The translations under genes and the position numbers were made by a program. A stretch of DNA of 64,000 bases from Brevundimonas sp. SH203 (lineage in GTDB: Bacteria > Pseudomonadota > Alphaproteobacteria > Caulobacterales > Caulobacteraceae): NCBI RefSeq assembly GCF_002157625.1, contig NZ_BDMM01000008.1:1-64000 (forward strand), written 5' to 3'. Below, piece by piece: positions 1 through 64,000 of this stretch. Within the stretch, counting starts at the first letter, position 1, and each line of letters starts with the position of its first letter. The notes under the pieces are model-generated. The model ran no database searches. It had not been told where the DNA came from and saw only the letters and a list, made by a program, of their open reading frames with translations.

Positions 1-11
1 CGACCGCTTGC

Positions 12-88
<77 letters not shown>

Positions 89-94
89 AGATCT

Positions 95-127
95 AGCCCG
101 CATGGCCAAAGCCAGGCGGGCTTTTCT
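95..127 (+). terminator. rho-independent terminator of the tRNA gene
   Basis: AGCCCGC (95-101) pairs with GCGGGCT (116-122), extended inside by TGGC (103-106) with GCCA (111-114) around a CAAA loop. A T-rich run follows (122-129). It lies 7 nt after the tRNA. Confidence 0.85.
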
Positions 128-159
128 TTGTGCGCACAGCACATCGGACACTCCCCCGC

Positions 160-1518
160 CTATCCCTCGCTCGCCAGGGCCGAGGCCGCGACCGCCTTCA
201 GCGTCAGGCCCGGCGACGGCTGGAAAATGAGGTCATCCCTTCCGAAATACGTCTGCTGGTTGGTCGCGCACCAGTCCGTCGTGACGATGCGGATCGGACC
301 ACGCTCGGGAGCCGCGCCGAAGGCATAGAGGAAATCCCCCGTCAAAGCGCCCAGCGGCAAAGGACGATCCTGATTGGCCCGGGCCATGAATGTGCCGAAA
401 TCAGCTCGCGAAACCTCCGCCGTCAGAAGCCTGCCCTCGAAGCGGACGATGGAATCAAAGACGTAGCGGCTGACACGGCCGGCAGGAGCGGCGTTGCCCA
501 AGGTGGTGTGGCCGATGAAGCCGGCGTGCGCGCCTGTCGCTCTCGCCATGCCGGCGGCGATCGCTCGGCCCGTATCGCCCAACGACAGGGCGCGACGGCC
601 GGTCCACAGCACCGCCTGTTCCTCGGGCGTGAGCTGTTCGGTCAGGGTGCGGGCGGTCAAGGTCGCCAGTGCGGGCGAGGCGGCGCTCTGCGTCGAAACG
701 GGATGAGACGCGGCCGTCACGCCGCCGTCGGCCGCGAATTCCGCAACCGTATAGGCGCTGGTGAAGGAGCCCGTATGCACATAGGCGCTGGACCCCCGCT
801 GGTGCTGGAACAGCAGATGATCATGACCACCCACCATCAGCGCCCCGGACGGCAACATCGGAAGCATGTCTTGATCGGCAACGACACCTGCATGGCTCAT
901 CACCATAACCTTGTCCGCGCCCGACAAACTGTCCGACAGGTGCGCGCGCGCCCAGTCCGCAGCCGCCGGGATCGACAACTGATCGCGCGACGCCTTGGGA
1001 TAGGTGTTCATCGAATTGGTGGCCATGCCGACGACCCGCAGACGATGCGCGCCGAACGGCAGCGTCGCGACGGATGGGGCGTAGCCGACGCCGGTGCGGG
1101 TGTCGGTGATGGTGCTGACGACGTGCAGGCCCAGCGTCTTCATACGGGCCACCACATCGGCCAGATCGGGCGTCAGGTCGTTGTCGTGATTGCCCAGGTT
1201 GACGACGGTCGGCGCCAGGCCGGGCAGGGCGGCCAGAAACGCCCAGTCCACCACGCCGCTGGAGCGTTGGGCGACGACATTACCCTGTTCGAAGATGTCG
1301 CCGTTGACGGCGATCACATGGGGCGCGGGGTGCGACCGGATTTCGTGTTCGAAGGCCGCCAGCAGATGAGCGGTGCGCTCATAGGCGGAATGCAGATCCG
1401 ACACGGCCAGCACCCGGCCGACGACCGCCTGAGGCTTCATGGCCGCCAAACCTGGCGACACGGCTGCGGCGGCGGCGAACTGAAGAAGCCGACGACGGGA
1501 AGGCGCGATGAGAGGCAT
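160..1518 (-). CDS. Tat-exported metallophosphoesterase, 5'-nucleotidase-like
   Basis: A predicted 452-aa periplasmic phosphoesterase of the calcineurin-like/UshA type. Residues 7-13 (SRRRLLQ) followed by an alanine-rich hydrophobic stretch look like a twin-arginine signal. The metal-binding signature is in order: SDLH near residue 40, NGDIFEQ, GNHDND, MSHAG and GGHDH. The C-terminal half resembles the substrate domain of 5'-nucleotidases, but the substrate cannot be read from sequence. The ATG at 1518 has a GGAG upstream; the open frame extends to a TTG at 1566 that would put 16 residues before the signal peptide, so 1518 is preferred. It is divergent from the TonB-dependent receptor at 1758. 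Confidence 0.8.
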   Translation of the reverse strand: MPLIAPSRRRLLQFAAAAAVSPGLAAMKPQAVVGRVLAVSDLHSAYERTAHLLAAFEHEIRSHPAPHVIAVNGDIFEQGNVVAQRSSGVVDWAFLAALPGLAPTVVNLGNHDNDLTPDLADVVARMKTLGLHVVSTITDTRTGVGYAPSVATLPFGAHRLRVVGMATNSMNTYPKASRDQLSIPAAADWARAHLSDSLSGADKVMVMSHAGVVADQDMLPMLPSGALMVGGHDHLLFQHQRGSSAYVHTGSFTSAYTVAEFAADGGVTAASHPVSTQSAASPALATLTARTLTEQLTPEEQAVLWTGRRALSLGDTGRAIAAGMARATGAHAGFIGHTTLGNAAPAGRVSRYVFDSIVRFEGRLLTAEVSRADFGTFMARANQDRPLPLGALTGDFLYAFGAAPERGPIRIVTTDWCATNQQTYFGRDDLIFQPSPGLTLKAVAASALASEG

Positions 1519-1671
1519 GGAGGCTCCAGCCGATGTCCGGGAAGGCGCGGAGCTACGCTCACGCAAGGACCGAGTTTCGCATTCCAGGAGATGCGGCGCA
1601 ATGCGAGGCGTCTGCGGGAGAGCGGATTGTCACAGGGGTGTGGCCGCGTCGTCAAAGGTTCAAGAAATAGG

Positions 1672-1718
1672 GGGCGGTCGCCACTAGCGATCCGCCCGGC
1701 GAGGCCTTACGGCCTCGC
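1672..1718 (+). other. two tandem hairpins in the receptor leader
   Basis: GGGCGG (1672-1677) pairs with CCGCCC (1692-1697), with an inner CGC/GCG pair. This is followed at once by GCGAGGCC (1699-1706) with GGCCTCGC (1711-1718) around a TTAC loop. No T run follows, so these are not a standard terminator. They end about 24 nt before the AAAGGA ribosome site of the receptor gene at 1758. A role in leader control is possible but unproven. Confidence 0.4.
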
Positions 1719-1757
1719 GCGACAAATCCTCCCCCTGTCGCCAAAGGAATCTTTTTC

Positions 1758-4010
1758 ATGCTTCGCCAAGCCCTTCTGGCCGCCACCGTCAGCGGCGTCG
1801 CCCTGCTGAGCGCCGGCGCCGTTTCAGCGCAGACCACCCAGGCCGCCCAGGCCGTTCCCGCCGCGGAACCGGCCGGCGTCGACGACATCGTGGTCACGGC
1901 CCAACGTCGCAGCGAGAACATCCGCGACGTGCCCTTCGCCGTCACGGCGCTGAGCACCGAGACCCTGCAGGAGGTTTCGGCCGGCGGCGCCGACATCCTG
2001 TCGCTGTCGGGCCGCGTGCCCAGCCTGCAGGTCGAAAGCTCGAACGGCCGCTATGCCCCGCGCTTCTATATTCGCGGCCTGGGCAATGTGGACTTCGACT
2101 TCACCGCCTCGCAGCCGGTGTCGGTCGTGCTGGACAATGTGGTTCTGGAAAGCGTCTATCTGAAGGGCTTCCCCCTGTTCGACGTGCAGCAGCTGGAAGT
2201 GCTGCGCGGGCCGCAGGGCACGCTGTTCGGCCGCAACACCCCGGCCGGCGTGGTCAAGATCGACACCGTCAAACCGTCGGACGAGTTCACCGGCTTCGGC
2301 TCGCTGACCTATGGCAACCTGGGTTCGACGCGCGCCGAGGCGGCCGTCACCCTGCCGGCTTCGGACACGCTTCAGGTGCGCGGCGCCATTCTGTGGAACC
2401 ACCGCGACGACTGGGTGAACAACGCCTACAACCCCTCGTTCGCCAATCCCGACAAGGATGATCTGGGCGGTTTCGACGATCTGGCCGCGCGCGTCCACGT
2501 CGCCTGGACCCCGACCGACCGCCTGTCGACCCTGCTGACGTTGCAGGCCCGCGACTATGACGGCACGGGCACGATGAACCGCGCCAACGCCCTGACCAAG
2601 GGCTCCAATAAGCTGAACGACAATTTCGACCGCGACACCGTCTATTACGACGGCGGCCGCAACAACTTCCAGAAGCAGAAGACCACGTCCCAGTCGCTGC
2701 AGGTCGCCTATGACTTCGGCCCCGCGACCCTGACCGGCATCGTCGGTTCGTATCAGGGCTGGTCGCAGGGCGACGGCGATATCGACGGCGGCGTGGCCTC
2801 GGCCCCGACGACGGCTTCCTACAAAACGCCGTTCAACGCCGAGACCGGCACCCTGTCCAGCGATCTGCTGCAGAACACCTATGAACTGCGTCTGGCCTCG
2901 AACGGCGACGGCCGCGTGGGTTGGCAGGTCGGCGCCTTCTATTGGGACGAGCGCTTCAACCTGGTCAGCGGCACGTTCAACGGCGTGGGCGATCCGCTGC
3001 CGACGCGGGCGACCGACATCGTGCAGAAGTCCGATTCCTGGTCGGTGTTCGGCCAAGGAAGCTACAAGGTGACGGATGCCTTCAAGGTGACGGCGGGCGT
3101 CCGCTACACCGACGACAACCGCCACTACAACGGCCAGATCGTGCTGGGGAACGGCGCGGGCGGTACGGGTTCCGTCTCGGTCGGCGATCAGCAGGTCAGC
3201 TGGGACGTCAGCGCCGTCTATCAGGTCAACGACGACTTGAACCTGTTCGCCCGCGTGGCCAAGGGCTATCGTGGCCCGTCGATCCAGGGGCGCAACCTGC
3301 CGGTCCTGACCACGGCGAACTCCGAAACCGTCATGTCCTACGAAACCGGCCTGAAGGCGCGGATGATGGACGGCCGCGCGCGCTTCAACGCCACCGCCTA
3401 TGCCTATGAAGTCAGCGACATGCAGTTCACCGCCATCGGCGGCGCGGACAACTCCAACCGTCTGATCAACGCCAAGAAGGGCGAGGGTTATGGCCTGGAG
3501 CTGGACGGCGATGTCTATCTGGGCGCGGGCTTCAGCCTGGCGGCCGGCGGTGCGTGGAACCACACCGAGATCAAGGACAAGGATTTGCTGGTCGCGGTTT
3601 GCGGCTCCAACTGCACCGTCACCGATCCCATCGTCATGGTGGGCACGACCCGTCGCGCCGCCATCAACGGCAACCCCTTCCCGCAGGCGCCGGAATACAC
3701 CGCCAATCTGACGCTGAACTACGTCAGGCCTCTGGGCGCCGACACCGAACTGTTCGCCTCGACCGACTGGGTCATGCAGAAGAACTTCAACCTCTTCCTC
3801 TATGAATCGGTCGAATTCATGCAGAAGACGCACTTCGAAGGCGGGCTGCGCGCAGGCTGGCGCGATGTCTCGCGCGGCATCGAGGCGGCGGCCTACGTCC
3901 GTAACCTGACGGACGAGGAAAATGTGATCGGGGCCATCGACTTCAACAACCTGACCGCCTTCGTCAACGAGCCGCGCACCTATGGCGTGCAACTGACCAA
4001 GCGGTTCTGA
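1758..4010 (+). CDS. TonB-dependent outer-membrane receptor
   Basis: A 750-aa receptor for active uptake across the outer membrane using TonB energy. Residues 1-25 form a signal peptide ending SAQ. A TonB box (DDIVVTAQR, about residues 42-50) precedes the plug domain, which contains YIRGLGN and the LEVLRGPQGTLFGRNT motif. The rest is a 22-strand-type beta barrel ending in the aromatic-terminated RTYGVQLTKRF expected for BAM insertion. No N-terminal STN signalling domain is present, unlike the receptor at 4077-6557. The sequence resembles the many proteobacterial receptors loosely annotated for siderophores, vitamin B12 or glycans; the substrate is unknown. A strong terminator follows. Confidence 0.9.
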   Translation: MLRQALLAATVSGVALLSAGAVSAQTTQAAQAVPAAEPAGVDDIVVTAQRRSENIRDVPFAVTALSTETLQEVSAGGADILSLSGRVPSLQVESSNGRYAPRFYIRGLGNVDFDFTASQPVSVVLDNVVLESVYLKGFPLFDVQQLEVLRGPQGTLFGRNTPAGVVKIDTVKPSDEFTGFGSLTYGNLGSTRAEAAVTLPASDTLQVRGAILWNHRDDWVNNAYNPSFANPDKDDLGGFDDLAARVHVAWTPTDRLSTLLTLQARDYDGTGTMNRANALTKGSNKLNDNFDRDTVYYDGGRNNFQKQKTTSQSLQVAYDFGPATLTGIVGSYQGWSQGDGDIDGGVASAPTTASYKTPFNAETGTLSSDLLQNTYELRLASNGDGRVGWQVGAFYWDERFNLVSGTFNGVGDPLPTRATDIVQKSDSWSVFGQGSYKVTDAFKVTAGVRYTDDNRHYNGQIVLGNGAGGTGSVSVGDQQVSWDVSAVYQVNDDLNLFARVAKGYRGPSIQGRNLPVLTTANSETVMSYETGLKARMMDGRARFNATAYAYEVSDMQFTAIGGADNSNRLINAKKGEGYGLELDGDVYLGAGFSLAAGGAWNHTEIKDKDLLVAVCGSNCTVTDPIVMVGTTRRAAINGNPFPQAPEYTANLTLNYVRPLGADTELFASTDWVMQKNFNLFLYESVEFMQKTHFEGGLRAGWRDVSRGIEAAAYVRNLTDEENVIGAIDFNNLTAFVNEPRTYGVQLTKRF

Positions 4011-4039
4011 GGTCGAACCAACCGCAATGTCCAAGGAAG

Positions 4040-4068
4040 GCCGCCCTGTTCGCAGGGCGGCTTTTCTT
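4040..4068 (+). terminator. rho-independent terminator, TTCG loop
   Basis: A perfect 9-bp stem GCCGCCCTG (4040-4048) / CAGGGCGGC (4053-4061) closed by a TTCG tetraloop and followed by TTTTCTTT. It ends the receptor transcript. It sits 16 nt from the stop of the convergent fecA-like gene, but the reverse strand has only a weak T tail. Confidence 0.9.
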
Positions 4069-4076
4069 TGTGGGGG

Positions 4077-6557
4077 CTATTGCAGCGCCCATCTCAGCGT
4101 AAGGCCGATGGTGCGGGGGCGAAGCGGAGTGACGGCCTTGGCGTCGGGCAGGCGGAACGGGTCGCTGTAGGCGAAGGTGTTGGCGCGGGTGTCGAACAGA
4201 TTGTCCACGAAGACCGTGGCGACCCAGGGCGCGGCCTCGACGCCCATGGACAGCCGCCCGGTGGCGTAGTCGCCCATGCGATGCTGCTGGCGACCGTCGA
4301 AGGTCAGGCGGGACGCGCCGACGTAGGAGACGCCGCCGTCCGCGATCAGTTGCAGTCGGTCCCCCAAGGGGCGGCGGTAGGTGAACCCGAGATTGGCCGA
4401 GGCCTTGGGCACGCCGGGCAGGGCCGCGCCGCGCTGGGTTTCGAACCGGCTGGCGGGGTCGGTGATGCGGGGATCGGCGATCAGGCCGTTGGCGAAGATC
4501 TCAAGCCCGTCCGTGGGGCGCCAGTTGGCCTCGGCCTCGAACCCGACATCGGCGCCGTCGCCGACATTGACCACATAGGCCAGGCCGCTGGGCAGGAACT
4601 GGTCGCTCTGCACATCGCGCCAGCGGGCGGCATAGACGGCGGCGCGCACGCGGGCGCGGCCGTCGGCGGAACGGACCTTGGCGTTCAGCTCCAGGTTCCA
4701 CAGCGAGTCCGGGCGATACTGGCGGGCGGGGGAATCCGCCAGGCCGCTGAAGTCCTGGCCGATGACGCCGGCGGTGTTGAAGCCCCCCGCGCGCCGGCCG
4801 TGGCTGAGCTGGGCCGACAGGTTCAGCCGGTCGCTGGGCTGCCAGGCCAGGGCGATCTTCGGCGTCAGGCCGGACGAGGAGCCCTGGCCATCGAAGTTCC
4901 GCACCCGTGTTCGCTGACGCACCGTGGAGGTGGTGTCGTAGTCCAGCGTGTAATAACGGGCGCCTGCGGTCAGGGTCAGGGTCGGCGTCAGGTTCCAGGC
5001 CGTCTCGCCATAGACGGCGGCCTCTTTCAGGGTGTCGCGACGGGTTTCGGCGTAGAGACGCAGCGGTTCGGCGCGCAGGATCGAAAGGACGGGATTGGTG
5101 CGTGTCGTGCTGGTCGAGGCCAGGGCGCCGACCAGCCAGCGCCAGCGTCCGACATCGGGCGAGGTCAGCACCGCCTCGCCCACGACCAGATCGATGTCCT
5201 TGTTTTCGTCCAGCGCTCCGACCGAGGCCGAGGACCCGAAGCGTCGCAGGGCGCTGGAGGCGTCGTAGCGGCTCTTGAAACGATGTTCGACAACGGCGAG
5301 CGAAGCGTCCAGGCGGCCCCAGTCACCCCGTCCTTCGAGCGAGAGCGAGGCTTGGTCGAAACGGTTCTGATGCGGCTCACGCACCAGATTGGCGCGGCGC
5401 AGGGGGCCGCTGCCGCGATAGATGTAGTGGGTGTCCTCGGTCATGATCGACTGGTGGACGAGGCCCGCGCGCGCGGTCCATCCCGGCGCCAGGGCCAGGG
5501 CGCCCGACAGGCGACCGCCGCGCCGCGTGCCGTCGTTGACGCGGCGCAGGTTCAGTTCGACGTTGTTGATATAGCCGCTGAAGCTTTCGCCATAGACGGC
5601 CGCGCGGATCGCCGCCCGTTCGCCTGCCAGCGGCAGATTGGCGACGACGTTGTAGTCGGTGTTGGTCCCGCCGCCGTGGGTGTTCGAGCGGGTCAGGGCG
5701 ACGGCCAGATCCTCGCGCCCGAATTCGGGCCGGCGGGTGACGATGCGCACGACGCCGCCGATGGGGCCGGTGCCGTAAAGCGTGCCTTGCGGGCCGCGCA
5801 GCACCTCGACACGATCGACGTCGATCAGCTTCAGGTCCGGGTCGGGCGCGCTGTAGGTGATGGGCGTCAGATCGAGATAGAGGCCGACCGTCGATTGGGT
5901 CAGGCCGGTGAAGACCCCGTCGGAGATGCCGCGCAGAAGGATCTTGTTCCGGCCGGGGCCGAGGTTCGTCACCGTCATGCCCGAGACCAGATTGTCCAGG
6001 CCCTGCATTCCCGTCACGCCGGCCCGGCCGATGCGGTCGCCGGTCACGGCCGTCATGGCCGAGGAGGAGCGCTGGATCAGTTCGGGGCGGCGAGGGGCGG
6101 TGACGACCACCTCGCTGACCTGAACCGCCTCGGTCGACGGCGCCGGTCTGGAGGTCGTGCGGGATGGCGTCGAGGGCGGCATCGGAGAGACGCGCGGCGC
6201 GGGGCTGATGATCACCGCGCCGTCGGGTCGGATCAGATAGCGGCAGCCCGAACCGGCCAGGATGCGATCCAAGGCGGCGTCCAGCGTCATGCGGCCACGC
6301 AGGACAGGGCTGGTTCCCGTGCAGGCGGTCACGGACCCGCCCAGCGACACGCGCGCTTCTAGCGCCAGATCGAGAAGGGCGTGATCCACCGGCTGGCGCG
6401 GCACATAGAGGTCCAGGACGTGCGGTTGTGCGGCCCAGGCCGGGGTGGCGAGGGCGGCGGTCGCGACGAGCGCGAAGCTGACGTTCAGGGCGGCGGCGCG
6501 TGACCGGGACAGGTCGAGGGGTTCAGGCCGCCCGGCCTCAGCCGGCCTCACGCGCAT
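4077..6557 (-). CDS. FecA-like TonB-dependent transducer with STN domain
   Basis: An 826-aa outer-membrane receptor. A signal peptide ends near PAWA (about residue 42). An STN secretin/TonB N-terminal signalling domain follows (about 45-120, with a PVDHALLDLALEARVSL segment). Then come a TonB box (VSEVVVTAPR), a plug with ILLRGISDG and VEVLRGPQGTLYGTGPIGG, and a barrel ending in TLRWALQ. The STN domain is what FecA-type receptors use to contact a FecR anti-sigma factor, and fecR- and fecI-like genes lie directly upstream on the same strand. The ATG at 6557 overlaps the end of fecR by 20 bp, implying coupled translation. The ligand is likely a ferric chelate or other scarce nutrient, by inference from the FecI/FecR pairing. 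Confidence 0.9.
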   Translation of the reverse strand: MRVRPAEAGRPEPLDLSRSRAAALNVSFALVATAALATPAWAAQPHVLDLYVPRQPVDHALLDLALEARVSLGGSVTACTGTSPVLRGRMTLDAALDRILAGSGCRYLIRPDGAVIISPAPRVSPMPPSTPSRTTSRPAPSTEAVQVSEVVVTAPRRPELIQRSSSAMTAVTGDRIGRAGVTGMQGLDNLVSGMTVTNLGPGRNKILLRGISDGVFTGLTQSTVGLYLDLTPITYSAPDPDLKLIDVDRVEVLRGPQGTLYGTGPIGGVVRIVTRRPEFGREDLAVALTRSNTHGGGTNTDYNVVANLPLAGERAAIRAAVYGESFSGYINNVELNLRRVNDGTRRGGRLSGALALAPGWTARAGLVHQSIMTEDTHYIYRGSGPLRRANLVREPHQNRFDQASLSLEGRGDWGRLDASLAVVEHRFKSRYDASSALRRFGSSASVGALDENKDIDLVVGEAVLTSPDVGRWRWLVGALASTSTTRTNPVLSILRAEPLRLYAETRRDTLKEAAVYGETAWNLTPTLTLTAGARYYTLDYDTTSTVRQRTRVRNFDGQGSSSGLTPKIALAWQPSDRLNLSAQLSHGRRAGGFNTAGVIGQDFSGLADSPARQYRPDSLWNLELNAKVRSADGRARVRAAVYAARWRDVQSDQFLPSGLAYVVNVGDGADVGFEAEANWRPTDGLEIFANGLIADPRITDPASRFETQRGAALPGVPKASANLGFTYRRPLGDRLQLIADGGVSYVGASRLTFDGRQQHRMGDYATGRLSMGVEAAPWVATVFVDNLFDTRANTFAYSDPFRLPDAKAVTPLRPRTIGLTLRWALQ

Positions 6558-7503
6558 CGACGTGGACAGCGTTCGTCGAGGCGTCGATCCGAATAGGAAG
6601 GAAGTCCTGCAGTTGCTGCAACATCACGGCCTCGTCGCCAATACGCAGGGCGCCGGTGAAGCGCAGCGCCCGAGCCGATGTCGATAGCACAACAGGTTTG
6701 TCGAGATAACGCGAAAGATCGTCCGCGACTTCGCCCAACGGGCGATCACGATAGACCAGCACGCCCTGACGCCAGGCCGAGGCGCGATCCGGCGCGACGG
6801 CGGCCAGGGCCGGCGTTTGATGAGCGATCTGCGTCAGGGCCTGTCCGGCGATCAGGCGCACGCGCGGCGCCTTGGCCGGGGTGACGGCGACCACGCCGCG
6901 TTCGACCGCCACGGCGAAGTCGTCGCCGTGGTTCAGCACATTGAAGGCGGTGCCCAGAACCTCGATCTGGTGATCGCCGGCGGCGATCACGAACGGGTGG
7001 GCGGGATCATGTGCGACATCGAAGGCAGCCTCGCCCTCGGCCAGTGATACCGCGCGACGATCGCCGTCGAAACGCACGTCCAGGCGCGAATGGCGGTTCA
7101 GATAGACGTGCGACCCGTCCTCCAAAGCCACCGTCAGCGGCGCGTCGGCGGTGGCATAGGTCTGGCCGTTCGGCGCCATCCAATGCCAGAGGCCGACGGC
7201 CAGGGTGATGCTGGCGGCGACACCCAGGCCAGGCGCCAGCCAGAACCGGCGGCCATGGGCGCGGCGATGACGAGCCTCGGTCAAGTCGATCACCGGCGTC
7301 GGTTCGGGCGCGAAGGCGGTGGTCGCATCCAGGGCGTCCAGATCGACCCACAGGCGCTCGACGGCGTCATAGGCCAGGGCGTGAGCGGGCGACGCCTCCA
7401 GCCAGGACTGGAAGTCGAGCCAGACGTCGTCGCCGGCCGCTTCGTCGCGCAGGGCGACGAACCAGTGGAGCGCCTTTTCGTCGATGTCGGTGTTCGCCGT
7501 CAT
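6538..7503 (-). CDS. FecR-family anti-sigma regulator
   Basis: A 321-aa inner-membrane signal transducer between the STN-receptor and the ECF sigma factor. The N-terminal cytoplasmic part (IDEKALHWFVALRD) matches the FecR N-terminal domain. A single membrane segment follows at about residues 80-100 (LGVAASITLAVGLWHWM), then the periplasmic FecR domain (LEDGSHVYLNRHSRLDVRF ... EVLGTAFNV) and a C-terminal DUF4974/STN-like part (GVLVYRDRPLGEVADDLSRY). The ATG at 7503 has a GGA 8 nt upstream; another in-frame ATG at 7539 would add 12 residues that do not resemble the family. The stop lies inside the start of the receptor gene. Confidence 0.88.
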   Translation of the reverse strand: MTANTDIDEKALHWFVALRDEAAGDDVWLDFQSWLEASPAHALAYDAVERLWVDLDALDATTAFAPEPTPVIDLTEARHRRAHGRRFWLAPGLGVAASITLAVGLWHWMAPNGQTYATADAPLTVALEDGSHVYLNRHSRLDVRFDGDRRAVSLAEGEAAFDVAHDPAHPFVIAAGDHQIEVLGTAFNVLNHGDDFAVAVERGVVAVTPAKAPRVRLIAGQALTQIAHQTPALAAVAPDRASAWRQGVLVYRDRPLGEVADDLSRYLDKPVVLSTSARALRFTGALRIGDEAVMLQQLQDFLPIRIDASTNAVHVDAREAG

Positions 7504-7609
7504 GCCGTTCCAGACGGGATCGACGTGGAGAGACGCCATCCCTGAAGCTTAGACGTCACGGCGAATGCGCCGCCTCCACAGTTTCGTTCGGCGACGGGCG
7601 AAAGAACGA

Positions 7610-8203
7610 TCATGCCCGCACCTTTCGCGCCAGGACGCGCAGGGCGTCCATCATGTGTTTCTCGACCGAACTGCGTGAAATATCCAGCTGGCTGGCGATG
7701 TCGGCGTAGCTGACGCCATCGAACTTGTGCAGGCGGAAGATGGCGCGGGTCTTGGGCGGCAGGGTGTCCAGCGCGGCGACCAGCCTGGCCAACCGTTGGC
7801 GAGACGCCACAACGGCCTCGGCGGACGGGGCGTCGTCCAGATCCTCGACCGCGCCCGTCTGATGGTTGATCTGACGCCAGGCGCTGTCGCGCGCGGCGGC
7901 GCGCTGGCCCGAGCGCCATCGGTCCAGCATCAGGTTGGAGGTCAGGCGAAACAAAAAGGCACGCGGATTGTCGACCGGCGTGTCGGCGGGCAGAGTCGAA
8001 ACCTTCAGATAGAGATCCTGCAACAGATCATCGACATCGCCCGAGGCGCCGCCTAACCGCGCGCGGCAGAAGCGGGCCAGATCCGGCCGCTGCTCCAGAT
8101 AGGCGGCGATCAGCGGATGCGCAGGGGGCGCGGTCAAACAGGCGAAATCCTCTGACACGTCCCTGAAAGGAACTCCAAACCTCCATGCCGCGCCGATTTT
8201 CAT
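7610..8203 (-). CDS. FecI-type ECF sigma factor
   Basis: A 197-aa extracytoplasmic-function sigma factor. Region 2 is visible at about residues 52-95 (DLLQDLYLKVSTLP, RAFLFRLTSNLMLDRWR). Region 4 is near the C-terminus (LPPKTRAIFRLHKFDGVSYADIASQLDISRSSVEKHM), with the helix-turn-helix used for -35 recognition. The RLHKFDG variant and the SSVEKHM ending are typical of the FecI group. It heads a sigma / anti-sigma / receptor operon. By analogy with FecIRA it would be released when the receptor binds ligand and would drive receptor transcription. The ribosome site before the ATG at 8203 is weak, so the start could be slightly downstream. Confidence 0.88.
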   Translation of the reverse strand: MKIGAAWRFGVPFRDVSEDFACLTAPPAHPLIAAYLEQRPDLARFCRARLGGASGDVDDLLQDLYLKVSTLPADTPVDNPRAFLFRLTSNLMLDRWRSGQRAAARDSAWRQINHQTGAVEDLDDAPSAEAVVASRQRLARLVAALDTLPPKTRAIFRLHKFDGVSYADIASQLDISRSSVEKHMMDALRVLARKVRA

Positions 8204-8217
8204 GAGGCAAGAGCAGA

Positions 8218-8250
8218 GCGGCGACGTCTTTGGATCGAAGGCGTCGCCGC
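8218..8250. other. inverted repeat upstream of the sigma gene
   Basis: GCGGCGACG (8218-8226) is exactly complementary to CGTCGCCGC (8242-8250) across 15 nt. It begins 15 nt before the sigma start codon on the minus strand, with no T run on either side. It could be a leader stem-loop or an operator; nothing more can be said. Confidence 0.35.
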
Positions 8251-8336
8251 AAACGGCGAACGGGGTTTTGATGCGCGCGTATCCAGCACAGTCCAGGACG
8301 ACGACGCGGATTCTTCCGGTCGGCTAGGGCGGCGTC

Positions 8337-9293
8337 ATGTTCGATATCTGGCGTTCCGGCTTCATCCGCCGCCCCCTGTCCAGCGTCATCGACCAGCCTC
8401 CGGCCGCCGATGAGGTGACGTGGCTGCCCGATTGCGGCCCCTACGCCTATGTCGCCGACCCGTTCGGTATGACCCGCGACGGCGTGCTGACCGTCTTCGT
8501 CGAGGCGTTCGATTATCACGTGCGGCGCGGCGAAATTCATTATCGCCAGTACGACGCCGAGGACCGGCTGATCGGGCAGGGGGTGGCGCTGGCCGAGCCC
8601 TGGCACCTGTCCTATCCGACCCTGATCGAGGACGGCGGCGACCTCTATATGCTGCCCGAAGGCTACAAGAGCGGCGGGTTGATCCTCTATCGCTGCGCGC
8701 GTTTCCCCGACCGATGGGAGCCGGCGGCGCGTCTGGGCGATCAGGCCGCCATCGATGCGACCGTCGTGCGTCACGACGGCCTGTGGTGGATGTTCCACGC
8801 CCTGGCGGGGCCGGACGACCGGGCGATGCGTGAGATGCATCTGGCCTGGGCCGAAAACCTGACGGGGCCGTGGACCGCCCATTCCGCCAATCCGGTGATC
8901 CGCGGCCTGGACGGCTCGCGGCCGGGCGGCACGGCCTTCGTTCACGACGGGGCGCTTCATCTGCCGGTGCAGGACTGCACGGCGACCTATGGGGCGGCCA
9001 TCAATCTGCTGCGGATCGAGACCCTGACGCCGGACGCCTTTTCGGCGGTCGCGGTCAAACGGTTCGAGCCGGGCGACCTGCTGGCCGGGTTCGGCGACGG
9101 GCTGCACACCTTGTCCGGTCATGGCGACGTGACCTTCATCGACGTGAAGGGCATCCGCCATTCGGCCGCAGAGCCGTGGCTGAAAGCCGGGTTCAAGGCG
9201 CGGCGTCTGCTGGGGCTGAACGGGCCGCGCGGGCATCGTGCGACCGGGCCGGCCGTTCATGCAAAACTCTTTGCGACCGACGTCGGGCGCTAG
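8337..9293 (+). CDS. GINT1 N-domain-like protein (five-bladed propeller fold)
   Basis: A 318-aa protein resembling the N-terminal domain of plant glucosamine inositolphosphorylceramide transferase and bacterial relatives. That domain is related to GH43/GH68-type beta-propellers. Visible family features are YVADPFG near residue 40, FVEAFDYHVRRGEIHY, HLSYPTLIEDGGDLYMLPE, and DATVVRHDGLWWMFHA with a following LAWAENLTGPWTAH. No signal peptide is present and the GT64 domain of the plant enzyme is absent. The gene is 13 bp before a GT4 glycosyltransferase and probably shares its transcript, which points to surface glycan or glycolipid assembly. The identification is by recalled motif pattern and the reaction is unknown. 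Confidence 0.7.
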   Translation: MFDIWRSGFIRRPLSSVIDQPPAADEVTWLPDCGPYAYVADPFGMTRDGVLTVFVEAFDYHVRRGEIHYRQYDAEDRLIGQGVALAEPWHLSYPTLIEDGGDLYMLPEGYKSGGLILYRCARFPDRWEPAARLGDQAAIDATVVRHDGLWWMFHALAGPDDRAMREMHLAWAENLTGPWTAHSANPVIRGLDGSRPGGTAFVHDGALHLPVQDCTATYGAAINLLRIETLTPDAFSAVAVKRFEPGDLLAGFGDGLHTLSGHGDVTFIDVKGIRHSAAEPWLKAGFKARRLLGLNGPRGHRATGPAVHAKLFATDVGR

Positions 9294-9306
9294 GAAGATT
9301 GAGGCC

Positions 9307-10401
9307 ATGCGAATCGCCGTCGTTCTGCCGCGTGGCTCCACCTATTGCCCGGACAAGGCCAATTCGATGGAGACAGTGGTCCGCACCCTGTCGGCGCACA
9401 GCCGTCTGCAGAAGGGCGTAACCCTGATCGCGGATGCGGGCGCCGTCGCGCCCACAGATGTCAGTGTGCTGACCGTGCCGGCGGGGCTGGGTCGTAAGGC
9501 GCGCAATGCGGCGGTGGCCGACATCCTGCGGACCCTGTCGCCCGACATCATAGAATATCATCAGCAGTTGAAGTCGTCTTCGGAACTGGCGCGTCAATTT
9601 CCGAACGCGATTAACGTCCTGTATCGCCACACCCGCATCAAGCCGGCCCGCAATCCGATCGGGGCCTGGCGTTACGGCCGTCGCCTGGCGCGGTTCGATC
9701 GTCTGGTGTTTGTCAGCCAGGCGGCGGGACAGGAGTTTGCGGCAGACTATCCGGCTCTGGCGGAGCGGGTTGCGGCGGTGTGCAATCCCATCGCCGTCGA
9801 CGACTGGCGCGCGCCGCCGCAGGACCGCGAGAAGCTGATCCTGTTTTCGGGACGGGCCATGCATGACAAGGGTCTGGACCTGTTCTGCACCGCCTTGGCC
9901 CAGACGCTGGACCGTCATCCCGACTGGCGCGGGGCGCTGATGCTGGGGGACTGGGACAAGCATCAGCACTGGGCCGAGCCGCACGTGGCGGCCCTGGCCC
10001 GGTTCGGCGAGCGGGTGGAAATCCACAAGTCGGCGTCGCTAGCCGAGGTGAAGTCGGTCACGCGGCGGGCCGCCATCGCCGTGGTTCCCTCGCGGGTGCG
10101 CGAGGCGCTGGGCCTGTCGGCGCTGGAGGCCCATGCGGCGGGCGCGGCCCTGATCTCCTCTGGTCGGGGCGGACTGCGCGAGGCCAGCGGCGATCACGCC
10201 CTCTATGTCGAGGTCGAGGACGCCGCGCCCTTGGCCGCCGCGCTCGAACGGCTGGTGAGCCATCCGGCCGAACGGCTGGCGCTGGCGGCGGGCGGGCAGG
10301 ACTATGTGGCGCGGGTGCATTCCCCGGCGGCGCGGGCGGCCGAACTGGACGATCTGCGTCAAGCGCTGGCGGATCGGGCGACGACCAGGCCGCGGGACTA
10401 G
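9307..10401 (+). CDS. glycosyltransferase family 4
   Basis: A 364-aa GT-B fold glycosyltransferase. It starts MRIAVVLPRG (N-terminal Rossmann-like half). The C-terminal nucleotide-sugar half has LILFSGRAMHDKGLDLF and the E-x7-E signature within REALGLSALEAHAAGAAL, followed by GGLREASGDHALYVE. It would transfer a sugar from a nucleotide donor to a lipid- or glycan-linked acceptor on the cytoplasmic side. The ATG at 9307 is preceded by GAGG; the open frame runs 69 bp upstream into the previous gene, but those residues do not look like protein of this family. It probably acts with the GINT1-N-like product just upstream. Confidence 0.88.
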   Translation: MRIAVVLPRGSTYCPDKANSMETVVRTLSAHSRLQKGVTLIADAGAVAPTDVSVLTVPAGLGRKARNAAVADILRTLSPDIIEYHQQLKSSSELARQFPNAINVLYRHTRIKPARNPIGAWRYGRRLARFDRLVFVSQAAGQEFAADYPALAERVAAVCNPIAVDDWRAPPQDREKLILFSGRAMHDKGLDLFCTALAQTLDRHPDWRGALMLGDWDKHQHWAEPHVAALARFGERVEIHKSASLAEVKSVTRRAAIAVVPSRVREALGLSALEAHAAGAALISSGRGGLREASGDHALYVEVEDAAPLAAALERLVSHPAERLALAAGGQDYVARVHSPAARAAELDDLRQALADRATTRPRD

Positions 10402-10985
10402 ATTCGGATCAGGCTGTCATAGACGTGGGTGACGGTGTCGAAACCGACCCGCGTCGGGCGATCGCCCAACGACGCGGGGGCGAAATGGGCGGCGGTCAGG
10501 CCGGCCGCGACCGGATCTTCGATCTTGTCGGTGTTCCAACCCAGAAGCAGGCGACCGCCGGGTCGTAGAATGGCGGCCAGGGCGGCCAGGGCGCGTTGCT
10601 GCTGTTCCGGGGTGTCCACGCCGTAGCCCATGACGCCGTTGCAGATGACGGCGTCGAACGTCAGGTCCGAAAACAGAGCGTCGGCCTGGCAGATGTCGCC
10701 AGTGCGATGACGCCCCGGTCGGCCCCAGCGCGCCGCGCCCGCGTCGATGTCGGTGGTCCAGACTTCGCCGCCCAGCGCCTCAAGTGCGGCATAGTCGTCC
10801 AGCGTATATTCGCGACAGCCCACCCACAGGATGCGCCCGCCCTCGGCGGCCAGGGCGGGGACATAGCTGTCGGCCATCACCTGACGGTCGGGCAGGCTGC
10901 GGATTCGCGTCGCCTTGGCGGATCGCCGCGCGTGCGCCGCGCCTTCGCCCAGCACCAAGGCCATGAAGGCCGCAATAATGCCCAT
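10398..10985 (-). CDS. class I SAM-dependent methyltransferase
   Basis: A 195-aa protein with a hydrophobic N-terminus (residues 1-15) and a class I methyltransferase fold. The glycine motif I is degenerate (ILWVGCREYTLDDY), an acidic ribose-binding residue follows in EVWTTDID, and motif IV is present (FDAVICNGVMGYG). Next come LAALAAILRPGGRLLLGWNTDK, as in many small-molecule methyltransferases. The substrate is unknown. It overlaps the convergent glycosyltransferase by 4 bp. The ATG at 10985 has GGGGGA 7 nt upstream, which supports this start over a later Met. Its position next to glycan genes hints at glycan or lipid methylation, but it is on the other strand. Confidence 0.7.
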   Translation of the reverse strand: MGIIAAFMALVLGEGAAHARRSAKATRIRSLPDRQVMADSYVPALAAEGGRILWVGCREYTLDDYAALEALGGEVWTTDIDAGAARWGRPGRHRTGDICQADALFSDLTFDAVICNGVMGYGVDTPEQQQRALAALAAILRPGGRLLLGWNTDKIEDPVAAGLTAAHFAPASLGDRPTRVGFDTVTHVYDSLIRI

Positions 10986-11138
10986 CGTTCATCCCCCGTA
11001 TTCCCCGCGATATTTCTACCGAGACGCGCTCAGTCTGCCAATCATCGATCGTTTAGGGGCGGCCGGTCGTTTGGTCGCACGGGCTTTCGCCTCAGATCGC
11101 CAACGCCTATCGACAGAGCGCTGTAGGATGCTCCTGAT

Positions 11139-11176
11139 GCGCCCCGATCACGGCGGGATTTGCGCCGATGGGGCGC
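11139..11176 (+). other. stem-loop in the fnr leader
   Basis: GCGCCCC (11139-11145) pairs with GGGGCGC (11170-11176), and CGGCG (11151-11155) pairs with CGCCG (11163-11167) inside. It ends 32 nt before the fnr start codon. No T run follows. It may shape the 5' leader or be an operator; function unknown. Confidence 0.35.
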
Positions 11177-11208
11177 GCGCCTTAGGCTCGGAGGGAACGC
11201 GAGGCCTG

Positions 11209-11946
11209 ATGTTGGAAGTCCGATCCCTGTCGAACGAGTGCCTGCAACGGCGTCAGAGCGCGGTGTGCGACACCTGCGGCGCGCGGCCGTTCAGCGTCTG
11301 CGCCAGCCTGAAACCCGAGGATATGGCGGTTCTGGACGCCATCGCCGAACAGCTGTCGCTGCAGGCCGATGCGGTTCTGGTGCGCGAAGGCGATCCGGCG
11401 AACAGCGTGTTCAACATCACCTCCGGTTCGGTGCGGCTGTACAAGTTGCTAGCCGACGGGCGGCGTCAGATCATCGGCTTCCTGTTCGCCGGCGACTTCA
11501 TCGGTTTGGCGGCGGGCGAAGACTACGGGTTTTCGGCCGAGGCGATCGAGCCGACGACGGCCTGCCGGTTCCGCAAGACCGACTATCAGGCGGCGGTTCG
11601 GTCTCGCCCGGCGCTGGAGGCGGCGCTGCTGGATCGGGCGATGCACGAACTGGCGGCGGCGCAGAAACAGATGCTGCTTTTGGGGCGCAAGACGGCCCGG
11701 GAGCGGCTGGCCTCCTTCCTGCTGGACCTGCCGGGGCGCGATCCCATGCGGCCGTCGCGCGACAACCGGGTGCGCCTGCCCATGACGCGGGCGGAAATGG
11801 CCGACTATCTGGGCCTGACCATCGAGACGGTCAGCCGCGAACTGACCAAGCTGAAGAACGCCCAGGTCATTCAGGCCCTGTCGCTGCACGAGATCGAGGT
11901 GGAACGCCCTGATCGTCTGCAGGAATTGGCCGACGGCGAGGTCTAG
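11209..11946 (+). CDS. fnr: Fe-S oxygen sensor regulator, FNR/FnrL family
   Basis: A 245-aa CRP/FNR-family regulator for the low-oxygen switch. Cys20, Cys23 and Cys31 in the N-terminal segment plus Cys119 in the beta-roll match the four ligands of an oxygen-labile 4Fe-4S cluster. A cNMP-fold domain spans about residues 35-150, the dimer helix follows, and the helix-turn-helix has ETVSR, the E-xx-SR recognition pattern of FNR that reads TTGAT. The chosen ATG at 11209 follows GAGG; the longer open frame upstream has no family similarity. It ends in a 4-bp overlap with convergent cydC, and a perfect FNR box lies between cydD and cydA, so the neighbouring oxidase is a likely target. Confidence 0.92.
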   Translation: MLEVRSLSNECLQRRQSAVCDTCGARPFSVCASLKPEDMAVLDAIAEQLSLQADAVLVREGDPANSVFNITSGSVRLYKLLADGRRQIIGFLFAGDFIGLAAGEDYGFSAEAIEPTTACRFRKTDYQAAVRSRPALEAALLDRAMHELAAAQKQMLLLGRKTARERLASFLLDLPGRDPMRPSRDNRVRLPMTRAEMADYLGLTIETVSRELTKLKNAQVIQALSLHEIEVERPDRLQELADGEV

Positions 11947-13586
11947 GCGGCGTTCCGTTTCGCGCACGCCAGTCTGACGCGGCCGTCCGTTTCCAGGCCG
12001 TCGATGTGGATCGTGCTGGGGCACAGGGCCATCGGCGGGACGCGGTGGCTGATCAGGATCAGGCCCTGGGCGCGTTCGGCCAGCCGCGCTTCGAGCGCCG
12101 TCAGCACATGGGCCTCTGTCGCGGCGTCCAGCCCCTCGGTCGGTTCGTCCAGCACCAGCCAGGGCGCGTCGCGCAGATAGGCGCGGGCGAGGTTCAGGCG
12201 GCGGCGCTCTCCGCCCGACAGCCGTTCTCCGTTCGATCCGACGGTGGCGTCCAGACCCAGGGGTTCGGCCCGGATGCGCTGGCCTAGTCCGGCGTCGTCC
12301 AGAGCGCGCCACATGGCCGTCTCATCGGCCGCTCCCGCCAGGGCCAGGTTTTCGCGCACCGATCCGTCCAGCAGCCGCACGTCCTGGGCGGCGTAGGCGA
12401 ACAGGGCGCGGCGGTCGCGGGGCGCGATGTCGGCGATGTCGACGCCGCCGATTTGCAGTTCGCCGCCTAGCGCGGGTCGCAGACCGATCAGCCGCTCGAC
12501 AAGCGTGGTCTTGCCGACGCCGGACGGGCCGGTCAGACCGAACCGCTGGGGCGGCGACAGCGGGTCGCCCGCACCGATCAAGGCGATGGCGTCGGCCAGA
12601 GGCGCGAGGCCTTGGCCTGGGTTTTCGGTGGGCAGGATCGCATCCAGTCGCGACAGGGCCTGTGCGGCGCCGCCGTTCTGATGCAGGGCGGCGACCAGCC
12701 CGCCGGCGGCCTCGATTCCCATGATGGCGGCGAGCGCGGCCAGGGCCGTCATCGACAGGGCGGCGCCGGCGCTGGCGGGCACGACCAGGGCGACGGCGAG
12801 GACGGTCGCGACGGCCTGCCAGGCGGTCATCCAGCCGGCGGCCTGGGTCAGGGCGATCTGGGCCCGGTCGTGATCGGCTGCCGCCGTCGCCGCCTGTTCG
12901 GCGGCCCAGCCCTCCAGCCCATAGGCCTTCAACTCGGGCGTGACGGCTTCCAAGGCGGCCAGACGATCCTTCAGCACGCCCACCGCGACCTGGGCCGCGC
13001 GTCCCGCCGGTTCGGCCAGGCGGCGCGCGATCAAAATCCCGCCGATGCAGGCGACGGCCATGGCTGCGAACAGAGCCAGGCCGGCCCAGGGTGTCGCCAG
13101 ACTGGCCAGGATGATGGCGGCGGCGGCCCCGGCGCCCAGGCTGACGGGGACGGAGCGGCGCACGAACAGGGTCTGAACCGCGTCCACGTCCTGCACCAGG
13201 CGGGCCGACATTTCCCCGGACGACAGGCTCAGCGCCGCTTCGGGAGGCCCGTCGGCGATGGCGCGAAACAGCTGGGGACGCAGGCGGGCCAGGGCCTTCA
13301 GCGCCGCTTCGTGCCCCGCCACCCGTTCGACGTATCGCCCGCCGGTGCGCAGGATGGCCAACAGGCGGATGATGGCGCTGGGCATCATATAGTTGAAGCT
13401 CTGGGCCGCCGCCGCGCCCGCCGCTCCGGCGAAGGCGGCCCCGGTGATGAACCAGCCCGACAGGCCCAGCAGGCAGACGGCCGAAACCGTGACAACCGCC
13501 CCGGCGGCGGCGGCCAGCCGCAACCGCGCGCGTTGCTCCAGCGTCTGGGCCGCGATCAACTGCCCGATCCGCATCCGCCGGCTCAT
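11943..13586 (-). CDS. cydC: cysteine/glutathione ABC exporter subunit CydC
   Basis: A 547-aa fused membrane/ATPase half-transporter. Six predicted membrane helices occupy the first ~320 residues (for example AGAVVTVSAVCLLGLSGWFITGAAF). The ATPase domain has Walker A GPSGVGKTT, signature LSGGERRRLNLARA and Walker B WLVLDEPTEGLD. With CydD it exports reduced thiols needed for cytochrome bd maturation. The ATG at 13586 overlaps the cydD stop as ATGA, so translation is coupled; the upstream extension of the open frame runs antisense-like through cydD and is rejected. I assign CydC rather than CydD from gene order and the GWFITG motif. Confidence 0.88.
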   Translation of the reverse strand: MSRRMRIGQLIAAQTLEQRARLRLAAAAGAVVTVSAVCLLGLSGWFITGAAFAGAAGAAAAQSFNYMMPSAIIRLLAILRTGGRYVERVAGHEAALKALARLRPQLFRAIADGPPEAALSLSSGEMSARLVQDVDAVQTLFVRRSVPVSLGAGAAAAIILASLATPWAGLALFAAMAVACIGGILIARRLAEPAGRAAQVAVGVLKDRLAALEAVTPELKAYGLEGWAAEQAATAAADHDRAQIALTQAAGWMTAWQAVATVLAVALVVPASAGAALSMTALAALAAIMGIEAAGGLVAALHQNGGAAQALSRLDAILPTENPGQGLAPLADAIALIGAGDPLSPPQRFGLTGPSGVGKTTLVERLIGLRPALGGELQIGGVDIADIAPRDRRALFAYAAQDVRLLDGSVRENLALAGAADETAMWRALDDAGLGQRIRAEPLGLDATVGSNGERLSGGERRRLNLARAYLRDAPWLVLDEPTEGLDAATEAHVLTALEARLAERAQGLILISHRVPPMALCPSTIHIDGLETDGRVRLACAKRNAA

Positions 13587-15187
13587 AGCTGCACCACACG
13601 GTCGGCCAGGGTCGCGACGGCGGGGGAGTGGGTCGCGATCAGGGTGGTGCGGCCGCGCGCGGCCTTGGCGATGACGGCGATCATGGCCTGTTCCGAGGCG
13701 GGGTCCAGATTGGCGGTCGGTTCGTCGAGCAGCAGGATGGGCGCGCGTTTCAACAGGGCGCGGGCCAGACCCAGCCGTCGCCGCTCGCCGCCTGACAGGC
13801 CGCCGCCGCGTTCGTCGATAAGGCGATCCAGATCGCCCGACAGGCCGGCGGTGCGCGCCGCCATCGCCACCCGGCCGGGGCAACTGGCGGGATCGGCCAG
13901 GGCGATGTTGCGGGCCAGATCGCCCGGCACGACGATGGGTTGTTGGCTGGCCCAGGCGATGCGCCCGGCGACATCGCCGTCCAGGCTCAGTCTGGCCGCG
14001 CCGATCTCGACCTCGCCTTCGGTCAGGGGCGCCAGACCGAGCAACAGATGCAGCAGGCTGGACTTGCCTGCGCCGCTGGCGCCCATCAGGGCGACGATCT
14101 GTCCGGGAGCGATGTCCAGGTCAAAGTGTCGAACGACCGGCGCGCGGCCGTCGTAGGCGATGGCGACGTCGCGGAAACGGATGGCGGGGGCCAGATCGCC
14201 CAGCGCGGCATGCGACCGCCGTATCGACGGCGGCGTGACCAGCGAGGGGGCGGCGGCCTCTGCGGCCTGGCGGTCGTGATAGGCGGCGGCCAGACGGCGC
14301 AGCGGCTGATAGACCTCGGGCGCCAGGGCCAGGACGAAGAAGGCGCGCGGCAGGTCCAGCGCCTCCGGCACGGGGAAGGGCAGCAGTCGCAGCAGGTTGA
14401 AGCCGCAATAGACGGCGATCAGGGCCACCGACAGGGCCGAGAAGAACTCCAGCACGCCGGACGACAGGAAGGCGATCCGCATGACCCGCGCGGTGCGGCG
14501 CTCCAGCTCGTCGGCCGCCCTGGCGATCCGGTCGGTGGTCTGCGCTGTGGCGTCGAAGGCCAGGATGGCGGGCAGGGTGCGGACGCGGTCGACGAACAGG
14601 CCCGACAGCCGCTCCAGCGCCTGGAATTGACGCCGGCTTTCGCCCGCCGCCGCCGTCCCGGCCAGGGCCATGCCGACGATGAAGGGAAACAGGGTGAACA
14701 GAAGCACGCCCGCCGCGACCGGGCTGGCCACGGCCGCCGCCGCGATCAACAGCAGGGGCGACAGGCCGGCGGCTATACGCAGGGGCGCGAACCGGGCGAA
14801 ATAGCCGTCCAGCGCGCCGACGCCCTCGACCAGGGCGGTCAGGCGGTCGTTGGAGCGCACGCCCCGTCCGAACAGATCGGCCAGCAGCCGGCCGCGCACC
14901 TCGACCTTGACCGCCCGGCCCAGCCGCGCGCCGACGACGACGGCGACCTGACCGATCAGGGCGCGCGCGATCAGGCTGAGGACCGCCAGGGTCAGCCAGG
15001 GCGCGGCGGCGGCGAAACCGGCGTCGAAATTGGAAATGGCCAGGGCCAGACCAGCGGCGAAGCCGATGGCGGGGGCGACATCCGCCACGGTCAACAACCC
15101 GGCGATCGTCGCCAGCCTGCGCCAGGGCCGGCCGGCGGCCTTCAGCCAGGCGGCCGGTGCGACGGCATCGGGCGATAGGGCGGTCAT
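13583..15187 (-). CDS. cydD: cysteine/glutathione ABC exporter subunit CydD
   Basis: A 534-aa half-transporter, first gene of cydDC. The membrane domain covers about residues 15-310; the ATPase domain has Walker A GASGAGKSS, signature LSGGERRRLGLARA and Walker B ILLLDEPTANLD. The partner of CydC, it supports assembly of the bd oxidase encoded divergently. The start at 15187 (MTALSPDAV) has GGAG 7 nt upstream. The open frame continues about 120 bp further, but that part is low-quality sequence overlapping the regulatory region and is not counted. The divergent spacing to cydA is 191 bp and holds an FNR box and a hairpin. Confidence 0.9.
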   Translation of the reverse strand: MTALSPDAVAPAAWLKAAGRPWRRLATIAGLLTVADVAPAIGFAAGLALAISNFDAGFAAAAPWLTLAVLSLIARALIGQVAVVVGARLGRAVKVEVRGRLLADLFGRGVRSNDRLTALVEGVGALDGYFARFAPLRIAAGLSPLLLIAAAAVASPVAAGVLLFTLFPFIVGMALAGTAAAGESRRQFQALERLSGLFVDRVRTLPAILAFDATAQTTDRIARAADELERRTARVMRIAFLSSGVLEFFSALSVALIAVYCGFNLLRLLPFPVPEALDLPRAFFVLALAPEVYQPLRRLAAAYHDRQAAEAAAPSLVTPPSIRRSHAALGDLAPAIRFRDVAIAYDGRAPVVRHFDLDIAPGQIVALMGASGAGKSSLLHLLLGLAPLTEGEVEIGAARLSLDGDVAGRIAWASQQPIVVPGDLARNIALADPASCPGRVAMAARTAGLSGDLDRLIDERGGGLSGGERRRLGLARALLKRAPILLLDEPTANLDPASEQAMIAVIAKAARGRTTLIATHSPAVATLADRVVQL

Positions 15188-15222
15188 CGGCGAACTCCAG
15201 CACGTCCGGGCGCGCGACGCCT

Positions 15223-15254
15223 TTGGACAAAACGCCGTTGGGCGGAATGTCCAA
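15223..15254. promoter_or_regulatory. long inverted repeat in the cydD-cydA intergenic region
   Basis: TTGGACA (15223-15229) pairs with TGTCCAA (15248-15254). Inside this, CGCC (15233-15236) pairs with GGCG (15241-15244), separated from the outer arms by 3 nt on each side. On the minus strand it lies 36 nt upstream of the cydD start. It may be a second operator or a leader hairpin of cydDC. Confidence 0.45.
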
Positions 15255-15293
15255 GGACGAAGCGTCCAATAGATCGAGGGTCTGGCGGCGGCT

Positions 15294-15307
15294 TTGATCG
15301 AGATCAA
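15294..15307. promoter_or_regulatory. FNR/FixK box, perfect palindrome
   Basis: TTGAT-CGAG-ATCAA matches the FNR consensus TTGAT-N4-ATCAA in all ten specified positions. Its centre is about 78 bp upstream of cydA and about 113 bp upstream of cydD. It can serve either or both divergent operons, and the Fe-S FNR gene is in the same cluster. Confidence 0.85.
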
Positions 15308-15378
15308 GGCGACCAGCCGGGCGTGCTTCTAGGGCCATCCAAACGCCGGCGTCCGGACTGGCGTGACGGAGCAATGCC

Positions 15379-16962
15379 ATGATCGACCTCGCGGTCGTCG
15401 ACCTGTCCCGGCTGCAGTTCGCGCTGACAGCCCTTTATCACTTCCTATTCGTGCCCTTGACGCTGGGGCTGTCGTTCATGCTGGTCATCATGGAGTCTAT
15501 CTATGTGATGACCCGTCGGCCGATCTGGCGGACCATCACACGCTTCTGGGGCGTGCTGTTCGGCATCAACTTCGCCCTGGGCGTCGCGACCGGCATCACC
15601 ATGGAGTTCCAGTTCGGCATGAACTGGAGCTACTACAGCCACTATGTCGGCGACATCTTCGGCGCGCCGCTGGCCATCGAAGGGCTGATGGCCTTCTTCC
15701 TGGAGGCCACCTTCGTCGGGCTGATGTTCTTCGGCTGGGACAAGCTGAAGCCGCACGCCCACCTGTTCGTCACCTTCATGGTCGCTCTGGGCACCAATCT
15801 GTCGGCCCTGTGGATTCTGATCGCCAACGGCTGGATGCAGAACCCGGTGGGCGCCGCCTTCAATCCCGACACCATGCGGATGGAGGTCACGGACTTCATG
15901 GCCGTGCTGTTCAACCCGGTGGCCCAGGCCAAATTTGTCCACACCGTCAGCGCGGGCTATGTCTGCGCCTCGGTCTTCGTGCTGGGCGTCTCGGCCTTCT
16001 ATCTGCTGCGCGGCAAGCACGTCGGTTTCGCCAAGCGGTCGATGACCGTGGCCTCGGCCTTCGGTCTGGCGGCGTCGCTGTCCGCCGTCGTGCTGGGCGA
16101 CCAGTCCGGCTATGCCCTGACCGATAACCAGAAGATGAAGCTCGCCGCCCTTGAGGCCATGTGGCACACCGAGCCGGCGCCGGCGGGCCTGACCCTGATC
16201 GGCATTCCTTCGATGAAGGACCGCGAGACCCGCTTCGGCGTGCATGTGCCGTGGGTGATGGGTCTGATCGCCACCCGCACCATCGACAAGCCGGTCGAGG
16301 GCATCTTCGAACTGGTCGCCACGGCCGAGGATCGCATCGAATCCGGCGTCGTCGCCTATGACGCCCTGCAGAAGGTCAAGGCCAACCCGGCCGATCCCGT
16401 CGCGCGCGGCGTGTTCGAGACTCATCGCCGCGACCTGGGCTATGGGCTGCTGCTGAAACGCCATGTCGCCGATCCGCGTCAGGCGACGCCCGAACTGATC
16501 AAGCAAACGGCCTGGGAAACGGTTCCGAACGTGCCGGCCCTGTTCTGGAGCTTCCGCATCATGGCGGGCGTCGGAATGTTCCTGATCGCCATGTTCGCCA
16601 CCGCCTTCGTGCTTTGCACCCTGCGTAAGCACCATACGAAGTGGTTCCTGCGCCTTGCTGTCCTGGCCATTCCGCTGCCGTGGATCGCCATCGAGTTCGG
16701 CTGGATTCTGGCCGAGTTCGGTCGCCAGCCCTGGGCGGTGGAAGGCGTGCTGCCCACCTTCCTGGGCGCCTCGTCCCTGACCGTGCCGCAGCTGTGGGCC
16801 ACCATCGTCGGCTTCACCGTGTTGTATGGCGCGCTGGCGGTGGTCGAGGTGCGGCTGATGCTGTTCGCCATCAAGAAAGGGCCGTTCCACGAACAGGAGA
16901 CGTTCGGCGAACCCAATCCCGAAGCGCCGGCCGAGCGCGTTCCCGCGCCCGCCGTGGCCTGA
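15379..16962 (+). CDS. cydA: cytochrome bd ubiquinol oxidase subunit I
   Basis: A 527-aa haem-binding subunit of the high-affinity terminal oxidase. Nine membrane helices are expected. Visible landmarks are the N-terminal SRLQFALTALYHFLFVPLT segment with a haem-ligand His (His21), HTVSAGYV with the conserved His, FRIMAGVG with the Met ligand of haem b558, and the GW-x6-GRQPW motif. The Q-loop between helices VI and VII is of the short type. The ATG at 15379 is preceded by ACGGAG. It heads cydA-cydB-cydX-hemN and has an FNR box upstream, consistent with induction at low oxygen. Confidence 0.96.
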   Translation: MIDLAVVDLSRLQFALTALYHFLFVPLTLGLSFMLVIMESIYVMTRRPIWRTITRFWGVLFGINFALGVATGITMEFQFGMNWSYYSHYVGDIFGAPLAIEGLMAFFLEATFVGLMFFGWDKLKPHAHLFVTFMVALGTNLSALWILIANGWMQNPVGAAFNPDTMRMEVTDFMAVLFNPVAQAKFVHTVSAGYVCASVFVLGVSAFYLLRGKHVGFAKRSMTVASAFGLAASLSAVVLGDQSGYALTDNQKMKLAALEAMWHTEPAPAGLTLIGIPSMKDRETRFGVHVPWVMGLIATRTIDKPVEGIFELVATAEDRIESGVVAYDALQKVKANPADPVARGVFETHRRDLGYGLLLKRHVADPRQATPELIKQTAWETVPNVPALFWSFRIMAGVGMFLIAMFATAFVLCTLRKHHTKWFLRLAVLAIPLPWIAIEFGWILAEFGRQPWAVEGVLPTFLGASSLTVPQLWATIVGFTVLYGALAVVEVRLMLFAIKKGPFHEQETFGEPNPEAPAERVPAPAVA

Positions 16963-16986
16963 CCCAAGACCTTAGGACATCCGACA

Positions 16987-18135
16987 ATGGATCTTCCCCT
17001 CGACTTCGCCACGCTTCGCCTGATCTGGTGGGGGCTGCTGGGCGTGCTTCTGATCGCCTTCGCCCTGACCGACGGTTTCGACCTGGGCGTCGGCGCCCTT
17101 CTGCCCTTCGTCGCCAAGACCGACGAGGAGCGCCGTATGGTGATCAACACCGTCGGCGCCACCTGGGAAGGCAACCAGGTGTGGTTCATCCTGGGCGGCG
17201 GCGCCATCTTCGCCGCCTGGCCCTTCGTCTACGCCGTCAGCTTTTCGGGCTTCTACCTGGCCATGTTCCTGGTGCTGTCCGCGCTGATCCTGCGGCCCGT
17301 GTCGTTCAAATATCGGTCCAAGCGGACGTCGCCGCAGTGGCGGTCGTTCTGGGACTGGTGCCTGTTCATCGGCGGCTTCGTGCCGGCCCTGGTGTTCGGG
17401 GTGGCGGTGGGCAACGTCCTGCTGGGCGCGCCCTTCCATCTGGATGGCGACCTACGGTCCTTCTACGACGGCAGCCTGCTGGGCCTGTTCACCCCCTTCA
17501 GCCTGATCGCCGGCCTGTTGTCGGTGGCCATGCTGGTCCTGCACGGCGCGGCCTGGCTGTCGGTCAAGGCCGAGCAGGGGCCGGTGCTGGATCGCGCCCG
17601 TCGCTTCGGCACGATCGCGGGCGTCGCCGCCCTGGTGTTGTTCGCCGTCGGGGGGCTGTATGTCGCCTTCGGCGGCCTGGGCTACCGGATCACCGGCGCG
17701 CTGGACGTCAACGGTTTCTCCAACCCGCTGCGCACGGCGGTCGAGGCCGCGCCCGGCGCCTGGCTGGACAACTATGGCCGCTATCCCTGGATGCTGATCG
17801 CGCCGGTTCTGGGTTTCGCGGGCGCCGTGACGGCGCTGATCGGAATGTGGCGGCGTTCGGCGGCGCTGGCGTTCGGCGGTTCGTCGCTGTCCGCCGTGGG
17901 CATCATCTCCACCGTCGGCCTGTCGATGTTCCCCTTCATCCTGCCCAGCTCGGTCAATCCGCAGTCGAGCCTGACGGTGTGGAACGCCTCCTCCAGCCAT
18001 TTGACCTTGTTCATCATGCTGCTCTGCACGGTGGTCTTCCTGCCGCTGATCCTGATCTACACGGCCTGGGTCTATCGCGTGCTGTGGGGCCGGACGTCGA
18101 CCGCCGCCCTCAAGACCAACCCCGACCTGTACTGA
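16987..18135 (+). CDS. cydB: cytochrome bd ubiquinol oxidase subunit II
   Basis: A 382-aa integral membrane subunit pairing with CydA. It has the family opening LRLIWWGLLGVLLIAFALTDGFDLGVG, followed by NTVGATWEGNQVWFILGGGAIFAAWP, both hallmarks of CydB. It ends with repeated membrane helices and a short polar tail. It follows cydA by 24 bp and precedes cydX by 19 bp, so all three are likely made together. Confidence 0.96.
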   Translation: MDLPLDFATLRLIWWGLLGVLLIAFALTDGFDLGVGALLPFVAKTDEERRMVINTVGATWEGNQVWFILGGGAIFAAWPFVYAVSFSGFYLAMFLVLSALILRPVSFKYRSKRTSPQWRSFWDWCLFIGGFVPALVFGVAVGNVLLGAPFHLDGDLRSFYDGSLLGLFTPFSLIAGLLSVAMLVLHGAAWLSVKAEQGPVLDRARRFGTIAGVAALVLFAVGGLYVAFGGLGYRITGALDVNGFSNPLRTAVEAAPGAWLDNYGRYPWMLIAPVLGFAGAVTALIGMWRRSAALAFGGSSLSAVGIISTVGLSMFPFILPSSVNPQSSLTVWNASSSHLTLFIMLLCTVVFLPLILIYTAWVYRVLWGRTSTAALKTNPDLY

Positions 18136-18154
18136 GCCTTAGGAGATCTGAACC

Positions 18155-18304
18155 ATGTGGTATTTTTCCTGGATACTGGGGCTGGGTCTGGCCGTCGGCT
18201 TCGGCGTTCTGAACGGCCTGTGGCACGAGTTCCACCTGTTCGACGAAGGCGACGCCGGCCTGTCCACGCCGGACGCATCGAAAGAGGGCGATGTCCCTCT
18301 CTAG
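18155..18304 (+). CDS. cydX: cytochrome bd small subunit CydX
   Basis: A 49-codon ORF starting MWYFSWILGLGLAV, the diagnostic CydX N-terminus, with one membrane helix (about residues 5-23) followed by LWHEFHLFDEGD. CydX stabilises the haem sites of CydAB. AGGAGA lies 9 nt upstream of the ATG. It overlaps the start of hemN by 14 bp. It is too short for usual ORF length cut-offs and is easily missed, but motif and position leave little doubt. Confidence 0.95.
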   Translation: MWYFSWILGLGLAVGFGVLNGLWHEFHLFDEGDAGLSTPDASKEGDVPL

Positions 18305-19679
18305 TCCGGTCGTCGAACCGTCGGCGGCGTCCTGCGCCGATCTGATCGCGCGTTACGACGCCAATGCGCCGCGCTACACCTCCTATCCGACGGCGGCGCA
18401 GTTCACGCCCGCCATCGGGGCCGGGCAGTGGGGCGACTGGCTGGCCCGCGCGCCGCTGGATCAGGCGGTGTCGCTGTATCTGCACATCCCCTTCTGCAAG
18501 CGACTGTGCTGGTATTGCGGGTGCAACACCCGGGCGATGAACCGCGAGAGCGTCATCGCCAGCTATGTCGATCTGCTGCTTCGCGAGGCCGATCTGGTGC
18601 TGGAGCGGATCGGCGGGCCGGTGCGGGTCGGCTCGATCCATCTCGGCGGGGGCACGCCCAATATGCTGGCGCCCGCCGATCTGGAGCGGCTGTTCGCCGG
18701 TCTGGCGGCCCGGTTCGACCTGGGCGACTGTTTCGAGATCGCCGCCGAACTGGACCCCGAAGTCCTGACGCCGGAATGGGTCGAGGCGGCGGGCCGGATC
18801 GGCCTGACCCGCGCCAGCCTGGGGGTTCAGGATCTGTCGCCGGACGTGCAGGCGGCCGTCAATCGACCCGAACGGTTCGAGACCATCCGCTGGGCCGCGG
18901 AAGCCTTGCGGGCGCAGGGCCTCGTTTCGCTGAACCTGGACCTGATGTACGGCCTGCCGCGCCAGACGGCGGAACATGTCGTCACCACCCTGGGGCTCGT
19001 CACCACCCTGCGGCCCGAGCGGATCGCCCTGTTCGGCTATGCCCATGTGCCGTGGATGAAGCCGCATCAGAAGCTGATCAAGGACGACGAACTGCCCGGC
19101 CCCTCGCTGCGCTTCCTGCAGAGCCAGGCGGCGTCGCGGTATCTGACCCGCAAGGGCTGGACGTCGATCGGCCTGGATCATTTCGCCCTGCCGCACGACG
19201 GCCTGGCGGCGGCGCAACGCGCGGGCCGGCTGCGTCGCAACTTCCAGGGCTACACGACCGACCAGGCCCCGGTTCTGATCGGACTGGGCGTCTCGTCGAT
19301 CAGCCGCACGCCCGACAGCTATGTCCAGAACCTGTCGGTGGAGCGGGAATGGCGGGCCGCCGTGTCTGCGGGCCATCTGCCGACGGCGCGGGGCGTGGTC
19401 CTGAGCCGGCACGATGTCTTCGTGGGCGCGATCATCGAGCGGCTGATGTGCGACTTCGCCGTCGATGTCGCCGAGGTCGCCGCGCGGCATGACTGCGCGG
19501 TCGACAGCGTCGCCGGCGCCTGGACCCTGCTGGAGCGGTTCGCCAGGGACGGATTGATCGAGGTCGAGGGGCAAAGGCTCGTCGTGACGGACCTGGGACG
19601 GCCGTTCGTTCGCGCCGTCTGCGCCGCCTTCGATCCGGCCGCCGTCGCAGTCGCCAACCGGCACGCGCGCGTGGTTTGA
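18291..19679 (+). CDS. hemN: oxygen-independent coproporphyrinogen III dehydrogenase
   Basis: A 462-aa radical-SAM enzyme that decarboxylates coproporphyrinogen III without oxygen. The cluster motif is HIPFCKRLCWYCGCNT (CxxxCxxC plus the extra Cys of true HemN), followed by GSIHLGGGTPN, ASLGVQDLS, LMYGLPRQT and GFGY-like ALFGYAHVPW. The length equals E. coli HemN. The start lies inside cydX, giving translational coupling with the bd operon. Co-expression with cytochrome bd makes sense because haem is still needed when oxygen is too low for HemF, which is encoded at 44452-45333. Confidence 0.94.
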   Translation: MSLSSPVVEPSAASCADLIARYDANAPRYTSYPTAAQFTPAIGAGQWGDWLARAPLDQAVSLYLHIPFCKRLCWYCGCNTRAMNRESVIASYVDLLLREADLVLERIGGPVRVGSIHLGGGTPNMLAPADLERLFAGLAARFDLGDCFEIAAELDPEVLTPEWVEAAGRIGLTRASLGVQDLSPDVQAAVNRPERFETIRWAAEALRAQGLVSLNLDLMYGLPRQTAEHVVTTLGLVTTLRPERIALFGYAHVPWMKPHQKLIKDDELPGPSLRFLQSQAASRYLTRKGWTSIGLDHFALPHDGLAAAQRAGRLRRNFQGYTTDQAPVLIGLGVSSISRTPDSYVQNLSVEREWRAAVSAGHLPTARGVVLSRHDVFVGAIIERLMCDFAVDVAEVAARHDCAVDSVAGAWTLLERFARDGLIEVEGQRLVVTDLGRPFVRAVCAAFDPAAVAVANRHARVV

Positions 19680-19734
19680 GGGCCGCATCGGCGCACATCG
19701 TGCGCGCGGTTGGGGATTTTGTCCGCATCCGAGG

Positions 19735-19767
19735 CAAAAACCGCCCTTTCGCGCTGGTGCGGGCGGT
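19735..19767 (-). terminator. possible minus-strand terminator between hemN and an aminotransferase gene
   Basis: Read on the minus strand, ACCGCCC (19767-19761) pairs with GGGCGGT (19746-19740) and is followed by five T (19740-19736). Both flanking genes are on the plus strand, where no T run follows, so it would stop antisense rather than gene transcripts. Confidence 0.4.
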
Positions 19768-19831
19768 CGCAGGCGCGCTAATCGCTTGGGCGGCCGATTT
19801 CTAGGCCGCGACCCCGAACGACGAGTCAGTC

Positions 19832-21040
19832 ATGTCCGAAGAATTCTACCGCATGAAGCGGTTGCCGCCCTATGTCATCGCCGAGACCAATGCGATGCGA
19901 GCGGCCGCACGCGCAGCGGGCGAGGACGTGATCGACCTGGGCATGGGCAACCCGGACCTGCCGCCGCCCCAGCACGTGATCGACAAGCTGATCGAGGTGG
20001 CCCGCAAGCCCGACGCCCACGGCTATTCGCAGTCCAAGGGCATTCCCGGCCTGCGCCGGGCCCAGGCCAACTATTACGGCCGCCGTTTCGGCGTGGACGT
20101 CGATCCCGAGACCGAGGTGATCGTCACCATGGGCTCGAAGGAAGGTCTGGCCAGTCTGGCCACCGCCATCACCGAGCCGGGCGACGTGATCCTGGCGCCC
20201 AATCCGTCCTATCCGATCCACACCTTCGGCTTCATCATCGCCGGCGCCGCGATCCGCAGCGTGCCGACCACGCCGGACGAACACTATTTCGAGGCGCTGG
20301 AGCGGGCCATGGCCTTCACCGTGCCGCGCCCGAAGGTTCTGGTGATGAACTATCCGTCGAACCCGACGGCCGAGACGGTCGATCTGGCCTTCTATGAACG
20401 GGTCGTGGACTTCGCCAAGGCCAACGACCTGTGGATCATCAGCGATCTGGCCTATTCGGAACTGTATTACGACGGCAAGCCGACCGTCTCGATCCTGCAG
20501 GTGCCGGGGGCCAAGGATGTGGCGATCGAGTTCACGTCGCTGTCCAAGACCTATAGCATGGCGGGCTGGCGGATGGGGTTCGCGGTCGGCAACAAGAAAC
20601 TGATTTCGGCCATGACGCGGGTGAAATCCTATCTCGACTACGGCGCCTTCACCCCGATCCAGGCGGCGGCCTGCGCGGCGCTGAACGGGCCGCAGGACAT
20701 CGTGGAGCAGAACCGCCAGCTCTATCACCGTCGTCGCGACGTGCTGATCGACAGCTTCGGTCGCGCGGGGTGGGACATTCCCAAGCCCGCCGCCTCCATG
20801 TTCGCCTGGGCGCCGCTGCCGCCGGCGCTGAAGCATCTGGGCAGTCTGGAGTTCTCCAAACAACTTCTGACCCACGCCAAGGTCGCGGTGGCCGCCGGCG
20901 TCGGCTATGGCGAGAACGGCGAGGGCTTCGTCCGCATCGCCATGGTGGAGAACGAGCAGCGCATCCGTCAGGCCGCGCGCAATGTGAAGGCCTATCTGAA
21001 ATCGCAGGGCGTCAATGTGCCGCCCAGCCGTGAAGACTGA
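19832..21040 (+). CDS. PLP-dependent class I aminotransferase (AlaC/DapL-like)
   Basis: A 402-aa fold-type I aminotransferase. It has the family opening RLPPYVIAETN, VIDLGMGNPDLP, the MNYPSNPTAETVDL turn, and the PLP-binding lysine in TSLSKTYSMAGWRMG, then IRIAMVEN-like FVRIAMVENEQRIRQA with the carboxylate-binding arginine. Close relatives are annotated as glutamate-pyruvate aminotransferase AlaC or LL-diaminopimelate aminotransferase. The MRAAARAAGEDVIDLG pattern fits the AlaC group better, but the substrate is not certain. The DUF808 gene follows by 6 bp. Confidence 0.88.
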   Translation: MSEEFYRMKRLPPYVIAETNAMRAAARAAGEDVIDLGMGNPDLPPPQHVIDKLIEVARKPDAHGYSQSKGIPGLRRAQANYYGRRFGVDVDPETEVIVTMGSKEGLASLATAITEPGDVILAPNPSYPIHTFGFIIAGAAIRSVPTTPDEHYFEALERAMAFTVPRPKVLVMNYPSNPTAETVDLAFYERVVDFAKANDLWIISDLAYSELYYDGKPTVSILQVPGAKDVAIEFTSLSKTYSMAGWRMGFAVGNKKLISAMTRVKSYLDYGAFTPIQAAACAALNGPQDIVEQNRQLYHRRRDVLIDSFGRAGWDIPKPAASMFAWAPLPPALKHLGSLEFSKQLLTHAKVAVAAGVGYGENGEGFVRIAMVENEQRIRQAARNVKAYLKSQGVNVPPSRED

Positions 21041-21046
21041 GCCGAG

Positions 21047-21991
21047 ATGCCTTCTGGATTGATCGCGCTGCTGGACGACGTGGCCGGCATCGCCAAGCTG
21101 GCGGCCGCGTCGCTGGACGATGTGGGCGCCGCCGCCGGCAAGGCCTCGACCAAGGCGGCCGGGGTGGTGGTGGACGATGCGGCGGTGACGCCGCGCTATG
21201 TCACCGGCCTGTCGCCCAGTCGGGAACTGCCGATCATCGGCAAGATCGCCCTGGGGTCGTTCCGCAACAAGCTGATCATCATCCTGCCGGCCGCGCTGCT
21301 GCTCAGCGCCTTTGCGCCCTGGGCCATCACGCCGATCCTGATGCTAGGCGGAACCTATCTGTGTTTCGAGGGCGCCGAGAAACTGCTGGAGGCCTTTGGT
21401 CACGGCGGCCATGACGAGGCGGCGGTCCAGACGGGCGACGCCGCCGCCCTGGAGAAGACGACCGTGTCCGGCGCGGTGCGAACCGACCTGATCCTGTCGG
21501 CCGAAATCATGGCCATCGCCCTGGCCGACGTGTCCGCCCAGCCGATCCTGACCCAGGCGGCGGTGCTGGTGGTGGTGGGCGTGGTCATGACCATCGCCGT
21601 CTATGGTGTGGTCGGCCTGATCGTGAAGATGGACGACATCGGACTGGTGCTGGCGCGCCGCGACAACGCCGGGGTGCGCGGTCTGGGGCGCGGTCTGGTC
21701 AAGGGCATGCCGGTGGTGATGAGCGCGCTTTCGGCGATCGGCACGGCGGCCATGTTGTGGGTCGGCGGCGGCATTCTGGTCCACGGCTCGCATACGCTGG
21801 GTCTGCACTGGCCGGCCGTGCCGCTGGAGCATCTGTCCCATGCTGTAGCCGCTGCGACGGGGCCGCTGGGCGCCGTGACGGGCTGGCTGACGACGGCCGT
21901 GGCCTCGGCGGTCGTGGGTCTGGTCGTCGGGGGGCTGGTCGTGCTGGTCGTGCATCAGATCGGTCGCCTGCGCGGCAAGGAATCGCATTAG
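21047..21991 (+). CDS. DUF808 (YedI-like) inner-membrane protein
   Basis: A 314-aa multi-pass membrane protein of the DUF808 family. The typical opening SGLIALLDDVAGIAKLAAASLDDVGAAAGKASTKAAGVVVDD is present as a whole, followed by GLSPSRELPIIGKIALGS and several hydrophobic helices. Function of the family is unknown. It lies 6 bp after the aminotransferase, so co-transcription is likely, but a functional link is not evident. Confidence 0.9.
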   Translation: MPSGLIALLDDVAGIAKLAAASLDDVGAAAGKASTKAAGVVVDDAAVTPRYVTGLSPSRELPIIGKIALGSFRNKLIIILPAALLLSAFAPWAITPILMLGGTYLCFEGAEKLLEAFGHGGHDEAAVQTGDAAALEKTTVSGAVRTDLILSAEIMAIALADVSAQPILTQAAVLVVVGVVMTIAVYGVVGLIVKMDDIGLVLARRDNAGVRGLGRGLVKGMPVVMSALSAIGTAAMLWVGGGILVHGSHTLGLHWPAVPLEHLSHAVAAATGPLGAVTGWLTTAVASAVVGLVVGGLVVLVVHQIGRLRGKESH

Positions 21992-22074
21992 GGCCAAGCC
22001 TGTCCCGGCGCCTGTCACGCAGATGCAATCCGCAGCCGCTAGAGGCCGCCTGCCTGTCGTTGGAGTGTCCTGTC

Positions 22075-23802
22075 ATGTCGTCGATCAAGCCCTGGACCAA
22101 GTCCGTGTCGCGTAGCGCCGCCCTGGCGGTGCTGGCCGCCGTGTCGATGGCGGGCGTCGCTCAGGCGCAGGTCGCCACGACCCAGAGCCCTGCGTCCCAG
22201 GCCTCGGCTGCGGCCCTGGCGCCGCCCAAACTGATCGTGACCATCGTGGTGGACCAGTTCAGCGCCAATCTGTTCGATCAATATCGCGGGCGTTTCTCCG
22301 GCGGTCTGCGCCGCATGGCCGATCAGGGCCTGGTGTCGATCAACGGCTATCAGAGCCACGGCCTGACCGAGACCTGCCCCGGCCATTCCACCATCCTGAC
22401 CGGGATGCATCCGGTCGAAACGGGCATTCCCGCCAACGACTGGATCGACGCCAAGACGGGCAAGGAGGTCTATTGCCTGGCCTCGACCCGCAACCATCTG
22501 GCCCATGGTCGCGACGACACCGACAACGGCCCGGTCGGCACCGAGCAGCTTCAGGCCACGACGGTCGGCGACTGGCTGAAGGCCGTCAGCCCCCAGAGCA
22601 AGGTGTTCGGCGTTTCGGGCAAGGATCGCGGGGCCATCAATCTGGCGGGCCATCAGGGCCAGGCCTTCTGGTTCACAGACGGTTTCGGCCTGACCACCTA
22701 TGTCGAGCCGGGTCAGACGGCGGAGGGGCGACTGGCGCCCGTCGCCGGTTTCAACCGCGCCTTCAACGCCTGGCTGGCCGCCAATCCCGTGACCTGGGAC
22801 TATCGGAACGGCGAGTGCCGCGCCCTGGCCGGCGACTGGACCATCCGGGGCCAGACCTTCCATTCGCAACTGCCGCCGGCCAGACTGGCGTTCGACAACA
22901 CGCCGTTGCTGGACGAACAGACGCTGAAGGCCGCCGAATATCTGCTGGACACGCAGAAGCTGGGGCAGGGCGCTGCGACGGACATGCTGGGCGTCAGCCT
23001 GTCGGCGACCGACCGCATCGGCCACGCCTATGGCACCCAGGGGCCGGAAATGTGCGAGCAGATGCACCGTCTGGACGCGGCGCTGGGCGACTTCCTGGAT
23101 AAATTGGCCCAGGCGCCGGGCGGCGCCCTTGTGGTGCTGACGGCCGATCACGGCGGGTCGGACTTCGTCGAGCGACTGCACGCCCACGGCTATCCGCACG
23201 CGCGCCGGCTGGATACGGATGCGATCCAGTCGGTCAATACGGCGCTGAAGACCCGTTTCAACCTGCCGGTCGATCCTTTGCAGGCAGGCGGCAGCGGTCT
23301 GATGGTCGCCGACGCCGAGCATAAATCTCTCCCCGATCCCTTGCGCACCCAGATCGCCGAGGCGGCGGTCGAGATGTTGCGCCAACTGCCCGACGTCGCC
23401 TTCGCCGAGACGCGGGACCGGCTGCTGGCCGAACCGATCCCCGACAGCCGTCAGCCTGAGATGATGACTCTGCGCGAGCGGATGCGCCTGTCGACGGTGG
23501 CCGAACGCTCGCCCGACATCCAGTTCGCCTTGGCCCAGAACGTCAACGGCGGCGGTCGCGTCGGCGGGACGATCGGCGGCCATGGCACCCCGTTCGAATT
23601 CGACCGCCGCGTGCCGATCATCTTCTGGTGGCCCGGCGCGCACGGCGAGGAACGCTTCCTGCCCATCCGCACGGTCGACATCGCCCCGACCCTGGCGCAC
23701 CTGATCGGCGTTCCGGCCCCCCAGGTCGAGGGTCGCTGCATCGACCTGAACGGGTTCGCCGTCGCGGATTGCCCGGCGACGGCGCAGACGCCTGCGCGGT
23801 AA
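22075..23802 (+). CDS. PafA-like alkaline phosphatase, secreted
   Basis: A 575-aa periplasmic phosphatase of the alkaline-phosphatase superfamily, type I phosphodiesterase/PafA branch. The signal peptide (residues 1-31) ends AQA. Metal ligands are visible: VVDQFSANLFDQYR, the nucleophile Thr in TETCPGHSTILTG, GVSLSATDRIGHAYG, LTADHGG, and GGTIGGHGTPFEFDRRVP. It would release phosphate from phosphomonoesters. The ATG at 22075 has GGAG 9 nt upstream and fits the signal peptide; the longer upstream open frame is the DUF808 coding region in another frame. Confidence 0.88.
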   Translation: MSSIKPWTKSVSRSAALAVLAAVSMAGVAQAQVATTQSPASQASAAALAPPKLIVTIVVDQFSANLFDQYRGRFSGGLRRMADQGLVSINGYQSHGLTETCPGHSTILTGMHPVETGIPANDWIDAKTGKEVYCLASTRNHLAHGRDDTDNGPVGTEQLQATTVGDWLKAVSPQSKVFGVSGKDRGAINLAGHQGQAFWFTDGFGLTTYVEPGQTAEGRLAPVAGFNRAFNAWLAANPVTWDYRNGECRALAGDWTIRGQTFHSQLPPARLAFDNTPLLDEQTLKAAEYLLDTQKLGQGAATDMLGVSLSATDRIGHAYGTQGPEMCEQMHRLDAALGDFLDKLAQAPGGALVVLTADHGGSDFVERLHAHGYPHARRLDTDAIQSVNTALKTRFNLPVDPLQAGGSGLMVADAEHKSLPDPLRTQIAEAAVEMLRQLPDVAFAETRDRLLAEPIPDSRQPEMMTLRERMRLSTVAERSPDIQFALAQNVNGGGRVGGTIGGHGTPFEFDRRVPIIFWWPGAHGEERFLPIRTVDIAPTLAHLIGVPAPQVEGRCIDLNGFAVADCPATAQTPAR

Positions 23803-23879
23803 ACTTCTGTGACGAGGCCGTAAACTCGTGTTTCCCGAGGGGAAGGCGGTCTTACGCCGGGCGCGTTTCGTGGGCAGTA

Positions 23880-23897
23880 AGGGGCGAATCCGCCCCT
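23880..23897 (+). other. short hairpin before pyk
   Basis: AGGGGCG (23880-23886) pairs with CGCCCCT (23891-23897) around AATC, 21 nt before the pyk start. No T run follows. Role unknown. Confidence 0.3.
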
Positions 23898-23918
23898 GAA
23901 GGCCAATAGGAAACGTCC

Positions 23919-25364
23919 ATGAACCGAGCCCGCCGCGCCCGCATCGTCGCGACCCTGGGGCCTGCAAGTCGCGCGCCCAGCACCGTCAAGGCGTTGGCGC
24001 AGGCCGGGGTCGATGTCTTTCGCCTGAACTTCAGCCACGGCTCGCATGAGGATCACGCCGCCGCCCTGAAGGCCGTGCGCGGGGCCGAGATGGCGCTGCA
24101 ACGTCCGCTGGGCGTGCTGGCGGACTTGCAGGGGCCGAAGCTGCGGCTGGGACGGTTCAAGGACGTCGAAATTTTGGTCAGGCCGGGCCACACCATGCGC
24201 TTCGACCTGGACCCGACGCCGGGCGACGAGACGCGGGTGCAGATGCCGCATCCTGAAATCTTCAAGGCCCTGCGTCCCGGCATGCTGCTGCTGCTGGATG
24301 ACGGCCGGGTGCGTCTGCGCGTCGGCGAACGCACCGACGACTGGGCCGATGTGACGGTCGAAAGCGGCTCGAAACTGTCCGATCGCAAGGGGGTGGCGGT
24401 GCCGGAGGCGGTGATCCCGGTCTCGGCCCTGACGCCCAAGGACCGCGAGGATCTGGCCTTCGCCCTGCGGATGGGCGTGGACTGGGTGGCGCTCAGTTTC
24501 GTTCAGAAGCCCGAGGACATGGCCGAGCTGAAGCGGATCGTGAACGGTCAGGCCGCCTGTCTGGCCAAGATCGAAAAGCCGGCGGCCCTGGCCGATCTGG
24601 AAGCCATTCTGGATTATTGCGACGGGGTCATGGTGGCGCGCGGCGATCTGGGCGTCGAACTGGACCCCGAAGACGTGCCGGTGGCGCAAAAGCAGATCGT
24701 GCGCGCGGCCCGCAATCGCGGCGTGCCGGTGATCGTGGCGACCCAGATGCTGGAATCCATGACCAGCGCCCCGGCCCCGACCCGCGCCGAGGCGACCGAC
24801 GTGGCCAACGCCGTCTATGAAGGCGCCGACGCCCTGATGCTGTCGGCCGAGACGGCGTCGGGCGACTATCCGCTGGAATCCGTCGGCATCATGAGCCGCA
24901 TCATCGAACGGGTCGAACGCGATCCTATGTGGCCCAGCCTGATGGGCGCCGAACACGCGGGCATGGACGAGCATGACGTGGACGCCCTGGTCGGGGCGGC
25001 GGCCATGGCGGCCGGCGCCCCCTCGACAGGCTGTCTGGTGGTGTTCACCACCCTGGGCGGCACGGCGCGGCGGATGGCGCGCGAACGGCCGCTGAAGCCG
25101 ATCCTGGTGCTGACGCCCAATCCGAACACCGCGCGCCGTCTGGCCCTGGTCTGGGGGCTGGAGCCGCGTCTGGGCGATCAGCCGGACTCGCTGGAGGCCG
25201 TCACCGACGATGCGGTGAACAGCGCCGTCCGATACGGCCTGGCCGAGCCGGGCCAGCGCATCTTGATCCTGGCGGGCACGCCGTTCGGCGCGCCGGGCGC
25301 GGCCAATCTGCTGCGTCTGGCCCATGCGCCGGCGGCCACGTCCAAGGGGCGCAAGAAGGGCTAA
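23919..25364 (+). CDS. pyk: pyruvate kinase
   Basis: A 481-aa glycolytic enzyme converting phosphoenolpyruvate and ADP to pyruvate and ATP. The barrel starts RARIVATLGPAS; substrate and metal motifs are FRLNFSHGSHEDH, LADLQGPKLRLG, the catalytic lysine in ACLAKIEKPAAL, MVARGDLGVELDPEDVP and VIVATQMLESM. A B domain sits at about residues 70-165, and the C-terminal allosteric domain is complete. TAGGAAACG precedes the ATG. It overlaps the convergent oxidoreductase by 4 bp. Confidence 0.96.
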   Translation: MNRARRARIVATLGPASRAPSTVKALAQAGVDVFRLNFSHGSHEDHAAALKAVRGAEMALQRPLGVLADLQGPKLRLGRFKDVEILVRPGHTMRFDLDPTPGDETRVQMPHPEIFKALRPGMLLLLDDGRVRLRVGERTDDWADVTVESGSKLSDRKGVAVPEAVIPVSALTPKDREDLAFALRMGVDWVALSFVQKPEDMAELKRIVNGQAACLAKIEKPAALADLEAILDYCDGVMVARGDLGVELDPEDVPVAQKQIVRAARNRGVPVIVATQMLESMTSAPAPTRAEATDVANAVYEGADALMLSAETASGDYPLESVGIMSRIIERVERDPMWPSLMGAEHAGMDEHDVDALVGAAAMAAGAPSTGCLVVFTTLGGTARRMARERPLKPILVLTPNPNTARRLALVWGLEPRLGDQPDSLEAVTDDAVNSAVRYGLAEPGQRILILAGTPFGAPGAANLLRLAHAPAATSKGRKKG

Positions 25365-26398
25365 AGCGCGACCTCGCGCCCTTCCGCCGCGCTGCGCAGG
25401 CCCGCGTCGATGATCCGCATCGTCGTCAGGGCCTGATCGGCGGGGACGGGGGGTGGACCCTCGCCCCGAATCGCGTCGCGCAGGACGGCGTAGAAGGCCG
25501 GATAGTCGCCGCGCTCGGGCGTCGGGGTGGTGTGGATCGGCCGGTCGTAGATCACCTGGGTCAGAACGCCGGGCGACGGGTCCAGGCCCCAGTCGGGGTC
25601 GCCGGGGCGCAGGCCGGCCTTGGACTGCCCCTCCTGAGCGTCCAGCCCGTGTTTGACGAAGCTGCCGCCGTCCCCATGCACGACGTAGCGCAGGCGGGAG
25701 TCCGCCGTCAGATGCCCCATGTTCAGGATCACCCGCAGCCGGTCGTAGCGCAGCAGGACGTGGGCGTAGTCGATGGCTGTCGCGCCCCGCCGCTGGGCCT
25801 GAAGGTCGGCATAGACGCCCAGCGGCGCCCCGAACAACTGCACCGCCTGGTCGATCAGATGCGGCCCCAGGTCGGCCCAGACGCCGCCGTCGCGAGTGTC
25901 CTTCCAGCGGTCGGAAACGGTCGGGCGAAAGCGGTCGAAATGGCTTTCGAACACGGCGACCTCGCCAAGCGCGCCCTCGGCGATCAGGCGGCGCAGGGTC
26001 AGGAAGTCGGCGTCCCAGCGGCGGTTCTGGAACACGCTGAACACGCCGGGCGATGCAGCCGCGACGGCGGCGACCGCCTCGGCTTCGGCCAGAGTGGCGG
26101 CGAAGGGCTTGTCCACCACCACCGACTTGCCGGCCTTCAGCGCGGCGATGGACTGTTCGGCGTGCAGGGCGTCGGGCGTGGCGACGACGATCAGGCCGAT
26201 GTCGTCGCGCGACAGGGCCGTGTCCAGATCGGGCAGGACCGCGACATCCGGCAGGTCGGCGTGGACCGCATCGGGCCGCGACGACACGACGGCGCGCAGG
26301 ACCAGCCCCGGCGTCGCGGCAATCAGCGGGGCGTGAAAGGTCTGGCCTGCCAGGCCGTAGCCCACGATGGCGACGCCGATCGGATCGTTCGCACTCAT
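25361..26398 (-). CDS. Gfo/Idh/MocA-family oxidoreductase
   Basis: A 345-aa NAD(P)-dependent oxidoreductase. The Rossmann motif is VAIVGYGLAGQTFHAPLI (the YdgJ/YvaA subgroup), followed by the DKPFA-type catalytic Lys signature VVDKPFAATLAEAEAV, and a C-terminal beta-sheet domain with GGVWADLGPHLIDQA carrying the conserved His. The subgroup acts on cyclitols or sugars, but the substrate is unknown here. The start at 26398 (MSANDPIGV) lies 7 bp after the pccR stop, so it is probably the second gene of a pccR transcript; why it should be there is unclear. Confidence 0.85.
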   Translation of the reverse strand: MSANDPIGVAIVGYGLAGQTFHAPLIAATPGLVLRAVVSSRPDAVHADLPDVAVLPDLDTALSRDDIGLIVVATPDALHAEQSIAALKAGKSVVVDKPFAATLAEAEAVAAVAAASPGVFSVFQNRRWDADFLTLRRLIAEGALGEVAVFESHFDRFRPTVSDRWKDTRDGGVWADLGPHLIDQAVQLFGAPLGVYADLQAQRRGATAIDYAHVLLRYDRLRVILNMGHLTADSRLRYVVHGDGGSFVKHGLDAQEGQSKAGLRPGDPDWGLDPSPGVLTQVIYDRPIHTTPTPERGDYPAFYAVLRDAIRGEGPPPVPADQALTTMRIIDAGLRSAAEGREVAL

Positions 26399-26405
26399 GA
26401 CACGA

Positions 26406-27830
26406 TCAATAGCGATCCGGGCGCGGCCCATCCAGCACATAGGGCACCACGCCGCGCTCGTTTTCCGGCACGTGCAGGGTGCGGTCGATGGGCGGGAAGG
26501 CCCTCTGAGTGCAGTCGGTGCGCTCGCAGATGCGGCAGCTGACGCCGATGCGCGCGGCGGGGCCGTTCAAGTCCAGACCCGCCGCATAGACCAGCGACGC
26601 GGCGTGTTCGACCTCGCACCCCAGCGACAGGGCGTAGCGGCGGTCGCCCGCCAGATAGGAGCCGCTGGGCTTGGACACCGAACGGGCGATGGAGATGTAG
26701 CGCGATCCATCGGGCATTTCCGCCAGCTGAACGCCGATCCGGTCGGGCGCGGCGAAGGCCTCATGCACGTTCCACAACGGGCAGGCGCCGCCGAAGCGGG
26801 CGAACTGGAACCGGGTAGCGCTGTGTCGTTTGGTTATGTTCCCGGCCATGTCGACGCGGGCGAAATAGAAGGGCACACCGCGCCAGCCGGGCTTCTGCAG
26901 GGTCGAAAGACGGTGGCAGACCTGTTCGAAACTGACCTGGAACCGGGTGCGCAGCCGGTCGATGTCGTGCTTCTCCCCCCGCGCCGCCTCCAGGAAGGCG
27001 CGATAGGGCAGAAGCAGCGCGCCGGCCGCATAGTTGGCCAGGCCGACGCGGGCCACGGCGCGCGCGGCGTCGGTGCGGAAGGCGGCCTGATCCAGTTCAG
27101 CCTCGATCTGATCGCGGAAGGACAGCAGGGCCAACTGGTGCGCCAGTTGGAACGAGCGGCTGGCCCCCGGCTGCCAGGCGTCCAGCGTCAGGACGCGGCT
27201 GGTCGGATCGTAACGGCGCAGGGCCTCCTGTCCGGCCACATAGACGACCCGCACCCCATGCGCCTCGGCCAGCGCCGTCTCCAGCGCCCGTTCGATCTGG
27301 ACCTCCTTCGGCAGGGCGCCGGCCAGGGCCTCGGCCGCAGTATCGAGGGCGTCGATGTAGTTGTCGCGATAGTGGAAGAAGTCGCGCACCTCTTCATAGG
27401 GCAGCAGGGCGACGCTGGCGCCGTGTTCGTCCCGGCCCAGGGTGTCGTCCAGCGCCTTCACCCGCTCGTCCAGACGGCGGAAGGTCTGGTGCAGGGCCAG
27501 GAACTGGCGGGCCAGGCGCGGGGTGTTGGCCACGGCCTGTTTCAGCTCGGCGGCGGTGGGCGGCTCGGCCTGCCCGGCGATGTCGGTGGTGGCCTCGCGC
27601 AGGTCGGCGATCAGGCGCGCGTCGCCCTCCAGATCGAAAAGGCTGGCGTCCACATGGAAGGCGCGCGTCAGGGCGATCAGAACCCGCGCGGTCGCCGGGC
27701 GCTGGTTGGTTTCGATCTGCGACAGATAGGACGGCGACAGGCCCAGCCGCTCGGCGCAGGCCTCCAGCGTCCAGCCGCGCGCCTCGCGCAGCTTGCGCAG
27801 CTTGGCCCCAAGGAAAAGCTTCTCAGCCAT
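26406..27830 (-). CDS. pccR: ScfR-family regulator of propionyl-CoA genes (PccR-like)
   Basis: A 474-aa regulator with an XRE helix-turn-helix at about residues 8-60 ([14 protein letters not shown] recognition region), an IrrE/ImmA-like central part around AYQLALL-type [10 protein letters not shown], and the C-terminal cysteine-containing ScfR domain ([18 protein letters not shown]). ScfR proteins sense short-chain acyl-CoA status; PccR of Rhodobacter sphaeroides activates pcc genes. Divergence from pccB across an intergenic region full of TTTGCAAA sites supports the same role. The ATG at 27830 is chosen; a TTG two codons upstream is also possible but falls inside an operator half-site. I reject an antitoxin/phage reading because of length, C-terminal domain and context. 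Confidence 0.9.
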
Positions 27831-27916
27831 TCGCAACTTTGCAAATCATCTCGTCATCCTTTGCAACCCCGCGCAGCTCCACACTTTTTGCAAAGTTGCG
27901 TTTGCCTATTTGCGAT
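27830..27916. promoter_or_regulatory. TTTGCAAA operator array, pccR-pccB
   Basis: TTTGCAAA at 27838 and 27887, TTTGCAAC at 27860, TTTGCGAT at 27909, plus TTCGCAAC at 27830 and TTTGC at 27901. The four main sites form two pairs, each with a 22-bp period. The first (AACTTTGCAAA) matches the motif I recall for RamB/PccR of the ScfR family. The array fills the region between the divergent starts. Confidence 0.8.
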
Positions 27917-27958
27917 GAAGGCGCCACGCCTTGCTCGAACGAGAGGCGAAGATCCACC

Positions 27959-29494
27959 ATGAGCCAAGCCATCCTTGAAGAATTGGAGCGCCGTCGCGCC
28001 GCCGCGAAACAGGGCGGCGGGGAAAAGCGTATCGCCGCCCAGCACGCCAAGGGCAAGCTGACCGCGCGCGAACGCATCGACGTGCTGCTGGACGAGGGCT
28101 CCTTCGAAGAGACCGACATGTTCGTGGAGCATCGCAGCCACGACTTCGGCATGCAGGACCAGCGCATCCCCGGCGACGGCGTGGTGACGGGGCGCGGGAC
28201 CATCGGCGGGCGGCTGGTCTATGTCTTCTCCAAGGACTTCACGGTGTTCGGCGGTTCTCTGTCGGGCGCCCATGCGGCCAAGATCGTTAAGCTGCAGAAG
28301 ATGGCCCTGACGACCGGCGCCCCGATCGTCGGCCTGTTCGACGCAGGCGGCGCGCGGATTCAGGAAGGGGTGGAAAGTCTAGCGGGTTACGCCGACATCT
28401 TCCTGCAGAATACCCTGGCCTCAGGCGTCATTCCCCAGATCAGCGTGATCATGGGACCGTGTGCGGGGGGCGACGTCTATTCGCCCGCCATCACCGACTT
28501 CATCTTCATGGTGAAGGACACCTCCTACATGTACGTGACCGGCCCCGACGTGGTGAAGACCGTCACCAACGAGGTGGTCAGCCACGAGGACCTGGGCGGC
28601 GCCCGCGTCCACGCCGGCAAGTCGGGCGTGGCGGACGGGGCGTTCGAGAACGATCTGGAAGCCCTGTCGGAGGTGCGCCGCCTGATCGGCTTCCTGCCGC
28701 TGTCAAACCGCGAAAAGCCGCCGGTGCGCGAATCCTATGACGAGCCGGATCGCGACGAGCCGTCGCTGGACACATTGATCCCGGCCAATCCGAACCAGCC
28801 CTATGACATGAAGGAACTGATCCTGAAGACGGTCGACGAGGCCGATTTCTTCGAGATCGGCGCCGACTTCGCCAAAAACATCATCACCGGCTTCGGCCGG
28901 CTGGACGGCCAGACGGTCGGGATCGTCGCCAACCAGCCCCAGGTGCTGGCGGGCGTGCTGGACATCGACAGTTCAAGGAAGGCCGCGCGTTTCGTGCGCT
29001 TCTGCGACGCCTTCGACATTCCGCTGGTGACGCTGGTGGACGTGCCGGGCTTCATGCCGGGGACCAAGCAGGAATACGGCGCCCTGATCAAACACGGGGC
29101 CAAGCTGCTGTTCGCCTATGCTGAGGCGACGGTGCCGAAACTGACCCTGATCACGCGCAAGGCCTATGGCGGCGCCTATGACGTGATGAGCTCCAAACAC
29201 CTGCGCGGCGACGTCAACTACGCCTGGCCCACCGCCGAGATCGCGGTCATGGGCGCCAAGGGCGCGGTCGAGATCATCTTCCGCAAGGAGGCCGGCGATC
29301 CCGAGGCGCTGGCCGCGCGCGAGGCCGAATACAAGGACCGTTTCGCCAATCCGTTCGTGGCGGCGGGCCTGGGCTACATCGACGACGTCATCATGCCGCA
29401 CGGGACCAGGCGGCGGCTGGTGAAGGCGCTGCGGACGCTGAAAAACAAGGCCCAGGAGAACCCCTGGAAGAAGCACGACAACATTCCGCTGTGA
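27959..29494 (+). CDS. pccB: propionyl-CoA carboxylase beta subunit
   Basis: A 511-aa carboxyltransferase subunit that moves the carboxyl group from biotin to propionyl-CoA, giving methylmalonyl-CoA. It has two crotonase-like halves: [20 protein letters not shown] and [22 protein letters not shown], then [28 protein letters not shown] and [23 protein letters not shown]. Length and motifs are those of PccB. The ATG at 27959 follows GAGAGGCG at a usable distance; the frame is open 120 bp further up through the operator array, which is not coding. The alpha subunit gene is 649 bp downstream, separated by repeats and a nuclease gene. Confidence 0.95.
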
Positions 29495-29522
29495 GGATGG
29501 CTTCCTTGGCTTCACTTCTTTC

Positions 29523-29624
29523 GTCATCCTCGCCCTTGTGGCGAGGATCCATACGCTCGGTATGGGCCGGTGCGCGCCGACCCCGAATGAGTCTATGGAT
29601 TCTAGGCACAAGGCCTAGGATGAC
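29523..29624. repeat. paired palindromic intergenic repeat, copy 1
   Basis: Two inverted units, 29523-29552 and 29595-29624. Each unit runs GTCATCCT, a hairpin with a CTTGT-like loop, then a mirror arm ending ATCCAT. Unit 2 read in reverse matches unit 1 at most positions. It lies between pccB and the GIY-YIG gene. Confidence 0.85.
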
Positions 29625-29643
29625 GGGCTTTGAGAGGGGAGAT

Positions 29644-30027
29644 TTACGCCTCCGGCGGCGTCCAGTCGCGGTAAGCTTGGGGATCGGGCGCAACCTCAAT
29701 GTCGTTGCAGGTCAACCCATCGAACAGATCGTCCCAGTCCGGGTTCGTTCGTTCGATCAGGTTGGCCTTCCAATCGCGCGGCCAGCGTTTCAGCGACTTC
29801 TCGCGTTGGATCGCGCCGACGATAGTGTCGTGAAATTCGTACCAGACCAGCCGTTTCAGGCCGTACCGTTTGGTGAAGCCGTCGATGAGGCCTTCACGAT
29901 GCTGGACGACGCGGGCGACCAACTGAGCACTGACGCCAATGTAGAGCGTTCCATGCTTGCGGTTGCTCATCATGTAGCAGCCGATCTGGTTGTCGATACC
30001 GACCACTTCCAACCCCTCGACCTTCAT
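29644..30027 (-). CDS. small GIY-YIG nuclease-domain protein
   Basis: A 127-aa protein that is essentially one GIY-YIG domain (UvrC N-terminal/COG2827 type). Family residues are all present: Tyr18 in CYMMSN, Tyr29 in TLYIGVS, Arg39 and Arg44 in the following helix, Glu76 in IQREKSLKRW, and Asn89/Asn95 near the end. It should therefore be an active metal-dependent nuclease. It is on the minus strand between plus-strand pccB and pccA, flanked on both sides by inverted palindromic repeats. Its ATG at 30027 lies within the arm of repeat copy 2 and there is no normal ribosome site. Upstream in-frame codons read through the repeat and are not used. It is probably an insertion into the pcc operon and not part of the pathway. 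Confidence 0.85.
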   Translation of the reverse strand: MKVEGLEVVGIDNQIGCYMMSNRKHGTLYIGVSAQLVARVVQHREGLIDGFTKRYGLKRLVWYEFHDTIVGAIQREKSLKRWPRDWKANLIERTNPDWDDLFDGLTCNDIEVAPDPQAYRDWTPPEA

Positions 30028-30125
30028 CCTCGGGCCTGTCCCGAGAATCCATACTCTCCGCCGCCCGCTAGTGCGCACCGGCCTCGCTCGTGCGCATGGA
30101 TCCTAGGCACAAGGCCTAGGATGAC
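30023..30125. repeat. paired palindromic intergenic repeat, copy 2
   Basis: Units 30023-30052 and 30096-30125 in inverted orientation. The second unit shares the CCTAGG..CAAGG..CCTAGG core with unit 2 of copy 1. The minus-strand ATG of the GIY-YIG gene is inside the first arm (30025-30027). Confidence 0.85.
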
Positions 30126-30143
30126 GACAGTGAAGGACTGACC

Positions 30144-32135
30144 ATGTTCTCCAAAATCCTCATCGCCAACCGGGGCGAGATCGCGGTTCGGATCATCAAG
30201 ACCTGCCGCAAGATGGGCATCCAGACGGTGCAGGTCTATTCGGAGGCCGACGCCGGGTCGTTGGCGGTCGAGATGGCCGACGAGGCGGTGCTGATCGGGC
30301 CCGCGCCGGCGGCGCAGTCCTATCTGCTGGCGGACAAGATCGTCGAGGCGGTGCGCCAGACGGGGGCGCAGGCCGTGCATCCGGGCTTCGGCTTCCTGTC
30401 CGAGAACGCCGGGTTCGCGCGGCGGCTGAGGGACGAGGGGATCGCCTTCATCGGCCCGAACCCCGAGGCCATCGAGGCCATGGGCGACAAGATCAGCTCC
30501 AAGAAGCTGGCGGCCGAGGCGGGGGTCTCGACCGTGCCGGGCCATATGGGCCTGATCGAGACGCCGGACGAGGCGGTCAGGATCGCTCGCGAAATCGGCT
30601 ATCCGGTCATGATCAAGGCCTCGGCGGGCGGCGGCGGCAAGGGCATCCGCGTCGCCCATTCGGACGCCGACATGGCCGAAGGTTTTGCGGCGGTGAAGGC
30701 CGAGGCGCTGAACGCCTTCGGCGACGACCGGGTCTTCCTTGAGAAGTTCATCGTCGATCCGCGCCACATTGAGATTCAGGTGCTGGGCGACAAGCACGGC
30801 CACGTCGTCCATCTGTTCGAACGCGAATGTTCGATCCAGCGTCGCAACCAGAAGGTCATCGAAGAGGCGCCGTCGCCCCTGCTGGACGAAGCCACCCGCG
30901 CCGCCATGGGGGCGCAGGCCGTCGCCTTGGCCAAGGCGGTGAACTATGACAGCGCCGGGACGGTCGAGTTCGTCGCGGGGCAGGACAAGAGCTTCTACTT
31001 CCTGGAGATGAACACCCGACTGCAGGTCGAGCATCCGGTGACGGAACTGATCACCGGCGTCGATCTGGTCGAACAGATGATCCGTTCGGCCTGGGGCGAG
31101 AAACTGGCCTTCGAACAGAAGGACCTGAAGATCGACGGCTGGGCCATCGAGAGCCGCATCTACGCCGAAGACCCCTATCGCGGCTTCCTGCCCTCGATCG
31201 GGCGGCTGGTCCGCTATGAGCAGCCGGAGGAGGGCGAGCATTTCGGCGCCGACGGCCCCTATGTGGTCCGAAACGATTCCGGCGTCCGCGAGGGCGATGA
31301 GATCAGCATGTTCTACGACCCCATGATCGCCAAACTGTGCGCCTGGGGCGAGACGCGGGCCGACGCGGTCGAGGGCATGGCCCGCGCGCTGGAGGACACC
31401 CATCTGGCGGGGCTGGGCCACAATGTGCCCTTCCTGGCGGCGGTGATGGATCAGGACCGCTTCAAGTCGGGCGAACTGTCGACCAGCTATATCAAGGACG
31501 AGTTCCCGGACGGCTTCCACGGCCTGCGCCCGACCCAGGCGCAGGAGCGCATCCTGATCGCCTCGGCCCTGGCCATGCACGAGGTGATCGCCGAACAGGA
31601 CGGCGACCCGTCCGAGCGCACCGACTGGATCGTCATGATCGACAAGACGCCCCACGGCGTCAGCCTGTCCTATGACGAGGACGAAGAGATGATCCTGACC
31701 CTGACGGGCGGGGGCGACATCCGCCTGTCGGACATCGACTGGCGGCCGGGTCTGGCCCAGTTCAAGGCCGATCTGGACGGCGAGGCGTTCACCGCCGAGG
31801 TCAAGCGCGTCGCCGACGGCTTCGACATCCGTCACCGTGCGGCCCGGGCGCGGGTGCGGGTGCTGCGTCCCCATGTCGCCGAACTGTACGCCCGCCTGCC
31901 GGAAAAGGCCGTGGCGGACACCTCCAAACTGGTGCTGTCGCCGATGCCGGGTCTGGTGGTGTCGATCCCGGTGACGGTCGGTCAGGAGGTCAAGACCGGC
32001 GAGACCGTGGCCATCATCGAGGCCATGAAGATGCAGAACATCCTGAAGGCCGAACGCGACGGCGTGGTGAAGGCCGTCGGCGCCAAGGACGGCGACCCCG
32101 TGGCGGCGGACGACGTGCTGGTGGAGTTCGGGTGA
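30144..32135 (+). CDS. pccA: propionyl-CoA carboxylase alpha subunit (biotin-carrying)
   Basis: A 663-aa biotin carboxylase/biotin carrier fusion. The biotin carboxylase part (about 1-450) starts FSKILIANRGEIAVRIIKTC and has the ATP-grasp loop KASAGGGGKGIRV and FLEMNTRLQVEHPVTE. A middle BT domain follows. The C-terminal biotinyl domain has the attachment lysine in IEAMKMQNILKAE. It carboxylates its own biotin for PccB. AAGGA precedes the ATG. By itself it could serve acetyl- or propionyl-CoA; neighbouring mutase and epimerase genes settle on propionyl-CoA. Confidence 0.95.
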   Translation: MFSKILIANRGEIAVRIIKTCRKMGIQTVQVYSEADAGSLAVEMADEAVLIGPAPAAQSYLLADKIVEAVRQTGAQAVHPGFGFLSENAGFARRLRDEGIAFIGPNPEAIEAMGDKISSKKLAAEAGVSTVPGHMGLIETPDEAVRIAREIGYPVMIKASAGGGGKGIRVAHSDADMAEGFAAVKAEALNAFGDDRVFLEKFIVDPRHIEIQVLGDKHGHVVHLFERECSIQRRNQKVIEEAPSPLLDEATRAAMGAQAVALAKAVNYDSAGTVEFVAGQDKSFYFLEMNTRLQVEHPVTELITGVDLVEQMIRSAWGEKLAFEQKDLKIDGWAIESRIYAEDPYRGFLPSIGRLVRYEQPEEGEHFGADGPYVVRNDSGVREGDEISMFYDPMIAKLCAWGETRADAVEGMARALEDTHLAGLGHNVPFLAAVMDQDRFKSGELSTSYIKDEFPDGFHGLRPTQAQERILIASALAMHEVIAEQDGDPSERTDWIVMIDKTPHGVSLSYDEDEEMILTLTGGGDIRLSDIDWRPGLAQFKADLDGEAFTAEVKRVADGFDIRHRAARARVRVLRPHVAELYARLPEKAVADTSKLVLSPMPGLVVSIPVTVGQEVKTGETVAIIEAMKMQNILKAERDGVVKAVGAKDGDPVAADDVLVEFG

Positions 32136-32155
32136 TGCGGGCGTTTTCCACTTCC

Positions 32156-32262
32156 GTCATCCTCGGGCTTGACCCGAGGATCGGATGGTCCGCCGCCTGT
32201 GCGGCGCCTTGGGACGCAGGGTCTGTCCGGCGCCCGGTCCTCGGGTCAAGCCCGAGGATGAC
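32156..32262. repeat. paired palindromic intergenic repeat, copy 3
   Basis: Inverted units 32156-32185 and about 32236-32262. Each has CCTCGGG and CCCGAGG arms around a CTTGA loop, ending in the GTCAT/ATGAC border. It lies between pccA and mutA. Confidence 0.85.
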
Positions 32263-32286
32263 GGTGTGTGCGGGGAAGAGGACGAT

Positions 32287-33666
32287 ATGACCTTTCCCAT
32301 CCCCACCCCGCTGGAATGGCGCGAATCCGCCCAGAAGGCGCTGAAGGACCGGCCGCTGGAATCGCTGCTGCATCTGGATGCGGACCAGTTGGTGACGCGG
32401 CCGCTGTATGCCGGGGCGACCGAGGTGCAGCCGATCAATGCGCCGCGCCCGTCGGACGCCGAGGGGCGGGCCTGGGACCTGCGCACCCTGATCGAGGGCG
32501 ACGACGCGGAGGCGGTGAACGCCGCCGTCCTGACCGACCTTCAGGAGGGGGCGGCCTCGGTGCTGCTCGGCGGAGGGGTGCTGGCGGACGCGGCGACGCT
32601 GGAGCGGGCGCTGGACGGCGTGGCGCTGGAGCTGGCGCCGGTGGCGCTGGACGCCGGGTTCGCGGGCGTCGAGGCGGCGGAGGCTCTGGCGGCCGTGGCC
32701 AAGGGTTCGCCGCGCGCCATGCTGCGGCTGCATATGGACCCCATCTCGGCCTTCGCCGAGGCGGGCGGATCGCCGCGTCCGGTCGAGGATCATCTGGCCG
32801 AGGCGGCGCAGGCGGCCGTGCGTCATGCGGGCGTCTATCCCGACGCCAGCCTGTTCCTGGCCAGCGGGCGCGCAGCGCATGAGGCGGGCGGATCGGCGGC
32901 GCAGGAACTGGCCTTCGCGGCGTCCAGCGCGGTCGCCTATGTGAAGGCGGCGGTCGAGGCGGGTCTGTCGGTTCAGGCGGCGCTGAAGGGCGTGGTGGTC
33001 GGCCTGTCGGTCGATCAGGAGTATTTCGACGCCCTGGCCAAGGTCCGGGCCATGCGTCTGATCTGGGCCAGTCTGTCGCGCGCGTTCGGCGCCGAGACGC
33101 CGGCGGTGATCGAGGCGCGGTCGTCGCGGCGGATGCTGTCGGCGCGCGATCCCTGGCCCAATCTGCTGCGTCTGACGGCGGCGGGGTTCGCGGGCGCGGT
33201 CGGCGGGGCGGACGTGGTGGTGCTGGACAGCTTCACCCGCGCCGCCGGTCGACCCGACGCCTTTGCGCGCCGGCAGGCCCGCAACACCCAGTTGGTTCTG
33301 ATGGAGGAAGCCAACCTGGGCCGGGTCGATGATCCGGCGGCGGGCAGCTGGTATCTGGACGCACGGACGCACGATCTGGCGCTGGCGGGCTGGACCGAGT
33401 TCCAGATCATAGAGGCCGAGGGCGGCGTCATCGCGGCCTTGCAGGGCGGGGTGATCCAGCCGCGTATCGCCCGTGCGCGCGCCGTGCGTGAAGCGGCGCT
33501 GAAGAACGGCGCGGCCCAGATCATCGGCGTGACCAAATATGTGGACGCCGACGTGCGTCCGGCGCCGGTCGTGGGAGCGGTTAAAGCGAGCCCCTCGGTG
33601 ACGCCGGTCTGCGAACCCCTGGCGCCCATCCGCTTCGCCGAAGCCTTCGAGGAGGCGGCCCAATGA
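32287..33666 (+). CDS. mutA: methylmalonyl-CoA mutase small subunit
   Basis: A 459-aa homologue of the mutase barrel domain without the C-terminal cobalamin-binding domain, as expected for the non-catalytic beta subunit. It starts [39 protein letters not shown] and [25 protein letters not shown] match mutase barrels. The long form in Propionibacterium is over 600 residues, so this is the shorter alphaproteobacterial type. The ATG at 32287 is right after repeat copy 3; the open frame extends into the repeat but no start there fits. It overlaps mutB by 4 bp. Confidence 0.88.
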
Positions 33667-35822
33667 GTTTCCCTGACTTCAGCAAGATTGGTCTGGATTT
33701 CGGCGCGACCGGGCGGGGGCCTGTGCGCGACCCGTGGAGGACGCCCGAGGGTCTGACGGTCGAGACCGCCTATGACCCGCAGGCGTTGGAGGGGCTGGAT
33801 CAGCTTCACGGCCTGCCGGGGTTCGCCCCCTTCGTGCGCGGGCCGTATCCGACCATGTATGCGGGCAATCCGTGGACGATCCGCCAGTATGCGGGCTTCT
33901 CGACCGCCGAGGAGTCCAACGCCTTCTATCGTCGTAACTTGGCGGCGGGGCAGAAGGGCCTGTCCATCGCCTTCGATCTGGCGACGCACCGGGGCTATGA
34001 CTCGGATCACCCGCGGGTGAAGGGCGACGTCGGCATGGCGGGCGTGGCCATCGACAGCATCTATGACATGCGCACCCTGTTCGACGGCATTCCACTGGAT
34101 CAGATGTCGGTGTCGATGACGATGAACGGGGCGGTGCTGCCGATCCTGGCCCTGTACGTCGTCGCGGCGGAAGAACAGGGCGTCCCGCACGCCAAGCTGA
34201 CCGGGACCATTCAGAACGACATTCTGAAGGAGTTCATGGTCAGGAACACCTATATCTATCCGCCCGAACCCTCGATGCGGATCATCGCCGACATCTTCGC
34301 CTGGACGGCGCAGGAGACGCCCAAGTTCAACAGCATCTCCATCTCCGGCTATCATATGCAGGAGGCGGGGGCGTCGGCGGACATCGAACTGGCCTACACC
34401 CTGTCGGACGGGATCGAATATCTGAGGGCTGGCACGGCGGCGGGCATGGCGATCGACCGTTTCGCGCCGCGCCTCAGCTTCTTCTGGGCCATCGGCATGA
34501 ACTATTTCATGGAGGTGGCCAAGATGCGGGCGGGCCGCCTGCTGTGGGCCGAGGCGGTGCGAAAGGAAGGCGGCGTCGATCCCAAGTCGTTGTCCCTGCG
34601 CGCGCACTGTCAGACCTCGGGCTGGAGCCTGGCCGCGCAGGATGTGTTCAACAACGTCAGCCGCACCATGGTCGAGGCCATGGCGGCGGCGGGCGGTCAG
34701 ACGCAGAGCCTGCACACCAATGCGCTGGACGAGGCGCTGGCCCTGCCGACCGACTTCTCGGCCCGGATCGCGCGCAACACCCAGATCCTGCTGCAGCAGG
34801 AGACGGGGCTGACCAAGGTCATCGACCCTTGGGGCGGCTCCTACTACGTCGAGCGTCTGACCCACGAACTGGCCGAACGGGCGCGCGCCCATATGGCCGA
34901 GGTCGAGGCCTTGGGCGGAATGGCCAAGGCCATCGAGGCGGGCATTCCCAAGCTGCGGATCGAGGAGTCGGCCGCCAAGACCCAGGCGCGGATCGACACC
35001 GGCCAGCAGACGGTGGTCGGGGTGAACAAATATCTGAACCCCGTCGCCGACGATATTCCCATGCTGAAGGTCGACAACGCCGCCGTTCTGGCTGCCCAGA
35101 TCGACAAGCTGAAGCGGCTCCGGGCCGAACGGGACCAGACGGCGACGGACGCGGCGCTGGAGGCCCTGACCAACGGCGCGCGGGGCAAGGCGAACCTGCT
35201 GGAACTGGCGGTGCAGGCCGCGCGGGCCAAGGCGACGGTGGGCGAGATTTCGGACGCGCTGGAGGCCGCCTTCGGGCGTCATGTGGCGACGGTCCAGACG
35301 GTCTCGGGGGTTTACGCCAAGGAGGCGGGACGCGATCCGCGCTTCGCCCGCGCTCGCGACATGGTGGCGACCTTTGTGGAGAACGACGGCGGCCCGCCGC
35401 GCATCCTGATCGCCAAACTGGGTCAGGACGGGCACGATCGGGGCCAGAAGGTCGTGGCGACAGGCTATGGCGATCTGGGCTTCGATGTGACGGCGGGCAG
35501 CCTGTTCCAGACCCCGTCCGAGGCCGCGCGCGAGGCGGTGGACAAGGGCGTCCATGCGGTCGGCGCCTCGTCGCTGGCGGCCGGGCATTTGACGCTGGTG
35601 CCGGAACTGAAGGCCGAGCTTGAGAAGCTGGGTCGGCCGGACATCATGATCGTGGTCGGCGGCGTCATTCCGCCGTCCGACGTGCAGCCCCTGCTGGATA
35701 TGGGCGCGGCCGCCGTCTATCAGCCCGGCTCGGCCATCGCGGACACGGCCGTCGACCTGATCGAAAAGCTGAACCAGCGCCTGGGCTACGCCCAGCCCGC
35801 GCCCAACAAGGACAGACCATGA
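33663..35822 (+). CDS. mutB: methylmalonyl-CoA mutase large (catalytic) subunit
   Basis: A 719-aa adenosylcobalamin enzyme converting methylmalonyl-CoA to succinyl-CoA. The TIM-barrel part has [43 protein letters not shown] as a block, [28 protein letters not shown] and [13 protein letters not shown]. The C-terminal cobalamin domain has the base-off signature [11 protein letters not shown] (the cobalt-ligand His) and [14 protein letters not shown] overlap with mutA and again with mce gives a coupled trio. The chaperone gene meaB is not in this window. Confidence 0.96.
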
Positions 35823-36241
35823 TCGGCGCCCTGAACCATGTCGGCGTGGCGACGCCGTCCATCGCGGACTCGATCCGGCTGTATCGCGACGTGCTGGGCG
35901 CGACCAAGATCGGCGAGCCGTTCGATCTGCCCGCGCAAGGGGTGAAGGTCTGTTTCGTCGATACGCCGACGGCCCAGATCGAACTGATCGAACCCTATGA
36001 CGAAAGCAGCCCGATCACCGGATTCCTGGCCAAGAACCCCAAGGGCGGGCAGCACCACGTCTGTTTCGAGGTCGCCGACATCCATGCCGCCATCGCCGAG
36101 ATGCGGGCCAAGGGGGTGACGATCCTGGGCACGGGCGAGCCACGCATCGGGGCGCACGGGACGCCGGTGGTCTTCCTGCATCCGCGTGACATGGGCGGTG
36201 TTCTGATCGAGTTGATGGAGACGCCCAAAGAAACGCATTGA
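35819..36241 (+). CDS. mce: methylmalonyl-CoA epimerase
   Basis: A 140-aa vicinal oxygen chelate-fold enzyme interconverting the S and R forms of methylmalonyl-CoA. It starts [27 protein letters not shown] with the first metal His; [14 protein letters not shown] and the [24 protein letters not shown] ending carry the others. The length is typical. The start overlaps the mutB stop by 4 bp. It completes the carboxylase-epimerase-mutase route in one locus. Confidence 0.95.
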
Positions 36242-36308
36242 GCCGCGATGATCGAAGCGGAGCCTTTCGGCGGCGACGCCGTTTAGGGCCAAAGGGGAGA
36301 GCCTGATC

Positions 36309-37238
36309 ATGCTGCATCGACTGACCGTCTGCGTCGCCATCACCGCCCTGATCGGGGTCAGCGCCTGTCAGCAGGCTTCACCGGACCAGCCCGCGCCGTC
36401 CAGCGATGGGCAGGCGCAGGCGCCGTCCGAGGCGCTGGCCGTCCGCTACGCCTGCGGCAGCGGCGTGACCATCGAGGCGCGCTATCCCAACAAGACCTCG
36501 GCCCAGATGACCTACAAGGGTCAGGACTATGTGTTGCGCAACGTCCAGGCGGCCAGCGGGGCGCGCTACATCGGCTCGGGCGTGGAATGGTGGACCACCA
36601 GCCGCGACGGGCGCGAGGTGGCGACGCTGAGCCTGCTGTCGCCCAACGAAGAAGTCGCTGTCTCGGTGCTGGAGCAGTGTGCGCGTCCCCTGACGGCGCC
36701 GGCGCCTGATCTGACAACCGGGATCACGCCGCCGCAGCCGAAGCCTGATCTGAAACCGATACCTGCGCAGGGCGGCGTGCTGCCTGCGTCCGCACCCTGC
36801 AAGGGGCCGCAACTGAAGATGGCGGTGGAAGATGGGGATGCGGGGGCGGGCAACCGGGTGCGGAACTTCAGCCTGCAGAATGTGGGGACCAACGCCTGCA
36901 CCCTGACCGGCTATCCGGGGGTGAACCTGCTGGACGGCCGCGGACAGGCGGTGAACTCGGTGCGGGCGGACCAGAGCCCCGGCAGCTATTTCCGTCAGGG
37001 ACAGGCGCCGACGCCGGTCGATCTGGCGCCTCAGGCCAAGGCCTATTTCGAGGTGGCGTGGAACGTGATCCCGAACGAGGCGGCGGGCCAGAAGACCTGT
37101 CCGAACGTGGCGACCGTGCGGGCCACGGCGCCGGGCGACACCGCCGCGATCAGCCAGAGCTTCGCCTTCCAGCCCTGCGGCGGCAAGATTCGCGTCAGCC
37201 CGATCCGCAGTGCGTCAGCCCTCCAACCTGCGACCTGA
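36309..37238 (+). CDS. lipoprotein with MliC and DUF4232 domains
   Basis: A 309-aa predicted lipoprotein. The lipobox is VSAC with Cys19 or 20. Residues about 45-120 (VRYACGSGVTIEARYP, MTYKGQDYVLR, SGARYIGSGVEWWTT) match the MliC domain, which inhibits C-type lysozyme from the periplasm or outer membrane. A proline-rich linker follows, then a DUF4232-like beta domain (RNFSLQNVGTNACTLTGYPGVNLLDGRG) with several cysteines. DUF4232 function is unknown. GGAGAG precedes the ATG. It follows mce by 67 bp but has no evident role in propionate use. Confidence 0.8.
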   Translation: MLHRLTVCVAITALIGVSACQQASPDQPAPSSDGQAQAPSEALAVRYACGSGVTIEARYPNKTSAQMTYKGQDYVLRNVQAASGARYIGSGVEWWTTSRDGREVATLSLLSPNEEVAVSVLEQCARPLTAPAPDLTTGITPPQPKPDLKPIPAQGGVLPASAPCKGPQLKMAVEDGDAGAGNRVRNFSLQNVGTNACTLTGYPGVNLLDGRGQAVNSVRADQSPGSYFRQGQAPTPVDLAPQAKAYFEVAWNVIPNEAAGQKTCPNVATVRATAPGDTAAISQSFAFQPCGGKIRVSPIRSASALQPAT

Positions 37239-37281
37239 TTGAAGGTGGAAACGTGCGCGATTTGCGCGTAGGGCGGATGGC

Positions 37282-38472
37282 ATGACCCAGACCTTCTATG
37301 ATCGCGTCGCCAGCGAATTGTCAGACATCGACGCACAGGGCCTGACCAAGCCCGAACGGGTGATCGCCTCGCGTCAGGGACCGGTGATCCAGGTCGCCGG
37401 GCGCGACGTGCTGAACTTCTGCGCCAACAACTATCTTGGCCTGGCGGGCGATGAGCGCGTGGCTCAGGCCGGGATGGCGGCGCAGGCGAAATGGGGGGCG
37501 GGCACGGCCTCGGTGCGCTTCATCTGCGGCACGCTGGAAATCCACAAGGAACTGGAAGCGGCCATCGCGGCCTATCTGGGTTTCGAAGACGCCATCCTGT
37601 TCGCCGCCGCCTTCGACGCCAACGGCGGCGTCTTCGAGCCGCTGTTCGGCGAGAATGACGCCATTGTCTCCGACAGCCTGAACCACGCATCAATCATTGA
37701 CGGCGTGCGGCTGTGCAAGGCCAAACGCTATCGGTTCGCCAACTCCGACATGGATGAACTGGAGACCCGCCTGAAGGAGGCGCGTGACGCCGGGGCGCGG
37801 GAGATCATCATCGCCACCGACGGCGCCTTCTCGATGGACGGCTATATCGCCAAGCTGAATGAAATCCGTGCCTTGGCGGACAAATATAATGCTTTGATCA
37901 TGGTCGATGACTGCCATGCGACGGGTTTCCTGGGGCCGAAGGGACGAGGCTCGTTCGCGCATCACGGGGTCGAGGTGGACTTTGTCACCGGCACCTTCGG
38001 CAAGGCGCTGGGCGGGGCCATGGGCGGCTTTATCTGCGCCAAGAAGTCGGTGGTCGAACTGCTGAAGCAACGGGCGCGGCCCTATCTGTTCTCCAACGCC
38101 CTGGCGCCCGCCGTGTGCGGATCGAGCCTTGAGGCCATCCGCATCGCGCAAGGCGATGAGGGCGACGCCCTGCGCACCCGCCTGTCGGCCAACGCCCATC
38201 GCTATCGCGGGGCCATGGCGGATGCGGGGTTCACCTTGCTGGAGGGCGAGCATCCGATCATTCCGGTCATGCTGGGCGACGCCAGGCTGGCGCAGGATTT
38301 CGCGGCGCGGGCGCTGGAACTGGGCGTCTATGTGATCGGGTTTTCCTTCCCTGTGGTGCCGCGCGGTCAGGCCCGCATCCGCACCCAGATGTCGGCGGCC
38401 CATACGTTCGAACAGATCGACCAGACGGTCGCGGCCTTCACCAAGGCGGGCCGGGAGCTGGGCGTCATCTAG
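37282..38472 (+). CDS. kbl: 2-amino-3-ketobutyrate CoA ligase (glycine C-acetyltransferase)
   Basis: A 396-aa PLP enzyme of the alpha-oxoamine synthase family. It cleaves 2-amino-3-ketobutyrate with CoA to glycine and acetyl-CoA. Motifs are NFCANNYLGLAGD, GTASVRFICGTLEIHKELE, MVDDCHATGFLGPKGRG and the PLP lysine in FVTGTFGKALGGAMGGF. The gene precedes tdh, the enzyme that makes its substrate; the two are separated by 162 bp containing repeat copy 4. Confidence 0.95.
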   Translation: MTQTFYDRVASELSDIDAQGLTKPERVIASRQGPVIQVAGRDVLNFCANNYLGLAGDERVAQAGMAAQAKWGAGTASVRFICGTLEIHKELEAAIAAYLGFEDAILFAAAFDANGGVFEPLFGENDAIVSDSLNHASIIDGVRLCKAKRYRFANSDMDELETRLKEARDAGAREIIIATDGAFSMDGYIAKLNEIRALADKYNALIMVDDCHATGFLGPKGRGSFAHHGVEVDFVTGTFGKALGGAMGGFICAKKSVVELLKQRARPYLFSNALAPAVCGSSLEAIRIAQGDEGDALRTRLSANAHRYRGAMADAGFTLLEGEHPIIPVMLGDARLAQDFAARALELGVYVIGFSFPVVPRGQARIRTQMSAAHTFEQIDQTVAAFTKAGRELGVI

Positions 38473-38484
38473 CCGTTTTTGGCG

Positions 38485-38614
38485 GTCATCTTCGGGTTTG
38501 TCCCTAGGAGCCATCGCTCCGTCGCGCGATGGCCGTTTGTCAGCGACGGGAAAATACAGGGCGAGGAGGCGTGGGGCCTCAGCCATAGGCCCTCGGGATA
38601 AACCCGAGGGTGAC
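38485..38614. repeat. paired palindromic intergenic repeat, copy 4 (diverged)
   Basis: Inverted units 38485-38514 and about 38584-38614 with TTCGGG / CCCTCGG arms and a TTTG-like loop. The arms contain several substitutions relative to the other copies. It lies between kbl and tdh. Confidence 0.75.
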
Positions 38615-38634
38615 GAACAACGAGGAACGCCGTC

Positions 38635-39687
38635 ATGACCGAGACGATGAAAGCCCTGGCCAAGACCGGCCCTGTGCAGGGGCTGGAGCTGATCGATGCG
38701 CCGATCCCCGTGGCGGGGCCGGAAGACGTGCTGATCAAGGTGCATCGCACCGCCGTCTGCGGCACCGACATCCACATCTGGAACTGGGACGAATGGTCCC
38801 AGAAGAACGTCCCGACCCCGATGATCACCGGCCACGAATTCGCCGGCGAGATCGTCGCCATCGGCAAGGAGGTGGATCGCCGCCTGAAGGTCGGCCAGCG
38901 CGTCTCGGCCGAGGGCCACGTCATCGACCTGAACTCCGAGGCCGCCCGCGCCGGTCACTTCCACCTGGACCCAGCGACCATGGGCATCGGCGTGAACCGT
39001 CAGGGGGCCTTCGCCGAATATGTGGTGGCCCCGGCCTTCAACGTCATCGAACTGCCTGAGGACGTGCCCTATGAGATCGGCTCGATCCTGGACCCGTTCG
39101 GCAATGCGGTTCACACCGCGCAACAGTTCGACCTGCTGGGCGAGGACGTTCTGGTCACGGGCGCCGGTCCCATCGGCATGATGGCCGCCGCCGTGGCGCG
39201 TCATGCGGGGGCGCGGACGGTGGTCCTGACCGACATCAACGACTTCCGGCTCGATCTGGCGCAGAAGGTCGCCCCCGGCATTCGTGCGGTGAACACGACC
39301 AAGGAAGACCTGAAGGACGTCATGCACGAGCTGGGCCTTAAGGTCGGCTTCGACGTGGCGCTGGAGATGTCGGGCTCGCCCGTCGCCTTCAAGCAATGCG
39401 TGGACACCCTGATCATGGGCGGCGGCATGGCCATGCTGGGCATTCCGGCCAAGCCGATGGAGACGGACTGGGGCGCGATCATCCTGAAGGCCCTGACCAT
39501 CAAGGGCGTCTATGGCCGCGAAATGTTCACCACCTGGCGCAAGATGCTGGGCCTGCTGAAGGCCGGTCTGGACCTCAGCCCCCTGATCACCCACCGCCTC
39601 GGCTACGCCGACTATCGCGAAGGCTTCGAGGCGATGAAGTCGGGTCAGTCGGGCAAGGTGGTGCTGGACTGGAACAAGGCCGCCTGA
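38635..39687 (+). CDS. tdh: L-threonine 3-dehydrogenase
   Basis: A 350-aa zinc-dependent alcohol dehydrogenase family member oxidising threonine with NAD. Visible features are the catalytic zinc motif AVCGTDIHIWNWDEW, GHEFAGEIVAIGKEV, and LVTGAGPIGMMAAAVARHAGARTVVLTD for NAD, then AMLGIPAKPMETDWGAIILKALTIKGVYGREMF. The four-cysteine structural zinc loop usual in many members is replaced by HVIDLNSEAARAGHFHL, so the loop sequence differs from E. coli Tdh. GAGGAAC precedes the ATG. A terminator follows. Confidence 0.93.
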   Translation: MTETMKALAKTGPVQGLELIDAPIPVAGPEDVLIKVHRTAVCGTDIHIWNWDEWSQKNVPTPMITGHEFAGEIVAIGKEVDRRLKVGQRVSAEGHVIDLNSEAARAGHFHLDPATMGIGVNRQGAFAEYVVAPAFNVIELPEDVPYEIGSILDPFGNAVHTAQQFDLLGEDVLVTGAGPIGMMAAAVARHAGARTVVLTDINDFRLDLAQKVAPGIRAVNTTKEDLKDVMHELGLKVGFDVALEMSGSPVAFKQCVDTLIMGGGMAMLGIPAKPMETDWGAIILKALTIKGVYGREMFTTWRKMLGLLKAGLDLSPLITHRLGYADYREGFEAMKSGQSGKVVLDWNKAA

Positions 39688-39693
39688 GACGAC

Positions 39694-39734
39694 AGGCGCT
39701 GATCAGGCCGAGAGGTGTTTGATCAGCGCCTTTT
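39694..39734 (+). terminator. rho-independent terminator inside the end of the convergent gene
   Basis: A perfect 12-bp stem AGGCGCTGATCA (39694-39705) / TGATCAGCGCCT (39720-39731) with a 14-nt loop, followed by TTTT. It ends kbl-tdh transcripts. Most of it lies in the last codons of the topoisomerase gene on the other strand. Confidence 0.85.
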
Positions 39735-40722
39735 CGAACCCCTTCGTCTCCGATCCGGGCAGGGTCTTGGCGATCTCGCCGCTTTCGAACAGGGCGAAGA
39801 CCTTGGGGTGGACGTAGGAGGCGCGGCACACGGTCGGGGTGTTGCCCAGGAGGCCCGCGACGGCCTTGACGCAGACGGTGATCTTTCGCCTGGCGTCGGT
39901 GGGCGAGGTCGCCGCCTCCATGTCGCGCAGCGCCCGCGCGGCCGAGACGGTGCCCGCCCAGGTACGGAAATCCTTGGCCGAAAACTGATCGCCCATCGCG
40001 TCGCGGATGTAGGCGTTCACGTCATCGGAATCGACCGGACACAGCGTGCCGTCCGCCGAACGGTATTTGAACAGCTGCTGGCCGGGCAGACCCTCCAGTT
40101 CACGCACGACGCGGGCCAGACGGCGGTCCTTGACGCTGACGCTATGATCCTTGCCGCTCTTGCCGCGAAACTCGAACGTCAAGGCCGCCCCATCCACGTC
40201 CAGATGGCGCTTGTGCAGGGTTGTCAGCCCATAGCTGCGGTTCTGCTTGGCGTAGATGGAGTTGCCGACCCGGATCAGGGTGATCTCCAACAGGCGGACG
40301 GCGGTGGCCAGCACCTTGTCGCGACACACGCCGCGCAGGGCCAGATCATGCTCAACCTTGTCGCGCAGTCTCGGCAGGGCGCGCGAAAAGGCGGGCAGTT
40401 TGTCGAACTTGTTCTCGGACCGGGCCGCGCTCCAGTCGTTGTGATAGCGATACTGTTTCCTGCCCTTCACGTCGCGGCCGGTCGCCTGGATATGGCCGTT
40501 GGCCTTGGGACAGATCCAGACGTCGGTCCAGGCGGGCGGTATGGCTAGGGCGCGGATGCGGGCCAGAGTTTTGGCGTCGGTCACCGTCTGGCCCCTGGCG
40601 TCCTTGTACGACCAACCCTTGCCGGAGCGGCGGCGGGTCAGGCCGGCGAACTCGTCGCTGCAATAGCTGAGGCCCTTAGGGACTTCGGCGGCGATGTCGA
40701 AGGCGTGCGATCCGTCGGCCAT
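39703..40722 (-). CDS. type IB DNA topoisomerase
   Basis: A 339-aa poxvirus-like topoisomerase that relaxes supercoils through a 3'-phosphotyrosine. It starts YCSDEFAGLTRRRSGKGWSY, then RIRALAIPPAWTDVWICP. Catalytic residues are identifiable: Arg in ITLIRVGN, Lys in FRGKSGK, Arg in KDFRTWAGTVSA and Tyr in CRASYVHPKVF. Two ATGs lie 9 bp apart (40731 and 40722). AAGGA sits at a proper distance only from the second, so 40722 is chosen. These enzymes are common in alphaproteobacteria, so transfer is not implied. Confidence 0.92.
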   Translation of the reverse strand: MADGSHAFDIAAEVPKGLSYCSDEFAGLTRRRSGKGWSYKDARGQTVTDAKTLARIRALAIPPAWTDVWICPKANGHIQATGRDVKGRKQYRYHNDWSAARSENKFDKLPAFSRALPRLRDKVEHDLALRGVCRDKVLATAVRLLEITLIRVGNSIYAKQNRSYGLTTLHKRHLDVDGAALTFEFRGKSGKDHSVSVKDRRLARVVRELEGLPGQQLFKYRSADGTLCPVDSDDVNAYIRDAMGDQFSAKDFRTWAGTVSAARALRDMEAATSPTDARRKITVCVKAVAGLLGNTPTVCRASYVHPKVFALFESGEIAKTLPGSETKGFEKALIKHLSA

Positions 40723-40835
40723 GCGCCGCATTTCCTTTTGCTCGGCATTTCAGCCGTGTGCTGACAAGCGACGAACGCGACGCCGAGGCGGCGAGTTCCG
40801 CTTGACCCGTGAGGCCGGGCGGGGGACGAGGCGGC

Positions 40836-41642
40836 ATGAACTATCGCCACAGCTTTCACGCCGGAAACTTCGCCGATCTGGTCAAACACGCCCTGGTGCT
40901 GTGGCTGGTGAAGGAGGTCCGGCCGTCCGTAGTTTTGGACACCCACGCCGGGGCGGGGCTTTACGACCTGTCGGGCGATGCGGCGCGGTCGAAGGAGGCC
41001 GAGGCCGGGGTGGCGCGGTTGATGAGCGCCGAGGGGCGTCCGCCGCTGATCGATGCCCTGGCGGAGCGGGTGGCGGGGTTCAACCCGGACGGCGGGGTGC
41101 GGTTCTATCCGGGATCGCCGCTGTTGATCGCGGACGCGCTGGAACAGGGCGGCCGCTATGTCGGGTTCGAGCTGAACCCGCCAGTGCGCCAGATGCTGAG
41201 CGAGGCGCTTCAGGGCCGTGCGAACGCCGAGGCGCGCGAGGGCGACGGCTATGCTCTGGCGGTTGCGGAGGCGGCCAAGGCGCGCGGGCCGCTGGTGCTG
41301 ATCGACCCGCCGTTCGAAAAGCCCGACGACTATGCGCGCGCGGCCGAAACGGCGATCGCGGTAGTGCGGCGCGATCCGAAGGCGACGGTGGCCATCTGGA
41401 CGCCGTTGAAGGATCTGGAAACCTTCGACGCCTTCATTCGACGTTTGCAGGGGCGGGCGGGGCCGACGCTGGTCGCAGAGGCGCGGCTCAGGCCCCTGAC
41501 CAATCCGATGAAGATGAACGGCTGCGCCATGGTGGTGGTCAATCCGCCGCAAGGGGGCGAGGCGGCGGCGGACGAAATCTGCGGCTGGGCGGCCAGGGCT
41601 CTGGGCGACGCCGGCGGGCGGGCAGAGGTCTGGACCTTCTGA
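40836..41642 (+). CDS. rlmJ: 23S rRNA m6A2030 methyltransferase
   Basis: A 268-aa methyltransferase of the RlmJ family. It opens MNYRHSFHAGNFADLVKHALV, the signature of this family, followed by the SAM motif VLDTHAGAGLYDL and the catalytic LIDPPFEKPDDY (D-P-P-F). The start at 40836 is set by the signature; nine upstream in-frame codons exist but are unlikely. It modifies A2030 of 23S rRNA. An amidotransferase gene follows by 22 bp. Confidence 0.94.
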   Translation: MNYRHSFHAGNFADLVKHALVLWLVKEVRPSVVLDTHAGAGLYDLSGDAARSKEAEAGVARLMSAEGRPPLIDALAERVAGFNPDGGVRFYPGSPLLIADALEQGGRYVGFELNPPVRQMLSEALQGRANAEAREGDGYALAVAEAAKARGPLVLIDPPFEKPDDYARAAETAIAVVRRDPKATVAIWTPLKDLETFDAFIRRLQGRAGPTLVAEARLRPLTNPMKMNGCAMVVVNPPQGGEAAADEICGWAARALGDAGGRAEVWTF

Positions 41643-41664
41643 TGCGACGCCTTAGGGTGACGCC

Positions 41665-42396
41665 ATGACCCGCATCGCCATTCTGGAAACCGGCCATCCG
41701 CCCGATCATCTGAAGGACGACTTCGATGATTATCCCGCGCGGTTCCGGGCCTTGCTGGGCGAGGGCGTGCCGACGACGCGGTTCAATGTGCAGGCGGGCC
41801 ATCTGCCGGACGATGCCGCCGCGTTTCAGGGAGCCATCGTCACCGGATCGGCGGCGGGCGTCTATGACGACCTGCCGTGGATTCCGCAGCTGATCGACTG
41901 GTTGAGGGCGGCGCGGGGCCGGACGCGGCTGGTGGGCATCTGCTTCGGCCATCAGGTGCTGGCCCATGCGTTCGGCGGCGCGGTGGAGAAGTCGCACAAG
42001 GGCTGGGGCGTGGGGCTGCACCGCTATGACGTGCGAGCGGCCGAGCCGTGGATGCATCCACGCGCGCGAACCATCGCCATTCCCGTTTCGCATCAGGATC
42101 AGGTGATCGCGATTTCGGAAGATGCGCGCGTGATCGCCTCCAGCGGCTTCACCCCCTATGCCGGCCTGGCCTGGGGCGAGGACGCCATTTCGTTCCAGTG
42201 CCACCCGGAGTTCCAGCCGGAGTATGCCGCGGCCCTGATCGAGGGACGACGCGGGACGCGCATCCCGCATCCGGTGGCGGACGAGGCGATCGATAGTCTG
42301 AAACGGCCCAACGACCGGGCGGTGCTGACCGCGTGGATCAGGGCCTTCCTGCTGCTCACCCCGCCCCCGGTCGAGGATCAGGGCAGCGGAATCTAG
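41665..42396 (+). CDS. class I glutamine amidotransferase domain protein
   Basis: A 243-aa stand-alone GATase1 protein. The catalytic triad is visible: Cys in GICFGHQVLAHAFGG, and His and Glu in ISFQCHPEFQPEY. This is the GuaA/YfeJ-like form in which no synthetase domain is attached. Relatives are usually called glutamine amidotransferase or GMP synthase-like, but the acceptor is unknown. It lies 22 bp after rlmJ, ends in a 4-bp overlap with the convergent exporter gene, and has AGGG upstream. Confidence 0.85.
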   Translation: MTRIAILETGHPPDHLKDDFDDYPARFRALLGEGVPTTRFNVQAGHLPDDAAAFQGAIVTGSAAGVYDDLPWIPQLIDWLRAARGRTRLVGICFGHQVLAHAFGGAVEKSHKGWGVGLHRYDVRAAEPWMHPRARTIAIPVSHQDQVIAISEDARVIASSGFTPYAGLAWGEDAISFQCHPEFQPEYAAALIEGRRGTRIPHPVADEAIDSLKRPNDRAVLTAWIRAFLLLTPPPVEDQGSGI

Positions 42397-43451
42397 AGGC
42401 CCAGCAGGCGGATGAGCGCGAGCGCCAGCAGCACCAACGCGCTGAGGGACAGGACGACGGCGGCGACGACCCGGCCGCCGGCGCGGGCCACGGCCCGGAT
42501 GTCCGTCTGCAGGCCCAGGGCGGCCATCGCCACGACGGTCAGCAAGCCCGACGCCGCCGCCATCGGCGACAGCAGGCCTTGCGGGATCAGGTCCAGCGAA
42601 CGCAGGGCGATCATGACCAGGAAGCCGACGATGAACCAGGGCAGCAGCCGCGTCAGGCCCGGCCGTGGGGCGCCGGGCGCGCGGTCGCGGAAGATCAGCG
42701 ACAGGGCCAGGATCACCGGCCCCAGCATCAGCACCCGCACCAGCTTGACCACCGTGCCGGTCTGGGTCGCGAGCGCGCCGAACGGGGAGGCGGCGGCCAG
42801 CACCTGAGGCACGGCATAGACGGTCAGCCCGGCCAGGGCGCCGTATTGAAGGCCGTTCAGATGGATCAGGCCGCCCAGCAGCGGCAGGGCCAGAACCACG
42901 ATCACGCCGAACACGGCGGTGAAGGCGATGGAGGCCGCCACCTCTTCGCCGTCGGCGTCGATGACGGGAGCCACGGCGGCGATGGCCGAGTTGCCGCAGA
43001 TGGCGTTGCCGCAGGCGACCAGCAGGGCCATGCGCGGGTTCAGACCCAGAGCGCGGCCGACCCCGAAACCGACGACGATTCCGAAGACGACCAGAAGTAG
43101 GATTCCGACGACGACGGATACGCCCAGCGACGACAGGGTCGCGGCGCTGACCGAGGCGCCCAGAAGCACCACCGCGATCTCCAGCAGCATCTTGGCCGAG
43201 AAGTCGATCCCGGCCTTGAACCGCACGTCGGGGGTCCAGGCGGTGCGGACGGCGGCGCCCAGCAGGATGGCCAGCACCAGCGGTTCCAGCCAGACATGAC
43301 CGATCACGTCGCGCTCGATGCTGGTCAGGCCGATGGCCGCCAGCGTCACCAGCAGGCACAGCATGAGGCCCGGACCCCGCGACCGACCGAACGCCTTCAA
43401 CGTCGCCAGATGGGGCGCGACGAGGGGGGCGGGCAGGGCGACGGACTTCAT
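42393..43451 (-). CDS. YeiH-type putative sulfate exporter family membrane protein
   Basis: A 352-aa inner-membrane protein with about ten helices of the UPF0324/PSE family (YeiH). Typical blocks are RTAWTPDVRFKAGIDFSAKMLLEIAVVLLGASVS and LVACGNAICGNSAIAAVAPVIDADGEEVAASIAFTAVFG. Transport of a sulfur compound has been suggested for the family but is not proven. It is divergent from a LysR regulator, the arrangement also known for yeiH/yeiE in enterics. The ATG at 43451 is chosen by similarity; the ribosome site is weak, and an in-frame TTG at 43487 is possible. Confidence 0.82.
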   Translation of the reverse strand: MKSVALPAPLVAPHLATLKAFGRSRGPGLMLCLLVTLAAIGLTSIERDVIGHVWLEPLVLAILLGAAVRTAWTPDVRFKAGIDFSAKMLLEIAVVLLGASVSAATLSSLGVSVVVGILLLVVFGIVVGFGVGRALGLNPRMALLVACGNAICGNSAIAAVAPVIDADGEEVAASIAFTAVFGVIVVLALPLLGGLIHLNGLQYGALAGLTVYAVPQVLAAASPFGALATQTGTVVKLVRVLMLGPVILALSLIFRDRAPGAPRPGLTRLLPWFIVGFLVMIALRSLDLIPQGLLSPMAAASGLLTVVAMAALGLQTDIRAVARAGGRVVAAVVLSLSALVLLALALIRLLGL

Positions 43452-43487
43452 CTGGATGGGATGCGCCCCTTCTCGACGGCGGTCCAA

Positions 43488-43513
43488 CGGATAGTTATGG
43501 TCGTTTCAATCCG
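43488..43513. promoter_or_regulatory. candidate LysR operator
   Basis: CGGAT (43488-43492) and ATCCG (43509-43513) form an inverted repeat with a 16-bp spacer in the 77-bp divergent region of the exporter and LysR genes. This is the usual site of LysR-type binding. The arms are short. Confidence 0.4.
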
Positions 43514-43528
43514 ATTTGGAGATCAATC

Positions 43529-44404
43529 GTGACCCTGGAACGTCTGCGTATCTTCGTCGCGGTGGCGGAACGCGACCATGTGACGGCGGCGGCGCGGGCG
43601 CTGAATCTGACGCAGTCGGCCGTTTCGAACGCCATCGCCGCGCTGGAGGGGGAACATGACGTGCGCCTGTTCGACCGGGTTGGGCGCGGGATCGTGCTGA
43701 ACGAGACGGGTCGCGCCTTCCTGCCCGAGGCCAAGGCGGTGCTGGCGCGGGCGCAGGCGGCGGAGGCGGCGCTGGCGGACATGAGCGCGCTGCGGCGCGG
43801 GCGTCTGGCGGTGTTCGCCAGCCAGACCATCGCCAGCTATTGGCTGCCGCGCCGGCTGGTGGATTTTCACGCGGCCTATCCGGGCGTCGAACTGGCGGTT
43901 GAGATCGGCAATACGCGCGAGGCGGCGCAGGCCGTGTTGAGCGGCGCCGCCGAGATCGGACTGGTCGAAGGGGCGGTTGACGCGCCGGCCCTGTCGCAGA
44001 CGCAGGTGGGGTCGGATCGGCTGGCCGTGCTGGTGACGCCGGACCATCCCTGGGCGACGCGGCGGGCGCTTGAGGCGCGGGACCTGACGGGTCAGCCGTG
44101 GGTGCTGCGCGAAGTCGGGTCGGGCACCCGTTCGACGCTGGAGGCGGCGGTGCGGGACGCGGGCGTCGATCCGGCCGAACTGTCCGTGACCATGACCCTG
44201 CCGTCCAACGAGGCGGTTCTGGCGGCGGCCGAGGCCGGGGCGGGGGCCACGGCCCTGTCGGAAAGCGTGGCCTATGCGTCGGTCGCGGCCGGGCGACTGG
44301 CGACGGCGCCCTTCACCCTGCCCGAACGGCCGTTCCGCCTGTTACGACACAGGGAACGCTATCGCAGCCGTGCGGGGGACGTGTTCGTGGAGGCGATGAG
44401 TTAA
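43529..44404 (+). CDS. LysR-family regulator (YeiE-like)
   Basis: A 291-aa LysR-type regulator. The N-terminal winged helix has LRIFVAVAERDHVTAAARALNLTQSAVSNAIAALE; the effector domain follows with RGRLAVFASQTIASYWLPRRLVDFHAAYPG. The start codon is GTG at 43529, with TTTGGAG 8 nt upstream. It probably controls the divergent YeiH-like exporter. The ligand is unknown; in enterics YeiE is linked to sulfite, but that is only an analogy. Confidence 0.88.
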   Translation: MTLERLRIFVAVAERDHVTAAARALNLTQSAVSNAIAALEGEHDVRLFDRVGRGIVLNETGRAFLPEAKAVLARAQAAEAALADMSALRRGRLAVFASQTIASYWLPRRLVDFHAAYPGVELAVEIGNTREAAQAVLSGAAEIGLVEGAVDAPALSQTQVGSDRLAVLVTPDHPWATRRALEARDLTGQPWVLREVGSGTRSTLEAAVRDAGVDPAELSVTMTLPSNEAVLAAAEAGAGATALSESVAYASVAAGRLATAPFTLPERPFRLLRHRERYRSRAGDVFVEAMS

Positions 44405-44407
44405 ACT

Positions 44408-44431
44408 CCTCGGGTCAAGCCCGAGGATGAC
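44408..44431. repeat. single palindromic repeat unit between convergent genes
   Basis: CCTCGGG (44408-44414) pairs with CCCGAGG (44420-44426) and is followed by the ATGAC border. It is one unit of the paired family seen at 29.5, 30.0, 32.2 and 38.5 kb. It could serve as a terminator for the converging LysR and hemF genes, but no T run is seen. Confidence 0.75.
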
Positions 44432-44451
44432 GGAAATGATTGTGGCTGGAC

Positions 44452-45333
44452 CTAAGGCCACTTCACCATGGGCGGCATGGAGGACAGGATGGACTCGACG
44501 TTTCCGCCGGTCTTCAGACCGAACATGGTGCCGCGGTCGTAGAGCAGGTTGAACTCCACATAGCGGCCGCGTCGAACCAGCTGTTCCTCGCGCTCCTCCG
44601 CCGTCCAAGGCTCGGCCATGCGGGCGGCGACGATGCGGGGATAGACGTCCAGGAAGGCCAGGCCGATGTCGCGCGTGAAGGCGAAGTCGCGGTCGTAATC
44701 GCCGCTGTCGTGATGGTCGTAAAAGACGCCGCCGGTGCCGCGCGGCTCCTGGCGATGCGGCAGGTAGAAATACTGGTCGCACCAGGCCTTGTATCTGGCG
44801 TGCCAGTCCGGGTCGTGGGCGTCGCAGGCGGCCTTCATCGCGGCGTGGAAGGCCAGGGTGTCGGGATGGTCCTGACGTCGATCCGCCATCAGAACCGGCG
44901 TCAGGTCGCCGCCGCCGCCGAACCAGCTCTTGGTCGTGGCGATGAAGCGGGTGTTCATGTGAACCGCCGGCACGCGCGGGCTGACCGGATGGCAGATCAG
45001 GCTGATCCCGGTGGCGAAGAAGCGCGGATCGACGTCGGCGCCCGGCACGTTCTTGGCGTAGTCGGCGGGGAAGGCGCCGTGGACGGTCGAGACGTGGACC
45101 CCGACCTTCTCCAACAGCCGCCCATGCATCATGCCCATGACGCCGCCCCCGCCTTCGGGCCTTTCCCAGGCGGTGCGAACGAACCGGCCGGGTTCGCCGG
45201 GGAACAGATCGGCGGGGGCCGCATCCTCCAGCGCCTCGAAAGCGGCGTGAATGCGGTCGCGCAGGTGTTCGAACCAGGCGCGGGTCTCGACCTTCTTCAG
45301 GTCGAGCGGATCGGAGAAGACGGCGTCGCTCAT
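44452..45333 (-). CDS. hemF: oxygen-dependent coproporphyrinogen III oxidase
   Basis: A 293-aa enzyme of haem synthesis that needs molecular oxygen. Family blocks are [67 protein letters not shown] and [28 protein letters not shown]. The start at 45333 (MSDAVFSDP) fits the family; 22 extra upstream codons lack similarity. It carries out aerobically the step that HemN (18291) performs without oxygen. Confidence 0.95.
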
Positions 45334-45437
45334 GGGCCGCTTGAACCACGTCGCGCCCGCGCCGTCATCCGAAGAGGTTGCCAGCGGCCATCTGCTCACG
45401 GCTAATGGCCGCTCGCCGTTCTTCAGGAAAAGACACC

Positions 45438-46712
45438 ATGCTGCGTCGCGCCGCCCTTCTTCTCGCCGTCTCCGTCGTGGCTTTGAGTGGGGCCATGAGC
45501 GGGGCAGCCCAGGCGCAAAGCGCCGCCAGCGAGGCGCGGGTCATGCAGCTCCTGAAGACCACGCCCCTGATCGACGGCCACAACGACCTGCCGTGGGCGC
45601 TGCGCCAGCAGTATGGAAACGACGTCCATGCGGTCGATCTGACGACGAACCTGTCGGCGTCCACCCGGCTGCACACCGACATCGCCCGGCTGCGGGCCGG
45701 CGGCGTGGGCGGTCAGTTCTGGTCCGTCTATGTGCCCGCCAGCCTGACCCCGCTGGAGGCGGTGGAGGAGACGTTCGAACAGATCGACACGGCCAAGCGC
45801 ATCATCGGCGCCTATCCCGAGACCTTCGGCCTGGCGACCACGGCGGACCAGGTCGAGGCGGTGTTCAAGTCGGGCCGGATCGCCAGCCTGATCGGGATGG
45901 AGGGCGGCTACTCCATCGACGATTCCCTGGCCCTGTTGCGCGAATTCTATGGGGCCGGCGCGCGCTACATGACCCTGACCCACTCCAAGACCACGACCTG
46001 GGCCGACAGCGCGACGGACGCGCCGAAATGGGGCGGGCTCAGCCCGTTCGGGGAAGCGGTGGTCAAGGAGATGAATCGGCTGGGCATGATGGTCGACCTG
46101 AGCCACGTCTCCGAGGAGACGATGCTGGACGCCATGCGCGTGTCGGATGCGCCGGTGATCTTCTCGCACTCCTCGGCGCGGGCGGTGACGGATCATCCGC
46201 GAAACGTGCCGGATCGGGTGCTGCGGATGATGCCCGACGACGGCGGGATCGTGATGATCAACTTGGCGCCCGGCTTCGTGTCCGAGCGGGTGCGGGCCTG
46301 GAACGGCGCGCGGGCGGGCGAGGAGGCGCGGCTGAAGACGCTGAATCCCGGCGATCCCGGCGCGGTGGAGAGGGGGTTGAAGACGTGGGAGGCCGCCCAT
46401 CCGACGCCCCAGGCCACGCTGGCGGACGTCGTGGCCCATATTCAGCACGTGCGGACGGTCGCGGGCGTCGATCACATCGGCCTGGGCGCCGATTTCGACG
46501 GCATCGGCAGCCTGCCGGAAGGCATGGGCGGCGTGGACGCCTATCCCCGCATCCTGGCCGCCCTGATGGACGCGGGCTGGACCGAGGCCGACATCCGCAA
46601 GATCGCCGGCGAGAATCTGCTGCGCGTCATGCGGGCGGTGGAGGCGGTCGCGGCGTCGAAGGCGAACGAACGGCCGTCACTGGCGCGGCCGGCGACGCCC
46701 GCTCAGGGCTGA
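45438..46712 (+). CDS. membrane dipeptidase, M19 family, exported
   Basis: A 424-aa zinc dipeptidase. Signal peptide residues 1-26 end AQAQ. Zinc and catalytic motifs are [56 protein letters not shown] and [11 protein letters not shown]. It would hydrolyse dipeptides, possibly D-amino acid containing ones, in the periplasm. AGGAAAAG precedes the ATG; upstream in-frame codons start before the signal peptide and are dropped. It overlaps the convergent trmL by 10 bp. Confidence 0.93.
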
Positions 46713-47158
46713 CCGACGCCGCCGGTCTGGCGCAGACCTTCCCACAGGGCGATGCCCGCCGTGACGGACAGATTCAGCGACCGGGCCTGCGGGCGCAGCG
46801 GCACGACGACGCGGGCGTCGGCGGCGGCGTGGACATGATCCGGCGCGCCCGCGCTCTCCTTGCCGAACAGCAGGATGTCGTCCGGCCGGAAAACGAAGTC
46901 GGGCAGGGGCGTGGCGCCCCTGGTGGTCAGCAGAATCAGCCGTCCGGCCGGGCGGTCGGCCTGAAACGCCTCCCAGTCCGCGTGCCGGGTCATGTGCGAC
47001 AGAGGGCCGTAATCCAGGGCGGCGCGCTTCATCGCCCGGTCGTCGAATCGGAAGCCCGTCGGCTCGATCACATGCAGATCGACCCCGAAACAGGCCGAAA
47101 GCCGGATGCAGGCGCCGACGTTCTGAGGAATGTCCGGTTGAAAAAGGGCGAGACGCAT
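46703..47158 (-). CDS. trmL: tRNA (cytidine/uridine-34 2'-O)-methyltransferase
   Basis: A 151-aa SPOUT-family methyltransferase. It opens MRLALFQPDIPQNVGACIRLSACFGVDLHVIEPTGF, then DILLFGKESAGAPD and the knot motif VPLRPQARSLNLSVTAGIALWE. It methylates the wobble base ribose of certain leucine tRNAs. It is divergent from petA with 194 bp between them. Confidence 0.93.
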   Translation of the reverse strand: MRLALFQPDIPQNVGACIRLSACFGVDLHVIEPTGFRFDDRAMKRAALDYGPLSHMTRHADWEAFQADRPAGRLILLTTRGATPLPDFVFRPDDILLFGKESAGAPDHVHAAADARVVVPLRPQARSLNLSVTAGIALWEGLRQTGGVGQP

Positions 47159-47204
47159 TCTAAGCCCGTTGATACGCGCGACGAGGGGGTTTGTCGCGGT
47201 CTAT

Positions 47205-47221
47205 TTGCGAGCGTTTCGCAA
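47205..47221. promoter_or_regulatory. inverted repeat in the petA-trmL promoter region
   Basis: TTGCGA (47205-47210) and TCGCAA (47216-47221) with a 5-bp spacer, 132 bp upstream of petA and 47 bp upstream of trmL. Possible operator; no regulator identified. Confidence 0.35.
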
Positions 47222-47340
47222 GAAACGTCAGCAGCTTGCGTCAGAGGGGCGCAGGTCAAGGGCCGTCGGGGAATCCTGCGTCGTTTGTTGGTTTGGCGCC
47301 GCGGCTGAGGAAGCCTCAAGAGCTTCTGTCGCGGCGATCG

Positions 47341-47355
47341 GGAGGTGGAAACTTG
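47341..47355 (+). promoter_or_regulatory. strong ribosome site that sets a TTG start for petA
   Basis: GGAGG (47341-47345) lies 7 nt before TTG (47353-47355). There is no ATG between it and the conserved NRRDF segment of the Rieske protein, so initiation at UUG is the best reading. Confidence 0.8.
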
Positions 47356-47910
47356 GCCGAATCGGTCGTGCATACCCAAGACGCTGGCAATCCCGAGAGC
47401 GGCGATCCCAATCGTCGCGACTTCATCTATATCGCGGCGGGCGCCGCGGCGGTCGGCGCGGGCGCGATGATCGCCTGGCCGCTGATCAACCAGATGAACC
47501 CGGCCGCCGACACCCTGGCCCTGGCCTCGATCGAGTTCGACCTGACCAAGGTTCAGGAAGGCCAGCAGGTCGTCATCAAATGGCAGGGCAAGCCGGTGTT
47601 CGTGCGTTACCGCACCCCGGCCGAGCTGCAGAAGGTCATCGCCGACGACCATGCGCCCGACCTGAAACAGCCCCAGACGGACGCCGAGCGCACCAAGCCG
47701 GGGCATGAGAAATATCTGGTCGTCATCGGTTCCTGCACCCACCTGGGCTGTGTGCCGACATTCGGCGCGGGCGATTACGGCGGGTGGTTCTGCCCCTGCC
47801 ACGGCTCGCACTACGACGCCTCCGGCCGCATCAGAAAGGGGCCCGCGCCCCTGAACCTGGTGGTGCCGGACTACGACTATCTGTCCGACACCCGCGTCAA
47901 GATCGGCTGA
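47353..47910 (+). CDS. petA: ubiquinol-cytochrome c reductase Rieske iron-sulfur subunit
   Basis: A 185-aa 2Fe-2S subunit of the bc1 complex. An N-terminal Tat-like segment (NRRDFIYIAAGAAAVGAGAM) forms the membrane anchor. The cluster motifs are SCTHLGCVP and FCPCHGSHYD, with the GAGDYGGW insert typical of alphaproteobacteria. The TTG start at 47353 is chosen because of the strong GGAGG site; the frame stays open to 47191 but without a ribosome site or similarity. It is first of petABC. Confidence 0.93.
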   Translation: MAESVVHTQDAGNPESGDPNRRDFIYIAAGAAAVGAGAMIAWPLINQMNPAADTLALASIEFDLTKVQEGQQVVIKWQGKPVFVRYRTPAELQKVIADDHAPDLKQPQTDAERTKPGHEKYLVVIGSCTHLGCVPTFGAGDYGGWFCPCHGSHYDASGRIRKGPAPLNLVVPDYDYLSDTRVKIG

Positions 47911-47925
47911 GGACAAGGGGGGATC

Positions 47926-49230
47926 ATGAGCGACCACGAGAGCACCTACGTCCCGAAGACGGGCGTCGAGAAATGGCTGGACAGCCGTCTGCCCATCATT
48001 CGCTTCGGCGCGGACTATATGTCCCTGCCGACGCCCAGAAACCTGAACTACTGGTGGACCTTCGGCGGCATCCTGGCCCTGTGCCTGGTGACGCAGATCG
48101 TCACCGGCATCGTTCTGGCCATGCACTATACGCCCAACGTCGACCTGGCCTTCGCCTCGGTCGAGCGCATCATGCGCGACGTGAACGGCGGCTGGCTGAT
48201 CCGTTACGTCCACGCCAACGGCGCGTCGATGTTCTTCATCGCCGTCTATCTGCACATGCTGCGGGGCCTCTACTACGGCTCGTACAAGGCGCCGCGCGAG
48301 ATGATCTGGATCATCGGCTGCGTGATCTTCTTCCTGATGATCGCCACCGCCTTCCTGGGCTACGTCCTGCCGTGGGGCCAGATGTCCTTCTGGGGCGCCG
48401 AGGTCATCACCAATCTGATCGGGGCCATCCCCGGCGTGGGCGAGCCGATCCTGATCTGGCTGCGCGGCGGCCCGGCGATCGACAATGCGACGCTGAACCG
48501 CTTCTTCTCGCTGCACTATCTGCTGCCGTTCGCCATTCTGGGCTGCGTGGTGCTGCACCTGTGGGCGCTGCACGCGGCGGGTCAGAACAACCCCGTCGGC
48601 ATTCTGATCCCCAAGGATCGTCAGGCAAAGGACACGCTGCCCTTCCACCCGTATTTCACGGTCAAGGACGGGTTCGCCATCATCCTGTTCCTGATCCTGT
48701 TCGCGATCTTCGTCTTCTATCAGCCGAACGCCCTGGGCCACGCGGACAACTACATCCCCGCCAACCCGCTGCAGACGCCGGCGCACATCGTGCCCGAATG
48801 GTACATGCTGCCCTTCTACGCCATCCTGCGCGCCATCCCGGACAAGTTCGGCGGCGTGGTGGCGATGTTCAGCGCCATCGGCGTGCTGTTCGTCCTGCCC
48901 TGGCTGGATACGTCCAAGGTGCGCTCCATGCGCTATCGCCCGACGATGCGGACCTTCTTCATCATCTTCCTGGTGGTGGGCGTGGGCCTGGGCTGGTGTG
49001 GCGGACAACTGCCGGACGCCCACGTGATCGGCTCGTTCAAGACCTTCACCCTCTTCGACGGCGACCTGAACAGCTATCTGTGGCTGACGCGCCTGTTCAC
49101 CCTCTACTACTTCGTCTTCTTCCTGGTGATCATGCCGCTGGTCGGACTGAAGGAGCAACCGCTGCCGATCCCGGCGACGATTTCCGAGCCGGTGCTGACC
49201 GGCGTGGGCGCCGTCGAGCATAAGGGGTGA
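47926..49230 (+). CDS. petB: ubiquinol-cytochrome c reductase cytochrome b
   Basis: A 434-aa membrane subunit with the two b haems and quinone sites. Landmarks are [28 protein letters not shown], the His pairs around [23 protein letters not shown] and [23 protein letters not shown], and the Qo motif PEWY in [25 protein letters not shown]. The spacing between the second His pair is the 13-residue bacterial type or close to it. It follows petA by 15 bp, and petC follows it by 5 bp. Confidence 0.96.
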
Positions 49231-49235
49231 GGGGT

Positions 49236-50111
49236 ATGACGATCGGAACCAAGACCATGTCGTTCAAGACGATCATCGCCTCGGCCGCCGTCGCGCTGGG
49301 CCTGCTGGGCGCCGCCGCGCCCGCCTTGGCCTCGGGGGCCGCGTCCCACCCGCGCTCGGGCGGTTTCAGCTTCGAGGGGCCGTTCGGGACCTATGACCAG
49401 GGCCAGCTGCAACGCGGCTACAAGGTCTATCACGAGGTCTGCTCGGCCTGTCACAGCATGAACCTGATGCACTATCGGAACCTGGGCGACCGTCATGGGC
49501 CGTTCTGGAATCCGAAGTATCCGAACCCGAACGACAACCCCGTCGTGAAGGCTCTGGCCAAGGAAGTGCAGGTCGGCGACATCGACAGCGAGACCGGCGA
49601 GCCGATCCAGCGCGACGCCACGCCGGCCGACAAGTTCCGCAGCCCCTATCCGAACGCCACGGCGGCGGCGGCGGGCAACGGCGGCGCCGCGCCGCCCGAC
49701 CTGTCGGTGATGGCCAAGGCCCGTCACGACGGCGCCAACTACATCTATTCGTTGCTGTCGGGGTATCGGAACCCGCCGGCCGGCCTGACTATCCGCGACG
49801 GCCAGCACTACAACCCCTATATGGCGGGCGACCTGACGCCGTTCTGGAACGGCGACCACAAGCACGTTCCGCCCGGCGGCTTCATCGCCATGCCGCCGCC
49901 GCTGAAGGACGGCCTCGTCACCTATGACGACGGGTCGCCCCAGACGGTGGATCAATACGCCAAAGACGTGGCCGCCTTTATCGCCTGGACGTCCGAACCG
50001 AAGATGGTGGAGCGCAAACAGGCCGGCTTCGGCGTGCTGATCTATCTGCTGATCTTCGCGGGCGTCACCTACGCCGCCTACCGCCGCATCTGGAAGGGCG
50101 TCGCCCACTAA
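49236..50111 (+). CDS. petC: ubiquinol-cytochrome c reductase cytochrome c1
   Basis: A 291-aa exported c-type cytochrome. The signal peptide ends near PALAS (about residue 33). The single haem site is VCSACHSMN. Later blocks PPDLSVMAKARHDGANYIYSLLSGYRNPP and GFIAMPPPL carry the Met ligand. The C-terminal anchor is FGVLIYLLIFAGVTYAAYRRIW. GTGAGGGG overlaps the petB stop and precedes the ATG at 49236; an ATG at 49257 is a less likely alternative. Confidence 0.94.
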   Translation: MTIGTKTMSFKTIIASAAVALGLLGAAAPALASGAASHPRSGGFSFEGPFGTYDQGQLQRGYKVYHEVCSACHSMNLMHYRNLGDRHGPFWNPKYPNPNDNPVVKALAKEVQVGDIDSETGEPIQRDATPADKFRSPYPNATAAAAGNGGAAPPDLSVMAKARHDGANYIYSLLSGYRNPPAGLTIRDGQHYNPYMAGDLTPFWNGDHKHVPPGGFIAMPPPLKDGLVTYDDGSPQTVDQYAKDVAAFIAWTSEPKMVERKQAGFGVLIYLLIFAGVTYAAYRRIWKGVAH

Positions 50112-50136
50112 GACGAACGTCAGAGTGAAAATCCTT

Positions 50137-50168
50137 AGCCCGCCGAAGTTCGCTTCGGCGGGCTTTTC
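50137..50168 (+). terminator. rho-independent terminator of petABC
   Basis: A perfect 12-bp stem AGCCCGCCGAAG (50137-50148) / CTTCGGCGGGCT (50153-50164) with a TTCG loop, followed by TTTCGTTT. Confidence 0.93.
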
Positions 50169-50260
50169 GTTTGTGACGATTGGTCCGCGACACGGAATCG
50201 ACACGATGGGTTCGGCCGCCTAGGGTCCGGCATCGTTTTCGGCTGTGGGGCCTATCCATC

Positions 50261-51928
50261 ATGCGTCTTGTCTCTTCGTTCGCCGCCGTTCTGTTGGCGG
50301 GCGCCGCCCTGTCGGCCTGCGCCACGGCGCCCGATCCGGGGGCGGTCCACACCGTTCCGGCCTTCGATGCGGCGCGCATCTCGCAGGACATCAAGACGTT
50401 GTCGGACGACAGCTTCGAAGGGCGCGGCATCGCCACCCCGGCGGAAGAGAAAGTCATCCGTTATCTGAGCGAAGGTTACGCCGCCGCCGGCTTCCAGCCG
50501 GGCGGGCCGAACGGCCAATGGACGCAGGACGTGATCCTGAACCGCTTCGTCCAGTCCAACGTCCACGCCTCGCTGAAACTGGGCGACTGGACCCTGCCGA
50601 TGACGCAGGGGCGAGAGGTGGCGATCTCCACCCGCCGCCCGGCCGAACACGTCAGCCTGAAGGACGCACCGCTGGTCTTCGTCGGCTATGGCATCAATGC
50701 GCCCGAGCGCCAGTGGAACGACTTCAAGGGCCAGGATCTGCGCGGCAAGATCCTGGTCGTGCTGGTCAATGAAGCGGACTTCGAGGAGCCGGCGCTGAAC
50801 ACCTTCGGCGGCAAGGCCATGACCTATTACGGTCGCTGGACCTACAAATACGAAGAGGCGGCCAGACAAGGCGCGGCGGGCGTGCTGATCGTCCATGAGA
50901 CGGCCCCGGCCTCCTATGGCTGGCAGACGGTGGCCAACTCGTGGGGCGTGCCGCAGTTCGACATCCTGCGCCAGAACGCGGCGGCCGAGCGCGTGCCGAT
51001 GGAGGGCTGGATTCAGCGCGACGTGGCGGTCGATCTGTTCCGCCGTGCGGGTCTGGATTTCGAGGCGCTGAAGGTTCAGGCGCGCAGCCGCGATTTCCAG
51101 CCCGTCGCCCTGACCGGCGCTTCCTTCTCGACCGAGTTCGACGTGGCGACCAACCAGGTCACAAGTCACAACATCATCGCCCGCCTGCCGGGAACGACCC
51201 ACCCGGACGAGACGGTCCTCTACACCGCCCACTGGGATCATATCGGCATGGGCGAGCCGGACGCGACCGGCGACCGCATCTTCAACGGTGCCGTCGACAA
51301 CGCCTCGGGCACGGCGGGCCTGCTGGAACTGGCGCGGATGTTCGGCGGCGCGCCGCGCACCGAACGCTCCATCGTCATGATCAGCTTCACCGGCGAGGAA
51401 AGCGGCCTGTTGGGCTCGGAATACTATGCGGTGAACCCGGTCTATCCGCTGGCCCGGACGGTCGGCGGCTTCAATATGGATTCGATGAACGTCTATGGCC
51501 GCGTCAGGGGACTGGGCGTCACGGGCTATGGTCAGTCGGACTTCGACGAGCGGCTGGCGACGGCGATTCAGCCGCAGGGGCGCACCCTGGTTCCCGATCA
51601 TGAGAATGCGGCCGGCACCTATTACCGTTCGGACCACTTCCCCCTGGCCAAGCGCGGCGTGCCGATGGCCTATGCCGGCAGCCGAGGCGATTTCCGCGAT
51701 GCGCCGGTCGCAGAGCGCGAGGCGGCGCGTTCCGAATACGGGGCCAAACGCTATCACCAGGCGGCGGACGAATGGTCGCCGGACTGGGACTATCGCGGCA
51801 TGATCGAGGATCTGACGGTCTTCTACGACGTCGGTCGCGCCCTGGCCGACAGCCGCGACTGGCCGCAGTGGAAGTCGGGTTCGGAGTTCGCGCCGGTTCG
51901 CGCGACGACGGCGTCACAGCGCCGCTGA
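50261..51928 (+). CDS. M28-family metallopeptidase lipoprotein with PA domain (copy 1)
   Basis: A 555-aa predicted lipoprotein (lipobox LSAC near residue 20). A PA-like insert around APLVFVGYGINAPERQWNDFKGQDLRGKI precedes the M28 catalytic domain: ETVLYTAHWDHIG (zinc His, Asp), NGAVDNASGTAGLLELAR (zinc Asp), SFTGEESGLLGSEYYA (Glu) and YYRSDHFPLAKRGVP (zinc His). Full catalytic set. It is likely an aminopeptidase or related enzyme acting in the periplasm. The ATG at 50261 directly precedes the signal peptide. A paralogue follows at 52003. Confidence 0.9.
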   Translation: MRLVSSFAAVLLAGAALSACATAPDPGAVHTVPAFDAARISQDIKTLSDDSFEGRGIATPAEEKVIRYLSEGYAAAGFQPGGPNGQWTQDVILNRFVQSNVHASLKLGDWTLPMTQGREVAISTRRPAEHVSLKDAPLVFVGYGINAPERQWNDFKGQDLRGKILVVLVNEADFEEPALNTFGGKAMTYYGRWTYKYEEAARQGAAGVLIVHETAPASYGWQTVANSWGVPQFDILRQNAAAERVPMEGWIQRDVAVDLFRRAGLDFEALKVQARSRDFQPVALTGASFSTEFDVATNQVTSHNIIARLPGTTHPDETVLYTAHWDHIGMGEPDATGDRIFNGAVDNASGTAGLLELARMFGGAPRTERSIVMISFTGEESGLLGSEYYAVNPVYPLARTVGGFNMDSMNVYGRVRGLGVTGYGQSDFDERLATAIQPQGRTLVPDHENAAGTYYRSDHFPLAKRGVPMAYAGSRGDFRDAPVAEREAARSEYGAKRYHQAADEWSPDWDYRGMIEDLTVFYDVGRALADSRDWPQWKSGSEFAPVRATTASQRR

Positions 51929-52002
51929 TTTAAATTGCACCATCCAGACGGGGCGGGGAGGCGTCTCCGCCCCGTTCGTCGTGTTCGCATCGAGTAAGCC
52001 CC

Positions 52003-53646
52003 ATGATTCTTCGCCGCTCATCCGTCGTCGCCTTCGCCGCCCTGGCCTTGGCTGCCTGCGCCACCACGCCGGTCCAGCCCCCCAGACAGCCGGCGGACGC
52101 CTTCGCCATCGCCTCGGCCGCCACGCCGCGGTTCAGCGCCCAGCGCCTGTCGGATGACATCAAATATCTGGCGTCGGACGAGATGGAGGGGCGGTTCCCC
52201 GGTCTGGTCGGCGAACGGCTGACCCTGGCCTATCTGCAGGCCCAGTATGAGGCGATGGGGCTTGAGCCGGGCGGGCGTGACGGCTCGTGGCTGCAGCCGG
52301 TCGAACTGGTGCGGTTCACGCCGCAGCGGGCGCCGACGGCGGCCTGGACGGGGGCGGATGGAGCGCGCCACGTCCTGACCTCGGGAACCGACATCACCCT
52401 GCGGGCGGGGGCGGCCGATCCCGTGGTGGCGATCACCGGCGCGCCGCTGGTCTTCGTCGGCTACGGCATCTCCGCCCCGACCTGGGACGACTATGGCGCG
52501 GCGGACCTGACCGGCAAGGTCGCGGTCGTGTTGCGGGGCCAGCCGGACAGCATGGGGGCGGACCCCAACTTCTATGGCTCGACCACGCACAAGATGCAGG
52601 AGGCGCTGAGGCGCGGCGCCGTGGGCGTCATCACCCTGCAGGATCAGGACAACCGCTGGCGTCGGGCCGTGGGCGGGGCGACCTGGCCGCAGATGACGAT
52701 CAAGGGCGCCCAGGACGCGCGCTTCACCGGGGCGATCAACCTGGCGACGGCGACGGCCATCGGCGGCCCGGCGCTGGAGGCGGCCTTGGCCAAGGCCAAG
52801 ACCGGCGCGCTGGGCGGCGCGGTCGATCTGGGCGCGCGTCTGGACGTGGACATCGCGGAAACCACCGAGGTCATCCACTCCAACAACCTGCTGGCCAAGA
52901 TCCCCGGCACGGAGCGGCCGGACGAATATGTCTTCTATTCCGCCCACTGGGACCACATCGGCAAGGCCAGGACGCCCAACGCCGAGGGCGACGACATTTT
53001 CAACGGCGCCTGGGACAATGCGTCGGGCACCGCCGGGCTGATCGAGATGGCGCGGGCGTTCAAGGCGGGACCGGCGCCGAAACGCACCGTGGTCTTCCTG
53101 CACGTCACGGCCGAGGAGCAGGGGCTGCTGGGGTCGGAAGCCTATGCCGCCGATCCGGTCTATCCGCTGGCCAGGACGGCGGCCGACATCAACATCGACA
53201 TGCTGCCCTTCACGCCCGCGACGCGGGACGTGGCCGTGTTCGGCGTCGGCAAGTCGGAGCTGGAGGACATCTTGGGCCGGTTCGCCGCGGTGCAGGGACG
53301 GGTCGTGACCGGCGACGGCTATCCCGAGGAAGGCTTCTACTACCGTTCGGACCACTTCAACTTCGCCGCCGGCGGGGTGCCGGCCCTGATGCCGTGGACG
53401 GGGCGCGATTTCGTCGAGGGCGGGATCGAGACGGGCAAGCCCTATTACGAGGGGCAGATGGACCGCTACTATCACAAGCTGACGGACGAATGGCGGGCCG
53501 ACTATGACTTCACGGCGGCCCTGCAGAACCTGGACCTGCTGTATCGTCTGGGGCTGACGGTCGCCGACAGCGCGTCCTGGCCGGCGTGGAAGCCGACGGC
53601 GGAATTCAACGCCATCCGCGACCGCACGGCCGATCAGCGGCGCTAG
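52003..53646 (+). CDS. M28-family metallopeptidase lipoprotein with PA domain (copy 2)
   Basis: A 547-aa paralogue of the preceding gene, with the same order: lipobox LAAC, APLVFVGYGISAPTWDDYG, FYSAHWDHIG, NGAWDNASGTAGLIEMAR, HVTAEEQGLLGSEAYA and YYRSDHFNFAAGGVP. The zinc and catalytic residues are kept, so both copies should be active. The middle parts differ more than the catalytic motifs, suggesting split substrate range. The two genes are 74 bp apart on one strand, a tandem duplication. Confidence 0.9.
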   Translation: MILRRSSVVAFAALALAACATTPVQPPRQPADAFAIASAATPRFSAQRLSDDIKYLASDEMEGRFPGLVGERLTLAYLQAQYEAMGLEPGGRDGSWLQPVELVRFTPQRAPTAAWTGADGARHVLTSGTDITLRAGAADPVVAITGAPLVFVGYGISAPTWDDYGAADLTGKVAVVLRGQPDSMGADPNFYGSTTHKMQEALRRGAVGVITLQDQDNRWRRAVGGATWPQMTIKGAQDARFTGAINLATATAIGGPALEAALAKAKTGALGGAVDLGARLDVDIAETTEVIHSNNLLAKIPGTERPDEYVFYSAHWDHIGKARTPNAEGDDIFNGAWDNASGTAGLIEMARAFKAGPAPKRTVVFLHVTAEEQGLLGSEAYAADPVYPLARTAADINIDMLPFTPATRDVAVFGVGKSELEDILGRFAAVQGRVVTGDGYPEEGFYYRSDHFNFAAGGVPALMPWTGRDFVEGGIETGKPYYEGQMDRYYHKLTDEWRADYDFTAALQNLDLLYRLGLTVADSASWPAWKPTAEFNAIRDRTADQRR

Positions 53647-53649
53647 GCG

Positions 53650-55080
53650 TCAGGCCGCGCCGAACGGATAGGGGCTGACCGACTTGGACCAGTCATCGAC
53701 CGCCAGGGGGCGGTCGATGGGGGCGGCGGCGCGCTCGGCGCAGGGGTGGCGGTGACACAGGCGGCAGGCGGGGCCAATGGGCGTCACGTCCGGGCTGTCG
53801 AGGTCCAGGCCTCGCGCATAGGCCAGGCGATGGGCGTGACGCAGTTCGCAGCCCAGACCCACGGCCAGGTCATGGCTCTCGCCATAGCCGTCGTGCCCCT
53901 GGCGCTCGACCGTGCGGGCGAAGGTGAACCAGCGATTGCCGTCCGGCGTCTCGATGATCTGGGTGACGATGCGGCCCGGCGTGCGGAAGGCCGAGTGCAG
54001 ACGCCAGCGCGGGCAGGCGCCGCCGAAACGCGAGAAGGGGAAGGCCCCGGCCGCATAGCGTTTGGAGATATTGCCCGCCTGGTCGACCCGCATCAGGAAG
54101 AACGGCACGCCCCGCGCGGTCGGGCGCGACAGGGTGGTCAGCCGGTGCGCCGCCTGCTCGTAGCTGACGCCGAACCGGGCCTGGAGACGGGCCAGATCGT
54201 AGCCGCCGTCCTCGGCCGCGCGCTGGAAGGCGGCGTAGGGCATCAGGACGGCGGCGGCCAGGGTGTTGGTCAGGGCGACCTTCAACAGGGCGCGTGTGGC
54301 GGCGTCAGGCGCTGAGGACGCCTCGACCATCTGATGCAGGGCCGGGCCGTGTTCGGCCAGGGCCAGTTGATAGGCGATGGCGAAGGCGCGGGACGACGGC
54401 CCCAGGGTGTCCGACAGCAGCAGGCGGCGGCGGTGCAGGTCGTATCGGCGTGTCCACTCCACCATGACCTCGGCCGGCAGGGTGCGGACGCCCAGATCAT
54501 GGCGGGCCGCCAGTCGCTGGCGTGCGGCGGGTTCGAACCCGTCGGCGTGGACGGGCGCCTCGGCCGTCAGGGCGTCGGCCAGCGCCTCGCCCATCTGGTC
54601 CAGTTCGGGGAAGTGATTGCCGCGCGACTGGATGTATTCGCGCACCCAGTCGGCCGGGCTGGATTCGACCAGACCCTCGCCGGTCTCGGCGGCGGCGCGG
54701 GCCCTGGCGCGGCCGTCGTCGAACGCCTGATAGAGACGCAACAGGGCGTCGGCGACGCCGGGGGCCTCTTCCAGCAGCTGCACCAACTCATGCCGGGGGG
54801 CGGACAGGCCCTTGAATAACGGGTCGGTCAGGATTTCGGCCAGGCGCGCTTCGTCGGCCGCGCCCGCCTGGTTCAGGCTGCGCAAATCGACGTCATAGGT
54901 GTCGGCCAGACGCAGTAGAAGCTGGGCCGACACGGGGCGCTGGTTGCGCTCTATGTGGTTGAGATAGCTGGGGGAAACGCCGAGGTCCGCCGCCATCGCC
55001 GTCTGGGTCAGCGACAGGTCGCGGCGCAACCGCTTAAGGCGCGCGCCAAGGAACAGTTTGCGATCGACCGCCGTATCCAT
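53650..55080 (-). CDS. ScfR-family regulator next to aceA (RamB-like)
   Basis: A 476-aa paralogue of the regulator at 26406-27830. The XRE helix-turn-helix is at about residues 9-62 with SPSYLNHIERNQRP, an acyl-CoA-linked central part with AIAYQLALAEHGP, and the C-terminal cysteine domain (FGGACPRWR, CRLCHRHPC). ScfR members include RamB, which controls glyoxylate-cycle genes. Divergence from isocitrate lyase fits that role. In the recognition helix three residues differ from PccR (S to N, Q to H, T to R). The ATG at 55080 is followed in frame by the conserved RKLFLGARLKRLRRD. Confidence 0.9.
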   Translation of the reverse strand: MDTAVDRKLFLGARLKRLRRDLSLTQTAMAADLGVSPSYLNHIERNQRPVSAQLLLRLADTYDVDLRSLNQAGAADEARLAEILTDPLFKGLSAPRHELVQLLEEAPGVADALLRLYQAFDDGRARARAAAETGEGLVESSPADWVREYIQSRGNHFPELDQMGEALADALTAEAPVHADGFEPAARQRLAARHDLGVRTLPAEVMVEWTRRYDLHRRRLLLSDTLGPSSRAFAIAYQLALAEHGPALHQMVEASSAPDAATRALLKVALTNTLAAAVLMPYAAFQRAAEDGGYDLARLQARFGVSYEQAAHRLTTLSRPTARGVPFFLMRVDQAGNISKRYAAGAFPFSRFGGACPRWRLHSAFRTPGRIVTQIIETPDGNRWFTFARTVERQGHDGYGESHDLAVGLGCELRHAHRLAYARGLDLDSPDVTPIGPACRLCHRHPCAERAAAPIDRPLAVDDWSKSVSPYPFGAA

Positions 55081-55090
55081 ATCGACAGGG

Positions 55091-55173
55091 TGTCATGATG
55101 TGACTGGCTGTGTAAAGTCACGTTGTGACATAGTGACTCCTATATCGGCGCTGGCGCTGTGTCATTCGTGACT
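55091..55173. promoter_or_regulatory. GTGACT / TGTCAT operator array, scfR-aceA
   Basis: GTGACT occurs at 55100, 55133 and 55168 (33 and 35 bp apart). TGTCAT stands at 55091 and 55160, each 2-3 nt before a GTGACT. AGTCAC at 55116 forms an inverted repeat with GTGACT at 55133, and a further GTGAC lies at 55125. The array occupies the divergent promoter region and contains no TTTGCAAA. Confidence 0.75.
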
Positions 55174-55237
55174 TAGGCGTGTTCTTGTCTGCGGGACGGC
55201 GGCTGCGGCCGCGCCCTTCGCAGAGACGAGTTCGACC

Positions 55238-56518
55238 ATGACCACCTTCGCCGATCTGGTTCCTTCGCCCGCCGGCCGCTTCGACGGCATCGAGCGCCCC
55301 TATACGCCGCAAGACGTCCTGCGCCTGCGCGGCTCGGTGCCCGTCACCCATACGCTGGCCGAACGTGGCGCGAACAGGCTGTGGGAGCTGCTGCATACTG
55401 AGCCCTTCATCAACGCCCTGGGCGCCGTCACTGGCAATCAGGCGATGCAGATGGTCCGTGCGGGTCTGAAGGCCATCTATCTGTCGGGCTGGCAGGTCGC
55501 GGCGGACGCCAATACGGCGGGCGCCATGTACCCCGACCAGTCGCTGTACCCGGCCAACGCCGCGCCGGAACTGTGCCGTCGCATCAACCGCACCCTACAG
55601 CGCGCCGATCAGATCGAGCACGCCGAGGGCGGGGCCAAGCGCGACTGGTTCGCCCCCATCGTCGCCGACGCCGAGGCCGGTTTCGGCGGGCCGCTGAACA
55701 GCTTCGAGATCATGAAGGCCTTCATCGAGGCGGGCGCCGCAGGCGTCCACTTCGAGGATCAGCTGGCGTCGGAGAAGAAGTGCGGACACCTGGGCGGCAA
55801 GGTCCTGATCCCGACCCAGGCGCATGAGCGCAATCTGGTCGCCGCGCGTCTGGCCGCCGACGTCATGGGCACCCCGACCCTCACGGTCGCCCGCACCGAC
55901 GCCGAGTCGGCCCAACTGATCACCTCGGACATCGACGAGCGCGACCAGCCCTTCATCGACCGCGAGAACCGCACGCCCGAAGGGTTCTTCCGCCTGAAGG
56001 AAGGCACGGGTCTGGACCACTGCATCGCGCGGGGCCTGTCCTACGCCAACATCGCCGACCTGTTGTGGTGGGAGACCAGCCACCCGGATCTGGACGACGC
56101 CAGGAAGTTCGCCGAGGCGATCCAGAAGAAGCATCCGGGCAAGCTGATGGCCTACAACTGCTCGCCGTCGTTCAACTGGGAGGCCAAGCTGGACAAGGCC
56201 ACCATCGCCAAGTTCCAGCGCGAACTGGGCGCCATGGGCTACAAGTTCCAGTTCGTGACCCTGGCCGGCTTCCACGCCCTGAACAACGCGATGTTCGAGC
56301 TGGCGGACGGCTATCGCGACAACGGCATGGCGGCCTATTCGGAGCTGCAGCAGCGCGAGTTCGCCAACGAGGCGCGCGGCTACACCGCCACCCGTCACCA
56401 GCGCGAAGTCGGCACCGGCTATTTCGATCAGGTCGCCACGGTCATCTCCAACGGCACGTCGTCCACGACCGCGCTGAAGGACTCGACCGAGACCGCCCAG
56501 TTCACCCACGCGGCTTAA
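55238..56518 (+). CDS. aceA: isocitrate lyase
   Basis: A 426-aa glyoxylate-cycle enzyme splitting isocitrate to glyoxylate and succinate. Motifs are [40 protein letters not shown]-like [14 protein letters not shown], the catalytic KKCGH in [23 protein letters not shown], and NCSPSFNW. It allows growth on acetate or fatty acids. It is divergent from an ScfR regulator with an operator array between. No malate synthase gene is in the window. Confidence 0.96.
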
Positions 56519-56539
56519 CCCAGGAAAGGAACCGCACCG

Positions 56540-56749
56540 ATGGAACCTCTGACCCGAACCGAAGCCATCATCGACTTCTGCCTGGCGCCTTTGGCGCTCG
56601 ACACCGGCACGGAAGCCGAGCGGGAGGTGCGCCGTCGCATGACGCACGTTCTGCGGACCTATCAGGCCAAGACCGCCGCACCTGTCGCCGTGGACTTCTC
56701 GTCCATGCCGTCGCAGGTCATCAACGAGGCGGCGCACGGCTACGAATAG
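56540..56749 (+). CDS. small conserved-looking ORF after aceA
   Basis: A 69-codon ORF with AGGAAAGGAA upstream, 21 bp after aceA and before a strong terminator, so it is probably the last gene of the aceA transcript. The product starts MEPLTRTEAIIDFCLAPLA and is soluble, with a basic central helix (REVRRRMTHVLRTYQAK). I do not recognise the family. Position suggests a role with isocitrate lyase, but nothing shows it. Confidence 0.6.
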   Translation: MEPLTRTEAIIDFCLAPLALDTGTEAEREVRRRMTHVLRTYQAKTAAPVAVDFSSMPSQVINEAAHGYE

Positions 56750-56765
56750 ATCGTCGCCAACAAAG

Positions 56766-56799
56766 AAGGCCCGCTCCGATCGCTCGGGGCGGGCCTTTC
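56766..56799. terminator. bidirectional rho-independent terminator
   Basis: A 14-bp stem from 56766-56779 with 56784-56797 (one T-G pair), TCGC loop, T run on the plus strand (CCTTTCG) and a CTTCTTTG tail on the minus strand. It ends both the aceA transcript and the convergent lipoprotein gene. Confidence 0.85.
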
Positions 56800-56820
56800 G
56801 TCGTTCTGGACCGGAAGGAC

Positions 56821-57957
56821 CTAGCGGGTGGTCGGGCCGGTGTTCAGCGATTGAGTGGTGGTGACGGCCGGTGTGGCGGCCGGGGCGGGCGTCTGAGCCG
56901 GAGCGACAGCCGCGACCGGGGTGCGGGCGGGGGCGCCGGTTTCCTGCGGATCGCCGACGATGATGGTGGTGATCTGGGTGGCCTCGGTGGTGCAGGTGGC
57001 CAGATCGCGCGTCACATGACGGCCCAGGCAGAAGATGTCCTCATAGCTGGGGCGCGAGGCGGCCAGGCACTGGAACAGCATCAGCTTGGACATGTTCAGG
57101 CAGAATTCGCTGTTCGGCTCGTGCGTCAGGGCCTCGGTGTTGACCCGCGCCTCGTCGCCGCCGGCGCCCAGGGCGCCCAGGGCTGCGATGGCCAGCGAAC
57201 GCACGACGGCGGGGGTGTAGGGCGGACCCTTGCGCGATGTTTCCAGCCCCAGGCCGGTTCCGCTGTTGGCGGCGGCGAACAGACGGGCCGATTCCTCGGC
57301 CGAGGGCAGCATATTGACCTCGGACAGGTGTTTGGCGCCCTCCAGCCGGACCTCACGGTTGGCGATCGGCGTAACGGCCCAGCGGCGGCGCGGATCGCTG
57401 CGGCCCTGGATCGTATAGGCGTCTTGTTCGATGCCCTCGGCGATGGCGCGCATAGCCACGGAATCCTTGCCGATGGTGCTGGCGATCAGGCCGGCGGCGG
57501 CGTCGGCGCCAGGCAGGGTGGCGGCATAGGCCGGGTCGGCGACGATCTGGGCCACCATCTGCTGGCGCTGGGTCGGGTCGATGGCGAACTGGCGCACCCC
57601 GGCGACGAACTCGGGCGACTGCATGGCGATGATGGCGCCATAGGCGATCAGGCCGCGCGACAGCTGTTCGGCGTCATAGGACGCGCCCTTGCGGATCGCC
57701 GCCTGGATCGATTCCGCATCGGGGAAGCCGCCCGGCTGGATGGTGCGGGCCTCGCGCAGGAAGGCCACGTAGATGGAGGCGGCCTCGGCCACGCCCTGGT
57801 TCAGCGACACGGGGGGCGGCTGGCGGGCGGCCAGTTCGGCCGCGAGGCGCTGAGCCTCCAGCTCGGCCTTGGACGGTCCGCTCTCGCAGCTGGCGAGTAT
57901 CATGGCGGCGACGAGGGCGACGGCGGAGACGCCGCGGCGCAGGGGGGCCGATTTCAT
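56821..57957 (-). CDS. lipoprotein of unknown function
   Basis: A 378-aa predicted lipoprotein with lipobox LASC (Cys24). The N-terminal part has a coiled-coil-prone stretch (KAELEAQRLAAELAARQ). The middle has SLNQGVAEAASIYVAFLREA and a long helical region. A cysteine-containing motif follows (EFCLNMSKLMLFQCLAAS, IFCLGRHV, DLATC). The C-terminus is an alanine/proline/threonine-rich tail. I do not recognise a domain. The four or five cysteines in SEFCLNM-SYEDIFC may form disulfides. GAGGATG precedes the ATG. It is divergent-tail to the aceA region and 83 bp downstream of prs on the same strand. Confidence 0.75.
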   Translation of the reverse strand: MKSAPLRRGVSAVALVAAMILASCESGPSKAELEAQRLAAELAARQPPPVSLNQGVAEAASIYVAFLREARTIQPGGFPDAESIQAAIRKGASYDAEQLSRGLIAYGAIIAMQSPEFVAGVRQFAIDPTQRQQMVAQIVADPAYAATLPGADAAAGLIASTIGKDSVAMRAIAEGIEQDAYTIQGRSDPRRRWAVTPIANREVRLEGAKHLSEVNMLPSAEESARLFAAANSGTGLGLETSRKGPPYTPAVVRSLAIAALGALGAGGDEARVNTEALTHEPNSEFCLNMSKLMLFQCLAASRPSYEDIFCLGRHVTRDLATCTTEATQITTIIVGDPQETGAPARTPVAAVAPAQTPAPAATPAVTTTQSLNTGPTTR

Positions 57958-58040
57958 TGGAACATCCTCAAGGCGATCACGCGCGCAAAAGCGCCAACAC
58001 TATGGGCGCTTATAAGGCGTTCCGTATGGTTACCCGAGGG

Positions 58041-58976
58041 TTAATCGAACAGTTTGGAGACCGATTCCTCGTTCGCGATCCGACGGATAGCTTCACCGAT
58101 CAGCGGAGCCACGGAAACCGCGCGGATTTTCGGGCAGTTCAAAACTTCGTGGGGTTGTTCGATAGAGTTGGTGATCACCAGCTCCTTCAGCGGGCCGTCG
58201 GTGATGCGCTGGACCGCCGGGCCGGACAGGACGCCGTGGCTGATGTAGGCCGACACCTCGGTCGCGCCCTGGGCGATCAGAGCCTTGGCGGCGTTGACCA
58301 GGGTGCCGCCCGAATCGACGATGTCGTCGAACAGGATGCAGCGGCGACCCTGGACATCGCCGATGATGTTCATGACCTCGCTCTCGCCCGCCTTGGGGCG
58401 GCGCTTGTCGACGATGGCCAGGTCGGCGTCCAGACGGCTGGCCAGGGCGCGGGCGCGCACCACGCCGCCCACGTCGGGCGAGACGATCATCAGGTCGTCG
58501 CCGCGGGCGTAGTTTTCCTTGATGTCCTGGGCCAGGACGGGCGTGGCGACCAGATTGTCGGTCGGAATGTCGAAGAAGCCCTGAATCTGGCCCGCATGCA
58601 GATCCATGGTCAGCACCCGGTCGGCGCCGGCGCGGGTGATCAGATTGGCCACCAGCTTGGCCGAGATCGGGGTGCGGCCGCCGGTCTTCCGATCCTGACG
58701 GGCGTAGCCGAAATAGGGCATGACGGCCGTGATCCGCCGCGCCGAGGCCCGGACCAGGGCGTCGGTGATGATCAGCAGCTCCATCAGGTTGTCGTTGGCC
58801 GGATAGGAGGTCGACTGCAGGATGAAGACATCCTCGCCCCGTACATTTTCCTCGATGACGGCGAAGACCTCGTTGTCGGCGAAACGCTTGACCTGGGCCT
58901 TGGTCAGGGGGGCGTCCAGGTGGTCGGCGATGGCCTGCGACAATGCGCGGTTGGAGTTGCCAGAGAGCAGCTTCAT
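58041..58976 (-). CDS. prs: ribose-phosphate pyrophosphokinase
   Basis: A 311-aa PRPP synthetase using ribose 5-phosphate and ATP for nucleotides, histidine and tryptophan. Motifs are [74 protein letters not shown] and the PRPP loop [14 protein letters not shown]. Length and motifs are of class I. AAAGGATGA precedes the ATG. Confidence 0.96.
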
Positions 58977-59170
58977 CGGCCGGTCATCCTTTCGCCGTCA
59001 TCCGCCCCCCATGAACGGCGGTCGGTTGGCGCGCTCTTTACCAGCGGAGCCGGGCAGGGCAAGTCATATGCGGAGATTTCCTCGGCATGGCGCCGCTCGG
59101 TCTCGGGTGCTAGAGATCGCCGCCTTGGTTTCCGACGGAAGCGGTCCTATGACCGTGTCCTTCACACGTC

Positions 59171-60025
59171 ATGGGGTCGTCCTTGTCCGTTTCTAAGTTC
59201 CGTTCCGGCATGGTGCTGATGGCCGCGGCGCTCGCCGCCGTGACGATTTCCGGCTGCTCCGGCACAAAACGCCCCAAGCTCGCCTATGAAGAACGCCCGG
59301 TCGAGGCGCTCTACAACACCGGCTATGATCGCTTGCAGCAGCGGCGCTGGTCCGACGCGGTGGACTATTTCCAGGAAGTCGAACGTCAACATCCCTATTC
59401 GGACTGGGCGCGTCGTTCGATCCTGATGCAGATCTACGCCTACTATCAGAACAACAACTACGCCGACGCCATCGCGGCGGCGGATCGGTTCATCCAACTG
59501 TTCCCCGGCAATCCGTCGGCGGCCTACGCCTTCTACATGAAGGCGGTCTGCAACTTCGAACAGATCACCGATGTCGGTCGCGACCAGGGCTACGCCACCG
59601 CCGCCCTGGCCGGTCTGAAGGACGTGGCTCGCCGCTATCCCGGCACGCCCTACGCCTCGGACGCGGCCGTCAAGATCGACATGGTCAACGACCAGCTGGC
59701 CGGCAAGGAAATGAACATCGGCCGCTACTATCAGCGCGCCAACCAGCCGCTGGCCGCCCTGAACCGCTACAAGGCCGTCATCGCCAACCCCGACTATCAG
59801 CGCACCTCGCACACGCCGGAAGCCCTGTATCGTCTGGTCGAGGTGAACCTGCAGCTCGGGCTGAAGGAAGAGGCGACGCGCAACGGCGCCGTCCTGGGCT
59901 ACAACTATCCCGGCAGCCCCTGGTATTCCGAGGCCTACGCCCTGCTGACCGAAAACGGCCAGACGCCGGAGAAGGCGCCCGAGGCCAAGCGCGAAGGCTG
60001 GCTGAAGCGTCTCATTCCCGGCTGA
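59171..60025 (+). CDS. bamD: outer membrane assembly lipoprotein BamD
   Basis: A 284-aa lipoprotein of the BAM complex. Lipobox ISGC (Cys29). Tetratricopeptide-like repeats follow: LYNTGYDRLQQRRWSDAVDYFQEVERQHPYSDWA, then ANYADAIAAADRFIQLFPGNPSAAYAFYMKAVC. The family motif with several tyrosines is clear. It helps fold and insert outer-membrane beta barrels such as the receptors at 1758 and 4077. There is no clear ribosome site before 59171, but the start is set by the lipoprotein signal. recN follows by 87 bp. Confidence 0.94.
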   Translation: MGSSLSVSKFRSGMVLMAAALAAVTISGCSGTKRPKLAYEERPVEALYNTGYDRLQQRRWSDAVDYFQEVERQHPYSDWARRSILMQIYAYYQNNNYADAIAAADRFIQLFPGNPSAAYAFYMKAVCNFEQITDVGRDQGYATAALAGLKDVARRYPGTPYASDAAVKIDMVNDQLAGKEMNIGRYYQRANQPLAALNRYKAVIANPDYQRTSHTPEALYRLVEVNLQLGLKEEATRNGAVLGYNYPGSPWYSEAYALLTENGQTPEKAPEAKREGWLKRLIPG

Positions 60026-60112
60026 GGCATCTTCGCCTTTCTGGTCGCAATTCCTGATTTGTTCCTGAGCGGGCCGCGTTAGAATGACGGCGATGTCGAA
60101 TCGCGTGCGCCC

Positions 60113-61822
60113 ATGCTGACCGCCCTGTCCATTCGCGACGTTGTCCTGGTGGACGCGCTGGATCTCGACGTCGCGTCGGGGCTGACCGTGCTGACCGGCG
60201 AGACGGGGGCGGGCAAGTCGATCATTCTGGACGCGCTTGGCCTGGCGCTGGGTGGGCGTGGCGATGCGGGATTGGTGCGGCATGGCGCAAAGCAGGCGGT
60301 GGCGACGGCGGTGTTCTCGGCGCCTGACGATCCCGATCTGCTGGCCCTGATCGCCGACAAGGGTTTCGACGTCCAGCCGGGCGAGGATCTGATCCTGCGC
60401 CGGGTTCTGGGCGCGGACGGCCGCAGCCGCGCCTATGTCAACGACCAGCGTGCCGGGGTGACGGCCGTGCGCGAGATCGGCGCAGCCCTGGTCGAGGTTC
60501 ATGGCCAGCACGAGACGGTGGGCCTGCTGGACTGGCGCACCCATCGCGGGGCGCTGGACGCCTATGGCGGGCTACAGCCGCAGCTGTCGGCGGTGGCCGC
60601 CGCATCGACCAGGCTGAAGGCCGCAGAGGCCAAGCTGGCCGAACTGCAGGCCCAGGCCGCCGACGCCGCCGCGCGTCTGGAAGAGATCAGCCTGAACTTG
60701 GCCGAACTGGACGCCTTGGACCCGCGCGCCGATGAGGAGACGGAACTGGCCGGCGAACGGGCGCTGCTGGGCGCGGCGGAAAAGGCCATCGCCGACCTGG
60801 CCGACGCCCGCACGCAGCTGGGCGGCGACAAGCTGAGCCAGAAGCTGGGGGCGGCCCTTCGCGCCGTCGAACACGCGCGCCAGCGGGCCGGACAGGCGGG
60901 GGCCGAGGGGGATCATCCGGTCGTTCTGAAACTGTCCGCCGCCGTGGAGGCCATCGATCGCACCATGGTCGAGGCGGCCGAAGCCATCGCCGCCGTGGAC
61001 GCCGCCGCCGACGCCTTCGACTATGAGCCGGGGCGTCTGGACAAGGCGGAGGAGCGGCTGTTCGCCCTGCGTGCGGCGGCGCGAAAGCTGAACACCAGCG
61101 TCGACGCCCTGCCGAGCCTGCGTATCCGTCTGCGCGAACAACTGCGTCTGATCGAGGACGGCGAGGAGGCGCTGACCAATGCGGGCCGCGAGGCCGCGCA
61201 GGCGGCCGAAGCCTATGATCTGGCCGCCGAATTCCTGACCTCGGCGCGCGAGGCGGCGGCTGATCGGCTGACCGCCGCCGTCATGGGCGAACTGACGCCG
61301 CTGAAGCTGGAGCGGGCGCGGTTCCGCGTGGCGCTGGAGCGGATCGAGGGACGGCGCGGGCCGGAGGGGCTGGAAACCGTGCGGTTCCAGATCGCCACCA
61401 ACGCCGGAACCGATTTCGGCCCGCTGGACGCCATCGCCTCGGGTGGCGAACTGGCGCGCTTCGCCCTGGCCATGAAGGCGGCTTTGGCCAGCCGCGAGGA
61501 CATGCGCCAGCCGGTGATGATCTTCGACGAGGTGGATCAGGGGGTGGGCGGCGCAGTGGCCGAGGCCGTCGGATCGCGCCTGAAACGGCTGTCGACCGGC
61601 GCCCAGGTTCTGGTCGTGACCCACAGCCCCCAGGTCGCCGCGCGCGGTCACGCCCACTGGAAGGTCAAGAAGGCCGATGCGCCTTCCGAAACCGGCGTCA
61701 TGACCACCACCACCGTCGTCGCCCTGAATGATGAAGACCGCCAGGAGGAGATCGCCCGGATGCTGTCCGGCGCCGCCATCACCGACGAGGCCCGCGCAGC
61801 GGCGCGGGCGCTGATCGGCTGA
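60113..61822 (+). CDS. recN: DNA repair protein RecN
   Basis: A 569-aa SMC-like ATPase for double-strand break repair. Walker A is LTGETGAGKSIILDALGLALG. The central half is a coiled coil (for example AAEAKLAELQAQAADAAARLEEISLN). The signature is ASGGELARFALAMK and Walker B is PVMIFDEVDQGVGG. Length is typical. It follows bamD on the same strand. Confidence 0.95.
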   Translation: MLTALSIRDVVLVDALDLDVASGLTVLTGETGAGKSIILDALGLALGGRGDAGLVRHGAKQAVATAVFSAPDDPDLLALIADKGFDVQPGEDLILRRVLGADGRSRAYVNDQRAGVTAVREIGAALVEVHGQHETVGLLDWRTHRGALDAYGGLQPQLSAVAAASTRLKAAEAKLAELQAQAADAAARLEEISLNLAELDALDPRADEETELAGERALLGAAEKAIADLADARTQLGGDKLSQKLGAALRAVEHARQRAGQAGAEGDHPVVLKLSAAVEAIDRTMVEAAEAIAAVDAAADAFDYEPGRLDKAEERLFALRAAARKLNTSVDALPSLRIRLREQLRLIEDGEEALTNAGREAAQAAEAYDLAAEFLTSAREAAADRLTAAVMGELTPLKLERARFRVALERIEGRRGPEGLETVRFQIATNAGTDFGPLDAIASGGELARFALAMKAALASREDMRQPVMIFDEVDQGVGGAVAEAVGSRLKRLSTGAQVLVVTHSPQVAARGHAHWKVKKADAPSETGVMTTTTVVALNDEDRQEEIARMLSGAAITDEARAAARALIG

Positions 61823-61831
61823 TCGCCGGGT

Positions 61832-62737
61832 TCAGGCTCCGAGAATCCAGCCTTCTTCCTGCTCGACCTTCTCTATCAGTTCGGGCGTGGCGGTCTTGGG
61901 CGGCGCGAAGGCCTTGGCCAGGTCGTCGGCGTCGTCCATGCGGGCCAGGGCCTCGGCGGTGGTGCGAACCTGGGCCTGGTCCTTGAACTCGCCGGGTTCC
62001 AGCTTGGTGTCGAACATCGAGGGCCAGACCTCCACCATCAGGGCGGACAGCGGCTCGACGTCGTCGGGCGTCAGTTCGCGCCAGCCCGTGCCGAACGGCC
62101 AGACGGCGCCGGACGGCCCCAGGCTTTCCAGCAGGCGACGCACGGCGGGGATGCCGACCAGGGTCTGGCCGCCGACGGCGCCCGCGCCATGCATCTGCCA
62201 CACGCTCTTGGGCTGAAGCCGGCCCTTGCGAACCGCGTCCTCGGTGGCGCGGAACTCGGGGATGTCGGCGCCCGATCCTGCCGGCGGCTTGGTCGTGGTC
62301 AGCCAACGCTGGGCCTGTTTGGCCGGAGCGCCCCAGAAGGGCCAGGCCTCGTCGGTCATTAGCCGGTTCATCTTGGCCGCCACCTGATAGCGGTTGTTGG
62401 TGTTGTCGGCCTTGTCCACGATGTTGCCGGCGATGAATTTCCACATCGCCTGCCAGGGCGCGCCGTCCAGCTTCAGGCGCGCGGCTGTGCCGGCCGGGTA
62501 GCCGAAGTTGAAGTCCAGCCCGACCAGGACGCGGTCGCCGCGCTTCCTGTGATCGGCCAGGATGGAGGCCAGCAGGGCCTCGCCCTCGGCGCGCGTGGCG
62601 ACGTTGTGCGTCTCGGTATAGAGGCGGAAGCGCACGTCGCGCTTGGCCACGCCGATCCACAGCGACGTATCGCCCAGCTTCTTCGTTTCGGCGGCGGTCC
62701 AGTCGGCGACGACATAGGCGTCGAAAAGGCGGGCCAA
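61832..62737 (-). CDS. conserved hypothetical protein, DUF429-like fold possible
   Basis: A 301-aa soluble protein. It opens with an Asp-centred FDAYVVADWTAAETKKLGD and has VLVGLDFNFGYPAGTA, suggestive of an RNase H-like or DUF429 fold with acidic residues in the core, then a long helical part with NTNNRYQVAAKMNRLM and WPFGTGWREL. Similar alphaproteobacterial proteins carry unreliable names such as CbiG; I do not adopt them. The start is TTG at 62737 preceded by GAGGAGG at 5 nt, the second UUG start in this window with a strong site. The stop is 9 bp from recN's end (convergent). Confidence 0.65.
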   Translation of the reverse strand: MARLFDAYVVADWTAAETKKLGDTSLWIGVAKRDVRFRLYTETHNVATRAEGEALLASILADHRKRGDRVLVGLDFNFGYPAGTAARLKLDGAPWQAMWKFIAGNIVDKADNTNNRYQVAAKMNRLMTDEAWPFWGAPAKQAQRWLTTTKPPAGSGADIPEFRATEDAVRKGRLQPKSVWQMHGAGAVGGQTLVGIPAVRRLLESLGPSGAVWPFGTGWRELTPDDVEPLSALMVEVWPSMFDTKLEPGEFKDQAQVRTTAEALARMDDADDLAKAFAPPKTATPELIEKVEQEEGWILGA

Positions 62738-62827
62738 GGCGGCCTCCTCAGGTCAAAGGCGTGTCGGGATATGAGCGGGGGCTTCTACCGCCCCCCGGCG
62801 ACAATCGCAAAGGGGCCGATTGTCCTG

Positions 62828-63343
62828 TCAGCCCTTCAGCAGGGCTTCCAGGTGCGACAGCCAGCGCCGGCCCAGCCGCAGGGCCTCGCCCGGCGAGCCG
62901 GTCTGGACGGGCAGGGCGGCGTCCCACAGGGCCAGCTCGAACTCGGGATGGCGGGCGTCTGCGAACATCAGGCGCAGCACCACCTGTTCGGCGTCGGGGG
63001 CCAGGACGTCCAGCGACTTGCGCGCCTCGCCGCGCCGGATGCGGGCCACGACGTGGCCGTCGACGATGATCTCGCCGCCCTCGACCTCCTCGAAGGCGTA
63101 GGCCAGACCGTGGGCGCCGTTGGCCCACAGAACCACCACCTGTTCCACGTCGAAGTTCAGGGCGCAGGCGCGGCCTTCGCCCGGCGACAGGGCCTCCACC
63201 TCAGGCGCGGCGCCCAGGGCCTTCAACATGGCGCGGCGCAGGCGGCGTTGCGGCTCCATCCACCACGACAGCGCCAGAGCCAAGGTCGTCAGCAGGGCCG
63301 CCGCCAGGGCGATCAGCAGAACCACCCGAAAGACGTCGGCCAT
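62828..63343 (-). CDS. small membrane-anchored hypothetical protein
   Basis: A 171-aa protein with one N-terminal membrane helix (VFRVVLLIALAAALLTTLALALSWWM), then a basic stretch QRRLRRAMLKALG and a cytoplasmic or periplasmic domain (GEGRACALNFDVEQVVVLWANGAHGLAYAFEEVEGGEIIVDG). Family not recognised. The ATG at 63343 is 5 bp from the stop of the upstream exonuclease gene, so it is probably co-transcribed. Upstream in-frame codons belong to the exonuclease reading frame region and are dropped. Confidence 0.7.
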   Translation of the reverse strand: MADVFRVVLLIALAAALLTTLALALSWWMEPQRRLRRAMLKALGAAPEVEALSPGEGRACALNFDVEQVVVLWANGAHGLAYAFEEVEGGEIIVDGHVVARIRRGEARKSLDVLAPDAEQVVLRLMFADARHPEFELALWDAALPVQTGSPGEALRLGRRWLSHLEALLKG

Positions 63344-63347
63344 GGCG

Positions 63348-64000
63348 TCAGACCTCCCCGTCCCTGGACAGATCGATCTCGACCACCACGGGCACATGGT
63401 CGCTGGGTTTTTCCATGTCGCGGGCGTCGCGGTGGGTCTCAATCCCCCGGAACCGATCCGCCGCCTGGGGCGACAGCAGGGCGAAGTCGATGCGGATGCC
63501 GTGGTCCCGCTGCCAGGCGCCGGCCTGATAGTCCCAGAAGGTGTAGGTTCCGGCCGGTTCTCCGCCGATCTCGTGCGCGTCGGCCAGACCCAGGTTCTTC
63601 AGCGCGCGAAAGGCTTGGCGGCTCTGGGGCTGGAACAGGGCGTCGTCAGTCCAGGCGGCGGGGGTCTTGGCGTCCTCGGCCTCGGGGATGACGTTATAGT
63701 CGCCGCACAGGGCCAGCGGTTCCTCGAACGCAAGCAGGTCGCGGGCGTGGCGGTTCAGGCGGTCGAACCACGCCAGCTTGTAGGCGAACTTCTCGGTCCC
63801 AACGGGATTGCCGTTCGGCAGATAGATCGCGCTGACCCGGATCGGGCGAGGCGCTTCGATCAGGGCCTCGATATAGCGGGCCTGTTCGTCCGTCTCGTCG
63901 CCCGGAAGGCCGCGCCGGACATCCGACATCGGGTATTTCGACAGCAGGGCGACGCCGTTGTAGCTCTTTTGCCCGTGCGTCTCGACATTGTAGCCCAGGC
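63348..64000 (-). CDS. xth: exodeoxyribonuclease III (5' part cut off by the window)
   Basis: The C-terminal ~217 codons of an AP endonuclease/3'-5' exonuclease (EEP fold). Visible: SYNGVALLSKYP just before the window end, ALCGDYNVIPEAEDAKTP with catalytic Asp/Asn, TYTFWDYQAGAWQRDHGIRIDF with the active-site Asp pair, and SDHVPVVVEI at the end with the catalytic His. The first ~45 residues lie beyond position 64000. It repairs abasic sites. Confidence 0.93.
   Translation of the reverse strand, partial: LGYNVETHGQKSYNGVALLSKYPMSDVRRGLPGDETDEQARYIEALIEAPRPIRVSAIYLPNGNPVGTEKFAYKLAWFDRLNRHARDLLAFEEPLALCGDYNVIPEAEDAKTPAAWTDDALFQPQSRQAFRALKNLGLADAHEIGGEPAGTYTFWDYQAGAWQRDHGIRIDFALLSPQAADRFRGIETHRDARDMEKPSDHVPVVVEIDLSRDGEV

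Follow-up and report, generated by a model that had tools for sequence, protein, structure and literature searches.

A single-domain GIY-YIG nuclease gene and the CGTC-type hairpins that frame it are probably inherited as one cassette in Brevundimonas

Within the 64,000 nucleotides of Brevundimonas sp. SH203 analysed here (the window), a short gene lies antisense between two genes that we take to be pccB and pccA, with palindromic repeats on both of its sides. The locus raises the question of whether the gene and the repeats belong together and, if so, what the encoded protein does with them. The left neighbour ends at 29494 and the right one occupies 30144-32135 on the + strand. The gene (29644-30027, − strand, stop codon at 29644-29646) encodes, as the first-pass annotation stated, a single-domain GIY-YIG protein, with PF01541 as its sole Pfam match (profile E-value 5.5e-11). 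An alignment of 9 relatives shows no variation at Y18, Y29, G31, R39, H43, E76 and K80, which are presumably the residues of the active site. Translation may begin at ATG 30025-30027, giving 127 amino acids, or at GTG 30004-30006, giving 120. The annotation had the start codon formed by a repeat arm; the ATG does lie inside the arm, but the orthologues at the same junction (L042, L043 and L110) align with the GTG, which is outside it, and for that reason the repeat seems a doubtful source of the start codon. The nearest solved chains by profile are the distant UPF0213 GIY-YIG proteins 1zg2 and 1ywl (E-values 7.5e-07 and 0.0035). As to other identities, the protein had no PADLOC or PHROGs match that would make it a known anti-phage defence or phage protein, and no known RNA family was matched in 29400-30300 at the Rfam gathering thresholds.

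The repeats are two composites of about 104 bp in direct orientation, with starts 500 bp apart. The left one (29522-29625) contains hairpins at 29523-29549 (+) and 29598-29624 (−), and the right one (30022-30126), its direct copy, at 30023-30049 (+) and 30099-30125 (−). The composites align over two stretches, of 35 and 56 nt, with 80% identity in each, which agrees with the earlier description of the flanks as two copies of one inverted-pair palindrome. Within each composite a CCTCG-type and a CCTAGGC-type hairpin are inverted with respect to each other, with the GTCA tag outermost; one of the four cassette arms reads TTCA instead of GTCA. Folded as single-stranded DNA, both single hairpins tried adopt a 9-bp stem with a 5-nt loop; the fold z-scores were −6.9 and −5.4 for single hairpins and −5.8 and −3.0 for the composites, and none of 200 shuffles was as good in any case. 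The stems also show covariation. In 22 distinct arms from the CGGGCTTG/CCTAGGC group, selected for their similarity to a consensus, standard pairs fill 189 of 198 pair cells and there are 17 two-sided changes, against a mean of 164.8 and a maximum of 174 pair cells with shuffled partners. Copies without a gene are also present in the window: an inverted pair just after pccA (32156-32262; hairpins 32156-32182, +, and 32236-32262, −), a degenerate inverted pair (38485-38614; 38485-38511, +, and 38588-38614, −, with five and six mismatches to the consensus) and a single hairpin (44405-44431, −, two mismatches).

These hairpins match the CGTC-tagged REPs. In the covered parts of a 2013 survey such REPs have a CGTC tag, a stem of 8-9 bp, a loop of 4-5 nt and a CCA-like tail, form mostly head-to-head dimers and occur mostly in Alphaproteobacteria (PMC3733652); the window repeats share the CGTC tag, the 9-bp stem, the 5-nt loop, the CCA tail, the head-to-head dimers and the alphaproteobacterial host. 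The same parts of the survey report CGTC REPs without a dedicated transposase, leave open which enzyme, if any, spreads them, name no GIY-YIG partner and equate CGTCATTCCCGC-type hairpins with Neisseria dRS3, that is CGTC-1 (PMC3733652). GTAG REPs are acted on as single strands by the RAYT enzymes, which are HUH proteins according to the covered part of PMC8266576. As far as the covered parts of both sources go (PMC3733652, PMC8266576), the REP/RAYT systems (REPtrons, REPINs) share with our locus short tagged palindromes in head-to-head pairs, scattered gene-free copies and a gene framed by the same palindromes. They differ from it in that here the enzyme is a GIY-YIG nuclease, not an HUH tyrosine enzyme of IS200/IS605 kinship, and the tag is of CGTC type, not GTAG.

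The enzyme itself has a relative in Neisseria, as the first-pass annotation had suggested. A homologue of N. gonorrhoeae, which sits among CGTCATTCCCGC-type hairpins, shares 55% identity with the window protein over 88 amino acids. We take this homologue to be Ssn, a Neisseria nuclease that reportedly cuts such repeats as single strands; its family is said to be a widespread one of site-specific single-strand nucleases whose homologues were tested on their own sequences. The single GIY-YIG domain and the CGTC/dRS3-like hairpins are common to Ssn and the window protein. The differences are that here a frame of its own hairpin type surrounds each of four of the five copies in one genome and that cassettes of different type occupy one junction. 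No title linking GIY-YIG with REPs, dRS3 or Ssn was noticed among the literature matches listed, preprints and most subscription journals being outside that coverage.

Framing of the nuclease is not particular to the window. The SH203 genome (G000) has six PF01541 matches, one of which, a frame of 649 amino acids, is presumably UvrC, judging from its length. Matched inverted repeats stand on both sides of four of the other five (L001, L003, L004, which is the window copy, and L005), so that the expectation of repeat-flanked paralogues was borne out; the fifth, L002, has an inverted-repeat hairpin upstream without a match on the other side. The hairpin sequence varies among these copies. In the genus survey (41 genomes, the own one included; 97 GIY-YIG rows not taken for UvrC) each row was given the score of its best inverted alignment, the 300 nt upstream of the domain being compared with the 400 nt downstream of it. 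At a score of at least 36, 67 of the 97 rows are framed, against 14.3% of mismatched locus pairs and 2 of 44 window open reading frames, both of the latter being at the nuclease site. The 30 unframed rows include L042 and L046 at pccB-pccA, the outliers L015, L124 and L125, and L117, which is cut by a contig end. Apart from these three outliers the rows (94 of 97) fall into one protein cluster, and cut-offs of 0.55-0.65 left the family unsplit. Flanks in direct orientation are invalid as a control, since palindromes match themselves (at least 36 in 23 of 97 rows; at least 32 in 10 of 27 and 39 of 75 in the samples described below), and 20 UvrC loci were left out as a control, their stretches ending inside the gene.

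The search was extended to 200 genomes sampled from the phylum, 105 of which had matches. Of the 27 strongest loci outside the genus, scored one per genome, 19 are framed at a score of at least 32, compared with 64 of 702 mismatched pairs; eight have no frame by score. Named genomes were scanned as well; of 583 relatives the best 80 were taken, and 75 had enough flank. Here 53 of 75 reach at least 32, yet so do 38.8% of mismatched pairs, a weak control because that clade mostly uses one hairpin family; 22 loci have no frame by score. The GTCA tag stands at both outer ends, as scored, in 30 of the 53 framed loci from these best 80 of 583. By title the best 80 come from several classes of proteobacteria and from Planctomycetes, Anaerolineae and Nitrospira; metagenome bins are numerous among them. 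Within L236-L315 (that same best 80 of 583) close relatives of one nuclease clade, in records titled as several phyla, are accompanied by a nearly identical GTCATTCCCGCG-type hairpin, which hints that nuclease and hairpin may have been transferred together.

The varying hairpins allow the pairing of enzyme and repeat to be assessed across sites. By translated similarity of the outer flanks the 97 rows form 36 site clusters, 28 of which contain the 67 framed rows. Each framed nuclease was paired with the closest framed protein from a different genome and a different site cluster, and a flank score of at least 36 was taken as a match. The flanking hairpins match in 60 of the 67 pairs, with a mean score of 57.2. 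When flanks were permuted within genomes (2000 trials) the mean was 38.0 (sd 3.2, maximum 50.0), and permutation over all rows reached at most 46.7. Hairpin labels were placed on a quick tree in which each combination of site cluster and label was represented once (31 rows, three of them unlabelled, having been missed by the motif list; 15 of 28 inner branches open). They need nine changes, where six is the least possible and shuffled labels need 18.6 on average, none of 200 shuffles being as low. The labels, carrier lists and motifs used in the tree, hairpin-count and junction tests were made by hand. Judged by one clade, nucleases of type A are found in several different site clusters. Nucleases stand in a frame of matched inverted hairpins, and nuclease clade agrees with hairpin type across independent sites. 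Many insertions are common to several species at one site, which indicates that movement is infrequent.

The pccB-pccA junction was compared in 30 loci around pccA, with pccB in reach in 14. Four of these junctions contain nuclease genes, three are empty and seven hold other cargo. The gap in the empty ones (G038, G023 and G030) is just 8-11 bp, and so the prediction that removal of the cassette would leave pccB directly followed by pccA describes junctions that exist. A fifth nuclease at pccB-pccA, in G025 (L110), is framed. Considering the five genomes together, G000, G010 and G025 keep both composites, G018 retains only the left hairpin and G032 only a stub; nucleases at this position without repeats, which the first-pass annotation would have held against the association, are thus found in part, the frame being complete in three genomes and incomplete in two. 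None of the seven other cargoes is framed.

Small unrelated genes make this junction a hot spot (L037, L038, L039, L041, L045, L062 and L065). Pfam assigns DUF4145 to L038, Fic to L039, LMWPc to L041, NucS_C to L062 and DUF4760 to L065, with no match for L037 and L045; PADLOC matches L038 (PD-T7-4), L039 (PDC-S23) and L062 (PDC-S02), with no match for L037, L045 and L065.

A second junction is that of the L001 copy. L001 lies between genes that we take to be an acyl-CoA dehydrogenase gene (acd) and rsmE, and among 30 loci both neighbours are in reach in 22. Nine contain a nuclease: type C in G000, G002, G011 and G018, type A in G001, G006, G022 and G024, and type B, on the other strand, in G014. 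In all nine the motif of the nuclease's own hairpin type occurs twice, on both sides. The gap ends match in six of the nine; in G001, G022 and G018 the gap contains an extra stretch and the frame is seen around the gene. Two junctions (G009 and G010) are empty, with 16 bp, and that of G031, with 174 bp, contains a hairpin pair without a gene. Ten of the 22 hold other cargo, with inverted ends in none and one short motif match in two; both junctions taken together, 0 of 17 other cargoes are framed. Different nuclease-hairpin cassettes therefore occupy one and the same junction. At acd-rsmE of G038 (L227, 1830-2362) a YefM/YoeB toxin-antitoxin pair is located where other genomes hold nuclease cassettes.

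The L005 site, between genes that are presumably serA and a lipase gene, was compared in 18 of 30 loci: the cassette is present in G000, a decayed nuclease in G008, a short junction in 15 and other sequence in G016. Sites without the cassette, which the annotation had anticipated in relatives, are accordingly seen at all three junctions. In G008 (L177, after position 1800) the decayed gene, of type B, lies between both hairpins and was missed by the PF01541 search. Inspection of the L005 site by eye revealed no target duplication, and extra unmatched bases lie outside the hairpins. With regard to the borders, when insertions at different sites are compared, their homology sets in at the outer hairpin end. 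For type A it both starts and stops at the outer hairpin ends, as judged by eye in 10 rows, not all of them from separate site clusters. In type B the homology sets in at the upstream hairpin but continues past the 3′ hairpin to the stop codon, and for this reason the hairpins are often, not always, the cassette borders. In type B genes (among them L005, L084, L090, L109, L114, L115 and L119) the 3′ hairpin is translated in frame, as DPRVKPEDD in many, and is followed by a further conserved tail.

Exact copies of three hairpin patterns were counted in the 41 genus genomes, with tests that ignore phylogeny. The type A hairpin has a median of 17 in 20 carriers of the A-type protein versus 3 in 21 others (one-sided p 1.5e-4), and the CGGGCTTG-type hairpin a median of 10.5 in 18 genomes with a nuclease beside the motif versus 2 in 23 others (p 1.8e-4); the cross-controls gave p 0.03 and 0.21. 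Exact copies of the window type occur in four of five carriers versus 5 of 36 non-carriers (Fisher p 0.0055, carriers listed by hand), and the nine genomes that have them are mostly close relatives by pccA. The suspicion that repeats might be equally frequent where the nuclease is absent thus receives a divided answer: the window type is rarer in non-carriers, whereas the two commoner types, though enriched in carriers, are not confined to them, the type A hairpin reaching at least 10 copies in 7 of 21 non-carriers. The SH203 genome itself contains 32 exact copies of the CGGGCTTG-type hairpin and only six of the window CCTAGGC type. It also holds 44 exact type A copies with no type A nuclease found, an orphan repeat population.

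Several explanations have to be weighed against these data. A frame could arise by coincidence, since REPs are common between genes, so that any small intergenic gene may look framed, and the genome does hold at least tens of such hairpins. The control of the 44 window reading frames, in which the only two framed lie at the nuclease site, the mismatched flank pairs, the permutations of flanks within genomes and the lack of a frame around other cargo at these junctions (0 of 17) rule it out, the more so as hairpin type tracks nuclease clade; we regard it as extremely improbable. GIY-YIG domains occur in homing endonucleases, and a free-standing one that recognises the empty junction and copies itself in would account for empty junctions beside filled ones. 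Type A is, however, present in several site clusters and one junction accommodates three nuclease types, hence neither enzyme nor site is specific to the other, and the hairpin frame would be left without a reason; this reading appears very unlikely. A barrier or modulator of DNA uptake, in which the nuclease cuts incoming repeat-bearing single strands and so shapes natural transformation while the frame protects or regulates the gene, would be favoured by the 55% identity to the N. gonorrhoeae homologue among dRS3-like hairpins, Ssn being said to cut incoming single strands that carry the repeat, with an effect on natural transformation. Since a spreading unit accounts no less well for the several nuclease types per genome and for the exchange of types at one junction, we consider such a role possible and rather doubtful.

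A serious rival concerns the route of transfer. Small cargo can be exchanged in the style of minimal mobile elements, and pccB-pccA and acd-rsmE may be hot spots that swap it by homologous recombination between conserved neighbours, without transposition, the hairpins being passengers or regulatory sites. Unrelated small genes at 7 of 14 pccB-pccA and 10 of 22 acd-rsmE junctions, among them Fic, DUF4145, NucS_C-like and YefM/YoeB genes, speak for it, as do the extra unmatched bases beyond the hairpins of the L005 site. It leaves two things unexplained: that the nuclease is framed and other cargo (0 of 17) is not, and that hairpin type follows nuclease clade across sites. We give it somewhat less than an even chance; it may nevertheless be how the cassette is transferred, and it is compatible with cognate pairing. 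Taking into account on one side (i) the genus framing, (ii) the pairing test, (iii) the tree, (iv) the types at acd-rsmE, (v) the unframed pccB-pccA cargo (0 of 7), (vi) the stem covariation, (vii) the phylum framing and (viii) the hairpin counts of carriers, and on the other side the unframed rows, G018 and G032, hairpins without a cognate nuclease, the type B border and the lack of a target duplication by eye, we consider it probable, from the sequence comparisons, that a single-domain GIY-YIG nuclease and the hairpins cognate to it make up the cassette and are inherited together as a unit.

In the best reading of this cognate cassette, the nuclease would be the enzyme partner of its own hairpin type, playing the part that falls to RAYT transposases with GTAG REPs, an association resembling REP/RAYT that the first-pass annotation suggested and that the comparisons support. 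The invariant residues, together with what is reported for Ssn, suggest that the protein may recognise the folded single strand of its own hairpin and nick it next to the tag. The cut might be made in strands exposed during replication or DNA uptake, and host recombination might then help to copy or exchange hairpin pairs and cassette. That the nuclease itself mobilises the unit seems doubtful. We put forward, tentatively and as a rather unlikely proposal, that Ssn-like GIY-YIG nucleases could be the missing mobilising enzymes of CGTC REPs, a second and chemically unrelated REP-moving class. They would nick folded single-stranded DNA and spread hairpin pairs together with their own gene, without the covalent tyrosine intermediate of RAYTs, and several nuclease-hairpin lineages of separate specificity would coexist in a genome. 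A candidate enzyme is thereby offered for CGTC REPs, which in the covered parts of the survey predominate in Alphaproteobacteria and include the dRS3 of Neisseria (PMC3733652). Were the proposal true, a nuclease would be expected to cleave hairpins of its own clade but not those of other clades, and several natural pairs are available within a single genome; REP families would have a second enzyme chemistry, and a natural set of site-specific single-strand nucleases would be at hand whose specificity is readable from the flanks. If the Ssn work had already linked nuclease and repeat, what remains would be the cassette behaviour, namely that one junction can contain different nuclease-hairpin types, a lone hairpin pair or no insert at all.

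A last observation concerns the opposite strand of the cassette. A frame of 216 codons is open on the + strand at 29491-30141, starting at the end of pccB and crossing the entire cassette in antisense, and is probably a by-product of base composition.
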